From Faecalicatena contorta (GTDB taxonomy: Bacteria; Bacillota; Clostridia; Lachnospirales; Lachnospiraceae), in contig NZ_JAFBIY010000008.1 of assembly GCF_021531975.1 (NCBI RefSeq), forward strand, positions 1 through 64,000: a stretch of DNA of 64,000 nt, written 5' to 3'. Shown piece after piece: positions 1 through 64,000 of this stretch. The notes under the pieces were generated by a model, which was not told where the DNA came from, ran no database searches, and saw only the letters and a program-made list of their open reading frames with translations. Numbering within the stretch: the first letter of the stretch is position 1; the number at the start of each line of letters is the position of its first letter. A program made the position numbers and the translations under genes.

Positions 1-325
<325 letters not shown>

Positions 326-393
326 ACAAGGTGGATAGGTAATGGATGATTTCTTGTATGCAGTTTTGAAGGTACATACCTTTAATTAAATAT

Positions 394-465
394 TCCTCGA
401 TAGCTCAGCGGTAGAGCATTCGGCTGTTAACCGAAGGGTCGTTGGTTCGAACCCAACTCGGGGAG
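394..465 (+). tRNA. tRNA-Asn (anticodon GTT)
   Basis: The acceptor arm TCCTCGA (394-400) pairs with TCGGGGA (458-464), with discriminator G at 465. The anticodon loop CTGTTAA gives GTT and the T-arm GGTTCGAACCC is standard. CCA is not encoded, so a CCA-adding enzyme is required. It follows the 23S gene directly and is probably co-transcribed with it. Confidence 0.95.
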
Positions 466-470
466 CTAAA

Positions 471-499
471 AAATCGCAAACAATTGTTTGTGATTTTTT
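471..499 (+). terminator. Rho-independent terminator after tRNA-Asn
   Basis: AAATCGCAAACAA (471-483) is complementary to TTGTTTGTGATTT (484-496), and the descending arm runs into T residues. It probably ends the rRNA/tRNA-Asn transcript, because a new promoter precedes tRNA-Glu. Confidence 0.7.
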
Positions 500-554
500 A
501 TTTGTCATTATGTCAAATAGTTGATAAAAATGACAATAAAAATTAAAAAAACAC

Positions 555-586
555 TTGCAAAAACACTGATAATATGATAATATAAT
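555..586 (+). promoter_or_regulatory. Promoter of the tRNA-Glu to tRNA-Leu cluster
   Basis: TTGCAA at 555-560 lies 17 bases before TAATAT at 578-583, with an overlapping TATAAT at 581-586, in a very AT-rich stretch. tRNA-Glu starts about 45 bases downstream. Assigned from spacing and consensus only. Confidence 0.55.
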
Positions 587-629
587 TTTCGGTCACTTTA
601 GAAAAATGTTGTGATAATCAAGTGTATAT

Positions 630-701
630 GGCTCCGTGGTCAAGCGGTTAAGACATCGCCCTTTCACGGCGGTAACACGGGTTCGATTCCCGTCGGAGTC
701 A
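630..701 (+). tRNA. tRNA-Glu (anticodon TTC)
   Basis: The acceptor GGCTCCG (630-636) pairs with CGGAGTC (694-700), with discriminator A at 701. The anticodon loop CTTTCAC gives TTC and the T-arm GGTTCGATTCC is standard. CCA is not encoded. It is the first gene of a six-tRNA run. Confidence 0.95.
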
Positions 702-706
702 TTTAT

Positions 707-779
707 GCCGATGTGGCTCAATTGGCAGAGCAGCTGATTTGTAATCAGCAGGTTATCGGTTCGAGTCCGATCATCGGCT
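707..779 (+). tRNA. tRNA-Thr (anticodon TGT)
   Basis: The acceptor GCCGATG (707-713) pairs with CATCGGC (772-778). The anticodon loop TTTGTAA gives TGT. It lies six bases after tRNA-Glu and CCA is not encoded. Confidence 0.95.
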
Positions 780-807
780 TAGTTCCTATAAGGGACTTAA
801 AGATTTT

Positions 808-881
808 GGACCTTTAGCTCAGTTGGTTAGAGCAATCGGCTCATAACCGATCGGTCCTGGGTTCGAGTCCCCGAAGGTCCA
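808..881 (+). tRNA. tRNA-Met (anticodon CAT), elongator type
   Basis: The acceptor GGACCTT pairs with AAGGTCC (874-880), with discriminator A at 881. The anticodon loop is CTCATAA. The stem under the loop lacks the three G:C pairs of initiator tRNA and the first acceptor pair is G:C, so this is an elongator Met. A lysidine-modified Ile tRNA with genomic CAT cannot be excluded. Confidence 0.88.
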
Positions 882-887
882 TTATAA

Positions 888-961
888 GGCCCAGTGGCTC
901 AGTTGGTTAGAGCGCCGCCCTGTCACGGCGGAGGTCGAGAGTTCGAGTCTCTTCTGGGTCG
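888..961 (+). tRNA. tRNA-Asp (anticodon GTC)
   Basis: The acceptor GGCCCAG (888-894) pairs with CTGGGTC (954-960), with discriminator G at 961. The anticodon loop CTGTCAC gives GTC. It lies six bases after tRNA-Met and CCA is not encoded. Confidence 0.95.
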
Positions 962-995
962 TTCGTATCAAAAGATACGACGTACAATTTCATAT

Positions 996-1068
996 GGGAT
1001 CATAGCTCAGCTGGGAGAGCACCTGCCTTACAAGCAGGGGGTCATAGGTTCGAGCCCTATTGGTCCCA
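996..1068 (+). tRNA. tRNA-Val (anticodon TAC)
   Basis: The acceptor GGGATCA pairs with TGGTCCC (1061-1067), including a wobble. The anticodon loop CTTACAA gives TAC, and the T-arm GGTTCGAGCCC is standard. CCA is not encoded. Confidence 0.95.
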
Positions 1069-1093
1069 CTTTACAACTTTATGTTGTAAGAAT

Positions 1094-1180
1094 GCCGCAG
1101 TGGCGGAACTGGCAGACGCACAGGACTTAAAATCCTGCGGGACTTATACTCTCGTACCGGTTCGATTCCGGTCTGCGGCA
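1094..1180 (+). tRNA. tRNA-Leu (anticodon TAA)
   Basis: The acceptor GCCGCAG (1094-1100) pairs with CTGCGGC (1173-1179). The anticodon loop CTTAAAA gives TAA. The extra bases between the anticodon arm and the T-arm form the long variable arm typical of class II Leu tRNA. It is the last gene of the cluster. Confidence 0.95.
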
Positions 1181-1191
1181 TTTTATTATTT

Positions 1192-1231
1192 AGCTCTCAA
1201 TTCCTTTAAAATAAGGGATTGGGGCTTTTTT
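1192..1231 (+). terminator. Terminator of the tRNA cluster
   Basis: AGCTCT plus AATTCCTT (1192-1206) pairs with AAGGGATT plus GGGGCT, leaving one bulged C, and is followed by a run of T (1226-1231). This is a classic intrinsic terminator just after tRNA-Leu. Confidence 0.75.
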
Positions 1232-1353
1232 CATTTTTAAAAAGTCTGGTTTATGTTTGGTCCAAGCATTATCCTAATAAATTTGAGACATTTTTATGTA
1301 TAATAAAATTAAATCATGAAAAAGGAGGAACCATCAGGTTCGAAGGAAATACT

Positions 1354-2205
1354 ATGTTAAAATTGAAAAAGTCTATTTTGCCAAAAGAGTTCTTAATTAT
1401 TACGGTTGCAGATTGTATTATTGCGGCAGCAGTATTTTTCTTTCTGGTACCCAGTCATGCAGCGGTAAGTTCTATATCAGGTCTTGCAATTGTACTTAAA
1501 AATGTTATTCCGCTACATATTTCGACCATCACATTGATATTAAATGTAGTCCTTTTGATTTTGGGATTTTTCTTGTGCGGTTCGGATTTTGGATTTAAGA
1601 CAGTATATGGAAGTGTATTGCTGTCAGGTTATCTGGCAGTGTATGAACAATTATTTCCCAATTATACTTCCATTACGGATAGTCCGGAGCTAGATGTACT
1701 TTGCTATATTTTAGTGGTAAGTTTTGGCCTGAGTATGCTGTTTAATATCAATGCATCTTCTGGGGGAATTGATATTATTGCAAAGATTATGAATCGGTAT
1801 CTCCATATTGAAATCGGGCGTGCAATGACGATCGCAGGGATATGTGTTGCGCTTTCTTCTGCATTTTTCTATGATAAAAAAATCGTTGTTCTGAGTTTGT
1901 TGGGGACGTACTTTAACGGTATAATCCTGGATAATTTTATATTTGGTCACAATATAAAAAGGCGTGTCTGTATTATTTCTGACAAACTTGAAGAAATCAG
2001 AGAATTTATCGTCGTGAATCTTCACAGCGGTGCATCTTTGTATGAAACAACAGGTGCATATAAGATGGAAAAACATACAGAACTTATAACAATCGTAGAT
2101 AAGAGTGAATATCAGAAGTTAATGTCATTTTTGAGAAAGACAGATCCGAATGCTTTTATTACGGTGTATACAGTAAGTGATATCCATTATACGATAAAAC
2201 CTTAA
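1354..2205 (+). CDS. YitT family membrane protein (DUF161/DUF2179)
   Basis: A predicted 283-residue integral membrane protein of the YitT family. Five or six hydrophobic segments fill about residues 12-180, including the family-typical SSGGIDIIA stretch near residue 145. A soluble C-terminal DUF2179-like domain follows, with a KMEKHTELITIV segment. The molecular function of the family is not established, although membrane transport is often suggested. I chose the ATG at 1354 because GAAGGA lies seven bases upstream and MLKLKKSILPKEF is a typical start; an in-frame ATG at 1219 falls within the tRNA terminator. No co-transcribed partner is obvious. Confidence 0.85.
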   Translation: MLKLKKSILPKEFLIITVADCIIAAAVFFFLVPSHAAVSSISGLAIVLKNVIPLHISTITLILNVVLLILGFFLCGSDFGFKTVYGSVLLSGYLAVYEQLFPNYTSITDSPELDVLCYILVVSFGLSMLFNINASSGGIDIIAKIMNRYLHIEIGRAMTIAGICVALSSAFFYDKKIVVLSLLGTYFNGIILDNFIFGHNIKRRVCIISDKLEEIREFIVVNLHSGASLYETTGAYKMEKHTELITIVDKSEYQKLMSFLRKTDPNAFITVYTVSDIHYTIKP

Positions 2206-2280
2206 TCTATATGTACCAGATTCATTTACACTGGGCTCTACACCGGCGAAAGCGATTTAGGATAAGAGGAGATACGAGGC

Positions 2281-2925
2281 ATGAAAGTAATTGATCTGAC
2301 CCATACAATAAAAGAGAATATGCCGGTTTATCCAGGTACAGATACTCCCAGATTTATTCCGGCAAGCGATTATGAAAAGGACGGCTTTAAAGAGACACTG
2401 CTGCAGATGTATACACATACCGGAACACATATGGATCCACCGGCACATTTGTATGCAGACACAATGACGTTGGATCAGTTTCCGGTAAGCCAGTTTATCG
2501 GGAAGGCTCTTGTCATAGATTGTCGAAAACTAAAAGAGGGCGAAGCCATTACCATGGAGTTTATCAGAAAATATGGGAAAAGAGCAGAAGATGCGGATTT
2601 TCTCCTATTCAATCTGGGATGGGATAAACGCTGGGGAACAGACGCTTATTTTGGTGATTATCCATGCATAGACGAGGAAGTACTCGATTATATCATAAAT
2701 GGTAAGTATAAAGGCATTGGTTTTGATGTGATAGGTCTGGATCCTATTGCTGATGTATCTTTAACAAGGCATAAAAGATTATTTGAGAGCAGCAAAATCG
2801 TTAATATCGAAAACCTGAAAAATCTTGAATTGTGTGGGAATGATCTATTTTGGTTTAGTTGTTTCCCATTAAAAATGGAAAATTGTGACGGTTCACCTGT
2901 CAGAGCTGTTGCATGGTTTGAGTAA
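2281..2925 (+). CDS. Cyclase-family metal-dependent hydrolase
   Basis: A 214-residue protein of the cyclase/kynurenine-formamidase-like family. These are metal-dependent hydrolases that open cyclic or N-formyl substrates. The metal-binding signature HTGTHMDPPAH is at residues 46-56, with a second conserved GLDPIAD segment near residue 155. The substrate cannot be told from sequence, and bacterial members include formamidases and isatin hydrolases. A good AAGAGGAG ribosome binding site precedes the start. The flavodoxin gene follows after about 35 bases and the two may be co-transcribed. Confidence 0.83.
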   Translation: MKVIDLTHTIKENMPVYPGTDTPRFIPASDYEKDGFKETLLQMYTHTGTHMDPPAHLYADTMTLDQFPVSQFIGKALVIDCRKLKEGEAITMEFIRKYGKRAEDADFLLFNLGWDKRWGTDAYFGDYPCIDEEVLDYIINGKYKGIGFDVIGLDPIADVSLTRHKRLFESSKIVNIENLKNLELCGNDLFWFSCFPLKMENCDGSPVRAVAWFE

Positions 2926-2960
2926 GAAAATTTCGAAGGATTGAAAGGACGGATGTTATT

Positions 2961-3503
2961 ATGAAATATATTGTGACTTATTCATCAAAATACGGAAGTA
3001 CACAAAAATATGCAAAGTGGATTGGAGAAGCACTTTCCTGTGAAGTAAAGGACATCAAAGACATTCGTTCAGACATGCTGCAGAACTATGATGTTATTAT
3101 CCATGGCGGAAGTCTGTATGCCGGAGGAGTAAGCGGAATGAAACAGCTGATAAAACTATATCCGACAATCAGTGATAAGAAGCTGATTTTATTTACCTGT
3201 GGACTTGCCGATACGACATCATCCCAAAATGTTATGCATATTGAGAGTAGTGTTTCCAAATCTGTACCTGAAGAAATGTACGACCGTATGAAACAGTTTC
3301 ATTTCAGGGGAGGAATTGATTATAGCAGATTGTCTCTGATTCACAGAGTAATGATGTGGATGCTATGTCAGACAATGAAAAAGAAAGGATATGACAATCT
3401 GTCTGATGAAGATAAGTTGATGTTGGACACATACGGTAAGAAAATCGACTTTTCAGATCAGAGCACAATTAAAGTGCTGGTTGACTATGTAAATTCCCTT
3501 TGA
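2961..3503 (+). CDS. Flavodoxin-domain protein
   Basis: A 180-residue cytoplasmic flavodoxin-fold protein. The FMN phosphate-binding loop is YSSKYGST (residues 7-14), and HGGSLYAGG (about 49-57) is the second flavin-contacting loop. Length and pattern resemble the flavodoxin-domain proteins related to HemG-type protoporphyrinogen oxidase, but no haem genes are nearby, so the redox partner is unknown. It lies downstream of the cyclase-family gene. Its last 19 bases overlap the 3' end of the opposing phosphatase gene. Confidence 0.82.
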   Translation: MKYIVTYSSKYGSTQKYAKWIGEALSCEVKDIKDIRSDMLQNYDVIIHGGSLYAGGVSGMKQLIKLYPTISDKKLILFTCGLADTTSSQNVMHIESSVSKSVPEEMYDRMKQFHFRGGIDYSRLSLIHRVMMWMLCQTMKKKGYDNLSDEDKLMLDTYGKKIDFSDQSTIKVLVDYVNSL

Positions 3504-3952
3504 ATCTCTACAACCTGCAGCGTGTCGAGGACATGTCGGTTGTAATTTCCGGCTGGAGCAAGAGCCGTATCATTTGTATCAAGTTCCATCATCCACGCTG
3601 CAAAAATGCCGACAGCACGTGAACGTGACTGTCCGGCATAGCAGTGTACAAGCAGAGTGTCTACGTTTTTATGTTCCAGGATGAAGTCAATAATCTGACC
3701 GGCCTGTTCGTCTGAAAAGAGAACAGCGCCTTCTATTTCTTTCTCAATATCATCGAAATAAAGAGTCAGCACGCCTTTGCAGAATTTATTTTCACAGAAT
3801 CGGATCCCGAATCCATCTGTATGAGTATCTTGAATAGAAATTACAGCGTATGTGTCAGCGCATTCTGCCATTTCTTCCAAACCATATGGATAATAATGTC
3901 CCATTACATATTCAAAAGCGTCGTATACAGATCTGACTAAAACTTGTTTCAT
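3485..3952 (-). CDS. Tyrosine/dual-specificity phosphatase-like protein
   Basis: A 155-residue protein carrying the cysteine-phosphatase loop HCYAGQSR (H103, C104, R110), which matches the HC-X5-R catalytic signature. It is shorter than typical PTPs and looks like the compact bacterial predicted-phosphatase group. The likely reaction is dephosphorylation of phosphotyrosine or another phosphomonoester via a cysteinyl-phosphate; the target is unknown. The ATG at 3952 has a usable purine-rich site upstream. It is convergent with the flavodoxin gene and divergent from the LiaF-like gene. Confidence 0.75.
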   Translation of the reverse strand: MKQVLVRSVYDAFEYVMGHYYPYGLEEMAECADTYAVISIQDTHTDGFGIRFCENKFCKGVLTLYFDDIEKEIEGAVLFSDEQAGQIIDFILEHKNVDTLLVHCYAGQSRSRAVGIFAAWMMELDTNDTALAPAGNYNRHVLDTLQVVEIQREFT

Positions 3953-4037
3953 TTTTTTGTCCTCTTAAAATTCGATTTTCCAGTTCTTTCATAATTATAT
4001 CATTACGATTCCCAAATGTAACGTGTTTTCTATAGAA

Positions 4038-4067
4038 TTGACACATTCTCCTGTAAAATCTTACTAT
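4038..4067 (+). promoter_or_regulatory. Promoter of the LiaF-like/DUF4097 pair
   Basis: TTGACA at 4038-4043 and TACTAT at 4062-4067 have an 18-base spacer. They lie about 60 bases before the start codon, in the intergenic region divergent from the phosphatase gene. Confidence 0.6.
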
Positions 4068-4126
4068 CAGATGAAATTTATTTTCTGTAGAATACAGATA
4101 TACAAAGAAAGAGGAGGAAATACAAT

Positions 4127-4810
4127 ATGAAACGTATAAACAGTATTTTGTGGGGGCTTGTTTTAATCGCAATCAGTGGTGTGCTGGCACTCAATGCATT
4201 TGGAATTACGAATATAAATATCTTTTTTGATGGCTGGTGGACTTTGTTTATTATTGTTCCTAGTTTTATCGGTTTATTTAACAATGAAGACAGAACAGCG
4301 AATCTTATCGGTCTTTTTATCGGTGTATTTTTATTCCTTGCATGTCAGGACGTACTGGATTTCGATATATTCTGGAGACTTCTGATACCGGTAATTATTG
4401 CGGCTATTGGTTTGAAAATGATCGTGAAAGGAATCGTTGGAAATAAGAGTACAGAAATAATCAAAAAGATGAAAGAAACCGGTGAAGAGGTGAAAGTTGT
4501 CTTTGCTGCTTTTTCCGGACAGAATGTTAATTTTGATTATGAATTATTTAAAGGCGCAGAGCTTACAGCAGTGTTTGGTGGTGTTAAATGTGATCTGAGA
4601 AATGCAGTTATTGAAAGAGACGTTGCAATAACGACCAGTAGCATTTTTGGAGGAATCGACATATTTGTTCCGGATGATGTGAATGTTAAAGTAAATTCCA
4701 ATTCACTTTTCGGCGGTGTTGATGTGAAGAAGCATAAGAATACAAATGACAACAGATATACACTTTATGTTAACAGTACATGTATCTTTGGGGGAGTGGA
4801 TATAAAATGA
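4127..4810 (+). CDS. LiaF-like membrane protein, cell-envelope stress family
   Basis: A 227-residue protein with three or four hydrophobic segments in the first 110 residues (LiaI/LiaF-type transmembrane domain). A beta-rich C-terminal domain follows, with repeated VFGGV/IFGGI/LFGGV motifs that are typical of LiaF-family C-termini. In Bacillus, LiaF restrains the LiaRS envelope-stress kinase, but no such kinase is adjacent here. The AGAGGAGG site sits at ideal spacing. The stop codon overlaps the start of the next gene (ATGA), so the two are translationally coupled. Confidence 0.8.
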   Translation: MKRINSILWGLVLIAISGVLALNAFGITNINIFFDGWWTLFIIVPSFIGLFNNEDRTANLIGLFIGVFLFLACQDVLDFDIFWRLLIPVIIAAIGLKMIVKGIVGNKSTEIIKKMKETGEEVKVVFAAFSGQNVNFDYELFKGAELTAVFGGVKCDLRNAVIERDVAITTSSIFGGIDIFVPDDVNVKVNSNSLFGGVDVKKHKNTNDNRYTLYVNSTCIFGGVDIK

Positions 4811-5493
4811 CAACAGGACAGAAAATAATAAAATATATGGCAGTTGCTTTTGCACTGTTTTTGAGTATCTCTATTTTAAGCGGAATATGTAGCGCAATTT
4901 TTACGGTCACAGGACTCATGGGAGGAACAGCCACAGGTGATATGAAGGGATATGTCATCGAAGGGGATTTTACAGATTTAAAAATAGACGTAAGTGTTGC
5001 CGAGCTGGAAATTAAGACGGCTGATGAATGGAAATTTGAAACGAATTCTAAGTATATCGAATTGAAAGAAGAAAACGGGAAACTGGAAATCCGGGAAAAC
5101 AGACCTTCCTTTGTGTTACGCCCGGGTGGAAGTAAGGCGATCCTTACGATACCGGAGGATACAGTGTTAGAATATGCAGATATTGATACCGGAGTAGGAG
5201 AGGTAACAATCGATGGATTGTCTGCAGATGTACTTGTCATGGATATTGGCATAGGAGAGGTGAATGCGAAAAAGGTAGAGGTCCTGAACAAAGCGGAAAT
5301 CGATTATGGGATTGGGGAAACGAATCTCGGACTGAAAGGAAGTGCCCTGGATTATCAGATCAGCCTTGATAAGGGAATCGGGGAAGCGATGCTTGAGAAT
5401 CAGGAAATGCAGGATGACTGTGTGTATGGATATGGAAACAGACGGATTGAAATCGATGGAGGTATCGGGGAATTAAATATCATATTTGAGTAA
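4807..5493 (+). CDS. DUF4097-like beta-repeat envelope protein
   Basis: A 228-residue protein with one N-terminal transmembrane segment (about residues 10-32). The extracytoplasmic part is beta-helical and built from repeated GxGE motifs (GVGEVTIDG, GIGEVNAK, GIGETNLG, GIGEAMLE, GIGELNI), as in DUF4097/toastrack proteins. Such proteins often accompany LiaF-like or PspC-like envelope-stress proteins. The start at 4807 is set by the ATGA overlap with the upstream gene; a longer in-frame start at 4780 would lie inside that gene. The function is not known beyond the envelope association. Confidence 0.78.
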   Translation: MTTGQKIIKYMAVAFALFLSISILSGICSAIFTVTGLMGGTATGDMKGYVIEGDFTDLKIDVSVAELEIKTADEWKFETNSKYIELKEENGKLEIRENRPSFVLRPGGSKAILTIPEDTVLEYADIDTGVGEVTIDGLSADVLVMDIGIGEVNAKKVEVLNKAEIDYGIGETNLGLKGSALDYQISLDKGIGEAMLENQEMQDDCVYGYGNRRIEIDGGIGELNIIFE

Positions 5494-5504
5494 TAATAAT
5501 ACTT

Positions 5505-5533
5505 TTGAATCTATATGCATTTGATGTTATAAT
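5505..5533 (+). promoter_or_regulatory. Promoter of the DUF1848 gene
   Basis: TTGAAT at 5505-5510 and TATAAT at 5528-5533 have exactly 17 bases between them. They lie 25 bases before the start codon, with GAAGGAAGTGAAGAG as the ribosome binding site. Confidence 0.65.
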
Positions 5534-5557
5534 CATTTCAAAGAAGGAAGTGAAGAG

Positions 5558-6502
5558 ATGATTATCAGTGTAAGCAGAAGAACGGATATACCGGCGCTGT
5601 ATCCCGAGTGGCTGATGAACCGGCTGCGCGCGGGAGAAGTGCTGGTTCCGAATCCGTATAACCGTAAAAAGGTAAGCCGTATCGCGTTGTCACCGGATAC
5701 GGCTGATTGTCTTGTGTTCTGGACCAGAAATCCGGAGCCGATGCTTCCTTATCTGAAAGAGATCGATGAAATGGGCTATCGTTATTATTTCCAGATGACG
5801 ATTACGGATTATGAAGCAGATCTGGAGCCGGGGGCACCGGGAATGGCAGAGGCCATGGCTACATTTTTGCTCTTAAGTGAAAGGCTGGGAAAAGAAAAGA
5901 TGGATTGGAGATTCGATCCGATTCTTCTGACAGATAAATATACACAAAGTTATCATCTGGAGAAATTTGAAATGATGTGCGAATGGCTGCATGAAGCTAC
6001 GACAAGGTGTATTCTGAGCTTTGCAGATTCGGGAAAGGAAAAGGGATTTTCTGAGCCGGATGAAGAAGATATGCGGCAGATGGCAAAAGGACTTTCGAAA
6101 ATTGCAAAGAAATACGGACTGCCGCTTTATACCTGTGCAGAGCGGATAGATCTGAGTGCGTATGGAATCCGGCATGGAGCCTGTATTGACAGGGATAAGA
6201 TACACCAGATCGCAGGGTATAAGGTGGATCTTAAGAAGGATCCGGGGCAGCGCAGAGAGTGCCGATGTATACAAAGCATTGATATAGGTATGTATGACAC
6301 ATGTATACACGGGTGTAAATACTGCTACGCTACAGAAAGTATGGAAAGTGCCCGTAAAAAATATGATCAGCATGATCCGGAGTCTCCGATTTTAATCGGA
6401 CATCTCAAAGGAGATGAGAACATAACGGACCGGGAGATGATTTCCAGCAAAGACAACCAGATTTCTTTGTTTGATTTGCCGGAAATGTATACGAGTTTTT
6501 AG
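5558..6502 (+). CDS. DUF1848 protein with a C-terminal radical-SAM-like cysteine motif
   Basis: A 314-residue soluble protein of the DUF1848 family. The opening MIISVSRRTDIPALYPEW and the FWTRNPEPM segment are typical of the family. Near the C-terminus C249, C253 and C256 form a CX3CX2C motif (CIHGCKYC), which normally binds the radical-SAM 4Fe-4S cluster. Here it lies at the C-terminal rather than the N-terminal side of the domain. C235 and C237 are just upstream and may bind metal as well. The substrate is unknown. The gene has its own promoter and no clear operon partner. Confidence 0.75.
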   Translation: MIISVSRRTDIPALYPEWLMNRLRAGEVLVPNPYNRKKVSRIALSPDTADCLVFWTRNPEPMLPYLKEIDEMGYRYYFQMTITDYEADLEPGAPGMAEAMATFLLLSERLGKEKMDWRFDPILLTDKYTQSYHLEKFEMMCEWLHEATTRCILSFADSGKEKGFSEPDEEDMRQMAKGLSKIAKKYGLPLYTCAERIDLSAYGIRHGACIDRDKIHQIAGYKVDLKKDPGQRRECRCIQSIDIGMYDTCIHGCKYCYATESMESARKKYDQHDPESPILIGHLKGDENITDREMISSKDNQISLFDLPEMYTSF

Positions 6503-6521
6503 TGAAAACAGAGAAAATACA

Positions 6522-6580
6522 CAAGAACTTTGATAAAGTATTGACAAAGTTCTTGCATTTTGCTATTTTTAGACTATAGT
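6522..6580 (+). promoter_or_regulatory. Inverted repeat and promoter region upstream of the hypD activase
   Basis: CAAGAACTTTG (6522-6532) is a perfect inverted repeat of CAAAGTTCTTG (6545-6555) across a 12-base spacer. TTGACA at 6541-6546 overlaps its right arm, with TATTTT at 6564-6569 (17-base spacer). An alternative pair is TTGCAT 6553-6558 and TATAGT 6575-6580 (16-base spacer). The repeat may be an operator or a terminator of the upstream gene, because T-rich sequence follows it. Confidence 0.5.
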
Positions 6581-6650
6581 ACAAACTTTGGTCTAGATTA
6601 TTGATTGCTGATGTGAAAAGTAATGATTTAAGAAAATGAGAGGTACATTT

Positions 6651-7559
6651 ATGAGTCTGATTACGAGTATCCAGAAATACTCTATCCATGATGGAGATGG
6701 TATCCGTACGACAGTATTCTTCAAAGGATGTGGCCTGCGTTGTGTGTGGTGTCATAATCCGGAAACGCAGAGTTATAAGAAGCAGCCGCTGTATGATAAA
6801 GAGCGCTGTGTAGGATGCCGAAGCTGTGAGATGGCCTGCCCGCATAAAGCAATTCATGAAGAGAATGGAAAAGTAGTAACCGACCTGAATCTTTGTGATG
6901 CATGCGGAACGTGTACAGATTATTGTAATCTGAATCTGCGGGAGATCGTTGGAAAAGAGTACACAGTTGATGAACTGATAAAGGAACTTAAGAAAGATGA
7001 GATGTTTTACGAAGAGTCCGGCGGTGGTGTGACTTTGTCTGGCGGTGAGGTCATGACAGCAGATATGGATTATGTAGAGGCTCTCTGTAAGAAGCTCAGA
7101 CATCTTGGTATTACAGTGACGATTGATACTTGTGGTTTTGCCCCATATGAGAATTATGAGAGACTTCTTCCATATGTAGATACATTTTTATATGATATCA
7201 AAACGATGGATAATGATTTACATAAGAAATATATGGGAGCCGGTAATGAACTGATTCTTTCCAATCTGGAGAAATTAAGTGCGGCCGGAGCGAGAATATA
7301 TATCCGTATTCCTACGATTAAGGAAGTAAATGGTGATGATGCTTCTATGAAAGCAATCATTGCATACCTTCAGGAGAAGAATATCCGGGTGGCAAATGTA
7401 AATCTTCTGCCTTACCATAATACAGGTTCTTCCAAATATGAGAAAGTAGGCATGGAATATGAAGGAACGGGGCTTCATGCACCTTCCAAAGAAGAGATGG
7501 AACATTTTGTAACGTTATTTAAGGAAGCGGGATTCCACAATATAAAAATAGGAGGTTAG
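6651..7559 (+). CDS. Glycyl radical enzyme activase for HypD (radical SAM)
   Basis: A 302-residue activase that installs the glycyl radical on the enzyme encoded directly downstream, using S-adenosylmethionine and a 4Fe-4S cluster. C27, C31 and C34 form the CX3CX2C site. A ferredoxin insert follows, with C53, C56, C59, C63 and a second LCDACGTC cluster motif. It is the standard architecture of PflA-like activases for dehydratase and lyase glycyl radical enzymes. GGGVTLSGGE is the SAM-binding GGE region. I prefer ATG 6651 over 6636 because GAGAGG lies eight bases before it. Only four bases separate its stop from hypD. Confidence 0.92.
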   Translation: MSLITSIQKYSIHDGDGIRTTVFFKGCGLRCVWCHNPETQSYKKQPLYDKERCVGCRSCEMACPHKAIHEENGKVVTDLNLCDACGTCTDYCNLNLREIVGKEYTVDELIKELKKDEMFYEESGGGVTLSGGEVMTADMDYVEALCKKLRHLGITVTIDTCGFAPYENYERLLPYVDTFLYDIKTMDNDLHKKYMGAGNELILSNLEKLSAAGARIYIRIPTIKEVNGDDASMKAIIAYLQEKNIRVANVNLLPYHNTGSSKYEKVGMEYEGTGLHAPSKEEMEHFVTLFKEAGFHNIKIGG

Positions 7560-7563
7560 AAAG

Positions 7564-9939
7564 ATGGAAAAAAGAGGAATGAACGAACGTATTCAGGCTT
7601 TAAGAGAGTTGAGCGTGAATACACAGCCACACATTGACCTGGAACGTGCAAAGAGCGAGACGGAGACTTATAAAAAATATGAAGGACAGTTGTCTATTCC
7701 GGAGCTTCGTGCACAGGTGCTTTATGATTACTTTTCAACAAAGACACTTTATATTGGTGATGGAGAATTAATTGTAGGTGAAAAAGGAGATTCTCCGCAG
7801 GCATCTCCTACATTCCCTGAACTGTGCTGTCATACTGTTGAAGATATGCACGTAATGAATGATCGTGATCTTATTAACTTTACGGTAAAAGAAGAAGACT
7901 ACGATTATCAGGAAAAGGTAATTATTCCTTACTGGGATCACCGTTCTACACGTTCTAAGATTCTTGCGAATATGACAGATGAGTGGAAAGCATGCTATGG
8001 CGCTGGTATTTTCACAGAGTTCATGGAGCAGAGAGGACCGGGACACACAGTAGGTTCCTTTAAGATCTATGAGAAAGGTTTCCTTGATTATAAGGAAGAT
8101 ATTCAGAAATCAATGGATTCCCTTGATTTCTTCAAGGATTCGGAAGCATTTGAGAAGAGAAATCAGCTTCGTGCTATGTCAAAAGCGTGTGATGCTATCA
8201 TGGTTCTTGGTGAGCGTTACGCAGCATATGCAAGAGAATTGGCTGAGAAAGAAACAGACGCAAAGAGAAAAGAAGAACTTCTTCAGATCGCAGCAAACTG
8301 TGATGTTGTACCGGCTCATAAGCCAGAAACTTACTGGCAGGCTATTCAGATGTACTGGTTCGTACACCTTGGAGTTACAAGTGAGCTGAATCCTTGGGAT
8401 GCATACAGCCCGGGACGTCTGGATCAGCATCTGAATCCATTCTATGAGAAAGATGTTGAAGCAGGAATCCTTGATGACGAGAAGGCCTTAGAGCTTCTTG
8501 AATGTCTGTGGGTAAAATTCAACAACCAGCCGGCACCGCCGAAGGTAGGTATTACATTAAAAGAAAGCAGTACATATACAGATTTCGCAAACCTGAATAC
8601 AGGTGGTATTACACCAAGTGGAGAAAATGGTGTTAATAATGTAAGTTATCTGATTCTTGACTGTATGGATGAGATGAAGCTTCTTCAGCCAAGTTCCAAC
8701 GTACAGATCAGCAGAAAGACACCACAGAAGTTCCTGAAACGTGCATGTGAAGTATCACGTAAGGGCTGGGGACAGCCGGCTTTCTATAACACAGAGGCTA
8801 TTATTCAGGAGCTGATGAATGCAGGAAAGACACTGGAAGACGCAAGAAAAGGCGGAACCAGCGGATGCGTTGAGACAGGAGCATTCGGTAACGAGGCTTA
8901 CATCCTGACCGGATACTTCAATATTCCAAAGATCTTCGAGCTTACACTGAACAATGGTTACGATAAGATGTCCAATCAGCAGCTTGGTCTGAAGCTTGGA
9001 TATGCAACAGACTTCGAAACATATGAAGAGCTGTATGATGCATTTAAGAAGCAGATGGAATACTTCATCAATATTAAAATTGAAGGAAGTAACGTCATTG
9101 AAAGAATTTTTGCTGATTATATGCCGGTACCATTCCTTTCTATCATTACAAATGACTGTATTACGAAGGGTAAGGATTACAATGGCGGCGGAGCAAGATA
9201 CAATACCAAATATCTGCAGGGCGTTGGTATCGGAACAATTACAGACTGTCTGGCAGCAGTAAAATACAACGTATATGAGAAGAAGAACTTCACAATGGCA
9301 GAGTTAATGCAGGCATTGGAAGATAACTTCGAAGGCCATGACAGAATTCTGAATCTTGTTAGAAATAAGACACCAAAATATGGAAATGATGATGATTACG
9401 CAGATGATATCATGAAGGATGTATTCGAGTTCTACAGAAGTCAGGTAACGGGACGCCCGAATACACTTGGCGGAATGTACCGCATCAATATGTTGCCTAC
9501 AACATGCCATGTATACTTTGGTGATGTTATGATGGCAAGTCCGAATGGACGTCTTGCACACAAGCCGGTATCCGAAGGAATCTCTCCGGAGAAGGGTGCT
9601 GATGTAAACGGACCGACTGCAGTAGTAAAATCATGTGCAAAGATGGATCATCTGCAGACAGGTGGTACACTTCTTAATCAGAAGTTTACACCAAGCGTTG
9701 TAGCAGGTGAAGAAGGATTGGATCAGATGGCTAACCTTGTTCGTACTTACTTCAATATGGACGGACATCACATCCAGTTCAATGTTATTGACAAAGAGAC
9801 ATTGATTCAGGCACAGAAACACCCGGAAGATTACAAAGATCTTATTGTACGTGTAGCCGGATATAGCGATCATTTCAGAAACTTAAGCAAAGCATTGCAG
9901 GATGAAATTATCGAAAGAACAGAACAGAGCTTCAACTAA
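7564..9939 (+). CDS. hypD: trans-4-hydroxy-L-proline dehydratase, glycyl radical enzyme
   Basis: A 791-residue glycyl radical enzyme that converts trans-4-hydroxy-L-proline to (S)-1-pyrroline-5-carboxylate and water. The thiyl Cys is C435 in GTSGCVETG and the radical Gly is G766 in VRVAGYSDHF. The residues known to shape the hydroxyproline site in Clostridioides difficile HypD all occur at a one-residue offset: F153, H161, D279, S335, D340, F341 and E437. This separates it from pyruvate formate-lyase, choline lyase and glycerol dehydratase. Length matches the 789-residue reference. The AGGAGG site is ideal and the activase is immediately upstream. proC, whose product would use the pyrroline-5-carboxylate, lies 5 kb downstream on the other strand. 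Confidence 0.95.
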   Translation: MEKRGMNERIQALRELSVNTQPHIDLERAKSETETYKKYEGQLSIPELRAQVLYDYFSTKTLYIGDGELIVGEKGDSPQASPTFPELCCHTVEDMHVMNDRDLINFTVKEEDYDYQEKVIIPYWDHRSTRSKILANMTDEWKACYGAGIFTEFMEQRGPGHTVGSFKIYEKGFLDYKEDIQKSMDSLDFFKDSEAFEKRNQLRAMSKACDAIMVLGERYAAYARELAEKETDAKRKEELLQIAANCDVVPAHKPETYWQAIQMYWFVHLGVTSELNPWDAYSPGRLDQHLNPFYEKDVEAGILDDEKALELLECLWVKFNNQPAPPKVGITLKESSTYTDFANLNTGGITPSGENGVNNVSYLILDCMDEMKLLQPSSNVQISRKTPQKFLKRACEVSRKGWGQPAFYNTEAIIQELMNAGKTLEDARKGGTSGCVETGAFGNEAYILTGYFNIPKIFELTLNNGYDKMSNQQLGLKLGYATDFETYEELYDAFKKQMEYFINIKIEGSNVIERIFADYMPVPFLSIITNDCITKGKDYNGGGARYNTKYLQGVGIGTITDCLAAVKYNVYEKKNFTMAELMQALEDNFEGHDRILNLVRNKTPKYGNDDDYADDIMKDVFEFYRSQVTGRPNTLGGMYRINMLPTTCHVYFGDVMMASPNGRLAHKPVSEGISPEKGADVNGPTAVVKSCAKMDHLQTGGTLLNQKFTPSVVAGEEGLDQMANLVRTYFNMDGHHIQFNVIDKETLIQAQKHPEDYKDLIVRVAGYSDHFRNLSKALQDEIIERTEQSFN

Positions 9940-9943
9940 TGTT

Positions 9944-9985
9944 AATTGGGGACGGGGTTTTTTTCAAAAAACCCCGTCCCCAATT
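9944..9985. repeat. GGGGACGGGG palindrome, copy A
   Basis: AATTGGGGACGGGG (9944-9957) is a perfect inverted repeat of CCCCGTCCCCAATT (9972-9985), separated by a T-run then an A-run. It is five bases after the hypD stop. It is one member of a family seen between genes at several places in this window. It can fold into a strong hairpin and may also act as a 3' mRNA stabiliser or terminator. Confidence 0.88.
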
Positions 9986-10005
9986 TGAAGAAAGCGGTGT
10001 ATGAG

Positions 10006-10275
10006 ATGTCAGAAGTAAGAAAACATATGGTTTTTCACGGGCGTGTTCAGGGTGTCGGTTTTCGTTATACGGCAAAGATGCTGGCACAATCCCTGGGACT
10101 GACCGGCTGGGTGAAAAATGAATGGGATGATACAGTAGTAATGGAAGTGCAGGGGAGAGAGCAGTTGATCTATAAGCTCATGGAAGGTTTGAATCGTAAC
10201 ATGTTCATAACAATAGAGTGGATCGATACAGAAGAAAAACCGCTGGAGAATGAGAGTTGTTTTTGTGTGCGGTAA
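10006..10275 (+). CDS. acyP: Acylphosphatase
   Basis: An 89-residue protein with the acylphosphatase signature GRVQGVGFRYTAK, whose Arg binds the phosphate, and the catalytic Asn in GWVKNEWDD. It hydrolyses the carboxyl-phosphate bond of acyl phosphates in the cytoplasm. Length is normal (about 90). I chose ATG 10006 because a longer in-frame start at 9946 would translate the palindromic repeat. The ribosome binding site is weak. The gene is bracketed by two copies of the palindromic repeat, so co-transcription with hypD is uncertain. Confidence 0.88.
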   Translation: MSEVRKHMVFHGRVQGVGFRYTAKMLAQSLGLTGWVKNEWDDTVVMEVQGREQLIYKLMEGLNRNMFITIEWIDTEEKPLENESCFCVR

Positions 10276-10287
10276 TATGTTAGAATA

Positions 10288-10345
10288 GGGACAGGGCAAA
10301 TGAAATTTGGGACGGAGTAAATCGAAAAAAACCCCGTCCCCAATT
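10288..10345. repeat. Composite GGGGACGGGG repeat, copy B (degenerate left arm)
   Basis: GGGACAGGGC (10288-10297) is followed by AATTTGGGACGGAG (10304-10317) and then by AAAAAAACCCCGTCCCCAATT ending at 10345. The left arm is decayed relative to copy A. The extra GGGACAGGGC unit and its spacing reappear, inverted, in copy C, so the longer composite is itself repeated. Confidence 0.82.
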
Positions 10346-10360
10346 AGTGGAGAGTGTGAT

Positions 10361-10942
10361 ATGGAGACTGGAAAGAGAAATGTGAAGAGCAGAATTGTTT
10401 CGGCAGCGTGGCAGTTATTTTATGAAAAGGGATACAATGGGACAACTGTAGATGACATTATTGCTCTGTCGGGAACTTCGAAAGGTTCGTTTTATTATTA
10501 TTTTAGTACGAAGGATGAGTTGCTTAATACATTGTCGGTAATTCTGGATGAGTATTATGAGGAGCTGGATGAGAAAATGGATCCGGAGCTGAATAGTTTT
10601 GATAAGCTTTTGTATTTGAACAGGGAGGTTCATTTTATGATGCAGGAGAAGATTAGTATTGATCTTCTTGCGTCGTTGTATTCGACACAGCTTGTTACTG
10701 CAGGTGATAATAGTCTTTTGGACAGGAATCGCAAATATTATCAACTCATTACAAGAATTGTGGAGGAGGGCCAGAAGCGGGGGCAGATTCGTTCAGATAT
10801 GTCTGTCAGTGAGATCACAAAGTATTATTCCATGTGTGAGCGGGCGCTGGTTTCTGATTGGTGTATGAACAAAGGCAGTTATTCATTGAGTGAATACACG
10901 AACAAGTGCATGCCTATTATGATGGAATATTTCAAGGTGTAG
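10361..10942 (+). CDS. TetR/AcrR family transcriptional regulator
   Basis: A 193-residue TetR-type repressor. The N-terminal helix-turn-helix spans about residues 8-55 (SRIVSAAWQLFYEKGYNGTTVDDI, then SGTSKGSFYYYF) and is canonical. The C-terminal ligand domain is not assignable. ATG 10361 follows GTGGAGAG; a longer in-frame start at 10307 would read through the repeat. It sits between acyP and nrdG, which starts 30 bases later. Its target genes are not evident. Confidence 0.87.
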   Translation: METGKRNVKSRIVSAAWQLFYEKGYNGTTVDDIIALSGTSKGSFYYYFSTKDELLNTLSVILDEYYEELDEKMDPELNSFDKLLYLNREVHFMMQEKISIDLLASLYSTQLVTAGDNSLLDRNRKYYQLITRIVEEGQKRGQIRSDMSVSEITKYYSMCERALVSDWCMNKGSYSLSEYTNKCMPIMMEYFKV

Positions 10943-10972
10943 AGTTGTAATTGGATTTGAGGAGGCAGTATT

Positions 10973-11665
10973 ATGGTAATACAGGGGCTGCAAAAGCTTA
11001 CGCTTCTGGATTATCCGGGCAAGGTCGCATGCACGATATTTACAGCGGGATGTAATTTCCGCTGTCCTTTTTGTCATAATGCATCTTTGGTCATTGATAC
11101 ATATAAGAATCAGGAAATTCCGGAAGAAGAATTATTTTCTTTCTTGAAAAAAAGAACAGGAGTGCTGGACGGTGTGTGCGTAACGGGCGGAGAACCGCTG
11201 ATTCAGCAGGGGATCGAGGATCTTTTGCTGAAGATAAAGGAGCTGGGATATGCTGTGAAACTGGACACGAATGGCAGTTTCCCGGATAAGCTTCGCCGTC
11301 TGGTAGAACAGGGTCTTGTTGACTATGTGGCTATGGATATTAAAAACTCTCAGGAAAGCTACGGCAAGACGATTGGAATAGAAGAGTATGATATTGAAAA
11401 TGTAAATCGCAGTGTACAATATCTGCTGAGAGGAAATGTGCCGTATGAGTTCCGTACTACGGTTGTGCAGGAGCTTCACCGCAGGTCGGATTTTGAGTCC
11501 ATCGGCAGATGGATTGAAGGAGCACAGCACTATTATCTGCAACAGTTCGTGGATTCGGGTGATATAATACATCCGGGGCTTCATGGATATAATAAAGATA
11601 TCATGAATCAGGCATTGGAAATTGTAAGAAAACGCGTGCCGACAGCGGAGTTGCGCGGTTTATAG
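10973..11665 (+). CDS. nrdG: Anaerobic ribonucleotide reductase activating protein (radical SAM)
   Basis: A 230-residue radical-SAM activase. CNFRCPFC (about residues 27-34) is the CX3CX2C cluster site and GVCVTGGEP (about 63-71) is the SAM-binding region. It generates the glycyl radical on NrdD. Its length matches the longer NrdG subgroup common in Clostridia and archaea rather than the 155-residue E. coli type. An AGGAGG site precedes the start. nrdD follows after 145 bases that carry its own promoter with NrdR boxes, an order opposite to the usual nrdD-nrdG. Confidence 0.9.
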   Translation: MVIQGLQKLTLLDYPGKVACTIFTAGCNFRCPFCHNASLVIDTYKNQEIPEEELFSFLKKRTGVLDGVCVTGGEPLIQQGIEDLLLKIKELGYAVKLDTNGSFPDKLRRLVEQGLVDYVAMDIKNSQESYGKTIGIEEYDIENVNRSVQYLLRGNVPYEFRTTVVQELHRRSDFESIGRWIEGAQHYYLQQFVDSGDIIHPGLHGYNKDIMNQALEIVRKRVPTAELRGL

Positions 11666-11680
11666 TAAATCTACACAATA

Positions 11681-11761
11681 ACAACATGTTGTGAAAAAGC
11701 GAAATTTGTGCACAATATGTTGTTATTTTTATTGACTGAAATGCGCTGGAAATGGTATCAT
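11681..11761 (+). promoter_or_regulatory. Tandem NrdR boxes and promoter of nrdD
   Basis: ACAACATGTTGT (11681-11692, a perfect palindrome) and ACAATATGTTGT (11712-11723) are centred 31 bases apart, the three-turn spacing typical of paired NrdR boxes. They sit just upstream of TTGACT (11732-11737) and TATCAT (11756-11761), which have an 18-base spacer. NrdR is the ATP/dATP-sensing repressor of ribonucleotide reductase genes. The assignment rests on motif, spacing and the target gene. Confidence 0.78.
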
Positions 11762-11810
11762 GTAAGAACCGAGATGAAACGAAAGAAAAATGTGAAAGGG
11801 GAGCGTATTT

Positions 11811-14177
11811 ATGTACCAGGTAATGAAGAGAGACGGACAGATTGCGGATTTTAATTTATCTAAGATCAGTATTGCTATTGAAAAAGCATTTAAAGCGCAG
11901 AACAAAGAATATAATCAGGACATTATAGATTTACTTGCACTCAAGGTAACAGCAGCATTTGAGCCAAAGATCAAGAATTCTCTTATCCAGGTGGAGGATA
12001 TCCAGGACAGTGTAGAAGAGATCCTCATCAAAGCAGGATATGCGGATGTTGCAAAAGGATATATTCTGTACAGAAAGCAGAGAGAGAAGATTCGTAATCT
12101 GAAATCTACGATGCTGGATTACAAAGAGATCGTAGACAGCTATGTTAAGGTTACAGATTGGCGTGTAAAGGAAAACTCTACAGTAACTTATTCTGTCGGA
12201 GGTCTTATTTTAAGTAACTCCGGTGCGATTACAGCGAATTACTGGCTGTCTGAGATTTATGATGAAGAGATTGGTCAGGCACATAGAAATGCAGACATTC
12301 ACATTCACGATCTTTCCATGCTGACCGGATATTGTGCGGGATGGTCACTGAAGCAACTGATTCAGGAAGGACTGGGCGGTATCCCGGGAAAGATTTCTTC
12401 TTCCCCTGCAAAGCACTTAAGTGTACTTTGTAATCAGATGGTGAATTTCCTTGGAATCATGCAGAATGAGTGGGCAGGTGCACAGGCATTTTCGTCCTTT
12501 GATACTTATCTGGCTCCGTTTGTAAAAGCAGACAATCTGACATATCCGGAAGTGAAGAAGTGTATTGAATCCTTTATTTACGGTGTAAATACACCGTCTC
12601 GTTGGGGAACACAGGCACCGTTTTCCAATATCACTCTTGACTGGACAGTTCCGAATGACCTGGCAAATCTTCCTGCCATCGTAGGTGGAAAGAATCAGGA
12701 TTTCACATATGGAGACTGTAAAAAAGAGATGGATATGGTCAATAAAGCATTTATCGAGATTATGATCGAAGGTGATGCACATGGCCGTGGATTCCAGTAT
12801 CCGATTCCGACATATTCTATTACCAGTGATTTTGACTGGTCAGATACAGAGAATAACCGGTTGTTGTTTGAGATGACAGCAAAATACGGCACACCATATT
12901 TTTCAAATTACATTAACAGTGATATGGAGCCGAGCGATGTCAGAAGTATGTGCTGCCGTCTTCGTCTGGATCTTCGTGAGCTTCGTAAGAAATCCGGTGG
13001 TTTCTTCGGAAGTGGAGAAAGCACAGGATCCGTAGGTGTTGTTACGATCAACATGCCAAGAATTGCTTATCAGTCAGAAAATGAAGAAGAGTTTTTCGAG
13101 AGACTGGATAAACTGATGGATATAGCTGCACGTTCACTGCATGTAAAACGTACGGTTATTACAAAGCTTCTTGATGAAGGACTGTATCCATATACAAAAC
13201 GTTATCTTGGAACATTTAACAATCATTTTTCAACCATTGGTCTTCTTGGTATGAATGAGGCTGGTCTGAATGCAAAATGGATTGGTAAGGATATGACACA
13301 TAAAGAGACACAGGAATTCTCCAAAAAGGTTCTGAACCATATGAGAGACCGTCTTTCTTCATATCAGGAAGAGTATGGTGACTTATATAACCTTGAGGCA
13401 ACTCCGGCTGAGTCTACAACTTATCGTTTTGCAAAGCATGATAAGGAACAGTTCCCGGATATTATCACAGCCGCAGAATGTGATGGAACACCGTATTATA
13501 CCAATAGTTCACATCTTCCGGTAGGCTATACAGAAGACATTTTTGAGGCATTGGATATTCAGGATGAGCTGCAGACATTGTATACATCCGGTACCGTATT
13601 CCATGCATTCCTGGGTGAGAAGTTGCCAAGCTGGCAGTCAGCAGCATCACTTGTTCGTAAGATTGCGGAAAACTATAAGCTGCCATATTACACAATGTCA
13701 CCAACATATTCTATCTGTAAGAACCACGGTTACATTACCGGTGAGCACTATACCTGTCCGGAATGTGGTGAAACGACAGAGGTGTACAGCCGTATTACCG
13801 GTTACTATCGTCCGGTACAGAACTGGAATGATGGAAAAGCACAGGAGTTTAAGGACAGAAAAGTATACGATATCAACAGTTCCAGGCTTAAAGTGAAAGT
13901 AAAAACGGATGAACATATTGAAGAGGTTCTGAAACAGGAAGCAGAAGCCCCTAAGACACTCCTTTTTACAACAAAAACCTGTCCGAATTGCGTGATTGCA
14001 AAGAATGCACTTGATGATGCACATATGGAGTATGAGGTTATTGATGCACAGGAGAATAAGGAACTTGCAAAGAAATACGGCGTTATGCAGGCACCGACTT
14101 TGATTGTTGTCGGAGAAAATGGAGTAGAAAAGCTGGCAAATGCATCTAATATTGTAAAATATACAGAAGATAAATAA
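11811..14177 (+). CDS. nrdD: Anaerobic ribonucleoside-triphosphate reductase with C-terminal glutaredoxin-like domain
   Basis: A 788-residue class III ribonucleotide reductase. An ATP-cone occupies the first 90 residues (MYQVMKRDGQIADFNLSKI). The catalytic barrel follows, then a zinc site (CKNHGYITGEHYTCPECG, with one Cys of the usual four replaced by His) and the glycyl radical loop RITGYYRP. About 75 further residues form a glutaredoxin/thioredoxin-like domain with a CPNC redox motif (TTKTCPNCVIAK), plausibly the built-in disulfide reductant for the catalytic cysteine pair. It makes dNTPs without oxygen. NrdR boxes precede it. The usual NrdD without the fusion is about 710 residues. Confidence 0.95.
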   Translation: MYQVMKRDGQIADFNLSKISIAIEKAFKAQNKEYNQDIIDLLALKVTAAFEPKIKNSLIQVEDIQDSVEEILIKAGYADVAKGYILYRKQREKIRNLKSTMLDYKEIVDSYVKVTDWRVKENSTVTYSVGGLILSNSGAITANYWLSEIYDEEIGQAHRNADIHIHDLSMLTGYCAGWSLKQLIQEGLGGIPGKISSSPAKHLSVLCNQMVNFLGIMQNEWAGAQAFSSFDTYLAPFVKADNLTYPEVKKCIESFIYGVNTPSRWGTQAPFSNITLDWTVPNDLANLPAIVGGKNQDFTYGDCKKEMDMVNKAFIEIMIEGDAHGRGFQYPIPTYSITSDFDWSDTENNRLLFEMTAKYGTPYFSNYINSDMEPSDVRSMCCRLRLDLRELRKKSGGFFGSGESTGSVGVVTINMPRIAYQSENEEEFFERLDKLMDIAARSLHVKRTVITKLLDEGLYPYTKRYLGTFNNHFSTIGLLGMNEAGLNAKWIGKDMTHKETQEFSKKVLNHMRDRLSSYQEEYGDLYNLEATPAESTTYRFAKHDKEQFPDIITAAECDGTPYYTNSSHLPVGYTEDIFEALDIQDELQTLYTSGTVFHAFLGEKLPSWQSAASLVRKIAENYKLPYYTMSPTYSICKNHGYITGEHYTCPECGETTEVYSRITGYYRPVQNWNDGKAQEFKDRKVYDINSSRLKVKVKTDEHIEEVLKQEAEAPKTLLFTTKTCPNCVIAKNALDDAHMEYEVIDAQENKELAKKYGVMQAPTLIVVGENGVEKLANASNIVKYTEDK

Positions 14178-14178
14178 T

Positions 14179-14241
14179 GAAATCGGGGACGGGGTTTTTT
14201 CGAAAAAACCCCGTCCCCGATTTCAACTTTGCCCTGTCCCC
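14179..14241. repeat. Composite GGGGACGGGG repeat, copy C
   Basis: GAAATCGGGGACGGGG (14179-14194) is perfectly inverted as CCCCGTCCCCGATTTC (14209-14224), followed by GCCCTGTCCCC (14231-14241). Read on the minus strand this matches the order seen in copy B. It fills the whole gap between the convergent nrdD and gntR genes and may serve as a two-way terminator. Confidence 0.88.
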
Positions 14242-14247
14242 AATGGC

Positions 14248-14889
14248 CTATCTGCCTTCCAGTGCTCTGTTTTTTCCGGTTCCAAAATGATCCGATTTCA
14301 ATATTTCGTAAGATTTCTCGTAATTATTCTCCCGCATATATGCAACCATTTTTTTCAGGTTTTCATTTGTTTCCGGAATATGCATTCCGTTTTTGACGGA
14401 ATACTGTCCGATGCGGATAAACTCAGATAAATTATTTTCGTAAATTTTCTTTATACGTTCGTTATCGAAAATGCTGATAATCTCCATGTGCATGGCGGTA
14501 TCTGCGACTTCCCATTCATATACGTCGCCGGCAGCGGCGCACATGCGTACAACTTTCTCTTCAATTCGATAAGAATATTCTACATTCTTACCGGAGTCAA
14601 ATATAAGCTCAAATGCGGCTCTCTCCAAAAGTTCCCGAAGCTGATAGATTTCGGTGATATCTTTATCGGTAATCTCCCTTACAGTCATAGACTTGTAATA
14701 GTCTGAGACAATCAGTCCTTCGGCTTGCAGCATCTGAATGGCGCTGCGTACCGGACTGCGGCTCATTCCCAGCTCGGCAGTGAGCATTGCTTCTGTAAGC
14801 GGCATGCCGGGTGGGTAAGTAAGGTTTAAAATATTATGTTTAATTTTTTCATATGCCTGATTCGCAAGGGATGTTACTTTTTCCGCCAT
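14248..14889 (-). CDS. GntR family regulator, FCD subfamily
   Basis: A 213-residue regulator with an N-terminal winged helix (LTEAMLTAELGMSRSPVRSAIQMLQAEGLI, about residues 31-60, split here as the recognition region). A helical FCD ligand-binding domain follows, with probable metal-binding D and H residues in VADTAMHMEI and near the C-terminal SDHF. It is the second gene of an operon with proC, nine bases upstream. Two TTGTATACA-type sites overlap the operon's transcription start, the usual operator style for this subfamily, so autorepression together with proC is likely. A role in hydroxyproline or proline metabolism is inference from position. Confidence 0.88.
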   Translation of the reverse strand: MAEKVTSLANQAYEKIKHNILNLTYPPGMPLTEAMLTAELGMSRSPVRSAIQMLQAEGLIVSDYYKSMTVREITDKDITEIYQLRELLERAAFELIFDSGKNVEYSYRIEEKVVRMCAAAGDVYEWEVADTAMHMEIISIFDNERIKKIYENNLSEFIRIGQYSVKNGMHIPETNENLKKMVAYMRENNYEKSYEILKSDHFGTGKNRALEGR

Positions 14890-14898
14890 AAGCTACCT

Positions 14899-15693
14899 CT
14901 ACATATTTCTGGAGATTTCTTCACATACTTTCATAGCTTCGAAGATTGCGCTTCTGAAGCCGCGTTCTTCTAATACACGTACAGCTTCAATTGTTGTTCC
15001 AGCAGGGGAGCATACCATATCTTTCAGCTCGCCTGGGTGTTTGCCTGTATCCAGAACCATCTTTGCGCTTCCGAGAACAGCCTGAGCTGCAAACTGGTAA
15101 GCCTGTGGTCTTGGCATTCCACCTGATACAGCAGCGTCTGCCATTGCTTCAATCATCATGAATACATAAGCCGGTGAACTTCCGCTTGTGGAAACTACAA
15201 CATCCATAAGGCGCTCAGGAACGATCTCCACACGGCTGAAGCTTTCAAGAAGTGTACGAACGTAAGCAATCTCTTCCTCTGTCATGTTTTCGTTCGGGCA
15301 TGCAGCAGTCATACCAGCGCCTACCATTGCCGGAGTATTTGGCATAGTACGAACGAGTTTCACTGGTTTGCCGAATTTCTCAGCGAGCCATGCAAGTGTT
15401 TTTCCAGGTGCGATTGTGATTACGATCTGGTTTTCTTTGATATCGTCTTTGATTTCTGTAATTACAGACTCATAGAACTGTGGCTTTACAGATAAAACGA
15501 TGACCTCTGCGCTGTTAACAACTTCTTTGTTGCTTGCTGTTACATTGATGCCAAACTGTTCTTTTGCGCGTTCTCTTCCCGGTGCAAATAAATCTGCCCC
15601 AATGATTTCATTTGCAGGGATAATCTGATTCTTTATAATGCCGCCCATAATTGCTGATGCCATGTTACCGGTTCCGATAAATCCTAATTTCAT
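14899..15693 (-). CDS. proC: Pyrroline-5-carboxylate reductase
   Basis: A 264-residue enzyme that reduces 1-pyrroline-5-carboxylate to L-proline with NAD(P)H. The Rossmann motif GFIGTGNMASAIMGG (residues 4-18) and the C-terminal signature region (PGELKDMVCSPAGTTIEAV) are standard. Length is normal. A GGAAGG site precedes ATG 15693. It is co-transcribed with the GntR regulator. HypD, encoded 5 kb away, makes exactly this enzyme's substrate from hydroxyproline. A ProC gene next to hypD is known in other gut Clostridia, so a salvage role beyond normal proline biosynthesis is likely. Confidence 0.95.
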   Translation of the reverse strand: MKLGFIGTGNMASAIMGGIIKNQIIPANEIIGADLFAPGRERAKEQFGINVTASNKEVVNSAEVIVLSVKPQFYESVITEIKDDIKENQIVITIAPGKTLAWLAEKFGKPVKLVRTMPNTPAMVGAGMTAACPNENMTEEEIAYVRTLLESFSRVEIVPERLMDVVVSTSGSSPAYVFMMIEAMADAAVSGGMPRPQAYQFAAQAVLGSAKMVLDTGKHPGELKDMVCSPAGTTIEAVRVLEERGFRSAIFEAMKVCEEISRNM

Positions 15694-15719
15694 ATCTAAT
15701 TACCTTCCTTTTTTGTGAT

Positions 15720-15791
15720 TTGTATACATTTGATTAATTTGTATACAATTTGTGTTGAAATCAATATAGCACGTATTTGACATGAAGTCAA
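15720..15791 (-). promoter_or_regulatory. Promoter and twin GntR-type operators of proC-gntR
   Basis: On the minus strand TTGACT (15791-15786) and TATATT (15768-15763) are 17 bases apart. Downstream of the -10 lie two copies of an ATTTGTATACA motif: TTGTATACAA at 15739-15748 and TTGTATACAT at 15720-15729. Their GTATAC cores are centred 19 bases apart. Operators placed over the transcription start fit repression by the GntR protein encoded in the same operon. Confidence 0.75.
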
Positions 15792-15847
15792 TATGTGTGT
15801 ACAATTTTTTTAATAAGTTTTTGATAAGAATAAGAAAGGAAGCTGGC

Positions 15848-16474
15848 ATGAAGAAAGAACTGGCTTATTTTACAATAGATAGTGCATATGGAGGAAACCA
15901 GGAATGGTTTACGAATCTTGTTATGTACATGGGCGGCTGCGGTGCGGCGACTGCCTGTGACAGCTGCATATATTTTGCGCTTCGGTTCGGAAAAAAAGAG
16001 TTGTATCCTTACGATATAAATGCACTTTGCAAAGAAGAATACAAAAAATTCAGTCAGATTATGAAGCCGTATATCCGACCGCGAGTTGGTGGAGTCAGGA
16101 AACTTGAATGGTTTGCGGAGGGGCTTGGGCGATATATAATGGATGTATGTCGTCAAAAAAGATGTGAAAATCCCTTGAAAATGGATATTTTTTCGGGAAA
16201 CAGGAGTGAAGCGGAGGCAGAGATATTCGTGAAGGAGCAGATTGACAGAAATGTGCTGGTTCCATGTCTGCTTTTGAAGCACAAAGATGAAGAGAAGTTC
16301 AAGGATTACATTTGGCATTGGTTTCTGATTGTAGGATATGAGGAAACGGAGGGAGATTTCCTTGTGAAGACAGCGACTTATGGAGAAGCGGTCTGGTTTT
16401 CTTTAAAGGAACTCTGGGACACAGGATGCGAGGAAAAGGGAGGATTTATTAAGTATTTGCCACTTTACGAATAA
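15848..16474 (+). CDS. Uncharacterised protein with a papain/C39-like cysteine protease pattern
   Basis: A 208-residue protein of unknown function. Near the N-terminus GGCGAATACDSC (about residues 32-43) places a Cys before a predicted helix. The later segment WHWFLIVGYEET (about 157-168) gives a His before a beta strand, followed by VKTATYGE. This Cys/His order resembles C39 or papain-like peptidase folds, but an activity is not shown. No signal peptide is seen. ATG 15848 has a GGAAG site eight bases upstream, so I prefer it to the in-frame ATG at 15782. It is divergent from proC. Confidence 0.6.
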   Translation: MKKELAYFTIDSAYGGNQEWFTNLVMYMGGCGAATACDSCIYFALRFGKKELYPYDINALCKEEYKKFSQIMKPYIRPRVGGVRKLEWFAEGLGRYIMDVCRQKRCENPLKMDIFSGNRSEAEAEIFVKEQIDRNVLVPCLLLKHKDEEKFKDYIWHWFLIVGYEETEGDFLVKTATYGEAVWFSLKELWDTGCEEKGGFIKYLPLYE

Positions 16475-16535
16475 GAAAATATCCGTTAAAATAAGAATAA
16501 TGTTTGTAAAAATATAAGAAAAGAGGAATAAAATT

Positions 16536-17054
16536 ATGGCAAATCCAGTTGTTACAATTGAAATGGAAAATGGAGATATTATGAAAGCAGAGCTGTACCC
16601 GGAGATTGCACCGAATACAGTAAATAACTTTATATCTCTCGTTAATAAAGGATATTATGACGGACTGATTTTTCACCGTGTTATCCGTGGATTTATGATC
16701 CAGGGTGGATGTCCGCAGGGAATTGGAACCGGTGGTCCTGGATATAACATAAAAGGTGAGTTCGCGCAGAACGGATTCAAAAATGATCTTGCACATACAG
16801 AGGGTGTTCTTTCTATGGCAAGAGCAATGCATCCGGATTCAGCGGGTTCACAGTTCTTTATTATGCACAAGAACTCACCACATCTTGACGGCGCTTATGC
16901 AGCTTTCGGAAAGATTATTGAGGGAATGGATGTTGTAAATAAGATTGCTGAGACAGCTACAGATTACAGAGACAGACCACTGGAAGAGCAGAAGATGAAA
17001 AAGGTGACAGTTGATACATTTGGAGAAGTATATCCGGAGCCGGAAAGAGCATAA
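16536..17054 (+). CDS. Peptidyl-prolyl cis-trans isomerase, cyclophilin type
   Basis: A 172-residue cytoplasmic cyclophilin that speeds proline peptide-bond isomerisation during folding. The core [21 protein letters not shown] (given here as its start and end, about residues 47-67) holds the catalytic Arg and the substrate-pocket residues. SAGSQFFI and [11 protein letters not shown] are also canonical. There is no signal peptide. An AAGAGGAA site precedes ATG 16536. Confidence 0.95.
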
Positions 17055-17095
17055 TTTGCCGGCAGACGTATGCCGACACTGGGAGGAGAATGTCC

Positions 17096-17947
17096 ATGAA
17101 TATGGTGCATACTGATAAACTGGTATTTGAATATGAGAAGCGGGATGAAGAAGGCAATGTAATCGGTACTTCCCGTGCCATAGATGAAGTTGATATTGAC
17201 ATTAAAGCAGGACAGTTCATCGCAATACTGGGTCATAACGGTTCCGGTAAGTCCACATTTGCAAAGCACCTGAATGCCATTCTTGTTCCGACAGAAGGGA
17301 CGGTCTGGGTAGACGGACGTGATACGAGGAAGCCGGAAGAGCTGTGGAATGTCAGACAGTCCGCCGGGATGGTGTTCCAGAATCCGGACAATCAGATCAT
17401 AGGCACAGTTGTAGAGGAAGATGTAGGGTTTGGCCCGGAGAATCTTGGTGTGCCTACGGATGAGATATGGCAGCGTGTGGAAGACAGCCTGAAGGCAGTC
17501 GGAATGATTTCCTATCGTCACCATTCGCCGAATAAGCTTTCCGGCGGTCAGAAACAACGTGTGGCGATCGCCGGTGTTGTTGCTATGGAGCCGAAATGTA
17601 TCGTACTGGATGAACCGACGGCGATGCTTGATCCGGTGGGACGAAAAGAAGTGCTGAAGACGGTAAAGAAACTCCGTGAGCAGAAGCAGGTTACAGTTAT
17701 TCTTATCACACATTATATGGAAGAGGTTATTGATGCGGATAAAATATTTGTAATGGATCATGGTCATGTAGTTATGGAAGGGACACCGCAGGAGATATTC
17801 TCACAGGTTGATACGCTTAAGAGCTATCGCCTGGATGTGCCGCAGGTGACAATCCTTGCCGATGAGCTTAAGAAGCGTGGGCTTCCGATACCGGCAGGTA
17901 TCCTGAGAAAAGAAGAGTTGGTGAATGCATTATGTCAATTAAAATAG
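17096..17947 (+). CDS. ecfA1: Energy-coupling factor transporter ATPase EcfA1
   Basis: A 283-residue ABC ATPase of the shared ECF vitamin and micronutrient importer module. The Walker A is GHNGSGKST, the signature is [13 protein letters not shown], and the Walker B is [12 protein letters not shown]. The Q-loop and H-loop (LITHYMEEV) are present. It pairs with EcfA2 and EcfT at the membrane, and substrate-specific S subunits are encoded elsewhere. I chose ATG 17096 because the GGGAGGAG site would be too close to the ATG at 17090. Its last 16 bases overlap ecfA2. Confidence 0.94.
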
Positions 17948-18786
17948 AACATTTAAACTATATATACAATCCGGGAACTGCATATGAAAAGCATGCCCTT
18001 AAGGATATTTGTCTGGAGATACCCCATGGTGAGTTTGTGGGGATCATCGGGCATACCGGCTCAGGCAAATCGACGCTCATACAGCATTTGAACGGACTCA
18101 TTCGGGCAACCAGCGGAAAGATTTATTATAATGACGAAAATATATATGAGGACGGATATAATATGCGTGTTCTTCGCAGTCAGGTGGGACTGGTTTTTCA
18201 GTATCCGGAACATCAGCTTTTTGAGATTGATGTGTTGACAGATGTGTGCTTTGGACCAAAGAATCAGGGCTTTGATACGGGGGAATGTAAGGAGCGTGCG
18301 CTGGAGGCTCTGCGGCTTGTGGGATTAAAGGAAAAGTATTATAAGGCATCTCCTTTTGAACTTTCCGGCGGTCAGAAGAGAAGAGTAGCTATCGCCGGTG
18401 TACTGGCAATGCGTCCCAGAGTACTTGTGCTCGACGAGCCGACAGCAGGACTTGATCCAAAGGGCAGGGATGATATCCTGGATCAGATTGCGTATCTGCA
18501 TAAGCAGAGTGATATGACTGTAATCCTTGTCTCTCACAGCATGGAAGACATCGCGCGGTACGCGGATCGGATTATTGTTATGAATAATGGCGAAGTTATG
18601 TACAATGACGAGCCAAAGAAAGTATTTGCACATTATAAGGAGCTGGAGCAGGTAGGGCTTGCTGCTCCGCAGGTAACATATATTATGCATGATCTGCATG
18701 AGAAAGGGTTCCCGGTCGATGTGACTGCGACTACTGTAGAGGAAGCTGCGGATGAGATCATGCAGGTACTGGAGAAGAAAAGATGA
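17932..18786 (+). CDS. ecfA2: Energy-coupling factor transporter ATPase EcfA2
   Basis: A 284-residue ABC ATPase and partner of EcfA1. It has Walker [10 protein letters not shown], signature [13 protein letters not shown] and Walker [13 protein letters not shown]. It starts inside the end of ecfA1 and its stop overlaps the ecfT start (ATGA), so the three proteins are translationally coupled. This A1-A2-T order with no S gene is the hallmark of a group II (shared) ECF module. Confidence 0.95.
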
Positions 18787-19607
18787 TTCGAGATATTACG
18801 ATAGGACAATATTATCCTGCAAAAAGTATACTGCATAGACTGGATCCCCGGGTTAAGCTGGTGTCAACACTGCTTTATCTGATATCTTTGTTTTTGTTCA
18901 AAAGCATTCCAGGCTATCTCGTGGCAACGCTTTTTCTGGCAGCAGTCATTAAGGTGTCCAAAGTACCCTTTAAGCATATTGTAAAAGGATTGAAGCCGAT
19001 TATTATGCTCCTTCTGATTACAGTCATTTTCAATCTGTTTCTCACAAGAAGCGGAGATGTATTGTTTCATAAATGGATCATTACCATAACAGAAGGCGGT
19101 CTTGTAACAGCAGTATACATGGCAATTCGCCTTATTTATCTCATTATCGGTTCATCGCTGATGACATTTACAACGACACCGAATGAGCTGACAGACGGCA
19201 TTGAAAAACTTCTGCATCCTCTGAATAAGGTACATGTGCCGGTGCATGAGGTAGCAATGATGATGTCCATTGCACTTCGCTTTATTCCGATTCTTCTGGA
19301 GGAGACGGATAAGATCATGAAAGCACAGATCGCACGAGGTGCAGATCTGGAGAGTGGCAATATGATACAGAAGGCAAAAGCAATGATTCCGATACTCGTA
19401 CCATTATTTGTGTCAGCTTTCCGTCGTGCCAATGACCTTGCAATGGCCATGGAAGCAAGATGCTATCGCGGCGGAGAAGGACGGACGAAGATGAAACCAC
19501 TTCAGTATCATTCACGCGACAGAATTGCTTATATTGTTGTAATTGTATATGTAATAGGGGTGGTCCTTGTCGGAAGATACGTGCCACTGCATGTTTGGAT
19601 ATTCTAA
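18783..19607 (+). CDS. ecfT: Energy-coupling factor transporter transmembrane protein EcfT
   Basis: A 274-residue membrane scaffold subunit. Hydrophobic helices lie roughly at residues 22-40, 43-62, 71-90, 108-130 and 245-265. The two coupling-helix signatures that contact the ATPases are IARGADLE and EARCYRGG. It transfers ATP-driven movement to interchangeable S subunits. The start overlaps the ecfA2 stop. A palindromic repeat and then truA follow, the usual Firmicute gene order. Confidence 0.94.
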   Translation: MIRDITIGQYYPAKSILHRLDPRVKLVSTLLYLISLFLFKSIPGYLVATLFLAAVIKVSKVPFKHIVKGLKPIIMLLLITVIFNLFLTRSGDVLFHKWIITITEGGLVTAVYMAIRLIYLIIGSSLMTFTTTPNELTDGIEKLLHPLNKVHVPVHEVAMMMSIALRFIPILLEETDKIMKAQIARGADLESGNMIQKAKAMIPILVPLFVSAFRRANDLAMAMEARCYRGGEGRTKMKPLQYHSRDRIAYIVVIVYVIGVVLVGRYVPLHVWIF

Positions 19608-19612
19608 ATTGT

Positions 19613-19654
19613 AGTTGGGGACGGGGTTTTTCTAGAAAAACCCCGTCCCCAACT
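19613..19654. repeat. GGGGACGGGG palindrome, copy D
   Basis: AGTTGGGGACGGGG (19613-19626) is perfectly inverted as CCCCGTCCCCAACT (19641-19654), around TTTTTCTAGAAAAA, which is itself palindromic. It lies between ecfT and truA, five bases after the ecfT stop. The flanking bases differ from copies A and C but remain paired, so the arm ends have changed in a compensatory way. Confidence 0.88.
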
Positions 19655-19672
19655 AATCCCGGGAGGAAATGG

Positions 19673-20428
19673 ATGAAAAGAGTCAGAATTGTTGTTGCTT
19701 ATGATGGCACAAATTATTGTGGCTGGCAGCTGCAGCCAAACGGCGTTACAATTGAAGAGATATTGAATAAGAGTATCAAAAGCCTCACAGGCGAGGAGAT
19801 CCGAATCATCGGGGCGAGCCGTACAGATTCCGGTGTGCATGCATTGGGTAATGTGGCTGTTTTTGATACGGCCTCGACGATTCCGCCGGAACGTTTTGCT
19901 TATGCTTTGAATCAGCGCCTTCCGGAGGATATCGTGATCGTGAAATCGGATGAGGTCGCAGCTGACTGGCATCCGCGTTATCGGGATGATATTAGGAAAA
20001 CGTATGAATATCATATCTATAACGCACAGGTTCAGAACCCGCTAAAACGCCGCTATAGTGCATTTGTGTCATTTCCGATGGATATCGAAGCGATGAAAGC
20101 GGGAGCTTTGTATCTGGAAGGGGAACATGATTTCGTCAGTTTCTGTAATATACGAACGAATACAACGGACACGGTGCGCACTGTGGAGAAGATTGAGATT
20201 ATAAAGCAGGATGCAGATATTACGATTCGGATTACCGGAAATGGGTTTTTATATAATATGGTGCGAATCATTGCGGGGACTCTGATTCGTGTGGGAAGAG
20301 GATTCTATACCCCAGAGAGGGTTCAGGAAATATTAGAAGCAAAGGAACGGACCGAGGCAGGAGTGACAGCTCCGGCAAATGGTCTGGTGTTGGTGGGAAT
20401 TGATTATGGAGAGAAAAATCTATTTTGA
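19673..20428 (+). CDS. truA: tRNA pseudouridine(38-40) synthase
   Basis: A 251-residue enzyme that isomerises uridines 38-40 of the tRNA anticodon arm. The catalytic Asp is in GASRTDSGVHALG, and FLYNMVRIIAGTLI near the C-terminus is also typical. GGGAGGAAATGG gives a good site for the ATG at 19673; a longer frame upstream would translate the repeat. It ends 23 bases inside the next gene, so the two are coupled. Confidence 0.94.
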   Translation: MKRVRIVVAYDGTNYCGWQLQPNGVTIEEILNKSIKSLTGEEIRIIGASRTDSGVHALGNVAVFDTASTIPPERFAYALNQRLPEDIVIVKSDEVAADWHPRYRDDIRKTYEYHIYNAQVQNPLKRRYSAFVSFPMDIEAMKAGALYLEGEHDFVSFCNIRTNTTDTVRTVEKIEIIKQDADITIRITGNGFLYNMVRIIAGTLIRVGRGFYTPERVQEILEAKERTEAGVTAPANGLVLVGIDYGEKNLF

Positions 20429-21554
20429 CAATGGAAGTACATCATGGCCGAAAGCACCGGGGGTAGCGGAAGCTATGACGGAGCTTCTTACGAAAGGTGC
20501 ATTTAACATCAATCGTGGAAACTATGCGGATGCGTATGAGGTGGAAGGTCTGGTTCTGGATACGAGGGCGAAGCTTGCGAGATTGTTTCATGTACCGGAC
20601 TCCAGAAGAGTGATTTTTTCGCCGGGTATTACGTATTCTCTGAACTATTTTATAAAGGGATTCTTAAGAGAAGGGGACCATGTTATCGTGACAGGGATTG
20701 AACACAATGCGGTCATGCGTCCACTTAAGCAGATGCAGGCTAAAGGAGTGACTTATGACATCGCCTGTACAAATGAAGAAGGCAGTGTGGCACCGGAAAG
20801 TGTGGAAAAACTGATCGGACCAAAGACCCGTGCAATCATTGTCTCTCATGCGTCCAATGTGTGTGGCACGATCGTTCCGATTAAGGAGATCGGTGATATT
20901 TGCCGCAGACATCATATTTTCTTTGTGGTGGATACCGCGCAGAGTGCCGGGACACTGGATGTAAACATGCCGGAATGCGGAATAGACTTTCTGGCCTTTA
21001 CCGGACATAAAGGGCTTCTGGGGCCGCAGGGGATAGGTGGATTCCTCATCTCTCCTGAACTGGATGCGTGTATGGAACCTTTGATCGCCGGAGGAACCGG
21101 GAGTCAGTCGGATTCCTTTGATATGCCGAGGAGCCTCCCGGATAAATACGAGAGCGGCACAATGAATCTGCCGGGAATCATCGGACTTCGCGCGGCTCTT
21201 TCCTATATTGAAGAGACAGGACTTTCGACAATCCATGAAAAGAAAATGAGTCTTACCGGGTATTTCCTTGATAAAATCCATGGGATTCCCGGTATCCGTG
21301 TGGCGGGAAAACAGGATACCAAAGACCGGGTGGCAGTGATATCTCTGGATTTTACAGAAAATGATAATGCGATCGTGGCATTTGAACTGGAGCAACAGTA
21401 CGGAATCATGACGAGAGTAGGGCTTCACTGTGCACCGCTGGCGCACAGAACCCTCAATACATATCCGCAGGGAACGGTTCGTTTTGCATTTGGCTGTATG
21501 AACACAACAGAAGAAATTGATATTTGTGTAGAGGGAATGCGAGAAATACTCTAA
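20406..21554 (+). CDS. Class V aminotransferase-fold enzyme, cysteine desulfurase/selenocysteine lyase-like
   Basis: A 382-residue PLP enzyme. The PLP lysine is in TGHKGLLGPQG and the cofactor Asp/Gln pair is in VVDTAQSAG. The likely catalytic Cys is in GLHCAPLAHRTLNT, a loop characteristic of a cysteine-desulfurase subfamily that is distinct from IscS and SufS. It probably takes sulfur or selenium from cysteine or selenocysteine. Its start overlaps truA. The next genes encode a double-cubane reductase, a DUF3343 protein (a family proposed to carry S or Se) and an activase, so it may supply sulfur or selenium to that system; this link is inferred from position. The ribosome binding site is weak. 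Confidence 0.85.
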   Translation: MERKIYFDNGSTSWPKAPGVAEAMTELLTKGAFNINRGNYADAYEVEGLVLDTRAKLARLFHVPDSRRVIFSPGITYSLNYFIKGFLREGDHVIVTGIEHNAVMRPLKQMQAKGVTYDIACTNEEGSVAPESVEKLIGPKTRAIIVSHASNVCGTIVPIKEIGDICRRHHIFFVVDTAQSAGTLDVNMPECGIDFLAFTGHKGLLGPQGIGGFLISPELDACMEPLIAGGTGSQSDSFDMPRSLPDKYESGTMNLPGIIGLRAALSYIEETGLSTIHEKKMSLTGYFLDKIHGIPGIRVAGKQDTKDRVAVISLDFTENDNAIVAFELEQQYGIMTRVGLHCAPLAHRTLNTYPQGTVRFAFGCMNTTEEIDICVEGMREIL

Positions 21555-21640
21555 GGATACCCTGACTTATAGAAAAAACAAATAAATAGCATGCAGATAT
21601 AATAAAAACCAATAAACGGTTTTCCTCGATTTCATTGTCT

Positions 21641-21685
21641 GGAAGGAGAAAAAATGTTACGGTATTGATAGCTAAAATACTGTAA
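21641..21685 (+). promoter_or_regulatory. Leader with mini-ORF and inverted repeat upstream of the double-cubane gene
   Basis: GGAAGGAG (21641-21648) precedes an ATG at 21654 that encodes only Met-Leu-Arg-Tyr before a TGA. Overlapping this is an inverted repeat, TTACGGTATT (21657-21666) and AATACTGTAA (21676-21685), 9 of 10 paired. The real gene starts at 21714 with its own AAGGAGG. The leader could be an operator or an attenuator-like element; neither is shown. Confidence 0.4.
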
Positions 21686-21713
21686 GAAAAGAAAAATCAA
21701 GGAGGAAAATAGT

Positions 21714-22988
21714 ATGGCTGATTATCGTAAAATGTGGGAAGAGCTGGGAATGGATCTGGAAACCCATGACCAGTTGTGTGCAGTACTGCCACAGGCATTT
21801 GGGGATGTTTTCTTATCACAGGAGAACCGTCCTGAGGGAATGGATTACTATAATATGGTAGTTGCTGATATCCACGGTATCCGTCCGGCAGAGCTGATTG
21901 AACATCAGAAAAAAGGCGGAAAAGTATTTGGTACTTTCTGTGTATATGTACCGGATGAGATCGTATTTGCAGCAGATGCAATTGCAACAGGTCTTTGTGG
22001 TGGTTCACAGTTCTGGGTACCGGGTGGTGAAAAAGTTCTTCCGACGAATACATGTCCGCTGATCAAAGCATCTGTAGGTGCAAGACTGGATCGTACATGT
22101 CCGTTCTTCAGAATCGCAGATATGTATATTGGGGAAACAACCTGTGATGGAAAGAAGAAAGCATGGGAAATTCTTGCGGAGGATGTTCCGGTACATGTAA
22201 TGGATCTTCCACAGATGAAGCGCGCCAAAGATGTAAAGGCATGGGCAGAAGAAATTACCGAATTCAAAAATGTAGTAGAAGAGTTTACCGGAAATAAGGT
22301 AACAGCTGAGAAGCTTGCAGAAAGCATTAAGCTGATTAACAACAAGAGAAAAGCGCTGGAAAGATTATACAATACACGTAAAAATGAAAATGTTCCGATC
22401 AGCGGTGTGGATGCACTTGTTATTTCCCAGATTGCATTCTATGATGATCCGGCAAGATTCACACAGATGACAAACAAGCTCTGTGATGAACTGGAGCAGC
22501 GTGTAAAAGATGGCGTAAGCGTTGTACCGGCAGGAACAAAACGTATCATGCTCACAGGTACTCCGCTTGCAATTCCGAACTGGAAGTTACATAATATTGT
22601 TGAGACAAGCGGCGGTGTTGTTGTATGTGAAGAAATGTGTACAGGTACACGTTATTTTGAGAGACAGGTGGACGAGACCAAGACAACAGTTGAAGATCAG
22701 ATTACTGCTCTTGCAGAGAGATATATGGGAATCAACTGTGCATGCTTCACACCAAATGAAGGAAGAATTGATGATATTTTACGTCTTGCAAAAGAGTATA
22801 AGGTTGACGGAATCATTGATGTAAACTTAAAGTTCTGTAATCTCTATGATACAGAAGGATATTTCGTAGAACGTGCAATGAAAGAAGCTGGCATTCCGGT
22901 TCTCGGAATCGAGACGGATTACACAGACAGCGATGCACAGCAGCTTCGTACAAGAGTCAGCGCATTTATTGAGATGCTGAACAAGTAG
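21714..22988 (+). CDS. Double-cubane-cluster anaerobic reductase (2-hydroxyacyl-CoA dehydratase family)
   Basis: A 424-residue protein of the 2-hydroxyacyl-CoA dehydratase/benzoyl-CoA reductase superfamily. It is a single chain rather than an alpha/beta pair and has no CoA-pathway neighbours. This matches the double-cubane cluster proteins, which bind an [8Fe-9S] cluster and reduce small molecules at very low potential. Candidate Cys ligands are C76, C95, C114, C129, C144, C305, C309, C344 and C375. The activase that would fire electrons into it is two genes downstream. Its natural substrate is not known. The AAGGAGG site is ideal. Confidence 0.85.
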   Translation: MADYRKMWEELGMDLETHDQLCAVLPQAFGDVFLSQENRPEGMDYYNMVVADIHGIRPAELIEHQKKGGKVFGTFCVYVPDEIVFAADAIATGLCGGSQFWVPGGEKVLPTNTCPLIKASVGARLDRTCPFFRIADMYIGETTCDGKKKAWEILAEDVPVHVMDLPQMKRAKDVKAWAEEITEFKNVVEEFTGNKVTAEKLAESIKLINNKRKALERLYNTRKNENVPISGVDALVISQIAFYDDPARFTQMTNKLCDELEQRVKDGVSVVPAGTKRIMLTGTPLAIPNWKLHNIVETSGGVVVCEEMCTGTRYFERQVDETKTTVEDQITALAERYMGINCACFTPNEGRIDDILRLAKEYKVDGIIDVNLKFCNLYDTEGYFVERAMKEAGIPVLGIETDYTDSDAQQLRTRVSAFIEMLNK

Positions 22989-22999
22989 AAAGGGCGATC

Positions 23000-23260
23000 A
23001 TGCAAAAAATACAGCACTATGTGTTATTTCCCAATCATGATAACGGAATGCGTCTGTATAATGAATTAAAAGCACTGGGGGTTCGGGCAACGATTGCTCC
23101 GACCCCCAGAGTTGCGAGTAAATGCTGTGGCATTTCTCTTCTGGTTGAGGAAAAAGATTTAGAAACAATCAAGGCGTGCATTGAGGAGCATGAGATAGAA
23201 ATTCTTAAAATTGCCGCCATAGAAAGAGACATAAATCCACGAAGGGATAAATATTGTTAG
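23000..23260 (+). CDS. DUF3343 family protein, putative S/Se carrier
   Basis: An 86-residue protein of the DUF3343 family. It has an N-terminal YVLFPNHDNGMRLY segment and a conserved mid-protein ASKCCGISL motif, whose paired Cys (near residues 36-37) could carry a persulfide or selenide. The family often travels with cysteine-desulfurase-like and double-cubane or Se-dependent enzymes, as here. It starts 11 bases after the reductase gene and ends 15 bases before the activase. The carrier function is proposed, not shown. Confidence 0.78.
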   Translation: MQKIQHYVLFPNHDNGMRLYNELKALGVRATIAPTPRVASKCCGISLLVEEKDLETIKACIEEHEIEILKIAAIERDINPRRDKYC

Positions 23261-23275
23261 ACGAGGTATAATAAA

Positions 23276-24037
23276 GTGAATTATGTAGGAATCGACATTG
23301 GATCTACTGCATCTAAAGTTGCAGTTCGGGGAGATGTAGAAATGCAGTTTGTTCTCCCTACAGGATGGAGCAGTAAGGAAACGACACAGATAATTAAAGA
23401 AAGACTGAAAGAGAACGGCGTGGACGTATTGGCAGACGATACGAAGGTAGTAGCTACGGGTTACGGCCGTGTGGCAGTGGATTTTGCCGATCATGTTATT
23501 ACCGAGATCACCTGTCATGCAAGAGGCGGCCGCGAGATGGCAGGAGATGACTGTGCGATCATTGACGTAGGCGGACAGGACACCAAAGTAATTCTTGTTG
23601 AGCATGGTATGGTGCAGGATTTCCTTATGAACGATAAATGTTCTGCAGGTACAGGAAAATTTCTGGAAATCATGGCAAATCGACTTGGTGTTACGCTTCA
23701 GGAGCTGTTTGATATGGCCAGGGAAGGTACGGTTCTTCCGATCAGTTCCCTGTGTACGGTTTTTGCTGAATCCGAAGTAATCAATTATATTGGAGAGGGA
23801 AGAAAACGAGAAGATATTGCAGCAGGCGTTGTAGACTCTGTTGCAGCCAAAGTGGCACAGCTGAGCCAGAGAAAAAATCTGCCGCAGAAGGTTATCCTCA
23901 CAGGAGGCTTAAGCCACAGCGAGTATTTTACGTCTATTCTCTCTGCAAAAGTAGGACAGAAAGTAGAACCGACAGAAAATGGAAGATACGCAGGTGCTTT
24001 GGGAGCTGCTCTGCTTGCAAAAGAAAAATCAAGATAA
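23276..24037 (+). CDS. ATP-dependent activase (acyl-CoA dehydratase activase family)
   Basis: A 253-residue ASKHA-fold ATPase that passes one electron to its partner on ATP hydrolysis. In the active homodimer C122 (CSAGTG) and C160 (SSLCTVFAESEV) of both chains hold one bridging 4Fe-4S cluster. The ATP-site motifs GIDIGSTASK and IDVGGQDTK are present. The partner is most likely the double-cubane protein two genes upstream. Translation starts at GTG 23276, with GAGGT upstream and no better ATG. Confidence 0.92.
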   Translation: MNYVGIDIGSTASKVAVRGDVEMQFVLPTGWSSKETTQIIKERLKENGVDVLADDTKVVATGYGRVAVDFADHVITEITCHARGGREMAGDDCAIIDVGGQDTKVILVEHGMVQDFLMNDKCSAGTGKFLEIMANRLGVTLQELFDMAREGTVLPISSLCTVFAESEVINYIGEGRKREDIAAGVVDSVAAKVAQLSQRKNLPQKVILTGGLSHSEYFTSILSAKVGQKVEPTENGRYAGALGAALLAKEKSR

Positions 24038-24178
24038 AATAGTGCAAATTGCAAAAAAAGGATAAAAAAAGACAAAAAAAATATCCAAAAGTGTAAAAAA
24101 TTAAAAAACCCGTAGAAATTATGTCTGTGACTGTGATAGTATAAGAAAAATAAGTAAATCTGTGGGAGGATTTCGATT

Positions 24179-26170
24179 ATGGAAATGTTTTTGAAAGTTA
24201 TTCCGATTTTCGGAGTAATTGCTCTGCTTTTCGCATTATCACTTGCGATGAAAGTTAGCAAGCAGAGCGAAGGTACAGACAGAATGAAAGAGATTGCAGC
24301 AGCAATCAGCGAAGGAGCACAGGCTTTCCTCAGAGCGGAATATAAGATTCTGGTAATCTTTATCGCTGTAGTATTCGTTCTGATCGGGTTTGGCCTTAAG
24401 AGCTGGATCACAGCAATTGCATTTGTAGGCGGTGCATTATTCTCGATCATCGCCGGATATTGTGGAATGACAGTAGCTACAAAGGCAAATGTCAGAACTG
24501 CAAATGCAGCAAAAGAAAGTGGAATGAACAAGGCACTTTCTATCGCATTTTCAGGCGGAGCTGTTATGGGAATGTGTGTGGCAGGTCTTGGAACATTAGG
24601 TGTAAGTATTGTTTACCTTACTACAGGTAATCCGGGAGTATTATCCGGATTCAGTATGGGTGCTTCTTCTGTTGCACTGTTTGCCCGTGTCGGTGGTGGT
24701 ATTTATACAAAAGCGGCAGACGTTGGAGCTGACCTTGTTGGTAAGGTAGAAGCAGGAATTCCGGAAGATGATCCGCGTAACCCGGCTGTTATTGCCGATA
24801 ACGTAGGCGATAACGTAGGTGACGTTGCCGGTATGGGAGCTGACCTGTTCGAGTCATATGTTGGTTCTCTTGTATCTGCACTGACACTTGGAATTGCCGT
24901 TTCAGGCGGAGTGAAGGATGCCGGAGTATTATTCCCGCTGGCAATTGCAGCAATTGGTCTTATGGCTTCTATCATTGCTTCCTTCTTTGTAAAGGGTGGA
25001 GAGAACACAGATCCTCAGAAAGCACTTTCTAAAGGAAGTTATGTATCTGCAGCGATTGTAATTGTCGGTGCAATTGTACTGAGTAATGTGTTATTTGGAA
25101 ATATGAGTGCAGCAATCGCAGTTATCGCTGGTCTGATTGTTGGAGTTATTATTGGTAATGTAACAGAATACTATACTTCTGCTGATTACAAACCGGTTCA
25201 GAAGATCGGAGAGCAGTCCGAAACAGGGCCGGCAACTACAATCATCAGTGGTATTGCTGTAGGTATGCAGTCAACAGCAATTCCGATGATTCTTATCTGT
25301 ATCGGTATCTTTATCGCATTCCAGGTATCTGGTCTTTACGGTATCGCTCTTGCAGCAGTAGGTATGCTTTCTACAACTGGTATTACAGTAGCCGTTGATG
25401 CATATGGCCCGATCGCTGACAATGCAGGTGGTATCGCTGAAATGTCAGGATTGGATGAATCTGTTCGTGAGATTACAGATAAACTTGACTCTGTTGGTAA
25501 TACAACAGCAGCTATGGGTAAAGGTTTTGCTATCGGTTCCGCAGCACTTACAGCACTTGCACTGTTCGTATCTTACGCACAGGCTGTAGGACTTGGCGAG
25601 ATCAATATCCTGGATCCACTCGTAGTAATCGGCCTCTTCATCGGTGGTACACTTACATTCCTGTTCTCAGCTATGACAATGGATTCCGTTTCCAAAGCTG
25701 CTTACAAGATGATCGAGGAAGTAAGACGCCAGTTCCGTGAGAAACCAGGCATCATGCAGGGAACAGAAAAACCAGATTACACATCATGTGTAGGTATTTC
25801 CACAACAGCAGCCCTGCACGAGATGTTAGTACCTGGTATCATGGCAGTTGCAGTACCGATCATCGTAGGTGTTGTACTTGGACCAGAAGCACTCGGCGGA
25901 CTTCTTGGCGGTGCACTTGTATCCGGTGTTCTGATGGCAATCTTTATGTCCAACTCCGGTGGTGCATGGGATAATGCTAAGAAATACATCGAGACAGGAT
26001 ACCATGGCGGAAAAGGAAGCGAAGCACATAAAGCAGCCGTTGTTGGTGACACTGTAGGTGACCCGTTCAAAGACACATCAGGACCGTCTATCAACATCCT
26101 GATTAAGCTGATGACAGTAGTATCATTAGTATTTGCACCATTATTCTTATCAATTGGTGGATTATTATAG
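24179..26170 (+). CDS. hppA: Membrane-bound ion-translocating pyrophosphatase
   Basis: A 663-residue, roughly 15-16-helix pump that couples pyrophosphate hydrolysis to export of H+ or Na+. The substrate loop [21 protein letters not shown] (given as its two ends) and [20 protein letters not shown] carry the Mg-PPi binding Asp and Lys residues. [10 protein letters not shown] has Ala where K+-independent enzymes have Lys, so it should need K+. Whether it pumps H+ or Na+ needs alignment of the gate Glu. It salvages energy from biosynthetic PPi in anaerobes. It is monocistronic and followed by a terminator. Confidence 0.95.
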
Positions 26171-26177
26171 TTTAAAT

Positions 26178-26216
26178 GGGGACGTAGACTTTTTAAAAAA
26201 GTCTACGTCCCTTTTT
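26178..26216 (+). terminator. Terminator of hppA, related to the palindrome family
   Basis: GGGGACGTAGACTTTTT (from 26178) pairs with AAAAAGTCTACGTCCC (to 26211), followed by TTTTT. The GGGGAC ends and T/A-run centre resemble the GGGGACGGGG palindromes, so it may be a diverged copy working as a terminator. Confidence 0.75.
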
Positions 26217-26222
26217 GCATTT

Positions 26223-26262
26223 TGTGGTGTACCAAAATGAAAAATGTGGTGTACCTAAATGA
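26223..26262 (+). promoter_or_regulatory. Two 18-bp direct repeats upstream of the CobW genes
   Basis: TGTGGTGTACCAAAATGA (26223-26240) and TGTGGTGTACCTAAATGA (26245-26262) differ by one base and are spaced 22 bases start to start, about two helical turns. They lie 70-110 bases before the CobW start. This arrangement suggests a regulator binding the same DNA face twice, possibly a metal sensor. No regulator gene is adjacent. Confidence 0.5.
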
Positions 26263-26333
26263 CTGGAAAGTAGAAATAGTTTGTGCTAATATATGTTTCG
26301 TAGCTATTTTTATTTAGAAAAGAGGTTTTATAT

Positions 26334-27446
26334 ATGACAAAAGTGGACATTATTTCCGGATTCCTTGGAGCGGGAAAGACTACCTTTATCAAATTGCTGA
26401 TCGATAAGGTGTTTGCCGGAGAGAAGCTTGTACTGATTGAAAATGAGTTTGGCGAAATCGGAATTGACGGTGGTTTTCTTAAGGATGCGGGAATTGAGAT
26501 TACAGAGATGAATTCCGGATGCATTTGTTGTACTCTGGTAGGAGATTTCAGTAAGGCGCTTCAGAAAGTGCTTGAGGAATATAAGCCGGATCGTGTATTG
26601 ATTGAGCCTTCAGGAGTCGGAAAGCTGTCTGATGTTGCAAAGGCAATCGAAGACGTAAAAATAAATGCGGATATAGAAATAGAGGGAAGAATTACGGTTG
26701 TTGATGGAAAGAAAGCGAAGATGTATCTGAGAAATTTTGGAGAATTCTTTAAAAATCAGGTCGAACATGCATCTACAATTGTTATCAGCCGTACACAGAT
26801 GATGAAAGATGATAAGATTGAGGAATGTGTACATCTTCTCAGAGAAGAAAATGAAGAGGCAGCGATAATTTCTACTCCGTGGGAAGAGTTGAGTAAAGAG
26901 GCTGTTCTTCATGCTTTAGAGCAGGGATCAGAACTGGAGGAGCTTTTGGAGCATCATGGCCACGAACATGAACATCATCATGACGGTTGTTGCGATCACG
27001 AACATGAACATGAACATCATCATCATGACTGTTGTTGCGACCACGAACATGAACACCATCATGATGACTGTTGTTGTCACGATCACCATGACCACGGCCA
27101 CCATGACCACGGCCACCACGACCACGACCATCATGATCACGATCACCATGAGCATCATCACCATGCGGATGATGTGTTTACAAGCTGGGGAAAAGAGACC
27201 GCGCATAAATACACAAAGGAAGAGCTTGACTTTATCGTAAAAGCATTATCAGCAGCAGAAGGTTATGGAACAGTCCTTCGTGCAAAGGGTATCATTGCCA
27301 TGGCAGATGGTGGATGGAAACAGTTTGATCTTGTGCCGGAAGAATATGAGATAAGAGATTGTCAGGCTGACTATACCGGCCGGGTTTGTGTTATTGGAAC
27401 TGATCTTAATGAAGCAGAACTTTTGAAATTATTCCATATTCAGTAA
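26334..27446 (+). CDS. CobW/COG0523 family GTPase metallochaperone with His/Cys-rich tract
   Basis: A 370-residue G3E GTPase. Walker A GFLGAGKTT is at residues 9-17, the metal-binding GCICC (C63, C65, C66) follows strand 2, and IEPSG is at 90-94. The NKxD-equivalent reads SRTQ and is atypical. Residues about 207-277 are almost only His, Asp and Glu with CC/CCC clusters, likely a metal store or sensor. A CobW C-terminal domain follows. Members deliver Zn, Co, Fe or other metals; the metal here is not known. Its DNA in this tract consists of near-repeats of GAACATGAACATCATCAT. The second CobW gene starts 12 bases later. Confidence 0.88.
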   Translation: MTKVDIISGFLGAGKTTFIKLLIDKVFAGEKLVLIENEFGEIGIDGGFLKDAGIEITEMNSGCICCTLVGDFSKALQKVLEEYKPDRVLIEPSGVGKLSDVAKAIEDVKINADIEIEGRITVVDGKKAKMYLRNFGEFFKNQVEHASTIVISRTQMMKDDKIEECVHLLREENEEAAIISTPWEELSKEAVLHALEQGSELEELLEHHGHEHEHHHDGCCDHEHEHEHHHHDCCCDHEHEHHHDDCCCHDHHDHGHHDHGHHDHDHHDHDHHEHHHHADDVFTSWGKETAHKYTKEELDFIVKALSAAEGYGTVLRAKGIIAMADGGWKQFDLVPEEYEIRDCQADYTGRVCVIGTDLNEAELLKLFHIQ

Positions 27447-27458
27447 GAAGGTGATGAG

Positions 27459-28400
27459 ATGGTAACGCCAGTATTTATTTGTACAGGATTTCTGGACAGT
27501 GGAAAAACAACGCTTGTCAAAGACACACTGATGGAACAGGAATGGATAGAACCGGGACTTACGCTTCTTATTGTCTGCGAAGAAGGCGAGGAAGAGTATT
27601 CAGAAGAATATCTGAAACGTAAGAATATGGCACTTTTAAATATTGAGGAGCCGGAGCAGCTAAATGCTACATTTTTCAAAAACTGTGAGAAAAACTATCA
27701 TCCGACACAGGTTGTGATTGAGTACAACGGTATGTGGAAACTGCAGGATCTGCTGATGATAAAATATCCGAGAAATTGGCAGCTCCAGGGTGTTTATTCT
27801 ACTGTAAATGGAATGACGGTGGATATGTATCTGAAGAATATGAGAAATGTTCTGATGGAGCAGCTTACGGAATCGGAGCTTATCGTTGTAAACAGATGCC
27901 CGGCAGAAACAGATCGCTCTGGGTTCCGACGTGCTCTGAAGGTGCAGAATCCGATGGCACAGCTGATATTTGAAGGAACGGACGGGAAAATCATACAGCC
28001 GTCTGCGGAAGATCTGCCATATGATGTGAAAACTGATCCGATCGTGATTGATGATATGGATTTCGGAATATGGTATGTAGATGCATATGATCATCCGGAT
28101 ATTTATCTTCACAAAGAAATAGAATTTGTTGCTCAGGCCTTTCGCCCGAAAGGAATGGGAAAGGATATGTTCGTTCCGGTGCGTAAAATTATGACATGCT
28201 GTGCAGATGACATACGTTTCTATGGCTATCCGTGTAAGGTGGGTAAGAATATAGATATCCCGATGAAAAAATGGGTAAAGATTCGGGCAAGATTTGAGTT
28301 TGAGTCTGTTACTTCATTCGGAAATGAACAACCGGTACTTTATCTGACACATATGGAGGCCGCTCAGAAACCAGCAGAAGAAGTAGTATATTTGGGATAA
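27459..28400 (+). CDS. Second CobW-like GTPase, atypical, with a YcgQ/DUF1980-like tail
   Basis: A 313-residue protein. Its N-terminal half is CobW-like with Walker A GFLDSGKTT (residues 10-18). The CxCC metal motif is absent and the usual IEPSG position reads IEYNG. The C-terminal part (about residues 215-310, FRPKGMGKDMFVPVRK then TCCADDIRFYGYPC) resembles, from memory, the C-terminal domain of YcgQ/TIGR03943 proteins linked to metal homeostasis. It is co-transcribed with the upstream CobW gene. The role is probably in the same metal pathway; this is inferred. Its stop is two bases before a large palindromic region. Confidence 0.75.
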   Translation: MVTPVFICTGFLDSGKTTLVKDTLMEQEWIEPGLTLLIVCEEGEEEYSEEYLKRKNMALLNIEEPEQLNATFFKNCEKNYHPTQVVIEYNGMWKLQDLLMIKYPRNWQLQGVYSTVNGMTVDMYLKNMRNVLMEQLTESELIVVNRCPAETDRSGFRRALKVQNPMAQLIFEGTDGKIIQPSAEDLPYDVKTDPIVIDDMDFGIWYVDAYDHPDIYLHKEIEFVAQAFRPKGMGKDMFVPVRKIMTCCADDIRFYGYPCKVGKNIDIPMKKWVKIRARFEFESVTSFGNEQPVLYLTHMEAAQKPAEEVVYLG

Positions 28401-28402
28401 CT

Positions 28403-28627
28403 GGAAATTTAGTGTAGTAAGGGATACGCAGTATCGGCAGGAGAAAGTGCCTCGACGCATTCGCCCCTGCAACTAGCCCACGAATCTATAAGAGCGCGAA
28501 AATCAGACGATAAATCAACGCCTGTTTTTCGCGCTCTAACAGTTTCGGGGCGGATTTTCCGGGGCTCTTGCTTACCTCATCACTTTCTCCTGCCGATGCT
28601 GCTGCCATTTACTACACCGTAAATTTC
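28403..28627. repeat. Nested palindrome 1 (about 225 bp), probable mobile or structured RNA element
   Basis: Three paired layers are visible. The outer layer is GGAAATTTAGTGTAGTAA (28403-28420) against TTACTACACCGTAAATTTC (28609-28627). The middle layer is GTATCGGCAGGAGAAAGTG (28431-28449) against CACTTTCTCCTGCCGATGC (28581-28599), 18 of 19 paired. The inner layer is AGAGCGCGAAAA (28491-28502) against TTTTCGCGCTCT (28526-28537). CGCCCC near 28462 also pairs with GGGGCG at 28547. No credible open frame is present. It could be a MITE-like element or a structured non-coding RNA. Confidence 0.8.
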
Positions 28628-28870
28628 TGGGTAAAAGATGTATGCCATAGTTTGTTGGAAAAACAAGTACCTGATTGTAGGTTTTCATTACATATTTGCA
28701 AAAGCAAAGAATTGTAATGACTTTTTAATTGTTAAAATCATCTCCCGGGAAAGATATTGAGGAATTCGAATGAATTTAGAAGAGGAAAACTCATTCCCTG
28801 ACAAAAAAAGTCATCAATTTGAATGAAATGTTACTACAACTGAAGTCCGTCGCCTGCACATTCTACCCCG
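28628..28870. other. Non-coding spacer between the two palindromes
   Basis: AT-rich and without a supported gene. A local hairpin is visible near 28687-28720 (CATTAC...TTGC-AAAA-GCAA...GTAATG followed by CTTTTT), which could terminate transcription. AATTGTAATGACTTTTT and the later AAAAAAAGTCATCAATT (about 28804-28820) are again roughly inverted, so this part may belong to the same larger folded element. Confidence 0.45.
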
Positions 28871-29193
28871 AAATTGTAGTGTAAAGATTTGAGGTGTTAA
28901 AAGAACAGGCTGTAAGAAGAGAAACCTGGTGCTTTGTTTCCGTAGAAGAGTGATACAATCCGTTGCTGAAAAAGGACAAAATATACAGACCGAGTCTTGT
29001 ACTTCGGGTACAAGGCGAGAAGATAGCTGAACGGATGAACTCATGAGGAGTTCTCCGTGAATCTATCTGGTGTCTGTTATATTTTGTCCTTTTAAAGTTA
29101 TGGATTGTAAACGACTGGTCAGGAAACAAAGCATCAGGTTACCTTTCTTACAACCGTCCTTTTTTATACCTTAAACTTCTACACTAAATTTCC
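28871..29193. repeat. Nested palindrome 2 (about 320 bp) reaching into the nagB stop codon
   Basis: An imperfect long hairpin with arms of over 100 bases. TAGTGTA (28877-28883) through GGTGCTTTGTTTCC pairs with GGAAACAAAGCATC through CTACACTA (to 29186). TACAATCC plus AAAAAGGACAAAATATA further in pairs with TATATTTTGTCCTTTT plus GGATTGTA. The tip holds CTTGTAC-TTCGG-GTACAAG (28996-29014) and an ACGGATGAACTC/GAGTTCTCCGT hairpin. The outer end CTACACTAAATTTCC (29179-29193) exactly inverts 28403-28417. Short minus-strand frames inside have no coding features. Confidence 0.8.
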
Positions 29194-29915
29194 ACTTTAC
29201 TTAATGCAGCTTCGTCTGCAACGATTGTTACATCATTATGTAACTGCAGGATGGATGCAGGTACCTGTGGTGTGATCGGGCCGGAGATAACTTCTTTTAA
29301 GATTTCTGATTTATCCTCGCCACTTACGACTACAACAATTTTCTTTGCCTGCATGATGTTCTTTGTGCCCATGGTATATGCCTGATGTGGAACGTCGGCC
29401 TCGGAAGCGAAGAAACGTGTATTTGCTTCGATTGTGCGTGGTGTCAGATCTACGCAGTGTGTTTCTTTTGCGAAGCAGTCGTCTGGTTCATTGAATCCGA
29501 TATGTCCATTGTGACCGAGACCAAGAAGCTGTAAGTCGATACCGCCGGATGCAGCAATAATCGCATTGTAGTCATCGCATGCTTTCTGTGAATCTGGTTC
29601 CAGACCATCCGGAACAAAAGTACGTGTTTTGTCGATGTTAATGTGGTTAAACAGATTATGATTCATAAAATAACGATAGCTCTGGTCATTTTCAGGACTC
29701 AGTCCCTTATATTCGTCCAGGTTTACACTTGTTACTGCTGAAAAATCAAGATCGCCGTTTTCATATCCCTCAATGAGTCTTTTGTAGGTCCCAATTGGTG
29801 AAGAACCGGTCGCAAGTCCGAGTACACAGTCTGGTTTCATAATAACCTGTGCTGCGATAATGTTTGCCGCTTTACGGCTCATGTCTTCATAGTCTTTTGC
29901 TTTAACGATAATCAT
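29184..29915 (-). CDS. nagB: Glucosamine-6-phosphate deaminase
   Basis: A 243-residue enzyme that converts glucosamine-6-phosphate to fructose-6-phosphate and ammonia, the last step of amino-sugar catabolism. GLATGSSPIGTYK binds phosphate, VNLDEYKGL holds the base-side Asp, and GLGHNGHIGFNEP holds the catalytic loop. Length fits the short Firmicute NagB type. A GAAAGGA site precedes the ATG. Its stop codon TAG lies inside the end of the neighbouring palindromic element. It is divergent from nagA. Confidence 0.95.
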   Translation of the reverse strand: MIIVKAKDYEDMSRKAANIIAAQVIMKPDCVLGLATGSSPIGTYKRLIEGYENGDLDFSAVTSVNLDEYKGLSPENDQSYRYFMNHNLFNHINIDKTRTFVPDGLEPDSQKACDDYNAIIAASGGIDLQLLGLGHNGHIGFNEPDDCFAKETHCVDLTPRTIEANTRFFASEADVPHQAYTMGTKNIMQAKKIVVVVSGEDKSEILKEVISGPITPQVPASILQLHNDVTIVADEAALSKVEI

Positions 29916-30034
29916 ACATACTTTTCCTTTCTCAATGAAATAAATAGGTCATATAAAAGCATTCCCTTACACCTAGTATATCAATTAATATTCCGATTTC
30001 CAAGAGGTAAAATGCGAAAAGAAGATGTATAGAA

Positions 30035-30063
30035 TTGAAGAAAGAATTTGAATATATTATAAT
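30035..30063 (+). promoter_or_regulatory. Promoter of nagA
   Basis: TTGAAG (30035-30040) and TATAAT (30058-30063) have a 17-base spacer in the nagB/nagA divergent region, 50 bases before the nagA start. No clear NagR-type operator was recognised. Confidence 0.6.
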
Positions 30064-30112
30064 GAAAAATAAAGGAATAATCATGGGCGGACAAAATGCG
30101 GGGAGGTAGAAA

Positions 30113-31255
30113 ATGGTTATAAAAAACGTAAAGGTATATACTGAAAAGAAGCAGTTCACAGAGGGAGATGTTATGATTCGGGACGGCCTTTTTGTGGATG
30201 AGGACTGTGGGGATGAAGAGGTCATTGATGGGGAGGGCTGTTATGCGATTCCGGGTCTTATTGATCTGCATTTTCATGGCTGTATGGGACATGATTTTTG
30301 TGACGGAACGAAGGAAGCGATTCAGGAGATTGCCAGATATGAGGCTTCTGTTGGTGTAACTGCCATAGCCCCGGCGACGATGACACTGCCGGTAGATGAG
30401 CTTGTGCAGATTCTTTCGGTAGCTGCAGAATATCGAAAAGAAGCACAGGAAGGAGCAGACCTTATTGGAGTCAATATGGAAGGGCCTTTCATCAGTAAGG
30501 TGAAAAAGGGAGCCCAGGATGAGAGAAATATCATAGCATGTGATGTGCATATCTGTCAGCGTTTTCTGGATGCATCCGAAGGGCTTGTGAAGTTTGTGGG
30601 AATTGCGCCGGAAGATAATGAAAATGCGGCAGCATTTATTGAAGCGATGAAGGATAAAGTAAATATTTCCCTGGCGCATACCAATGCAGATTATGATACT
30701 GCCAATGCAGCATTTCAGGCAGGAGCGAACCATGCGGTACATTTGTATAATGCGATGCCGTCATTCACACACCGGGCTCCTGGCGTAGTTGGTGCGGTTT
30801 CGGATAATCCGCATGTAAATGCAGAGCTTATCTGTGACGGTGTACATATCCACCCGGCAGTTGTTCGAGCAACTTTTCGTATGATGGGACCGGAGCGCAT
30901 GATTTTGATCAGCGACAGCATGCGTGCGACAGGCATGCCGGACGGCAGGTATACTCTTGGTGGACTGGAAGTGGATGTTGTAGGAAACAGAGCAACCCTC
31001 GTTTCGGATGGAGCGTTGGCAGGTTCGGCGACGAATCTGATGGACTGCATGAAGACGGCAGTGAAGCAAATGGGTATTCCGCTCGAGACAGCAGTTGCCT
31101 GTGCAACTGTAAATCCGGCGAAAGCCCTTGGTGTATATGACACATATGGCTCTGTTACGCCGGGAAAGAAAGGCAATCTGGTGCTTCTGGATAAAGAGCT
31201 GAATGTGAAAATGGTAATCAAAGACGGAAAAGTAATTCAGAGGCTGGCGCAGTAG
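30113..31255 (+). CDS. nagA: N-acetylglucosamine-6-phosphate deacetylase
   Basis: A 380-residue amidohydrolase-fold enzyme that removes acetate from N-acetylglucosamine-6-phosphate, giving the NagB substrate. LIDLHFHGCMGHDF carries the HxH region, NMEGPF the metal-binding Glu, and later His residues lie in LAHTNADY and NHAVHLYNAM. The catalytic Asp is in LISDSMRATG. Length is normal. A GGGAGGT site precedes the ATG. With nagB it recycles cell-wall or host mucin amino sugars. Confidence 0.95.
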   Translation: MVIKNVKVYTEKKQFTEGDVMIRDGLFVDEDCGDEEVIDGEGCYAIPGLIDLHFHGCMGHDFCDGTKEAIQEIARYEASVGVTAIAPATMTLPVDELVQILSVAAEYRKEAQEGADLIGVNMEGPFISKVKKGAQDERNIIACDVHICQRFLDASEGLVKFVGIAPEDNENAAAFIEAMKDKVNISLAHTNADYDTANAAFQAGANHAVHLYNAMPSFTHRAPGVVGAVSDNPHVNAELICDGVHIHPAVVRATFRMMGPERMILISDSMRATGMPDGRYTLGGLEVDVVGNRATLVSDGALAGSATNLMDCMKTAVKQMGIPLETAVACATVNPAKALGVYDTYGSVTPGKKGNLVLLDKELNVKMVIKDGKVIQRLAQ

Positions 31256-31305
31256 GAACTGCGCCACTTCTTCGTTTTAAACGCAAAAAATAACATTTAA
31301 AACAG

Positions 31306-31325
31306 AAAAACCCCGTCCCCGATTT
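31306..31325. repeat. Half copy of the GGGGACGGGG palindrome (copy E)
   Basis: AAAAACCCCGTCCCCGATTT is the right arm of the family as in copy C, with no matching left arm. It overlaps the first bases of the stop codon of the minus-strand pyridoxal kinase gene, so that gene's 3' end is formed next to a truncated element. Confidence 0.75.
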
Positions 31326-32172
31326 ACATCAGCATCGACAGATATTTCTCGTAATTTGTCCCGTCGTTTCGCGGCACATGATTTTCTACCGAATCAGTAA
31401 TTGCTCTTTCCAGAAATTTCCCGGCAGTTTCTATAATATCCGTAATCTTTCTTCCATCTGCAATGCCTGCGGCAAGGCAGGAAGCAAAGAGATCGCCGGT
31501 TCCGGAATAACTGCCTCCGATAAATGGGAATGAGCAGAGATAATTCGTATCCTGTGATACATAAAGGTTACCTACCTGACAGATGCCTTCTCTGTCAGTG
31601 CAACGGATTCCGGTGACGATTACATGGTGCGGACCGTTTTCACAGAAAGAAAGTGCGAGTGTGTGAATGGTATGCAACAATTTGTCGGTATCATCACAGG
31701 AACTGAGGGTATGGAAATCCGTATCTGTAAGCAGGCAGAGCTCTGTCAGGTTCGGAGTAATGATATCGGCTTCTTTTGCAAGCCTTTTCATCTGTGCCAG
31801 CAGATCTGGCGTAAACATATCATATTTGATTCCATCATCGCCCATGACCGGGTCTACCAGAAGAAAGGTGTCCGGCGTGCGAAATGTTTCCAGAAAACGA
31901 AAAATCTGATGGATCTGTTTTTCGCTGGAGACAAATCCGGTATAGATGCCATCGAAGTGTTGACCCATTTTCTCCCACTCTGTGCGGAAGTATTCCATTT
32001 TGTCTGTGTAGTCGTCCAGATAATAGCTGGGATAACCTGTCTGGGCAGACAATATTGCAGTAGGCAATGGACAGGGCTGCACTCCCATTGCAGAGATAAC
32101 AGAGATCGCTGCGGTAAGGGAGCAGCGGCCAAAGCCGGATAAATCGTTGATTACAGCAATTTTCTTTGTCAT
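31324..32172 (-). CDS. Pyridoxal/pyridoxamine kinase
   Basis: A 282-residue ribokinase-fold kinase that phosphorylates pyridoxal or pyridoxamine in B6 salvage. VINDLSGFGRCSLTAA is the N-terminal substrate region, DPVMGDDG the mid-protein metal/ATP motif, and GSYSGTGDLFASCL the anion hole with the catalytic Asp. It is of the PdxY/PdxK type rather than the ThiD-like Bacillus type. ATG at 32172 has GAAAGAAG upstream; a TTG two codons earlier is less likely. It is monocistronic. Confidence 0.88.
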   Translation of the reverse strand: MTKKIAVINDLSGFGRCSLTAAISVISAMGVQPCPLPTAILSAQTGYPSYYLDDYTDKMEYFRTEWEKMGQHFDGIYTGFVSSEKQIHQIFRFLETFRTPDTFLLVDPVMGDDGIKYDMFTPDLLAQMKRLAKEADIITPNLTELCLLTDTDFHTLSSCDDTDKLLHTIHTLALSFCENGPHHVIVTGIRCTDREGICQVGNLYVSQDTNYLCSFPFIGGSYSGTGDLFASCLAAGIADGRKITDIIETAGKFLERAITDSVENHVPRNDGTNYEKYLSMLM

Positions 32173-32350
32173 TTGCAAATCTTCTTTCTCTTATAATAAT
32201 ATCTCTGGCAATAATATTAGCATTGGAACTGTGTTTTTGAAAAGTACTAAAATGAAAACAATTTGTCGAAAATAGATTTACTAAAAGATAGGGTTTTGAT
32301 AGAATATATATGTTGTTGGTTATACTGTAAAAGAAAAAGGAGGAGACAAC

Positions 32351-33733
32351 ATGTTAGAAAAATTCTTCAAATTGAAGGAAAATGGTACAGATGTTAAGAC
32401 GGAAGTTCTTGCCGGTGTTACGACATTCATGACAATGGCTTACATTCTTGCCGTTAACCCGAGTATTCTTGCAGCAGCAGGAATGGATCAGGGTGCTGTA
32501 TTTACTGCCACAGCTCTTGCATCCCTGATCGGTACGCTTTTGATGGCGCTTCTGGCAAATTATCCATTTGCATTGGCTCCGGGTATGGGATTAAATGCAT
32601 ATTTCGCATACACAGTAGTTCTTGGTATGGGATATAGCTGGGAAGTAGCGCTTACAGCTGTATTTGTGGAAGGTCTTGTTTTCATTGTACTTTCACTTAC
32701 AAATGTGCGTGAGGCGATTTTCAATGCAATTCCAATGAATTTAAAGGCTGCAGTAAGTGTTGGTATCGGTCTTTTTATCGCTTTTATCGGACTTCAGAAT
32801 GCGAATATTGTTGTCGGCGGTGCAACTCTGGTAGAACTTTTCTCCATTGATGGATATAATCTTGTAAATGGTGTTGAAGCATCATTTAATGATGTGGGAA
32901 TTACAGTTCTTCTTGCAATTGCAGGGGTACTGATCACTGGCATTCTTGTAATCAGGAACGTAAAAGGAAATATTCTCTGGGGAATCCTGATTACATGGTT
33001 ACTAGGAATCGTTTGTCAGGTCTCAGGCCTGTATGTTCCGAATCCGGAGATTGGATTCTACAGTCTGCTTCCTGATTTCAGTAACGGACTGTCAGTGCCA
33101 AGCATTATGCCGGTTCTCGGAAAGCTCCAGTTTGATGGCATTTTCTCACTGAACTTTATTGTAGTTATCTTTGCATTTTTGTTTGTTGATATGTTTGATA
33201 CGATTGGAACATTGATCGGTGTAGCTTCCAAAGCAGATATGCTGGATAAGGAAGGCAAGCTTCCACGTATTAAGGGCGCTCTTCTTGCCGATGCGGTTGC
33301 AACAACTGCAGGTGCATTTCTTGGAACAACAACAACGACAACTTATGTTGAAAGTGCTTCTGGTGTAACAGAAGGAGGAAGAACAGGTCTTACGGCAGTA
33401 ACTACAGCAATTCTTTTCGGACTTGCCTTATTCCTGTCACCGATTTTCCTTGCAATTCCATCATTTGCTACAGCTCCTGCACTGATTGTTGTTGGTTTCT
33501 ATATGCTGACAAATGTGGTAAATATTGATTTCAGCGATATATCTGAGGCACTTCCATGCTATATCTGTATTGGTGCAATGCCATTCTTCTACAGTATCTC
33601 TGAAGGTATTGCCATGGGTGTGATCTCTTATGTAGTGCTGAATGTTCTTACAGGTAAGGCAAAAGACAAGAAAATCAGCGTACTCATGTATGTGCTGGCG
33701 GTGCTCTTCATACTGAAATACATTTTCCTGTAA
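32351..33733 (+). CDS. NCS2 (AzgA/PbuG-type) guanine/hypoxanthine permease
   Basis: A 460-residue membrane protein with about 12-14 helices. LAGVTTFMTMAYILAVNP near the N-terminus and LLADAVATTAGAFLGTTTTTTYVESASG (given by its flanks) around residues 310-340 mark the AzgA/PbuG branch of purine transporters. It imports guanine, hypoxanthine or adenine by proton symport. An AAGGAGGAG site precedes the start. No purine riboswitch is visible in the 170-base leader, and the TTGATA/TATACT pair at 32296-32326 has a 19-base spacer, so the promoter call is weak. Confidence 0.92.
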   Translation: MLEKFFKLKENGTDVKTEVLAGVTTFMTMAYILAVNPSILAAAGMDQGAVFTATALASLIGTLLMALLANYPFALAPGMGLNAYFAYTVVLGMGYSWEVALTAVFVEGLVFIVLSLTNVREAIFNAIPMNLKAAVSVGIGLFIAFIGLQNANIVVGGATLVELFSIDGYNLVNGVEASFNDVGITVLLAIAGVLITGILVIRNVKGNILWGILITWLLGIVCQVSGLYVPNPEIGFYSLLPDFSNGLSVPSIMPVLGKLQFDGIFSLNFIVVIFAFLFVDMFDTIGTLIGVASKADMLDKEGKLPRIKGALLADAVATTAGAFLGTTTTTTYVESASGVTEGGRTGLTAVTTAILFGLALFLSPIFLAIPSFATAPALIVVGFYMLTNVVNIDFSDISEALPCYICIGAMPFFYSISEGIAMGVISYVVLNVLTGKAKDKKISVLMYVLAVLFILKYIFL

Positions 33734-33772
33734 ATCAGTTATCTGACATTTGAATAAAAGTGAATGTAACAA

Positions 33773-33804
33773 AGAAGTGGTTCGATCGTCAGAACCACTT
33801 TTTT
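33773..33804 (+). terminator. Terminator of the purine permease gene
   Basis: AAGTGGTTC (33775-33783) pairs perfectly with GAACCACTT (33792-33800) across an eight-base loop and is followed by TTTT. Confidence 0.8.
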
Positions 33805-33906
33805 GCATAACAGGATATTTCACAGAATAGACATATTTCTTTGTTAGTATAACAGATAGAAGATATACTTGTGTTATACGTATGTGGGAAAGGGGAATTC
33901 AGACGT

Positions 33907-34584
33907 ATGGATAAGATTAAGATATTGGTAGTAGATGATGAAGCAAGGATGCGTAAGCTTGTGCGGGACTTCCTCGAGAGAGAAGGATATCACGTGCTGG
34001 AAGCGGGTGACGGCATTGAAGCGATGGAAAAGTTCTACGAGGAAAAAGATATTGCCCTTATCATTCTTGATGTAATGATGCCGAAAATGGATGGCTGGCA
34101 GGTGTGCCGTGAAGTACGGCAGTCTTCCAGAGTGCCGATCATTATGCTGACTGCCCGTTCAGAGGAGAGAGATGAATTGAAGGGATTTGAGCTGGGTGTG
34201 GATGAATATATTTCCAAACCATTCAGCCCGAAAATCCTTGTGGCAAGAGCGCAGGCTGTTCTTCGTCGTTCCTGTGCGGCCGAGATGGATGAGGCTTTGG
34301 AAGCAGGCGGTATCGAGATAGATAAGTCGGCTCATCAGGTAAGGATTGATGGGAAGGAGCTGGAATTAAGCTATAAGGAATTTGAACTTCTGACTTATTT
34401 TGTGGAAAATAAAGGTGTTGCTCTTTCACGGGAAAAGATACTGAATAATGTATGGAATTATGATTATTTTGGCGATGCAAGAACCATTGATACGCATGTG
34501 AAGAAGCTCAGAAGCAAGCTGGGTGAAAAGGGGAATTACATTAAAACAATATGGGGAATGGGTTATAAATTTGAGGTGGAATAA
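33907..34584 (+). CDS. OmpR family response regulator
   Basis: A 225-residue two-component regulator. The receiver domain has DD at 10-11, the phospho-acceptor D55 (LIILDVMMPK) and the Lys in ISKPF. The C-terminal winged helix (about residues 130-225) ends with RTIDTHVKKLRSKLG and the usual TIWGMGYKFE. AAAGGGG upstream supports the ATG at 33907 over an upstream ATG at 33871. The kinase gene starts only a few bases later. The stimulus is unknown. Confidence 0.93.
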   Translation: MDKIKILVVDDEARMRKLVRDFLEREGYHVLEAGDGIEAMEKFYEEKDIALIILDVMMPKMDGWQVCREVRQSSRVPIIMLTARSEERDELKGFELGVDEYISKPFSPKILVARAQAVLRRSCAAEMDEALEAGGIEIDKSAHQVRIDGKELELSYKEFELLTYFVENKGVALSREKILNNVWNYDYFGDARTIDTHVKKLRSKLGEKGNYIKTIWGMGYKFEVE

Positions 34585-34589
34585 TTGTG

Positions 34590-36056
34590 ATGAAACATTC
34601 AATTAAGCGGCAGATGACTGCAGTGTTCATGGGGCTGATGCTTTGTTTCCTGATTGCACTCCTCGTTCTCAATGCGAGGTATCTGGAACCATATTATATC
34701 AGCAACAAGGAAACATCATTTATTCATATGTATAATGTGCTGAAAGATGCTGTGGAGAATGACAGGGTAGAAGAGACAGAAGTTTCAAATGAACTGCAGC
34801 ATCTTGCGGAGAAGGGAAACCTTTCTTTTCTTGTTATTGAAGAGGAAAATGAACGTGTCGTAACGAATGTGCGAAATATGGATATTCTGAAGAATCAGCT
34901 TCTGGGATACCTTCTGAATCAGGCACAGAAGAATGGAAGGATTCTGGAGAGTACCGATGATTATCAGCTTATGCAGTCGAAAGATGCATGGAATGAGACA
35001 GAATATATTGAAATGTGGGGAACCTTTGAAGATGGAAGTCGGTTTCTGATCAGAAGTCCGCTGGAAAGTATTAAGGAAAGTGCAGAAATATCAAACCGGT
35101 TTTTTATCTATATCGGCTGTGCGATGGTAGTGATTTCCATGATCCTTGTATGGTATTTTTCGAAACGTCTTACAGATCCGATACATGAGCTGGCTGTGCT
35201 TTCTGATAAAATGGCTAATCTGGATTTTGAGGCGAAGTATACAAGCGGCGGTGACAATGAGATCGGCGAGCTTGGTGCGAATTTTAACCGGATGTCCGAG
35301 AAACTGGAGAGTGCCATATCCGAACTGAAAAGTGCGAATAACAGTCTGCAGAAGGATATTGAGCGAAAAGAGAAAATGGAAGAGATGCGTAATGAATTCC
35401 TTGGAAATGTTTCTCATGAGCTTAAAACGCCGATTGCGCTGATTCAGGGCTATGCAGAAGGGCTGAAAGAAGGCGTAAATGACGATCCGGAAAGTCGTGA
35501 ATTTTATTGTGATGTTATTATGGATGAAGCGACGAAAATGAATCAGATGGTAAAGAATCTTCTGACGCTGAATCAGCTGGAATTCGGGGATGAAGAGATT
35601 GCATTTGAACGTTTTAATCTGACGGAGCTGATTCAGGGTATCTTACAGAGCATGGAAATCATGGCACAGCAGAAAGAGGCAAAGGTAATCTTCCGCCAGA
35701 CGGAGCCGGTGTATGTGTGGGCAGATGAGTATAAGGTGGAGCAGGTAATACGTAATTACGTAAGTAATGCATTTCATCATGTTGATGGTGAGAAGGTAAT
35801 TGAAGTAAAGATACAGACGGCCGATGGAAAAGCGAAGACCTCTGTATTTAACACTGGAACACCGATACCGGAAAAGGATATTCCGCATATCTGGGATAAA
35901 TTTTACAAAGTTGACAAGGCGCATACAAGAGAGTATGGCGGAAATGGAATCGGGCTTTCAATCGTCAAGGCGATCATGGAATCCTTCCACCAGAAATACG
36001 GTGTGAATAATTATGACAATGGAGTTGAATTCTGGTTCCAACTTGATATATTATAA
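34590..36056 (+). CDS. Sensor histidine kinase with HAMP domain
   Basis: A 488-residue membrane kinase paired with the upstream regulator. Transmembrane helices are at about 8-28 and 171-190, flanking an extracytoplasmic sensor of some 140 residues. HAMP follows (RLTDPIHELAVLSDKM). The H-box GNVSHELKTPIAL has H276, and the ATPase domain has the N-box (VIRNYVSNAFHH) and GIGLSIVKAI. A GAGGTGGA site serves ATG 34590 or the GTG one codon earlier. hisH begins 33 bases downstream, so a shared transcript is possible. Confidence 0.92.
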   Translation: MKHSIKRQMTAVFMGLMLCFLIALLVLNARYLEPYYISNKETSFIHMYNVLKDAVENDRVEETEVSNELQHLAEKGNLSFLVIEEENERVVTNVRNMDILKNQLLGYLLNQAQKNGRILESTDDYQLMQSKDAWNETEYIEMWGTFEDGSRFLIRSPLESIKESAEISNRFFIYIGCAMVVISMILVWYFSKRLTDPIHELAVLSDKMANLDFEAKYTSGGDNEIGELGANFNRMSEKLESAISELKSANNSLQKDIERKEKMEEMRNEFLGNVSHELKTPIALIQGYAEGLKEGVNDDPESREFYCDVIMDEATKMNQMVKNLLTLNQLEFGDEEIAFERFNLTELIQGILQSMEIMAQQKEAKVIFRQTEPVYVWADEYKVEQVIRNYVSNAFHHVDGEKVIEVKIQTADGKAKTSVFNTGTPIPEKDIPHIWDKFYKVDKAHTREYGGNGIGLSIVKAIMESFHQKYGVNNYDNGVEFWFQLDIL

Positions 36057-36089
36057 GAGTGCAACAAACGTAAGGAAAGGGACAACAAT

Positions 36090-36695
36090 ATGATAGCGAT
36101 AATCGACTATGATGCAGGTAATATAAAGAGTGTGGAGAAAGCTCTCGTACTTCTGGGACAGGATGTCGTGATCACACGGGACCGTGATACGATTCTTGCC
36201 GCGGATAAGGTGATTCTGCCGGGTGTTGGTGCTTTTGGTGATGCCATGGGCAAGATCAGACAGTATGGTCTGGAGAGTGTCATTCACGAAGTTGTTGAGA
36301 AGAAGACACCGTTTCTCGGCATCTGTCTTGGGCTTCAGCTTCTGTTTGAGCGAAGCGATGAGACGCCGGGAGTAGAAGGACTTGGTATTTTGAAGGGAGA
36401 GATTCTCCGTATTCCGGATTGCCCGGGGTTAAAGATTCCTCATATGGGATGGAATTCCCTGGAATTTCAGAACGAAGGAAGACTCTTTAAAGGTTTGCCG
36501 GAGCAGCCATATGTTTATTTTGTACATTCTTATTATCTTAAGGCAGAAGATGAGGCAATCGTGACTGCGACAACCGAGTACAGTACGCACATTCATGCTT
36601 CTGTGGAAAAGGATAATGTATTTGCCTGCCAGTTCCATCCGGAGAAGAGCAGCGATGTAGGACTTAAGATACTGAGGAATTTTGTGGAATTATAG
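36090..36695 (+). CDS. hisH: Imidazole glycerol phosphate synthase, glutaminase subunit
   Basis: A 201-residue class I glutamine amidotransferase of histidine biosynthesis. The nucleophile Cys is in [12 protein letters not shown] and the catalytic His/Glu in CQFHPEKSS. It feeds ammonia to HisF, encoded 14 bases downstream. Only hisH and hisF are here; the rest of the pathway must lie elsewhere. Confidence 0.95.
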
Positions 36696-36709
36696 ACGGA
36701 GGTCAGAGG

Positions 36710-37471
36710 ATGCATACAAAGAGAATTATTCCATGCCTGGATGTAAATAACGGCCGTGTCGTGAAGGGCGTAAATTTTGTGGATTTAAGAGATGCCGGAG
36801 ATCCGGTAGAGATAGGAAAAGCGTATGATAAGGCAGGAGCGGATGAACTGGTCTTTCTGGATATCACAGCATCTTCGGATGCCAGAGAGACTGTTGTTGA
36901 TATGGTACGTAAGGTTGCAGAGACGGTCTTTATTCCATTTACGGTAGGCGGCGGCATCCGTACGGTGGACGATTTCAGAGCGTTGCTTCGAGAAGGGGCA
37001 GACAAGATATCGATCAATTCATCTGCCATCAATACGCCGCATCTTATTTCTGAAGCGGCAGATAAGTTTGGGAGCCAATGTGTTGTTGTGGCGATTGATG
37101 CAAAGAAACGTGCGGACGGAAGCGGCTGGAATATCTATAAGAATGGTGGACGTATTGACGTAGGAATCGATGCCCTTGAGTGGGCAGCGAAGGTTGAAAA
37201 GCTTGGCGCCGGAGAGATTCTCCTTACCAGTATGGACTGTGACGGAACGAAGGCTGGCTATGATCTGGAGCTTACCAGAGCAATTGCAGAGACGGTTTCG
37301 ATACCGGTCATTGCATCCGGCGGGGCAGGAACACTGGAGCATTTTCATGAAGCTCTGACAGAGGGAAAGGCAGATGCGGCGCTTGCAGCATCCTTGTTCC
37401 ACTACAAAGAGCTGGAGATCCGGGAAGTAAAAGAATATCTGAGAGGAAAAGGCGTATCGGTACGTCTGTAG
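36710..37471 (+). CDS. hisF: Imidazole glycerol phosphate synthase, cyclase subunit
   Basis: A 253-residue TIM barrel that makes imidazole glycerol phosphate and AICAR. The catalytic Asp residues sit in [12 protein letters not shown] and [18 protein letters not shown] and ASGGAG bind the two substrate phosphates. It is tightly linked to hisH and followed 11 bases later by ung. Confidence 0.96.
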
Positions 37472-37482
37472 GAGAGAACAAA

Positions 37483-38151
37483 ATGGCAGCGATTAATAAT
37501 GACTGGCTGGAAGCGTTAAAGGATGAATTTAAAAAGCCATATTACCGGCAGCTTTTTCAGACGGTAACAGAGGAGTATAAGACGAGGCTTATTTTTCCGC
37601 CGGCAGATGATATTTTTAATGCATTTCATCTGACACCGCTACATAATGTAAAGGTTGTGATCCTTGGACAGGATCCATACCATAATAACGGACAGGCACA
37701 TGGACTGTGTTTTTCTGTAAAGAAGGGCGTGGAGATACCACCGTCTCTTGTGAATATTTATAAGGAACTTCATGATGACCTCGGGTGTTCAATACCGGAT
37801 CACGGGTGTCTTACTAAATGGGCCGAGCAGGGAGTGCTGATGCTGAATACGGTATTAACTGTACGCGCCCATCAGGCCAATTCACACCGTGGAATTGGCT
37901 GGGAAGAGTTTACAGATGCAGCCATTATGGCGCTTAATAAAGAGGACAGACCGATTGTATTTATTTTGTGGGGTGCACCGGCGCAGCGAAAAGAAAAAAT
38001 GCTGACGAATCCGAATCACCTCATATTGAAAGCACCACATCCGAGCCCACTTTCCGCATATCGAGGTTTTTTTGGCAGCAGACCGTTCAGCCAGACAAAT
38101 ACCTTCCTGAAAGAGCATGGAGTCGGCCCCATTGACTGGCAGATTGAGTGA
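37483..38151 (+). CDS. ung: Uracil-DNA glycosylase, family 1
   Basis: A 222-residue DNA repair enzyme that excises uracil. The water-activating Asp is in LGQDPYHNNGQAHG and the leucine-loop/His motif is in APHPSPLSAYRGF. Length is normal. It ends the HK-hisH-hisF-ung run, which has gaps of only 11-33 bases. Confidence 0.96.
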   Translation: MAAINNDWLEALKDEFKKPYYRQLFQTVTEEYKTRLIFPPADDIFNAFHLTPLHNVKVVILGQDPYHNNGQAHGLCFSVKKGVEIPPSLVNIYKELHDDLGCSIPDHGCLTKWAEQGVLMLNTVLTVRAHQANSHRGIGWEEFTDAAIMALNKEDRPIVFILWGAPAQRKEKMLTNPNHLILKAPHPSPLSAYRGFFGSRPFSQTNTFLKEHGVGPIDWQIE

Positions 38152-38157
38152 AAGTTC

Positions 38158-38187
38158 TTGCTTTTATATGCTATGTAAGAGTATAAT
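38158..38187 (+). promoter_or_regulatory. Promoter of the small membrane protein gene
   Basis: TTGCTT (38158-38163) and TATAAT (38182-38187) have an 18-base spacer, 45 bases before the gene at 38233. Confidence 0.5.
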
Positions 38188-38232
38188 ATAAGTGGTTATG
38201 TTAGTTAGTAAGTGAGACAAGGAGGACGGAAA

Positions 38233-38766
38233 ATGGAATTAAAACAGACAAAAACAATCATGGATGTCCGCAGAGGTTATTTGATGGCAGTTCTTGGGGT
38301 GAGTGTACTTGCAATTATTGTGGCTGGAATTATATCAAATTCTGTTACCCACAGCATTCCTGTTTTTACAGTATGTGTATTTGCAATCTTTATTATAATG
38401 CTGTCACTGGTTTATGATGTTTACATCAATTCAACATACCGGATCTTTCTGGTAGATGATGATGTCTACATCTATTACCCGACATATAGTTCAAGAGCAG
38501 GAAATGAATTTATCTTTTACAAGGTTCTGGAAGTAGACAGTGCAACAGTAAAAGGAAGCTCTATCGTGTTTAACGGTAAAGTAGCTGTTGTGACAGATGC
38601 TGTAGAGAGACCGGGAATGAAGGAAGTGGCAGACCCGAAGGCATTGTTTGCAGAGGTGTTTGCTGAGGATACATATTCGATTACAAAGAGATTTCGTATT
38701 TCCCGTATATTCGACGGAGAAAATGAATTGATGGGCAAACTTGCCAAAAAGAAGAAAAAAGCATAA
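38233..38766 (+). CDS. Uncharacterised two-helix membrane protein
   Basis: A 177-residue protein of unknown function. Two hydrophobic segments (about residues 20-40 and 46-66) are followed by a cytoplasmic, beta-rich region resembling a PH-like fold and a lysine-rich tail (KLAKKKKKA). AAGGAGG precedes ATG 38233; the in-frame ATG at 38212 has no such site. It has its own promoter, and a terminator separates it from the metal ATPase downstream, so it need not belong to that module. Confidence 0.7.
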   Translation: MELKQTKTIMDVRRGYLMAVLGVSVLAIIVAGIISNSVTHSIPVFTVCVFAIFIIMLSLVYDVYINSTYRIFLVDDDVYIYYPTYSSRAGNEFIFYKVLEVDSATVKGSSIVFNGKVAVVTDAVERPGMKEVADPKALFAEVFAEDTYSITKRFRISRIFDGENELMGKLAKKKKKA

Positions 38767-38810
38767 GACGAAAGTTTTTCGTCAGGTTTTGTTTGGGGAT
38801 TGGAGAAGTG

Positions 38811-38851
38811 AAAGGATCAGGAAATCGGTGAAAGGATTTTCTGGTCCTTTT
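38811..38851 (+). terminator. Terminator before the metal ATPase gene
   Basis: AAAGGATCAGGAAA (38811-38824) pairs with TTTTCTGGTCCTTTT (38837-38851), with wobbles, and ends in T. A smaller hairpin GACGAAA/TTTCGTC lies at 38767-38783, right after the preceding stop. Confidence 0.65.
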
Positions 38852-38867
38852 ACTTTGGAAAAATATA

Positions 38868-38927
38868 TTGACAAAGAAGGAAATGATGTTATAATGGAAA
38901 CAAACATATGAACAACTATTCATACGT
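38868..38927 (+). promoter_or_regulatory. Promoter and ArsR/CadC-type operator of the metal ATPase gene
   Basis: TTGACA (38868-38873) and TATAAT (38890-38895) have a 16-base spacer. Just downstream, ATATGAA (38906-38912) is inverted as TTCATAC (38919-38925) within ACATATGAACAACTATTCAT. This is the characteristic ATATGAAC-type operator of ArsR/SmtB repressors. The CadC-like protein encoded at 41231 is the obvious candidate to bind it and release on metal. Confidence 0.75.
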
Positions 38928-38959
38928 TCAAATGAATAACATACATGGAGGACAAAGAT

Positions 38960-41119
38960 ATGGAAGGACATGAACATCATCATGAGCATCATCACCACGA
39001 TCATGAGCATCACCATCATCACGAACACGTGATGCCGGCAGGTGTTAAGCAGAAGGAATATATTCTGGAAGGTCTGGGCTGCGCGAATTGTGCCGCCAAA
39101 ATGGAACGGAAGATCAATGCCCTTCCACAGGTGGAGGCGGCAACGATTACATTTGCAACAAAGAAGCTTGTAGTGGCTTCTGATCATCAGGAGGATCTGC
39201 TTCCTGTTCTTCAAAAGATATGTTCCTCTGTTGAATCGGAAGTGAAGGTAACAGTGCCTGAGAAAAAACCGGAACAAAAGAAGAAAGAGAACAGGATCAT
39301 ACCGATAGCAGTCGGAGCCCTGTGTTTTGTACTGGGAATCATAACAAAGAAGCTGGAAATGTCGGTGTATGTAAGTTCTATTCTATTTATAGCGGCATAT
39401 GCAGTGCTGGGACTGGAAATTGTCTGGAAAGCATTTAAAAACCTGACGAAGGGGCATGTGTTTGATGAGAATTTCCTGATGAGTGTTGCGACGATCGCAG
39501 CATTTGCGATTGGCGATTTTGCGGAAGCAGTTGGCGTTATGCTGTTCTATCGTGTGGGAGAATATTTTGAAGATGTGGCGGTAGAAAAGAGCCGTTCACA
39601 GATCATGGAAGCAGTTGATATGCGCCCGGAAGTCGTACAGCTTGTACGAGGAGAGGAAGTAGTGGAAATCCCGGCACAGGAAGCGGTATGCGGCGATGTG
39701 ATACTGATTCGTCCGGGAGATCGTGTTCCACTGGATGGCCGTGTGCTGGAGGGAGAGAGCCGGATCGATACCTCTCCGGTTACCGGAGAACCGGTGCCGG
39801 TCAGAGTATGCCCGGGGGAAGAAGTGATTTCCGGCTGTGTGAATGAGCAAGGTTTACTGAAAGTAGAAGTCATGAAGCCGCTCAGTGAATCTATGGTGAC
39901 GAAGATACTGGATTCTGTAGAGCATGCTGCTGCAAGTAAACCGAAGATTGACCGGTTTATTACGAGATTTGCAAGAGTATATACACCGGTTGTTGTAGCT
40001 GTGGCAGTGCTTACGGCGGTTGTGCCTTCTCTTTTTACGGGAGACTGGAACCAATGGATATATACGGCGATCACATTTCTGGTCATCAGTTGTCCATGTG
40101 CACTTGTGTTAAGTGTTCCCCTTGCATTCTTTTCGGGAATCGGAGCGGGTTCACGCAGAGGGATTCTGTTTAAAGGAGGCGTGGCAATAGAAGCACTGAA
40201 AGATGTGAAAGCAGTTGTCATGGATAAGACAGGAACGATTACGAAGGGGAATTTTGCTGTCCAGAAAATCGTAACGCTTCATAACCTGACTGCAAAGCAG
40301 GTGCTGACGATGGCAGCGGACTGCGAACTGGATTCAACGCATCCGATCGGCAGCAGTATTGTGCGGGAGGCAAAAGAGCAGAAACTGATGCTTACACGTG
40401 CGTCCAGGACACAGGAAATATCGGGCAAGGGTATCCATGCTGTATTTCCGGAAGGGGAGGTGCTATGTGGAAATCTCGCACTGATGGAAGCCTATGGTGT
40501 GGACACTGTTTCTTATCAGTATAAAGGATACGGAACAGAGGTACTTCTGGCAGTAGATGGAAGGCTGGAAGGATATCTTGTGATCGCGGATGAAATAAAA
40601 GAAGATGCAAAAGAGTCTGTATGTGCAATGAAAGCCCAGGGACTTGCGACAGTTATGCTGACGGGAGATGCAAAAGACAGCGCTTTCGCTGTTGCAAAGG
40701 CAACCGGTATTGACGAAGTATATGCACAGCTCATGCCACAGGAAAAGCTTACTCATCTTGAGAGTATTCGAAAGGTACATGGCGCAGTGATGTTCGTAGG
40801 AGATGGAATCAATGATGCACCTGTGCTTGCCGGCGCAGATGTAGGAGCGGCAATGGGAAGTGGTGCAGATGCGGCAATCGAGGCTGCAGATGTGGTGTTT
40901 ATGACTTCGTCTGTACAGGCAATCGTGCAGGCAGTATCTATCGCAAAAACAACGGGAAATATTGCCATGCAAAATGTGCTTTTTGCACTGGCGATAAAGC
41001 TTCTGGTGATGGTACTTGGATTTGCAGGCCTTGCAAATATGTGGCTGGCTGTTTTTGCAGATACCGGTGTTGCTATGCTTTGTGTTCTGAACGCAATCCG
41101 TATATTGTGGAAGAAATAA
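38960..41119 (+). CDS. Heavy-metal P-type ATPase (CadA/ZntA-like) with His-rich N-terminus
   Basis: A 719-residue P1B-type export pump, probably for Zn, Cd or Pb. Residues 4-22 are almost all His, Glu and Asp. An HMA domain follows with GCANC (C41, C44). The intramembrane SCPCALVLSVPLA marks the Zn/Cd/Pb class. DKTGTITKG is the phosphorylation site, TGEPVPV the actuator loop and VGDGINDAPVL the hinge. I start at ATG 38960, because the GGAGG lies between it and the in-frame ATG at 38945. A CadC-like repressor and a second ATPase are downstream. The operator before it predicts metal induction. Confidence 0.92.
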   Translation: MEGHEHHHEHHHHDHEHHHHHEHVMPAGVKQKEYILEGLGCANCAAKMERKINALPQVEAATITFATKKLVVASDHQEDLLPVLQKICSSVESEVKVTVPEKKPEQKKKENRIIPIAVGALCFVLGIITKKLEMSVYVSSILFIAAYAVLGLEIVWKAFKNLTKGHVFDENFLMSVATIAAFAIGDFAEAVGVMLFYRVGEYFEDVAVEKSRSQIMEAVDMRPEVVQLVRGEEVVEIPAQEAVCGDVILIRPGDRVPLDGRVLEGESRIDTSPVTGEPVPVRVCPGEEVISGCVNEQGLLKVEVMKPLSESMVTKILDSVEHAAASKPKIDRFITRFARVYTPVVVAVAVLTAVVPSLFTGDWNQWIYTAITFLVISCPCALVLSVPLAFFSGIGAGSRRGILFKGGVAIEALKDVKAVVMDKTGTITKGNFAVQKIVTLHNLTAKQVLTMAADCELDSTHPIGSSIVREAKEQKLMLTRASRTQEISGKGIHAVFPEGEVLCGNLALMEAYGVDTVSYQYKGYGTEVLLAVDGRLEGYLVIADEIKEDAKESVCAMKAQGLATVMLTGDAKDSAFAVAKATGIDEVYAQLMPQEKLTHLESIRKVHGAVMFVGDGINDAPVLAGADVGAAMGSGADAAIEAADVVFMTSSVQAIVQAVSIAKTTGNIAMQNVLFALAIKLLVMVLGFAGLANMWLAVFADTGVAMLCVLNAIRILWKK

Positions 41120-41148
41120 TTACAAAATTATTAATTTTAGCTTGTTTT

Positions 41149-41185
41149 ATGCCAAATGGTTGAAAATACTTTAACCCTTTGGCAT
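41149..41185 (+). promoter_or_regulatory. Hairpin/inverted repeat before the CadC-like gene
   Basis: ATGCCAAATGGTT (41149-41161) is inverted as AACCCTTTGGCAT (41173-41185), with one unpaired base. It is not followed by a strong T-run, so it may be an operator or an intercistronic hairpin that separates expression of the pump from the repressor. Confidence 0.45.
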
Positions 41186-41230
41186 AATTATTAGATAAGC
41201 ATCTGTTTGTGTCGTGAAAAGGAGAAATGT

Positions 41231-41590
41231 ATGGAAAGAGCAGGAATCGAATGCTGTGATGTATCCTGTATTCATGAGGATGCGGTAAATAAAGTTCTGA
41301 AAAAAATGCCGGACGAGCAGCTTCTCAGTGAGCTGGCAGATTTTTATAAAGTGTTCGGAGATACGACCAGAATCAGAATATTATGTGTTCTGCTGGAGTC
41401 GGAGATGTGTGTGTGCGACCTGGCAGCAGTTCTGGGGATGACGCAGTCGGCGATTTCCCACCAGCTGCGTATCCTGAAGCAGATGAAGCTGGTTAAGAAC
41501 AGAAGAGAAGGAAAGGCAGTGTTCTACTCACTTGCAGATGGTCATATAAAGTCGATCATCAGTCAGGGAATGGAGCATATTACAGAGTAA
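41231..41590 (+). CDS. CadC-like ArsR/SmtB family metal-responsive repressor
   Basis: A 119-residue winged-helix repressor. The alpha3 metal motif MCVCDLAAVLG and N-terminal cysteines (IECCDVSCIHEDAV) together match the four-Cys alpha3N site of CadC, which senses Cd, Pb and similar ions. The recognition helix is MTQSAISHQLRILKQ. AAAGGAG supports the ATG at 41231. It lies between two P-type ATPases and most likely represses the operator at 38904-38927. Confidence 0.9.
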   Translation: MERAGIECCDVSCIHEDAVNKVLKKMPDEQLLSELADFYKVFGDTTRIRILCVLLESEMCVCDLAAVLGMTQSAISHQLRILKQMKLVKNRREGKAVFYSLADGHIKSIISQGMEHITE

Positions 41591-41619
41591 AGCACATATA
41601 GTTTGTTAAGGAAATTGTT

Positions 41620-43482
41620 ATGGCGAAGCAATTGAAACGAAGAAGTATTATTTATGGTGCGGGTGTGTTCTGGTATATCTGTGTGATTTCTGTCACAGTG
41701 GCTAATTTCATACCTGACATGTCAAAGTTCATATTATTTCTGATTGCATATCTGCTTGTTGGAGCAGATGCATTTTGGACCCTCAGTGAGAGTCTGATAC
41801 AGAAGAAAATACCTGCAGATCATCTGTTGATCATAGTGGCAACTGTAGGAGCCTTTGGCGTGGGAAGATATATGGAAAGCGTTCTTGTTATGTTGCTTTT
41901 TGAACTTGGTATGCTTTTTGAAGCGATTTCAACTGACAAAACGAAGCGTTCTATTGCTGAGATGCTGGATATTCGTCCAGAATATGCAATACGAAAGATA
42001 AAGGGTAAGGAAACCAAAGTAGAGCCGTCAGAGTTAAAAAGAAACCATATCATTATTGTTAAACCAGGTGAGCGCATTCCGGTAGATGCAATCGTGACTT
42101 CCGGGACTACGACGATTGATACGAAGGCTCTTACCGGTGAGCCGATGCCGCAGACAGTATATCCGGGGGATCGTATATATGGAGGATGTATTAATCTGAG
42201 TGGCGTGATTGAAGCAAAGGTTACGAAGGTTTATAAGGATTCTACGGTATCCAGGATTATGGAGATGGTAGAAAATGCCCAGAATGTAAAGTCTGAAAGT
42301 GAAACATTTATTACAAAATTTTCAAGAGTGTATACGCCGGTCATGGCAATCTGTGCATTTGTGGTAATGTTTGTTCCACCGATGACATTTTCCTATGGCA
42401 ACTGGAGCACATGGATATACCGGGGGCTGATCTTTCTGGTTGTTGCCTGCCCCTGTGATCTTGTTATGTCTGCACCTCTCGCATTTCTCGGCGGGATTGC
42501 ATCGGCGGCCAGACATGGTATCGTTGTCAAAGGCGGTAATTATCTGGAAGAGCTGGCAAAGGCGGATACATTTGTGTTTGACAAGACCGGAACACTGACA
42601 GAAGGCGTTTTTGCGGTAAAAGAAGTGAAGCCTGTGGGAATGTCTGAAGAAGAATTAATGGATATTGTGGTACATGTAGAAAGCTATTCCAATCACCCGA
42701 TCGCGCAGTCGCTTCTGGATGCGTATAAAGGAACTGTTGACAAAGGAAAGGTGCGTTCTGTCAAGGAATCGTCCGGATTTGGAATCAGTGCAACCTATGA
42801 AGGACGCCGTGTACATGTCGGTAACCGGCGGATGATGAATAATAAGAAGATTACCGTGGATGAGGTAGAGGCTTCCGGAACAGTTGTCTATGTATGTGTA
42901 GATAAGAAATATGCGGGATATATCCTTATCACAGATGTGGTGAAGGAAGATGCCAGAGATACGCTTTCCTATCTGAAGGAAAAGTGTAAGGCTGTTCTTG
43001 TCATGCTCACCGGTGATACAAAGAAGGCAGCCAGAGAAGTGGCACAAGAGCTTCATATGGATTATGCATATGCAGACCTTATGCCGGAGGATAAGCTGGA
43101 GCAGCTGGAAGATTTCCTGTTCCTGCAGGATGACACGGAGAAGCTGGTATGCGTCGGGGATGGTATCAATGATGCACCAGTTCTGGCGCGGGCCGATGTG
43201 GGAATTGCCATGGGTAATCTCGGTTCTGCGGCAGCGATTGAGGCGGCGGATATTATTCTTATGGAAGATGAACTGCCGAAGATTATTGATGCAATACGTA
43301 TTGCAAAAGAGACATTGCGTGTAGTAAGCCAGAATACGATATTTGCATTGTTTATAAAAGTACTTGTACTGATTCTGGCGGTTGTCGGATTTTTTGGAAT
43401 GTGGGAAGCGATTCTGGTTGAAGTGGCAGTTATGGCTATTGCTATTTTAAATGCCATTGGAGTTGTGAAGTACGCAGTATAG
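41620..43482 (+). CDS. Heavy-metal P-type ATPase lacking the N-terminal metal domain, CPCD variant
   Basis: A 620-residue P1B-type ATPase. It begins directly with membrane helices (about residues 12-55), without HMA or His-rich regions. The intramembrane motif is ACPCDLVMSAPLAFLGG: the usual CPCA reads CPCD, putting an acidic side chain next to the transport cysteines. DKTGTLTEG, TGEPMPQ and VGDGINDAPVLARADVGIAMG are intact, so it should be active. It follows the CadC-like gene after 29 bases. The metal may differ from that of the first pump; this is not determined. A lipoprotein gene follows 9 bases later. Confidence 0.88.
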   Translation: MAKQLKRRSIIYGAGVFWYICVISVTVANFIPDMSKFILFLIAYLLVGADAFWTLSESLIQKKIPADHLLIIVATVGAFGVGRYMESVLVMLLFELGMLFEAISTDKTKRSIAEMLDIRPEYAIRKIKGKETKVEPSELKRNHIIIVKPGERIPVDAIVTSGTTTIDTKALTGEPMPQTVYPGDRIYGGCINLSGVIEAKVTKVYKDSTVSRIMEMVENAQNVKSESETFITKFSRVYTPVMAICAFVVMFVPPMTFSYGNWSTWIYRGLIFLVVACPCDLVMSAPLAFLGGIASAARHGIVVKGGNYLEELAKADTFVFDKTGTLTEGVFAVKEVKPVGMSEEELMDIVVHVESYSNHPIAQSLLDAYKGTVDKGKVRSVKESSGFGISATYEGRRVHVGNRRMMNNKKITVDEVEASGTVVYVCVDKKYAGYILITDVVKEDARDTLSYLKEKCKAVLVMLTGDTKKAAREVAQELHMDYAYADLMPEDKLEQLEDFLFLQDDTEKLVCVGDGINDAPVLARADVGIAMGNLGSAAAIEAADIILMEDELPKIIDAIRIAKETLRVVSQNTIFALFIKVLVLILAVVGFFGMWEAILVEVAVMAIAILNAIGVVKYAV

Positions 43483-43491
43483 GAGGAGAAT

Positions 43492-44016
43492 ATGAAGCAT
43501 GTTAAGAGAATACTGCTCGTAATATTTGCATGTATGTTTCTGACAGGCTGTGGAGAGAATACATATGAACAAGGCGTGGCAAGCCTTAAAGATGGGAAAT
43601 ATGAAGAAGCCATAGAGCAGTTTGAACAGGCGATAGAGAAAGAGACCAATATTGGTGATTCCTGGCGCGGTATCGGAATTGCCGACTGGGAACTGGGGCA
43701 GTATGATGCCGCTTCTGAGGCATTTGAGAAGGCGCTGGAAAATGGATCAGAAGAGACGGGAAGCATCTGTCATCTTATTGGTTCCTGCAAAATGCAGACG
43801 GAAGAGTATGAAGAAGCAATCCGTTATTATGATCTTGGCATTACCAGTAAGGACAGTACACCTGAGATGATACAGGAGATGCGCTTTAATATGGTCGTGG
43901 CTTACGAGAAGCTGAAGGACTGGGAAAGTGCCAGGACGAAGCTTGCAGAATACATCGCGGATTATCCGGATGACGAGCAGGCGCAGAAGGAATCTACATT
44001 TTTAGAGACGAGATAA
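43492..44016 (+). CDS. TPR-repeat lipoprotein
   Basis: A 174-residue exported lipoprotein. The signal peptide ends in the lipobox LTGC with C20 as the lipidated residue. About three to four tetratricopeptide repeats fill residues 25-165 (YEQGVASLKDGKYEEAIEQF, then YDAASEAFEKAL, YEEAIRYYDLGI and WESARTKLAEYI). TPRs mediate protein contacts; the partner is unknown. It is close behind the ATPase gene and four bases before hflX. AGGAGG precedes the ATG. Confidence 0.85.
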   Translation: MKHVKRILLVIFACMFLTGCGENTYEQGVASLKDGKYEEAIEQFEQAIEKETNIGDSWRGIGIADWELGQYDAASEAFEKALENGSEETGSICHLIGSCKMQTEEYEEAIRYYDLGITSKDSTPEMIQEMRFNMVVAYEKLKDWESARTKLAEYIADYPDDEQAQKESTFLETR

Positions 44017-44020
44017 CAGT

Positions 44021-45292
44021 ATGATAGAATTAAAAAGAGAAACAGAACGTGTGATTCTGGTAGGACTGAACCTGCCGGGAGAAGAGGATGTACAGGGGTC
44101 ATTGGATGAGCTTAAAGAGCTGGCAGCGACGGCAGGAGCCGAGACAGTCGGTCAGCTGATACAAAGCAGAGAGCAGATGCATCCCGGCACATACGTAGGA
44201 AAGGGAAAGATAGAAGAATTAAAAGACCTGTTGTGGGAGCTGGACGCAACAGGTATTATTTGTGATGATGAGCTTTCACCGATTCAGATGAAGAATCTGC
44301 AGGATGAACTGGATGTAAAGGTGATGGACCGGACGCTTGTGATTCTGGACATTTTTGCCGGACGTGCATCAACAAGTGAAGGAAAGCTTCAGGTAGAACT
44401 GGCGCAGCTAAAATACCGGCAGACGAGACTTACCGGATTCGGCACATCAATGTCAAGGCTCGGAGGCGGAATTGGAACGAGAGGACCAGGTGAAAAGAAA
44501 CTGGAGATTGACCGCCGTCTTATTAAGAGCAGGATCGCGCAGCTGAACCGGGAGCTTAGAGATGTGAAAAGGCATCGTGAAGTAACGAGAGAGCAAAGAA
44601 GCAGGAGTCATATTCCGGTAGCGGCAATCGTGGGATACACAAATGCCGGGAAGTCCACTCTTCTGAATACGCTGACAGGTGCGGATATACTGGCGGAGGA
44701 TAAGCTCTTTGCTACATTGGACCCGACCACAAGAAGCCGGAAGCTTTCGTGCGGACAGGAAATATTGCTGACAGATACAGTTGGATTTATCCGAAAGCTT
44801 CCCCATCATCTGATCGAAGCCTTTCGCAGTACACTGGAAGAGGCAAAATATGCAGATATCATCCTTCATGTGGTGGATGCATCTAACCCGCAGATGGATG
44901 AGCAGATGTTTACCGTATATGAGACGCTCCAGAATCTGGGTGTGAAGGATAAGCCTGTTATTACCGTGTTCAATAAGCAGGACAAGATACAGGAAGAGCA
45001 GATCATCCGGGACTTTCAGGCAGATTATACTGTGAAGATATCGGCCAGGACGGGAGAGGGACTTTCGGAGCTGGAGGAGACGATAGAAGCAGTCTTAAGA
45101 CAGCAGAAGGTTGCACTGGAATGTCTCTATGATTACAAGGATGCATCTGTGATACAATTGATCCGCAAATACGGAGAGCTATTAGAAGAAGAATATCGGG
45201 AAGATGGTATCTTCGTAAGAGCCTTTGTGCCGGCAGAGCTTTATGCCAGAGTAAGTGTATCACGGGGAGATTCCCCAAAGAGCTTCCGGTAG
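44021..45292 (+). CDS. hflX: Ribosome-associated GTPase HflX
   Basis: A 423-residue GTPase that binds the 50S subunit and can split stalled ribosomes. The HflX N-terminal domain (VGKGKIEELKDLL; LGGGIGTRGPGEKKLE) precedes the G domain with GYTNAGKST, DTVGF and NKQD. A C-terminal region completes it. Length is normal. Its last 52 bases overlap the 3' end of the opposing AraC-type regulator. Confidence 0.95.
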   Translation: MIELKRETERVILVGLNLPGEEDVQGSLDELKELAATAGAETVGQLIQSREQMHPGTYVGKGKIEELKDLLWELDATGIICDDELSPIQMKNLQDELDVKVMDRTLVILDIFAGRASTSEGKLQVELAQLKYRQTRLTGFGTSMSRLGGGIGTRGPGEKKLEIDRRLIKSRIAQLNRELRDVKRHREVTREQRSRSHIPVAAIVGYTNAGKSTLLNTLTGADILAEDKLFATLDPTTRSRKLSCGQEILLTDTVGFIRKLPHHLIEAFRSTLEEAKYADIILHVVDASNPQMDEQMFTVYETLQNLGVKDKPVITVFNKQDKIQEEQIIRDFQADYTVKISARTGEGLSELEETIEAVLRQQKVALECLYDYKDASVIQLIRKYGELLEEEYREDGIFVRAFVPAELYARVSVSRGDSPKSFR

Positions 45293-46083
45293 GCACGGGA
45301 AAAGGTTGAGTAATCCTTATATCCACAATCAAAACAGACCTGTGTACTTGGTACACCGGATAATAAAAGTTCTTTTGCAAGCAGGAGCCGTTTCTGGGCA
45401 ATATAAGTGCCTATGGTATAACCGGTTTCCTGCTTGAACAGTCTCATCATATAATATTTGCTGACATAGAAGGTGTCAGCGATATGGTCTATGGTCAGAT
45501 CATCTGTGATATGTTCATTAATATAATACAAGATATCTACAATTTTCATATTACAGTCATTCGTATCCAGATATTCCAGACGGTTCTTCTGGACGGCGCG
45601 GTTCAGATGAATCATAAACTCGAGAAAAAGCACCTGCCGGTACAGTCCGGCGGCATATCCTTCGTCAGAGAAAGAATGTTCAAGTCTTGTAATAGAGCGG
45701 AACAGGGAACTTTTTTCCAGTGAAGGAATGCGAAGTACATTGGAATGTTCTTCTTCTGCTTTCTGGAAACAATAACTTAAGTCATAGTCAGCAGTCTGGT
45801 ACGCATTCATAAAATTGGGGGAGATATAGACGATAATGCGCTCGTAAACTTCGGAATTGTCTACGGTCAGCCTGTGTATATCATTATGTTTTACGAGAAC
45901 AATATCATAGGGGAGAAGATCATAGGATTTTCCTTCCACCATGTAAGTCACCTTTCCTTTGATGAAGATCGTGATCTTGTCAAAATCGTGATAATGATAT
46001 TCGACCTCGTGGGTCTCCCGGTCTGTCAGATGAAATAACCGGAATTCACTGTTTAGATATCCTCTTTTTGCGTATTGTTCCAT
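45241..46083 (-). CDS. AraC family regulator with cupin sensor domain
   Basis: A 280-residue regulator. An N-terminal cupin-like domain (YHYHDFDKITIFIKGK, about residues 29-44) is joined to two C-terminal AraC helix-turn-helix motifs. TIDHIADTFYVSKYYMMRLFK and TQVCFDCGYKDYSTFSRAYRKLFG, about residues 198-272, are named here by their family pattern. Such proteins often sense sugars or small metabolites. An AAGGAG site precedes the ATG. It is divergent from dapF, with an inverted repeat between them. Its targets are unknown. Confidence 0.9.
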   Translation of the reverse strand: MEQYAKRGYLNSEFRLFHLTDRETHEVEYHYHDFDKITIFIKGKVTYMVEGKSYDLLPYDIVLVKHNDIHRLTVDNSEVYERIIVYISPNFMNAYQTADYDLSYCFQKAEEEHSNVLRIPSLEKSSLFRSITRLEHSFSDEGYAAGLYRQVLFLEFMIHLNRAVQKNRLEYLDTNDCNMKIVDILYYINEHITDDLTIDHIADTFYVSKYYMMRLFKQETGYTIGTYIAQKRLLLAKELLLSGVPSTQVCFDCGYKDYSTFSRAYRKLFGESPRDTLTLA

Positions 46084-46152
46084 AGATGCGCTCCTTATAC
46101 TTAATTACTAATTCCATAATAAAGAGAAAAGACATTATTTGCAATATATTAA

Positions 46153-46183
46153 GCATTATTTTTGTAGAAAGTGAAAATAATGC
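46153..46183. promoter_or_regulatory. Inverted repeat in the araC-like/dapF intergenic region
   Basis: GCATTATTTT (46153-46162) is perfectly inverted as AAAATAATGC (46174-46183). An extra CATTATTTGC half-site lies just before it, near 46133. TATGAT at 46188 may be the -10 of dapF. This is a likely regulator site, possibly for the neighbouring AraC-type protein. Confidence 0.45.
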
Positions 46184-46222
46184 CTGTTATGATGTGAATA
46201 GAAAATGCGCGGGAGGTATGTT

Positions 46223-47080
46223 ATGAAAGTGGTTTTAGAGCGTTATCATGGACTGGGAAATGATTATGTTGTGTTTGATCCAAATAAAAATGAACTTGTA
46301 CTGAATGAGAAGAATGTAAAGATGATCTGTGACCGTAATGCGGGACTTGGCTCCGATGGTGTACTGGAAGGTCCGATCCTGAAAGAAGACGGTATGTATG
46401 TAAAGGTGTGGAATCCGGATGGAAGCGAATCAGAGACAAGTGGAAACGGTGTACGTATCTTTGCAAAATATTTAAAAGATGCCGGATATGTGCAGAAGAA
46501 AGCATTTAAACTATATACGGGAAACGGACCGGTAGAGGTAACATTTTTAAATGAAGACGGAAGTCGTCTTCGTGTGTCAATGGGTAAGCTTTCTTTCTGG
46601 AGTGACGATATCCCGGTAACAGGCGAGAGACGTGAAGTCATCAATGAAGACATGGTCTTTGGCAGAACATTATATCCGGTAACATGTGTAAATATTGGGA
46701 ATCCGCATTGTGTCATTCCTATGCGTGAGATATCAAAGCCACTGGTATGTAAGATTGGTGATTATGCAGAAATTGCAAGATATTTTCCAAACCGAATCAA
46801 TACACAGATCATGAAGGTGGTAGATAAAGAGCATATTTCCATCGAGATATTTGAAAGAGGTGCCGGTTATACACTGGCTTCCGGTACCGGCGCATGTGCT
46901 GCTGCCGGAGTGGCATATAAGCTTGGAATGACAAACAGCAAAGTCATCGTACACATGCCGGGCGGCGATCTTCAGGTAGAAGTGGAAGATGACTGGAATG
47001 TCTATATGACAGGTGATGTCTTCTATGTAGCAAAGATTTGCCTGAGCAATGAATTTGCAGAAAAATTAAGAAGCGCATAA
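46223..47080 (+). CDS. dapF: Diaminopimelate epimerase homologue with both catalytic Cys replaced by Ser
   Basis: A 285-residue DapF-fold protein. YHGLGNDYVVFD at the N-terminus, NPDGSESE, GNPHCV and the overall length match DapF, which interconverts LL- and meso-diaminopimelate for peptidoglycan. However, both active-site loops are altered. The first reads TSGNGVRIF, where the family has CGNGxRC. The second reads RGAGYTLASGTGACAA, where the family has GAGETxACGTG. So both catalytic Cys are Ser, and the substrate-site Glu is Tyr. It may be inactive, use another mechanism, or act on another substrate. GGGAGGT precedes the ATG at 46223. Confidence 0.8.
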   Translation: MKVVLERYHGLGNDYVVFDPNKNELVLNEKNVKMICDRNAGLGSDGVLEGPILKEDGMYVKVWNPDGSESETSGNGVRIFAKYLKDAGYVQKKAFKLYTGNGPVEVTFLNEDGSRLRVSMGKLSFWSDDIPVTGERREVINEDMVFGRTLYPVTCVNIGNPHCVIPMREISKPLVCKIGDYAEIARYFPNRINTQIMKVVDKEHISIEIFERGAGYTLASGTGACAAAGVAYKLGMTNSKVIVHMPGGDLQVEVEDDWNVYMTGDVFYVAKICLSNEFAEKLRSA

Positions 47081-47120
47081 AGACGAGGTATGATATACTA
47101 AGGCATAGGGAGGAAAACCT

Positions 47121-50100
47121 ATGCCTTTACAATTTGTATTTGGACCTTCGGGTTCCGGGAAATCATTTTATCTTTATCATCATGTAATTGAAGAATCTAT
47201 GCTCCATCCGGAGCAGAATTATATGGTCCTTGTGCCGGAGCAGTTTACCATGCAGACGCAGAAGGATCTTGTTTCCATGCATCCCCGTCACGGTATTATG
47301 AATATTGACGTATTAAGCTTTGGACGTCTTGCCTATCGTATATTTGGTGAGACCGGAGGAGGTTCTCTTCCGGTTCTGGATGACGAGGGGAAGAATCTGA
47401 TCCTGCGCAAAATTGCCGGAGATCATGAGGATGAACTTTGTGTTCTCAGAGGAAATATGAAAAGGCTTGGTTATATCAGCGAGGTCAAGTCTGTCATATC
47501 TGAATTTATGCAGTATGATATAGGGGACGAGGAGCTGGAAAAAGTCATGGAGACAGTCGGGGAGGAATCCAGGCTGTATTATAAGCTTCAGGATATCCGG
47601 ACTTTATATCGGGAATTTACTGCTTATCTAGAAAAAAAATATATTACAAAAGAAGAACTTTTGGATGTTTTAAGCCAGGTGGCCGGTCAGTCCGATCTAT
47701 TGAAAAACAGTACAGTCGTACTGGATGGATTCACCGGATTTACGCCGGTGCAGAACCGTTTGCTAAAAGAGCTGATGCTGCATTGCCGGAAGGTCATCAT
47801 TACGGTTACCATGGATGAAAGGGAAGATCCTTATGTGTATCGTCATCCATATCAGTTGTTTGCACTCAGTAAGCATATGGTGCATACATTGACACAGATT
47901 GCAAAAGAAGCAGGAGTACTGTGTGAGGAGCCGGTGTGTCTGTATGACAGGACTCCGTATCGTTTCCGTGATCAGAATGCGCTTGCATATCTGGAACGCA
48001 ACATTTTCCGTTATCATGTCTCCGGGTATGGAAAAGAGCCGGAAGGAATCCGGCTTCATGTTGCGAGAAGTCCGAAGGAAGAAGCGATTGCTCTGGCAGG
48101 TGATATACGGGCATTTGTAAGAAAAGAAGGCTGTCGGTTCCGGGATGTGGGTGTGATCGTCAGTGACATGAACGTATACGGAGACTATCTGGAGCAGGCA
48201 TTTGAGATGTATCATATTCCGGTATTTATGGATCATAAACGAAGTATTCTTCTGAATTCCTTTGTAGAGTATATCCGGAGTCTCCTTCATATGATCGAAC
48301 AGAACTTCACATATGAGAGTGTATTTCGTTTTCTGCGGACGCAGCTTGCAGGATTTACATGCGAAGAGACGGATGCGCTGGAAAATTATGTAGTGGGACT
48401 TGGTATCAAAGGATATAAGAAATGGCAGGAACGCTGGGTCAGAAAGCTTAAGGGTATGGCGGAAGAAGAGCTTTCGCAGTTGAACCATTCCCGTGTCATG
48501 CTCGTGGAGAAGGTGGAAGCACTGGTATTTGTCCTGAAGCAGCGCAGGAAGACAGTGAAAGACATTACCCTTGCGCTTTATGAGTTCATGGTAAAAGAAG
48601 ATCTGCAGGTAAAGCTTAAGAAGCAGGAAGAAGAATTTCAGCTCTCCGGTGAGCTTGCGCTTGCCAAAGAATATGCGCAGATCTACCGGATACTGGTGGA
48701 ACTGTTTGATAAGTTTGTAGAGCTTCTGGGTGATGAGCCGGTAGGATTAAATGAATATTGTAAGCTTCTGGATGCCGGACTTACGGAAGCGAGAGTTGGT
48801 GTGATTCCGCCAAGTACAGATCAGGTCGTAGTGGGTGATGTGGAAAGAACGAGGTTAAAAGATATCCAGGCGTTGTTCTTTATTGGTGCAAATGATGTGT
48901 ACCTGCCGGGAGCACTTCTTCGAAACGGGCTGCTTTCCGAGCGTGACAGGGAAAAGTTTGGTAAAGAAAAGCTGACACTGGCACCGGGTGGAAAGGAACG
49001 GGCATACATTCAGAAGTTCTATCTGTATCTGAATCTGACAAAGCCTTCGAAGCGTCTGGAAGTATATTACAGTAAGGTGTCTCCGGATGGAAAGAGCATG
49101 CGTCCGTCTTATCTTATTCAGGAACTGCATAAGCTGTATCCTCTTCTGACAGTAGAGGATGAGGAGGAAAAGAAGGCTGATGGATATGAACTGACGGAAC
49201 AGATGGGGATAAATCTTCTGATACAGGGATTCCAGAATCGTGACAGCGGTGGTATGGATCTTAAGTGGCAGGAATTGTATTCATGGTATAAGAAGCAGCC
49301 GGGGTGGAAAGAAAAGGTGGAAGACCTTTTGCGTGCCGGCTATTACAGACGTCCGGATGACGGACTTACAGAGGCTGTGGCAAAGAAGCTGTACGGAGAG
49401 GATTTTGAAGACAGTATTACGAGAATGGAACGTTTCTCTGTCTGTGCTTTTTCCCATTTCCTTACCTATGGCCTGAAGCTTAAGGAACGCCAGGAATATG
49501 ATTTTCAGGCAGTTGATCTGGGAAATGTATGTCACAAAGCCCTGGAATGTTTCTCCTGGAAGGTAAAAAATGCAGGACGAAAGTGGACAGAGCTTAAAGA
49601 AGAGGAACGGAAACAGTACATTGAGGAAAGTGTGGAAGAAGCCATTACAGATTATGGCAATTCTGTACTTTACAGTACTGCACGAAATGAATATCTGATC
49701 GTGCGTATGAAACGGATGCTGGAGCGGACCGTATGGGCACTTACAAAGCAGCTTCAGGCCGGGGACTTTGAGCCTTCTTCCTATGAGGTGCGTTTTGCGG
49801 GCGGTAAGATCGACCGGGTGGATACATGTATGGATGGTGATAAAGTATACGTAAAGGTTCTGGATTATAAGACCGGAACAAAGGTATTTGATGTTGTGGC
49901 GCTTTATCATGGACTTCAGCTGCAGCTCATGGTATATATGAACGCGGCAATGCAGATGGAGAGTAAGAAGCATCCGGACAGTGAGATTATCCCGGCAGGG
50001 GTATTCTATTATCGTATTTCGGAACCGTTTGTAGATAAAAAGCAGGAATCTCCGGAAGAAGCGCTTCTTAAGGAGATGAAGCCGGATGGAATCGTTCATC

Positions 50101-50453
50101 TGAAGGAAGATGTGCTGGAGCACCTGGATCACTGTATGGCAGGAGAGTCTCTTGTTGTTCCGATTAAATACAACAAGAATGGAAGCCTGTCACGCAGTTC
50201 GAAGACAGCATCCGAGGATGAATTCTACGCTATGCTTAAGCACGCGGCGAAAAAGGTCGAACAGATCCACGGGCAGATCTTGTCAGGCGATACGGCGGCG
50301 CTGCCATACCGGCGGGGGCAGGAGACCGGCTGCGATTATTGCAGTTATCGCCATGTATGCGGATTTGACAGGAAAATCCCCGGATACGAATACCGGGAGC
50401 TTGATAAGATGAAAAAAGAAGAAGCAATTGCGGAAATGTTGAGAGAGGAGTAG
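47121..50453 (+). CDS. addB: ATP-dependent helicase/nuclease subunit B
   Basis: A 1110-residue subunit of the AddAB double-strand break repair enzyme, the Firmicute counterpart of RecBCD. Walker A FGPSGSGKSF is at the N-terminus. The C-terminal RecB-type nuclease contains KVLDYKTGTK. The 4Fe-4S cluster is held by a Cys in RFSVCAFSHF and by CDYCSYRHVCGFD near the end. It starts 40 bases after dapF with an AGGGAGGA site and ends three bases before addA. Confidence 0.95.
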   Translation: MPLQFVFGPSGSGKSFYLYHHVIEESMLHPEQNYMVLVPEQFTMQTQKDLVSMHPRHGIMNIDVLSFGRLAYRIFGETGGGSLPVLDDEGKNLILRKIAGDHEDELCVLRGNMKRLGYISEVKSVISEFMQYDIGDEELEKVMETVGEESRLYYKLQDIRTLYREFTAYLEKKYITKEELLDVLSQVAGQSDLLKNSTVVLDGFTGFTPVQNRLLKELMLHCRKVIITVTMDEREDPYVYRHPYQLFALSKHMVHTLTQIAKEAGVLCEEPVCLYDRTPYRFRDQNALAYLERNIFRYHVSGYGKEPEGIRLHVARSPKEEAIALAGDIRAFVRKEGCRFRDVGVIVSDMNVYGDYLEQAFEMYHIPVFMDHKRSILLNSFVEYIRSLLHMIEQNFTYESVFRFLRTQLAGFTCEETDALENYVVGLGIKGYKKWQERWVRKLKGMAEEELSQLNHSRVMLVEKVEALVFVLKQRRKTVKDITLALYEFMVKEDLQVKLKKQEEEFQLSGELALAKEYAQIYRILVELFDKFVELLGDEPVGLNEYCKLLDAGLTEARVGVIPPSTDQVVVGDVERTRLKDIQALFFIGANDVYLPGALLRNGLLSERDREKFGKEKLTLAPGGKERAYIQKFYLYLNLTKPSKRLEVYYSKVSPDGKSMRPSYLIQELHKLYPLLTVEDEEEKKADGYELTEQMGINLLIQGFQNRDSGGMDLKWQELYSWYKKQPGWKEKVEDLLRAGYYRRPDDGLTEAVAKKLYGEDFEDSITRMERFSVCAFSHFLTYGLKLKERQEYDFQAVDLGNVCHKALECFSWKVKNAGRKWTELKEEERKQYIEESVEEAITDYGNSVLYSTARNEYLIVRMKRMLERTVWALTKQLQAGDFEPSSYEVRFAGGKIDRVDTCMDGDKVYVKVLDYKTGTKVFDVVALYHGLQLQLMVYMNAAMQMESKKHPDSEIIPAGVFYYRISEPFVDKKQESPEEALLKEMKPDGIVHLKEDVLEHLDHCMAGESLVVPIKYNKNGSLSRSSKTASEDEFYAMLKHAAKKVEQIHGQILSGDTAALPYRRGQETGCDYCSYRHVCGFDRKIPGYEYRELDKMKKEEAIAEMLREE

Positions 50454-50456
50454 GGC

Positions 50457-53400
50457 ATGGGAGTTTCATGGACAAAAGAACAACAGAAGGTCATCGACCT
50501 GTGCGGATGTAATATTCTTGTCTCGGCGGCAGCAGGTTCCGGTAAGACAGCAGTGCTTGTAGAACGAATCATTACCATGCTTACAAGGAAAGATCAGCCG
50601 GTGTCTATAGACCGCCTGCTCATTGTAACATTTACAGAGGCAGCAGCGGCAGAGATGAAAGAGCGTATCCGTGATGCGATTGAAAGAAAGCTTCTGGAGG
50701 ATCCGGATAACGAACATCTCAAACAGCAGGCGACGCTGATTCATAATGCGCAGATTACGACGATCCACAGCTTCTGTCTCTCTGTTATTCGGGATCATTT
50801 TCATGTCATAGATCTGGATCCTGGCTTCCGGGTGGGAGAAGAAGGGGAGCTTAAGCTTCTGCGGCATGATGTGCTGGAAGAACTTCTGGAAGACAGATAC
50901 AGTGAGGCAGATGAACGTTTCCTCGACTTTGTATCTGCTTATGGAAGCAGCAGAAGTGATAAGAAGATTGAAGATCTGATATTGAAAATATATGAGTATT
51001 CCAGAAGTTATCCGGATGCGGACGGATGGCTGGATGGCTGTGTGCAGGCTTATCAGGCAGAGACAGTAGAAGAGCTGGAAGCCAGCTTCTATGTACAGCA
51101 GATACGGCGCAATGTCGATCAGTATCTCGCAGACGTGACAGAGGATATTAAGCAGGCGCTGCTTCTGTGCAGTGAGCCGGATGGTCCGTATATGTATGAA
51201 GAGGCATTGCGGTCAGACTGGATGTGGATCGAAAAGTTACAGGAGGAAGAGACCTATACCGGTCTTTCGGAGAAAATAAGAAAGATCAAGTGGATGAAGC
51301 TTGCAGCCAATCGCGATGAAATGGTGTCTGAGGATAAAGCTTCTCAGGTAAAGGCTCTTCGGGAAGAAATCAAGGGAACCGTGGGCGATCTTGCTTCACA
51401 GTATTTCTATCAGACGCCGGAGGAAATGCTGGAAGATATACAGTTATGCCGACCGGCAATAGAGGTGCTTGTTGGCCTTACGAAAGAATTTGCAGAACGA
51501 TTCGAGGAGGAGAAGCGGGAAAAGGATATGATTGATTTCTCAGATATGGAACAGTATGCAATGCGGATTCTGACTGAGAAAACAGAAGCAGGCTTTCTCC
51601 CGTCACCGGCAGCCCGTGAGTACCGGCAGCAGTTTGATGAGATTATGATCGATGAGTATCAGGACAGTAACCTGATTCAGGAAACAATTCTGACCAGCAT
51701 ATCAGGAGTGCCGGAAGGAAAATACAATATTTTCATGGTCGGTGACGTGAAGCAGAGCATCTATCGATTCCGTTTGTCAAGACCGGAGCTTTTTATGGAG
51801 AAATTCGATACTTACAGCACGCAGAGTGGTCCTATGCAGCGGATCGATCTGCATAAGAATTTCCGCAGCAGACCGGAAGTGTTGGAAAGTGTAAACTACA
51901 TTTTCCGACAGATTATGACAAAGAGCCTTGGCGGCATCGTCTATGATGAGCAGGCGGCACTCTATCCGGGAGCGACATTTGTGGAAAATGATGATGTGCA
52001 GACGGAGGTTCTTGTAATCGATGAAGAGGTCGAAGAGGCAAGAGTGATCGCCGGGCGGATCCGCGAGCTTCTTGGCAGTCAGAAAGTGGTGGATAAAAAG
52101 ACGGGAGAACTCAGGCCCGTCCGTTATGGAGACATCGTAATCCTGACCCGAAGTATCCGGGGATTTGTGGATAAATTTGCGGAGATCCTGAATCGTGAAG
52201 GGATTCCGACTTATGCCGGAACGAGAGAGGGATATTTCTCTACGCAGGAGATAGGGGTACTTCTTGATTATCTGCGGATACTGGATAACAGGCAGCAGGA
52301 TATTCCACTGGCGGCTGTTCTTACTTCTTATTTTGGCGGCCTTTCAGAAAAGGATCTTGCCATGATCAAGACGGCATATCCGGAGGTGCCCTTTTATAAA
52401 GCGGTCATTCAGTATCGGGAAGAAGGGAAAGATATCTCTGTCCGGGAAAAACTTGAACACTGTCTTCATACACTGGATCGTCTGCGGGAAATCGTACCAT
52501 ATACACCGATGCATGAGCTGCTATGCAGAATACTTGCGGATACCGGATACGAAGATTTTGTAGCTGCAATGCCGGGCGGGGCCCAGCGAAAAGCGAATCT
52601 GGATATGCTCTCAGAAAAAGCAAGGAGCTTTGAGTCTACAAGCTATAAGGGACTGTTTCATTTTATCCGTTATATTGAACAGCTCCAGAAATATAATGTG
52701 GATTATGGAGAAGCGAGTCTGGAAGATGAAAAGTCTGATACAGTGCGCATTATGACAATTCATAAAAGTAAAGGTCTGGAGTTCCCGGTCGTATTTGTGG
52801 CGGGAATGGGAAAAAGGTTCAATATGCAGGATGCAAGAAGCAGTGCAGTGTTGCATTCCAGACTGGGGATCGGACTGGATGCGGTGAATCTGGAGAAGAG
52901 GACGAAAAGCCCAAGTCTCATAAAAAGAGTCATTCAGAAAGAAGAGGCACTGGACAGCCTCGGCGAAGAACTTAGGGTGTTGTATGTAGCATTTACCCGT
53001 GCCAGGGAGAAGCTCATTATTACCGGTGTTCTGCCGAATATGCGAAAGAAACTGACGGATTATGAGAAGGTAAAAAGTCAGCAGGAAGAGAAGCTTCGTT
53101 TCTCGCAGCTGGGACGTGCAAACACATATTGGGACTGGATACTGCCGGCATTTGTAAGGACAGGTCCTTTTGTTCCGGTTAAGCTTCGCGGGGTAACCAT
53201 CGAGGACGTTGTCAGTGAAGAAGTGACAGAAGAAACAAAAGACCGTATGACACAGGTGATGCTTCGTGAATGGGATACAGATCAAATATATGAACCAGAG
53301 TTTCATAAAGTACTGAAAGAGCAGTTCGCATACCGATATCCCTATGAGGGCAGTCAGGTGCGGAAACTCAAGTTTACGGTATCAGAGCTTAAGAAGCGGG

Positions 53401-54014
53401 CATATGACATGGAAGATGAGGAGAGTGGAGAAATTCTCTATGAAGAGCCGGAGGTAGTGCCGCTTCTGCCCAGATTCCTGAAAGAAGAGGAGGAGATAAG
53501 TGGAGCATCCAGAGGTACAGCTTATCACAGACTTCTGGAACTACTTGATTTTGGCAGAGAGTATGACGAAGAAAGTCTTGCGTCGGCAATTCGTGATTTC
53601 TGTCAGAAAGGAAAAATGGAGTATGACATGGCGAAGTCTGTCCGTGTAAAAGATATACTCCTGTTTCTGCAAAGTGATCCTGGAAGAAGAATGCAGATAT
53701 GTGCATCGGAGGGAAAATTGTGGAAAGAGCAGCCTTTTGTACTGGGTATCTCTGCGAGAGAGGTGTATGACGAAGAAAAAGAAGATGAAATGCTGCTTGT
53801 ACAGGGTATTATCGACGTATACTTTGAAGAAGCGGATGGTCTTGTCGTGCTGGATTATAAGACAGACAAGATCTTTTCTGATAAGGAACTTGTGGAAAAG
53901 TATCATGCACAATTAGATTATTATGCAAAAGCACTGGAGCAGATGACAGAAAAGAAGGTAAAGGAGAAGATCATCTATTCCTTTACCCTTCAAAAATCAA
54001 TAAAAATTCCATAG
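50457..54014 (+). CDS. addA: ATP-dependent helicase/nuclease subunit A
   Basis: A 1185-residue UvrD-like helicase with a C-terminal nuclease. Walker A is AAAGSGKTAVLVERI (about residues 22-36). DEYQDSNLIQE is motif II, HKSKGLEFPVVFVAG is motif V, and LRVLYVAFTRAREKL is motif VI. The nuclease core is GIIDVYFEE then VVLDYKTDK. With AddB it unwinds and resects broken ends up to a Chi-like site to load RecA. It is tightly coupled to addB. Confidence 0.96.
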   Translation: MGVSWTKEQQKVIDLCGCNILVSAAAGSGKTAVLVERIITMLTRKDQPVSIDRLLIVTFTEAAAAEMKERIRDAIERKLLEDPDNEHLKQQATLIHNAQITTIHSFCLSVIRDHFHVIDLDPGFRVGEEGELKLLRHDVLEELLEDRYSEADERFLDFVSAYGSSRSDKKIEDLILKIYEYSRSYPDADGWLDGCVQAYQAETVEELEASFYVQQIRRNVDQYLADVTEDIKQALLLCSEPDGPYMYEEALRSDWMWIEKLQEEETYTGLSEKIRKIKWMKLAANRDEMVSEDKASQVKALREEIKGTVGDLASQYFYQTPEEMLEDIQLCRPAIEVLVGLTKEFAERFEEEKREKDMIDFSDMEQYAMRILTEKTEAGFLPSPAAREYRQQFDEIMIDEYQDSNLIQETILTSISGVPEGKYNIFMVGDVKQSIYRFRLSRPELFMEKFDTYSTQSGPMQRIDLHKNFRSRPEVLESVNYIFRQIMTKSLGGIVYDEQAALYPGATFVENDDVQTEVLVIDEEVEEARVIAGRIRELLGSQKVVDKKTGELRPVRYGDIVILTRSIRGFVDKFAEILNREGIPTYAGTREGYFSTQEIGVLLDYLRILDNRQQDIPLAAVLTSYFGGLSEKDLAMIKTAYPEVPFYKAVIQYREEGKDISVREKLEHCLHTLDRLREIVPYTPMHELLCRILADTGYEDFVAAMPGGAQRKANLDMLSEKARSFESTSYKGLFHFIRYIEQLQKYNVDYGEASLEDEKSDTVRIMTIHKSKGLEFPVVFVAGMGKRFNMQDARSSAVLHSRLGIGLDAVNLEKRTKSPSLIKRVIQKEEALDSLGEELRVLYVAFTRAREKLIITGVLPNMRKKLTDYEKVKSQQEEKLRFSQLGRANTYWDWILPAFVRTGPFVPVKLRGVTIEDVVSEEVTEETKDRMTQVMLREWDTDQIYEPEFHKVLKEQFAYRYPYEGSQVRKLKFTVSELKKRAYDMEDEESGEILYEEPEVVPLLPRFLKEEEEISGASRGTAYHRLLELLDFGREYDEESLASAIRDFCQKGKMEYDMAKSVRVKDILLFLQSDPGRRMQICASEGKLWKEQPFVLGISAREVYDEEKEDEMLLVQGIIDVYFEEADGLVVLDYKTDKIFSDKELVEKYHAQLDYYAKALEQMTEKKVKEKIIYSFTLQKSIKIP

Positions 54015-54024
54015 CATAGTATCA

Positions 54025-54486
54025 TTATTCTATTGTGGCAAACAGATGATTCGCATATGCGTCCCATGCATGTTCCACAGATTTGTCCATTGTAAATGTG
54101 TGCATGGATGTTCCGGTAATACACCTGAGCGTGCTCCCGTCGTAATGAAAATTCAGATACAGACCCTGGATTTCTTCCGGGCGGCAGGACAGGTCACAAG
54201 TATTTAGAAACGAGGCGAAATCCTCCTTTGCCAGCGAGAGAATAAATTTAAAACTAAGCGGCGTTCGTTTTCCACGGATGATGGAAAAGAAATACTCTCG
54301 CACATCATTCCAGAGGGAATATTCCGAAGCCGGTGCTTCATCAAAAAAGTCTTTCTGTATGCGCCCGTCTATCTGAAAACGGTTGAATGTGGTAACTTCC
54401 CCTTCGACAAAGCTGAATCTGTCAAAAGTCGGCTTCAGAAGCAGATGGGCCATACAAGTCTTTGCCTGCAAATCGATTACGGTCAT
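54025..54486 (-). CDS. Conserved small protein of unknown function (DUF5721-like)
   Basis: A 153-residue soluble protein. I do not recognise a catalytic motif. The pattern (QAKTCMAHLL, WNDVREYFF, a basic RGKRTPLSFK, GLYLNFHYDG, TGTSMHTFTMDKS) resembles a small Lachnospiraceae family that I recall as DUF5721; this name is tentative. A good AAGGAGA site precedes ATG 54486. It converges on addA with a ten-base gap and is divergent from the SGNH hydrolase gene. Confidence 0.65.
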   Translation of the reverse strand: MTVIDLQAKTCMAHLLLKPTFDRFSFVEGEVTTFNRFQIDGRIQKDFFDEAPASEYSLWNDVREYFFSIIRGKRTPLSFKFILSLAKEDFASFLNTCDLSCRPEEIQGLYLNFHYDGSTLRCITGTSMHTFTMDKSVEHAWDAYANHLFATIE

Positions 54487-54623
54487 AAATGCAAATCTCC
54501 TTTTTTCAATCGTTTCAATCTATCTGTTATTATAACAATAAATTGTGTATCCTGCATCAGAAGTTTGACTTTTCATAACGAAAACATTACAATAACTATG
54601 TATATTTACCAGGAGAATCGTGT

Positions 54624-55406
54624 ATGAAAAAAGCAAATAAACATGGGGAAGAAGACCGGGTCCTGCGGTTTTCTGTCATAGCAGTTCTTGTGCTGTTTAT
54701 CATCGGGGTTATCATCGTCGGCGTAAGAGCGCTGAACCTGCGTGTGGACAGCTCGGCAGGCAAAAAGAAGCTGGAAGAGCTAAGTAAAGCGGATGTAAAT
54801 GAAATCGATGCAAAGATACAGGAGCTTGAGAAAGCGGAACAGGCAGCGGATGAAGAATGGAAAAACCGTTCGAATAATGAGAAGTTTGCAGGCTGCCTTG
54901 TGCTTGGCGACTCTATTACACAGGGACTTTATGGATATGAGGTACTGGATCAGTCGCTCGTGATAGCAGAGCGTGGTGTGGAGACACGCAGACCAGATAA
55001 AACAGGCCTTACGGAGATATTGGATAAGGCAGTGCAGGCGGCGCCTAAGAAGGTATTTCTTGCCTTTGGTATGAATGATGTGGAAGCGGATGATGGGAGC
55101 GTCGAAGAATTTGCAGCAGATTATAAGGTTATGCTGGATCGTCTGAAAGAGGAGATTCCGGATGTGGAAATCTATGTGAACAGTATTCTTCCGGTAACAG
55201 AGGCAAAGAAAAGTGAAGAGCCGGCATATGAAAATATTCCGGAATTCAATGAGGCACTGAAGAAACTGTGCGAAGAAGAAGGCATGACTTTTATCGATAA
55301 TACGAATCTTGTGAAAGAGGAGATGCATGAGCAGGATGGCGTGCATATGAAGGCAGAATATTATCCGCTCTGGGCAGAGCGGATGGCGGAGGAAGCAGAA
55401 CTGTAA
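54624..55406 (+). CDS. Membrane-anchored SGNH/GDSL hydrolase
   Basis: A 260-residue protein with one N-terminal membrane anchor (about residues 17-38), a short coiled-coil-like stretch (about 50-78), and an extracellular SGNH esterase domain. LGDSITQG holds the nucleophile Ser, GMNDVE the block III Asn, and DGVHMKAEYY the Asp/His pair. It likely transfers or removes an O-acyl group on a surface glycan. It is the first gene of a four-gene cassette and its stop overlaps the next start (TAATG). CAGGAG is the ribosome binding site. Confidence 0.85.
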   Translation: MKKANKHGEEDRVLRFSVIAVLVLFIIGVIIVGVRALNLRVDSSAGKKKLEELSKADVNEIDAKIQELEKAEQAADEEWKNRSNNEKFAGCLVLGDSITQGLYGYEVLDQSLVIAERGVETRRPDKTGLTEILDKAVQAAPKKVFLAFGMNDVEADDGSVEEFAADYKVMLDRLKEEIPDVEIYVNSILPVTEAKKSEEPAYENIPEFNEALKKLCEEEGMTFIDNTNLVKEEMHEQDGVHMKAEYYPLWAERMAEEAEL

Positions 55407-55888
55407 TGAAGAAACGAAAGATAGATGTCATTCATATATTGGAATATGTGATTGTTTGTATCATCCTTGCGTATGTTATCTTTCTGATTGTTTCAAGAGG
55501 TGGTGATGCACCGGCAAAAGAGGTCAGAAAGGCAGTTCTGTCTGTCATGAAGACAGATGGAATGGAGAAAGCAGGAACGCAGGAGTTCAAGAGATATTAT
55601 GAACTGAATGCCAAGGATTATGAAGATGTGACCTTGTATGTGCCAGATGGCGTAATGAGTGTGAATGAACTGCTTATCGTGCGTGTAAAGGACGACAGTC
55701 AGATAGAGACCGTGCTTAATGCGGCGGAAGAAAGGCTTGCCACCCAGAAGGAGAGCTTTGAAGGCTATGGAACGGATCAGACAAAGCTTTTGAATGGAGC
55801 AGTGCTGGAGACGAGAGGACAATATGTGTTCATGGCGGTAGGAAAAAATGCGGGAAAGGCGTATGCTGCTTTTTGTAAGAGTTTGTAG
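55406..55888 (+). CDS. DUF4358-like membrane-anchored protein
   Basis: A 160-residue protein with one N-terminal membrane segment (about residues 11-31) and an extracytoplasmic domain. The domain pattern (YYELNAKDYEDVTLYVP, VNELLIVRVKDDSQIE, YGTDQTKLLNGAVLE) matches DUF4358. The family is common beside MBOAT acyltransferases in this group. No catalytic residues stand out, so an accessory role in surface acylation is inferred. It is coupled to the upstream SGNH gene. Confidence 0.75.
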   Translation: MKKRKIDVIHILEYVIVCIILAYVIFLIVSRGGDAPAKEVRKAVLSVMKTDGMEKAGTQEFKRYYELNAKDYEDVTLYVPDGVMSVNELLIVRVKDDSQIETVLNAAEERLATQKESFEGYGTDQTKLLNGAVLETRGQYVFMAVGKNAGKAYAAFCKSL

Positions 55889-55905
55889 GATAAAGGGAAA
55901 AAGGG

Positions 55906-57312
55906 ATGCTGTTCAGTAGTATTGTATTTTTGTTTACATTTTTACCAGTCACACTAATTGTGTATTATATTGTGCCAGGAGCATTTAAGAATGTCGTAAT
56001 GCTTCTTGCCAGTCTTGTGTTTTATGCGTGGGGAGAGCCGGTATATATTATACTTATGCTTCTTTCCATTCTTTTTAATTATGTATGCGGAATTGATATT
56101 GCAAGATATCAGAAACAAGGAAAAAAGCGCAGAAGAAGACTCATTTTTAATATCGTGGTCAACTTGTGTATTCTTGGTTTTTTTAAATACAGTGGATTTG
56201 TTGTGGACAGTATCAATGCGGTACTGCCGGTGCATATTCCGTACAGAGAACTTCCTCTTCCGATCGGAATCTCATTTTATACCTTCCAGACATTATCCTA
56301 TATTATCGATGTCTATCGCGGGAATGTGAAGGTGCAGAAGAATATGCTGCATTTTGCGCTTTATGTTTCGATGTTCCCGCAGCTGATTGCAGGTCCGATC
56401 GTGCAGTATGCAGATGTGGAAGAACAGCTGATGAGCAGGAAAGAGTCATGGGGGAAATTTGGAGATGGTGTTCTCTTTTTTATCCGCGGACTGGCAAAGA
56501 AAGTGATTCTCGCCAATACAATGGGGCTTATCTTTAATGAAGTAACAGGACTTCCTGCAGGGCGGATATCGGTACTTAGTGCATGGCTTGGATGTGCAGC
56601 ATATGCTTTCCAGATCTATTTTGATTTTGGCGGTTATTCTGATATGGCTATAGGACTGGGGAAGATGTTCGGGTTTGAGTTTCGCAGGAACTTCTTCTAT
56701 CCGTATATGTCAACAAGTATCACGGAGTTCTGGAGAAGATGGCATATTTCACTTGGAAGCTGGTTTCGGGAGTATGTCTATATCCCGCTTGGCGGTAACC
56801 GTGTTTCGCCGGGACGACATATTTTTAATATTATGGTCGTATGGGCGCTTACAGGTCTGTGGCATGGAGCAGCATGGAATTTTGTGATATGGGGAATTTA
56901 TTATGGAGTCCTGCTGTTGATTGAAAAATATTTTCTGCAAAAGTTTCTTTCCCGGATACCGACCGTATTTGGATGGATCTATACAATCATCATCGTAATG
57001 ACAGGCTGGGTGTTTTTCTTCAGTCCGACGCTGGGATCGGCAGCAGGTTATCTGAAGATCATGGTGGGGATCGGTGCAAATGGGCTGGCAGACAGAGAAA
57101 GTATTTTTCTTCTTGTTACGAATGCCGTTCTGTGGATATTGGCGGCAGCAGGATCTGCCCCTTATGTACACCGGTTGTATGAACGTGTGATCTACGGAGG
57201 CAAAAAGATCCGGACAGGCCTTAACTGTATGGTATATGCAGCTTTGTTTTTGTTATGTGTTGCTTATCTTGTGAGCGCGTCATATAATCCGTTTTTATAT
57301 TTTCGATTTTAG
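55906..57312 (+). CDS. MBOAT family O-acyltransferase
   Basis: A 468-residue polytopic membrane protein of the AlgI/DltB type that moves acyl groups across the membrane for glycan O-acylation. The catalytic His region is TGLWHGAAWNFVIWG, and EFWRRWHISLGSWFREYVYIPLGG is the conserved re-entrant region (cited by its flanks). Around ten helices are evident. The extracellular acceptor enzymes are probably the SGNH and DHHW proteins on either side. Confidence 0.93.
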   Translation: MLFSSIVFLFTFLPVTLIVYYIVPGAFKNVVMLLASLVFYAWGEPVYIILMLLSILFNYVCGIDIARYQKQGKKRRRRLIFNIVVNLCILGFFKYSGFVVDSINAVLPVHIPYRELPLPIGISFYTFQTLSYIIDVYRGNVKVQKNMLHFALYVSMFPQLIAGPIVQYADVEEQLMSRKESWGKFGDGVLFFIRGLAKKVILANTMGLIFNEVTGLPAGRISVLSAWLGCAAYAFQIYFDFGGYSDMAIGLGKMFGFEFRRNFFYPYMSTSITEFWRRWHISLGSWFREYVYIPLGGNRVSPGRHIFNIMVVWALTGLWHGAAWNFVIWGIYYGVLLLIEKYFLQKFLSRIPTVFGWIYTIIIVMTGWVFFFSPTLGSAAGYLKIMVGIGANGLADRESIFLLVTNAVLWILAAAGSAPYVHRLYERVIYGGKKIRTGLNCMVYAALFLLCVAYLVSASYNPFLYFRF

Positions 57313-57321
57313 GAGCAGCTG

Positions 57322-58503
57322 ATGAATCAGATGAAAGATATGAAGAAAAAACAATTGTATACGAAGAAGATGACGGCGTTTGTGTTCATCCTGATTCTGG
57401 CACTTTTTAGCTTTCTGAATCTTGTAAACGGAGATAAGGAGTTTTCAGAAAGAGAGAATCGTATCCTTGAACAAAAGCCGAAAATGACCTGGTCAGAACT
57501 GGAGAGCGGGCGCTTTATGGAGCATTATGAGACGTATCTGTCCGATCAGTTCATGGGCAGAAATTTCTGGGTATCTGTAAAGACAAATATCGAATATCTG
57601 GCGGGGAAAAGAGAGTCTGGCGGTGTTTTCAAAGGGAAAGACCGGTATCTTCTGGAAGATATTGCAGTACCGGATGAAGAACAGTTATCCAATAATCTGG
57701 ATGCAATACGGGAATTTGCCGCTTCTTATCCGAAGTCACCAACATATGTGATGCTTGTCCCGAATGCGGCAAATGTTCTTTCGGATAAACTGCCGTCATT
57801 TGCAGTAACTGAAGATCAGTCCGGGCAGTTAGGGGAGATACGAAAAGCTCTGGATGATACGGTAACCTGGGTAGATGCAGAAAAAGTAATGAAGAAGCAT
57901 AAGAGTGAGGATATCTATTATCGTACGGATCATCACTGGACGACACTTGGAGCATATTATGCATTTCAGGAGCTTGCGAAAGTCATGAAACTGGATACGG
58001 AAAATGCACCAAAGCTAACTCCATATGCAGTGACAGGAGAATTTAACGGAACCTTGTCCTCTACGAGTGGTTATGAGACGGGCTACAGAGAACCTATATA
58101 TATCTACACGACAAAAAAGACAGCCGATCAGGTGGAGGTTGTGGTGAATGACGTGGACAGGCAGAAAAAGACAGCTACATTATATGACAGCAGTAAATTA
58201 GATGAAAAAGATAAATATGCGCTGTTTCTTGGCGGCAATACCGGGCTTCTGGATATCCGTACAACGGCAGATAAGACAGACCGGCTTCTTCTCATTAAGG
58301 ATTCCTATGCCAATTGTTTTGTTCCGTTTCTGACAGCGTATTATCGTGAGATTTTTGTGGTTGATCCGAGATATTATACCGGAGATATCCATGAGATCAT
58401 GGAAGAAAAGAAGATTACAAGTGTGTTGTTTTTGTATAACGGCAATACTTTTATAGGTGATAACAGTTTAGACGGAGTGTTAAAAAGTAATGAGGCTGAA
58501 TAA
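57322..58503 (+). CDS. DHHW family protein (AlgX/AlgJ-like)
   Basis: A 393-residue extracytoplasmic protein with a single N-terminal anchor (about residues 18-36). The family-defining YRTDHHWTTLGAYYAF is at about residues 196-211, and a likely Ser is in LLIKDSYANCF. This fold is an SGNH-like acetyltransferase partner of MBOAT proteins, as with AlgJ and AlgX in alginate acetylation. It ends the cassette and overlaps the following pseudouridine synthase gene by 14 bases. Confidence 0.88.
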   Translation: MNQMKDMKKKQLYTKKMTAFVFILILALFSFLNLVNGDKEFSERENRILEQKPKMTWSELESGRFMEHYETYLSDQFMGRNFWVSVKTNIEYLAGKRESGGVFKGKDRYLLEDIAVPDEEQLSNNLDAIREFAASYPKSPTYVMLVPNAANVLSDKLPSFAVTEDQSGQLGEIRKALDDTVTWVDAEKVMKKHKSEDIYYRTDHHWTTLGAYYAFQELAKVMKLDTENAPKLTPYAVTGEFNGTLSSTSGYETGYREPIYIYTTKKTADQVEVVVNDVDRQKKTATLYDSSKLDEKDKYALFLGGNTGLLDIRTTADKTDRLLLIKDSYANCFVPFLTAYYREIFVVDPRYYTGDIHEIMEEKKITSVLFLYNGNTFIGDNSLDGVLKSNEAE

Positions 58504-59233
58504 ATATCTTAGCGAGGCAGGAATCTGTTCCCGCCGGGAGGCGGACCGACTGATCGAGAGCGGGAAAGTAACAGTGGACGGCAAAAGAGCAGTGCCTGGC
58601 ATGCAGGTAGAACCCGGACAGCAGGTGCGTGTTGGAAAGAGACTGGTAGAGGGAAAAAACGAAAAAGTGGTACTGGCTGTAAATAAACCGACAGGGATCG
58701 TTTGTACGGAGGATATGCGTGTGAAAAATAATATCATCCGTTTCTTAAAATATCCGGTTCGCATAACCTACGCCGGACGGCTTGACAAGGACTCGGAAGG
58801 TCTCCTTATTATGACAAATGATGGTGACCTGATCAACCGGATGATGCGTGCAAGGTACGGGCATGAAAAGGAATATAAAGTGACGGTTTCACAGCCGGTT
58901 ACAGAAGAATTCCTGAATAAAATGGCATCCGGCGTGCATATCAAAGATGAGGAGAAAGGTCTGGATGCTGTTACAAGACCATGTACGGTCACAAAAGTAG
59001 GAAAATATACTTTTTCCATCATACTTACCCAGGGGTTGAACCGGCAGATACGCAGAATGTGTGATGCACTGGGATATAAAGTGACAAAACTGGTGAGAGT
59101 AAGAATTATGAATATAGAGCTTGGAAATTTGAGACCGGGCGAGGTAAGAAAACTGACAAAACAGGAGTTAGAGGGATTGTATGAACGGGCAAAAACAGCA
59201 GAGGATGCAGGAACTGGTAGAATTACTGAATAA
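58490..59233 (+). CDS. rRNA pseudouridine synthase, RsuA/RluB/RluF family
   Basis: A 247-residue enzyme with an N-terminal S4 RNA-binding domain (MRLNKYLSEAGICSRREADRLI, cited by pattern). The catalytic domain has its Asp in AGRLDKDSEGLL. It isomerises a uridine in ribosomal RNA. Members cannot be split safely between 16S and 23S types here, but RluF-like features (NRMMRARYGHEKEY) favour 23S. It overlaps the upstream DHHW gene and the downstream ligA. Confidence 0.88.
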   Translation: MRLNKYLSEAGICSRREADRLIESGKVTVDGKRAVPGMQVEPGQQVRVGKRLVEGKNEKVVLAVNKPTGIVCTEDMRVKNNIIRFLKYPVRITYAGRLDKDSEGLLIMTNDGDLINRMMRARYGHEKEYKVTVSQPVTEEFLNKMASGVHIKDEEKGLDAVTRPCTVTKVGKYTFSIILTQGLNRQIRRMCDALGYKVTKLVRVRIMNIELGNLRPGEVRKLTKQELEGLYERAKTAEDAGTGRITE

Positions 59234-61145
59234 AGCGGGACGCGCCTATTATCAGGATGCGCAGGAGATCATGAGCAACTATGAGTACGACCGGCTTTAT
59301 GATGAGCTGAAAGCGTTGGAAGAGGAGCTGGGGATTACGCTGTCTAACAGTCCGACGGTCAATGTAGGATATGAGGTTTTAAGTGAGCTACCGAAAGAGA
59401 GACATGAAAAACCGATGCTTTCACTGGATAAAACAAAGAATGTGGAAGATCTTATATCCTTTCTTGGTGGGCAGAAAGCGCTGCTTTCCTGGAAAATGGA
59501 TGGACTAACCATTGTGTTAACTTATCGGGAAGGGAAACTATATAAAGCGGTTACAAGAGGAAACGGTGAGGTAGGAGAAGTCATTACCAATAATGCCAGG
59601 GTATTTCAGAATATTCCGCTTCAGATACAGTATAAGGGTGAGCTTATATTAAGAGGCGAGGCAGTTATCGGATACAAGGATTTCGAGCGGATGAATGCAG
59701 AGATTCCGGACGCAGAGGCAAAATATAAGAATCCAAGAAATCTGTGCAGCGGGTCTGTCAGACAGCTGAATAACGAAATAACGGCAAAAAGGAATGTACG
59801 TTTCTATGCGTTCTCTCTCGTACAGGCGGAGAATGTAGATTTCCACAATTCCAGAGCATATCAGATGAACTGGCTGAAAGAGCAGGGATTTGAAGTCGTT
59901 GAGTTTCATGAAGTGACGAAGGAAACGATAGAAGAGGAAGTTATTAAATTTTCAGAAAAAATTGCCCAGAATGATTTCCCATCGGACGGACTTGTGTTAG
60001 TATATGATGATATAGCATACGGGCAGTCGCTGGGTCGTACTTCCAAGTTCCCGAGAGATTCCTTTGCTTTTAAATGGGCAGATGAGATCCGTGAGACAAA
60101 GCTTCTGGAGGTGGAATGGAGTCCGTCAAGAACAGGACTGATTAACCCTGTTGCTATATTTGAACCGGTGGAACTGGAAGGAACAACGGTGAGCCGTGCC
60201 AGTGTTCATAATATCAGTATCATGGAAGAACTGGAACTTGGCATTGGTGATAAGATAGAAGTTTATAAGGCAAATATGATCATTCCGCAGATCGCTGAGA
60301 ACCTGACGAGAAGTGGAGTGAAGGATATTCCTGAAAAATGTCCGGTATGCGGCGGCAGTACAGAGATCCGACAGGTAGCTAATGCAAAGGCATTGTACTG
60401 CACGAATCCGGAGTGCCAGGCAAAGCATGTAAAGGCGTTTTCTCTGTTCGTAAGCCGTGATGCACTGAATATTGAAGGGTTATCTGAAGCTACACTGGAG
60501 AAATTTATCGCCAGAGGATTCATAAGGGAATTTGCAGATATTTTCCATTTGGACAGATATGCTGAGGAAATCAAAGGAATGGAAGGATTCGGAGAAAAGT
60601 CTTATCAGAATCTGATTGCCAGTGTGGATAAAGCAAGAGTGACGACACTTCCGAAAGTAATCTATGCACTCGGTATTGCAGGAATCGGGCTGGCCAATGC
60701 GAAGATGATCTGTAAGGAGTTTGATTACGATATTGAAAAAATGCTCCATGCGACAATGGAAGAGCTGAATGCAATTTCCGGTGTGGGAGAAGTGCTGGCA
60801 GGGGCATTTACCAGATATTTTGCGGATGAAGTACATGTGGAACGTTTGAAACGACTGCTTGCGGAACTGGATATTCCGAAAGAAGAAGTAACGGGAACAC
60901 AGTCATTTGCCGGTATGAATTTTGTGATTACGGGAAGTGTAGAGCATTTTGCAAACCGCAGTGAGGTCAAGGAACTGATTGAAAGCCTGGGCGGGAAAGT
61001 AACGGGATCCGTAACCTCCAAAACAAACTATCTGATCAATAATGATGTGAATTCCACATCATCCAAAAATAAGAAAGCGAGAGAACTGGATATCCCGATC
61101 ATTTCGGAAGAGCAGTTCCTTGAGATGATACAAAAAGACCAATAG
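59181..61145 (+). CDS. ligA: NAD-dependent DNA ligase, divergent
   Basis: A 654-residue ligase with all domains in order: Ia, adenylation with K105 in WKMDG, OB-fold, four-Cys zinc finger (CPVCGG then CTNPECQ), helix-hairpin-helix and C-terminal BRCT. It seals nicks using NAD. Several canonical motifs differ: the EPKxDG motif reads LSWKMDG, and the usual TSRxPRWAIAYKFPAE reads TSKFPRDSFAFKWADE. This suggests a second, specialised LigA-type enzyme rather than the housekeeping copy; that is inference. It starts 53 bases inside the preceding gene. Confidence 0.88.
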   Translation: MNGQKQQRMQELVELLNKAGRAYYQDAQEIMSNYEYDRLYDELKALEEELGITLSNSPTVNVGYEVLSELPKERHEKPMLSLDKTKNVEDLISFLGGQKALLSWKMDGLTIVLTYREGKLYKAVTRGNGEVGEVITNNARVFQNIPLQIQYKGELILRGEAVIGYKDFERMNAEIPDAEAKYKNPRNLCSGSVRQLNNEITAKRNVRFYAFSLVQAENVDFHNSRAYQMNWLKEQGFEVVEFHEVTKETIEEEVIKFSEKIAQNDFPSDGLVLVYDDIAYGQSLGRTSKFPRDSFAFKWADEIRETKLLEVEWSPSRTGLINPVAIFEPVELEGTTVSRASVHNISIMEELELGIGDKIEVYKANMIIPQIAENLTRSGVKDIPEKCPVCGGSTEIRQVANAKALYCTNPECQAKHVKAFSLFVSRDALNIEGLSEATLEKFIARGFIREFADIFHLDRYAEEIKGMEGFGEKSYQNLIASVDKARVTTLPKVIYALGIAGIGLANAKMICKEFDYDIEKMLHATMEELNAISGVGEVLAGAFTRYFADEVHVERLKRLLAELDIPKEEVTGTQSFAGMNFVITGSVEHFANRSEVKELIESLGGKVTGSVTSKTNYLINNDVNSTSSKNKKARELDIPIISEEQFLEMIQKDQ

Positions 61146-61159
61146 GAGAGAATGGGAAT

Positions 61160-62578
61160 ATGTCAGAATACGATAACAGAGACGAAATTGAGAAAGTAGA
61201 TGAAACGCAGGTAGAAGTGGATACAGAGGAGAAGGAAGATGAATATGAGCAGGTCTGCTTTTTGTGCCGCAGACCGGAGAGCGTGACCGGAAAGCTCATT
61301 GAGCTGCCAAATCATTTTCATGTGTGCAGTGATTGTATGCAGAAGAGCTTTGATGCTTTTAATAATGGGCAGTTCGATTATAGTCAGCTGATGAATATAC
61401 CGGGTGTGCAGATCTTTAATATGTCAGATATGGAACAGCAGATTCCAAAGAAGCAGAAGCTGAAAAAGAAAAAAGAGGGGGAAGAGAGAAAGCCTCTTGT
61501 GGACATCCGCAATCTTCCGGCACCGCATAAGATCAAGGCGAGTCTGGATGAATATGTGGTAGGTCAGGAATATGCGAAGAAAGCGATATCTGTAGCAGTA
61601 TACAATCATTACAAACGTGTTGCGACAGATACGATGGATGATATTGAGATTGAAAAGTCCAACATGCTGATGATCGGACCAACCGGTTCCGGTAAGACTT
61701 ACCTTGTAAAAACACTGGCACGTATTCTGGATGTACCGCTTGCCATAACAGATGCTACGTCTCTTACAGAGGCCGGCTACATAGGAGATGATATTGAAAG
61801 CGTTGTATCCAAGCTTCTGGCTGCTGCAGATAATGATGTCGAGAAAGCGGAGCAGGGAATTATTTTCATCGATGAGATCGATAAGATCGCAAAGAAAAAG
61901 AATACAAGCCAGCGAGATGTAAGTGGTGAATCCGTACAGCAGGGAATGCTGAAGCTTCTGGAAGGAAGTGATGTGGAAGTCCCGGTGGGTGCGAACAGTA
62001 AGAATGCCATGGTACCCCTTACTACGGTGAATACCAGAAATATTCTGTTCATCTGCGGCGGAGCGTTTCCGGATCTGGAAGGTATCATTAAGGAGAGACT
62101 TACGAAACAGGCCGCCATCGGATTTGGTGCAGATCTGAAAGATAAATATAATAAAGACAAGACACTGCTTTCCAAGGTTACGACAGAAGACCTGCGTAAT
62201 TTCGGAATGATACCGGAGTTCCTCGGACGACTTCCAATCGTATTTACGCTGGATGCGCTGAGTGAAGACATGATGGTAAAGATACTGAAAGAGCCTAGAA
62301 ATGCAATACTTAAGCAGTATCAGAAACTGCTTGCATTAGATGAGGTGCAGCTTGAATTTACGGATGATGCACTCCTTTCTATTGCAAGAAAGGCTATGGA
62401 GAAGGATACTGGTGCACGTGCACTCAGAGCGATCATTGAGGAATTCATGCTGGATATCATGTATGAGATCCCGAAGGACGACAGTATCGGCACGGTAACG
62501 ATTACAAAAGAGTATATCGAGAATACCGGAGGACCGATCATAACACTTAGGGGGCAGAGTGTGCAGCGTATCGAATAA
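61160..62578 (+). CDS. clpX: ATP-dependent Clp protease ATP-binding subunit ClpX
   Basis: A 472-residue AAA+ unfoldase that feeds proteins to ClpP. The N-terminal zinc finger (CFLCRR...CSDCMQ, about residues 32-60) follows an unusually acidic extension of some 30 residues. Walker A is GPTGSGKT, Walker B is IIFIDEIDKIAKK, and the sensor region is GMIPEFLGRLP. The pore-loop region (EAGYIGDD) is present. The family is normally about 420 residues, and the extra length is the N-terminal extension and a Lys/Glu-rich linker. No clpP is adjacent. Confidence 0.95.
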   Translation: MSEYDNRDEIEKVDETQVEVDTEEKEDEYEQVCFLCRRPESVTGKLIELPNHFHVCSDCMQKSFDAFNNGQFDYSQLMNIPGVQIFNMSDMEQQIPKKQKLKKKKEGEERKPLVDIRNLPAPHKIKASLDEYVVGQEYAKKAISVAVYNHYKRVATDTMDDIEIEKSNMLMIGPTGSGKTYLVKTLARILDVPLAITDATSLTEAGYIGDDIESVVSKLLAAADNDVEKAEQGIIFIDEIDKIAKKKNTSQRDVSGESVQQGMLKLLEGSDVEVPVGANSKNAMVPLTTVNTRNILFICGGAFPDLEGIIKERLTKQAAIGFGADLKDKYNKDKTLLSKVTTEDLRNFGMIPEFLGRLPIVFTLDALSEDMMVKILKEPRNAILKQYQKLLALDEVQLEFTDDALLSIARKAMEKDTGARALRAIIEEFMLDIMYEIPKDDSIGTVTITKEYIENTGGPIITLRGQSVQRIE

Positions 62579-62596
62579 CAGACATAATGCTACGGA

Positions 62597-62637
62597 AACA
62601 CTTCATATACTTAGAAAAAGTATATGAGGTGTTTTTT
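62597..62637 (+). terminator. Terminator of clpX that also covers the next gene's ribosome binding site
   Basis: AACACTTCATATACTT (62597-62612) pairs with AAGTATATGAGGTGTT (62618-62633) across five bases, followed by a T-run. The right arm contains GAGGTG (62626-62631), spaced eight bases before the next start codon at 62640. In read-through transcripts the ribosome binding site would be base-paired. Confidence 0.75.
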
Positions 62638-62639
62638 AT

Positions 62640-64000
62640 ATGGCATTAGAAGATTGCAGAGAGAAAATATTGTCCCAGGATTACCTGGACTTTATCGTGC
62701 CGTCATACAGGCAGAATATGGAGTATGCATTTTCTGATCAGCAGGCATGTATACAGGAGGTTGGATTTGGCTACAGGATTCTCTATATAGACCAAACATT
62801 TGCGCAGGATGTCACGATAGAACAGTTTGGTTATAATGGCATCCCGAACTGTTATGCACTTCTGGATTCTGCCGCGATGAATGAGGCGGGAATCAGTGCG
62901 GTCCAGAATTATCCGACACTGCAGCTGCAGGGAGAAGGGGTCATGATTGGATTTCTGGATACGGGTATTGATTACCGCAATTCCATTTTCCGAAAAGAGG
63001 ATGGAGGAACCAAAATTGCAGCTATCTGGGACCAGACGATACAGACCGGGGAGGTGCCGGAAGGATTTTCTTACGGAAGTGAGTATACAGAGGATACGAT
63101 CAATGCGGCGCTGCGTTCAGATAATCCGCAGGGTATTGTGCCCAGTACAGATACAAATGGGCATGGTACATTTGTTGCAAGTGTTGCCGCAGGAAATGGA
63201 AGCCTTGCAAATGGATTCCAGGGAGCAGCGCCGAAAGCGACTCTTGCAGTCGTGAAGCTGAAACCTGCCAAGAATTTTGTGAAAGAATTCTTTGCTGTAA
63301 AAGAAGAGGCCATTTGTTTTCAGGAGACAGATATCATGCAGGGCCTGTATTATCTGCATCAGCTGGCACTTAAGCGGGATATGCCGCTTGTCATCTGTCT
63401 TGCGCTGGGGACGAATTTCGGTGGACATAACGGGCGTACTGCGCTTTCCGATATTCTGGATCATTATGCGGATACGATTGACCGCTGTGTCATTATCGGT
63501 GGTGGAAATGAAGCAAATCAGAGACATCATTATCTGGGAAGACTGGAGAGTGGTAAAGGGGCAAGTGAAGCGGAGCTGCGTGTGGAGCAGGGAAATACAG
63601 GGTTTGTGGCAGAGCTTTGGACAACGCTCCCCAATATTGTAACTGCATATCTGGTGTCCCCTTCCGGCGAAAGAAGTCCCAGAATATCTATCAGACAGGG
63701 AAGCAGATATCGGCTGAATTTTCCCTTTGATAATACACAGGTGGATATCGAATATCGGCTTTTGCTTACGAATGATGATTCGCAGCTCATTTTCATGAGA
63801 TTTACAAATCCATCTCCCGGCATATGGCGTATCGGTGTGGAGGCGTTACAGCTGCAGGAAAGTGAATATCACATATGGACATCTATGAAAGAGTTCCTGA
63901 ATGCAGATGTATATTTTCTTGAAGCGAATCCGGATTATACCATTACAGAACCGGGCAGCACAAGAGAGGCAATGACAGTATCTTACTATAACGGAACAGA
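62640..64000 (+). CDS. Subtilisin-family (S8) serine protease, Csp-like, 3' truncated by window end
   Basis: The reading frame runs open from ATG 62640 to the window edge (453 codons seen). The catalytic Asp is D107 in IGFLDTGIDY and the catalytic His is H175 in DTNGHGTFVAS; the Ser region lies beyond the window. The first 95 residues look like a prodomain and no signal peptide is visible. A long insert after the His, with a predicted beta domain (about residues 290-420), resembles clostridial Csp germination proteases, so a spore-germination role is possible but not shown. Its GAGGTG site sits in the terminator hairpin of clpX. Confidence 0.85.
   Translation, partial: MALEDCREKILSQDYLDFIVPSYRQNMEYAFSDQQACIQEVGFGYRILYIDQTFAQDVTIEQFGYNGIPNCYALLDSAAMNEAGISAVQNYPTLQLQGEGVMIGFLDTGIDYRNSIFRKEDGGTKIAAIWDQTIQTGEVPEGFSYGSEYTEDTINAALRSDNPQGIVPSTDTNGHGTFVASVAAGNGSLANGFQGAAPKATLAVVKLKPAKNFVKEFFAVKEEAICFQETDIMQGLYYLHQLALKRDMPLVICLALGTNFGGHNGRTALSDILDHYADTIDRCVIIGGGNEANQRHHYLGRLESGKGASEAELRVEQGNTGFVAELWTTLPNIVTAYLVSPSGERSPRISIRQGSRYRLNFPFDNTQVDIEYRLLLTNDDSQLIFMRFTNPSPGIWRIGVEALQLQESEYHIWTSMKEFLNADVYFLEANPDYTITEPGSTREAMTVSYYNGT

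Follow-up and report, generated by a model that had tools for sequence, protein, structure and literature searches.

The unit at positions 28402 to 29194 of the window, the 64,000-nucleotide stretch of Faecalicatena contorta DNA analysed here, is probably best explained as a member of a dispersed family of non-autonomous mobile composite foldback elements that replace short intergenic DNA. The family is multicopy and mosaic and has defined ends, and both the fit to gene ends and the association with genes for Rpn nucleases were observed in two genera; the first-pass annotation of the sequence had anticipated neither. The element is real, multicopy and composite, and was very probably mobile in the past, mobility being the firm part of this explanation.

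Architecture of the unit

The unit consists of terminal inverted repeats around two long, different foldback hairpins and a spacer, and the genes on either side of it are convergent. From the left, it comprises a terminal inverted repeat, TGGAAATTTAGTGTAG (28402 to 28417, no strand assigned), recognized by arm comparison and the end pattern; hairpin A, of subtype A1 (28402 to 28630, plus strand, about 229 bp); spacer S, of type S1 (28631 to 28861, plus strand, 231 bp), which is common to other copies and in some of them is absent, shortened or inverted; hairpin B, of subtype B1 (28862 to 29194, plus strand, about 333 bp); and a right terminal inverted repeat (29179 to 29194, no strand assigned), which is the inverse of the left one and contains the stop codon of nagB. 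A 15-bp inverted repeat claimed in the first-pass annotation was present and exact, with GGAAATTTAGTGTAG at 28403 to 28417 and its exact reverse complement at 29179 to 29193, and the outer arms reached 19 nt at 95% complementarity (28399 to 28417 with 29179 to 29197). Two further "related ends" (28609 to 28627 and 28871 to 28886) proved to be inner feet, each belonging to one of two distinct long hairpins. The proposal of two adjacent MITE-like elements of one family was dropped, since A and B are different hairpins, although their feet are alike.

The sequence from 28400 to 28632 folded at -117.8 kcal/mol (z -11.4, with none of 200 shuffles as good), and that from 28862 to 29200 at -151.8 kcal/mol (z -15.1, none of 100 shuffles as good). 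Both hairpins were also supported by their genome copies, and hairpin A by covariation. The gap is gene-free, as had been claimed: among ORFs of at least 60 aa, the unit held only mechanical ones of 76 and 88 aa, both in the B half and neither gene-sized, and it contained no transposase. The left flanking gene (27459 to 28400, plus strand) is an ORF of 313 aa with homologues in relatives, and its TAA at 28398 to 28400 is followed by one base and then by the TG of the element. The right flanking gene (29184 to 29915, minus strand), which we take to be nagB on the basis of the first-pass annotation and general knowledge, has its terminal V-E-I-stop encoded by the repeat. Further to the left, a gene at 26334 to 27446 adjoins the 313-aa gene and carries a long stretch rich in His, Asp and Cys; by eye, the two resemble a metal-handling GTPase pair.

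Conserved core of hairpin A and its distribution

Hairpin A contains a conserved core, which is asymmetric and has covarying stems. When 26 A cores were aligned (24 from the same genome and 2 from another, G162), invariant blocks appeared around variable stems, and 23 of 38 predicted pairs showed changes on both sides. The 5′ side of the core, CACGAATCTATAAGAG (28479 to 28494, plus strand), consisted mostly of invariant columns, and the 3′ side, CTCTAACAGTTTCGG (28534 to 28548, plus strand), was taken from the same alignment. Pairs supported by both strands comprised 1549 Watson-Crick, 7 GT, 19 AC and 9 other cells in hairpin A, and 678 Watson-Crick, 12 GT, 3 AC and 12 other cells in hairpin B. 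Since A has no GT excess, it gives no sign of selection on a plus-strand RNA; hairpin B, whose plus strand has more GT than AC, may be under such selection. No family of Rfam 15 reached gathering score in the element, the sole match above that score being an FMN riboswitch elsewhere, in locus L301, and the A core is thus a conserved structure without an Rfam family at gathering score.

These data bear on the idea that the unit is a domesticated bidirectional terminator or a structured RNA and not a mobile element, which we consider improbable. The strong conserved structure, the place between convergent genes from which other intergenic DNA is gone, and the GT and AC counts of B would agree with it, but the counts in A point the other way, no Rfam family was matched, a simple scan of 28350 to 29250 found no terminator-like site, and the copies are many and mosaic. 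A terminator role is in any case compatible with mobility, and the two can coexist.

The exact A-core pattern occurred 39 times in the same genome, twice in G162, and in none of the other 395 of 397 genomes of the bacterial family. A covariance model of the A core, with scoring limited to 8 candidates per genome, matched 8 of the 397 at E ≤ 0.01, the match in G334 being weak. The whole unit, used as a DNA query against 299 of the family genomes, gave only weak local matches in 6 others; reading some of these revealed A cores in G162 and, in G230, fragments of the B core. In G383, which belongs to a second genus, the order of the unit is A, spacer and inverted A-like hairpin. As separate observations, the inverted A hairpin at G383 loci L306 and L317 is shortened by tip loss, like several copies in the F. 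contorta genome, and G230 (L069 1001 to 1588 and L302) has further long palindromes, some with a B-like and some with an A-like core. Among open-licence papers, no title described such an element. Carriage by phage or plasmid was rejected, because the 793-bp unit had no match in either collection; four exact matches to the core 16-mer in viral contigs were judged to be chance, none of them having the other half of the hairpin after it.

Copies, mosaics and ends

Searching examined stretches of the genome by blastn with modules cut from copies, we identified 48 module clusters, 16 at contig ends and 32 elsewhere. The first-pass annotation had named several copies with clean ends as support for mobility, and these were found at many unrelated loci; it had also held that a single copy, always beside nagB, would argue against a mobile element, whereas unrelated loci are occupied and, in three relatives, this convergent pair is separated by other, short gaps. 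The contig C34 starts inside a B module, and at least 17 of the 68 contig ends of the genome fall within elements. Contig ends inside elements mean that draft assemblies break there and that copies are undercounted.

The 32 clusters away from contig ends comprised 22 of A..B make-up, 4 of A..inverted A, 2 of A..C and 4 partial ones, and fairly complete units measured about 0.54 to 0.86 kb, with hairpins of 210 to 340 bp. A composite element had been proposed earlier, and the units are indeed mosaics of A, S, B and C modules. Subtypes A1 to A4, S1, S2, B1, B1b, B2, B3 and C occurred in many combinations, which suggests, from the sequences compared, that copies have recombined with one another. 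Hairpin-tip deletions were of five junction types, and just one of them, C2:6590, coincides with a base pair exactly; as a sign of extrusion of the DNA, this is only a hint.

The terminal inverted repeats of the family read TGGAAATTTAGTRTAG or TAGGAATTTAGTATAG, with close variants; GTAG is found within the sf1 repeat, and TA is frequent at subfamily 2 ends. The end pattern GGAAN{0,1}TTTAGTNNAG had 44 matches in the genome, compared to 1 for the reversed control. In A..B units the outermost ends are more alike than the inner feet, so that the whole composite looks like the unit. Target duplications, for which a search had been recommended, were not seen: comparison by eye of the flanks of both subfamilies showed no consistent direct repeat. 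Around the 44 matches, as far as the loci reach, no copy was found that was longer and carried a gene inside such ends.

Bacterial MITEs such as Correia/NEMIS, RUP and ERIC/IRU are likewise short, non-coding and intergenic, with terminal inverted repeats, and part of one account (PMC2229807) describes stop codons in several of their frames. The element differs from them in having two different hairpin modules per unit, in the absence of a visible target duplication, and in its fit to both neighbouring genes. One could suppose a MITE family that is bounded by terminal inverted repeats and was cross-mobilized by a DDE transposase of the ordinary kind, which the genome has since lost or the assembly lacks. 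We consider this unlikely: the repeats, the multicopy non-coding units and the frequent TA of subfamily 2 would be expected of such a family, but a consistent target duplication and a gene-carrying copy are what the comparisons described above failed to reveal.

REP, BIME and REPIN sequences, which are associated with RAYT, are also multicopy palindromes with inverted mosaic pairing, placed at gene 3′ ends and having ends that supply stops, according to sections of PMC3733652 and PMC2817692. In contrast to the 20 to 40 bp palindromes and the GTAG or CGTC tag at one end described for REP in sections of PMC3733652, the element has hairpins of several times that length, and by size and tag it falls outside that class; it also has outer terminal inverted repeats and a conserved asymmetric core, and accompanies Rpn rather than RAYT genes. 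The genome does contain three Y1_Tnp matches, two of them in long RAYT-like frames of 311 and 261 aa, and BIMEs are mosaics of inverted palindromes whose REP ends can supply stops (sections of PMC3733652 and PMC2817692), as would suit a REP/BIME system of exceptional size, with A and B as giant REPs and a RAYT (Y1) transposase as the enzyme that moves them. We think this very improbable, however, given that the two long Y1 genes have palindromes of a different kind beside them (GGGACGTAG, GGGGACGGGG) and no A, S or B module nearby, and that the units have symmetric outer ends and 15 times the length of a REP. A short Y1 transposase of IS200 size was also seen at C3:2808-3170, near a contig starting in a B module. 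Another convergent gap of the window (14177 to 14248) holds a GGGGACGGGG...CCCCGTCCCC palindrome that starts directly after the left stop codon, and this palindrome type also occurs beside the RAYT-like gene at C11:62.5k.

Fit of the element to gene ends

The ends of the element lie close to stop codons. We counted distinct ends with a recognizable terminal repeat in the examined loci, excluding degenerate or missing ends, so that the resulting 64 are fewer than all ends, and the gene facing each end was decided by a codon model trained on 25 long ORFs of the window. Of these 64 ends, 50 faced a gene 3′ end, 10 a 5′ end and 4 were ambiguous. Of the 50 3′-facing ends, all but L008, whose stop is at +175, had a stop codon within -24 to +6 bp of the repeat (49 ends). 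The stop overlapped the repeat in 30 ends, nagB included, and lay 1 to 6 bp from it in 19; for 17 of the 30 overlapping stops the position was -1, where the repeat completes the stop with its first G or A. At two 5′-facing ends, a -35-like box begins 2 to 3 bp from the element, as judged by eye without statistics.

Similarly, in G383 a stop was found at -15 to +9 in 14 of 17 distinct ends, 7 of them at +1; one of the remaining 3 had its stop at +123 and two had no inbound ORF. This count came from 11 loci, which were best model matches, rpn neighbours and sample windows and not a random draw; L326, L330, L333 and L334 were excluded as repeats of other loci, and L344 yielded no end because its TAGGAGTTTAAG-like repeat is outside the core pattern used. 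Stop-flush ends have a precedent, since REP ends are reported, in sections of PMC3733652, to supply stop codons to neighbours. The unusual part seems to be the two-sided fit of a large unit to both neighbours, and a mobile element so closely fitted to stop codons on both sides would represent an unusual target rule.

Proposed replacement of intergenic DNA

We inspected 32 close relatives of the left gene, 9 of which had nagB in the locus and 3 had it directly adjacent and convergent. The gaps in these three are 99, 55 and 83 bp, compared to 783 bp here; by eye, terminator hairpins are recognizable in two of them and GGGGACGGGG palindromes in the third. Since the gaps of the relatives are short and ordinary, and only the element is left here, replacement of intergenic DNA is the simplest reading, resting on one gene pair in distant relatives. 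On the other hand, of 7 convergent pairs defined from ORFs in the window, 3 overlap or are separated by at most 10 bp, so the ancestral gap may have been tiny, and insertion into already compact gaps is possible. In a comparison set with one genome of the same genus, neither aspS/pckA nor thrC/ABC-F, the neighbours of two units, were adjacent in any of the 29 relatives compared for each pair, and they gave no empty site; replacement is therefore not established at these two units.

Association with rpn genes

Genes of the rpn family are widespread, are linked to phage defence and are often annotated as transposases. The 3′ end of an intact PF04754 gene (8.9e-24) abuts one element, and a search of the genome with that protein gave 13 matches, which grouped into 7 loci. 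The element adjoins rpn at 6 of these 7, at the 3′ end (C11:171.9k, C25, C9 and C11:432k) or on the 5′ side (C19, C25 and C34), with none at C3; comparison of the upstream regions showed that rpn homology starts about 290 bp before the gene, with the element just outside. G383 has four TIGR01784 matches, three above the cut-off, and the core model found the element at all four, with rpn sitting between element sequences at L331 and L333. In a third genus, G162 has one weak TIGR01784 match, below the cut-off, and no A-core match in its locus. Thus, in two genera together, the element adjoins rpn at 10 of 11 loci, and the Rpn genes (YhgA-like, PF04754 / PF12784) share with it this adjoining position and a multicopy state. 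As a control for density, 20 windows of 20 kb in G383 (400 kb) gave 4 matches at 3 places, compared to which rpn loci appear enriched for the element. The Rpn subfamilies differ between the two genomes, and the majority of units do not adjoin rpn.

The association as such is silent on which of rpn and the element moves the other. The strongest alternative to an enzymatic link is that recombining copies of the element trap rpn, or that both accumulate at tolerant sites, and we give this reading a substantial chance, somewhat below even. The majority of rpn copies in the F. contorta genome are broken, elements adjoin core genes too, and rpn is enclosed by a pair of elements at C25 and at G383 L331 and L333, as recombination between copies would give; against this stands the recurrence in two genera (10 of 11 loci), with different Rpn subfamilies, against a low density of the element.

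Proposed mechanism and implications

The units, being non-autonomous, would be spread by an enzyme acting in trans. Their hairpins may extrude as DNA, a nuclease would open DNA near gene ends, and the unit would then be joined or copied into the opened DNA. An arriving unit would displace short intergenic DNA and, between convergent genes, the native terminator with it; its hairpins would then form the 3′ border of both genes, and survivors would be expected only where both neighbouring genes still work. Sections of one study (PMC5350276) tie the Rpn nuclease family to RecA-independent recombination and describe RpnA of E. coli as a nonspecific endonuclease that raises such recombination. Judged from the genomic association, Rpn leads among the candidates for this nuclease, but it is a candidate only and more probably wrong than right. 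It is rather unlikely, though conceivable, that Rpn PD-(D/E)XK nucleases and the foldback elements form one new kind of mobile system, in which Rpn breaks would lead to hairpin-for-hairpin replacement of terminators, stopping at stop codons and -35 boxes, with rpn travelling between two elements. The element would otherwise be a variation on REP, BIME and MITE sequences, a Rpn-driven system being the less likely of the two.

In sections of a 2023 preprint (PMC10327210), rpn genes are described as being without flanking inverted terminal repeats and as unlikely transposases, and as probably moving by recombination or hitch-hiking. We believe that the clustering of the element at rpn is a concrete lead on how rpn genes might move; with 10 of 11 rpn loci next to members of a repeat family whose ends are defined, the question of their movement becomes testable.
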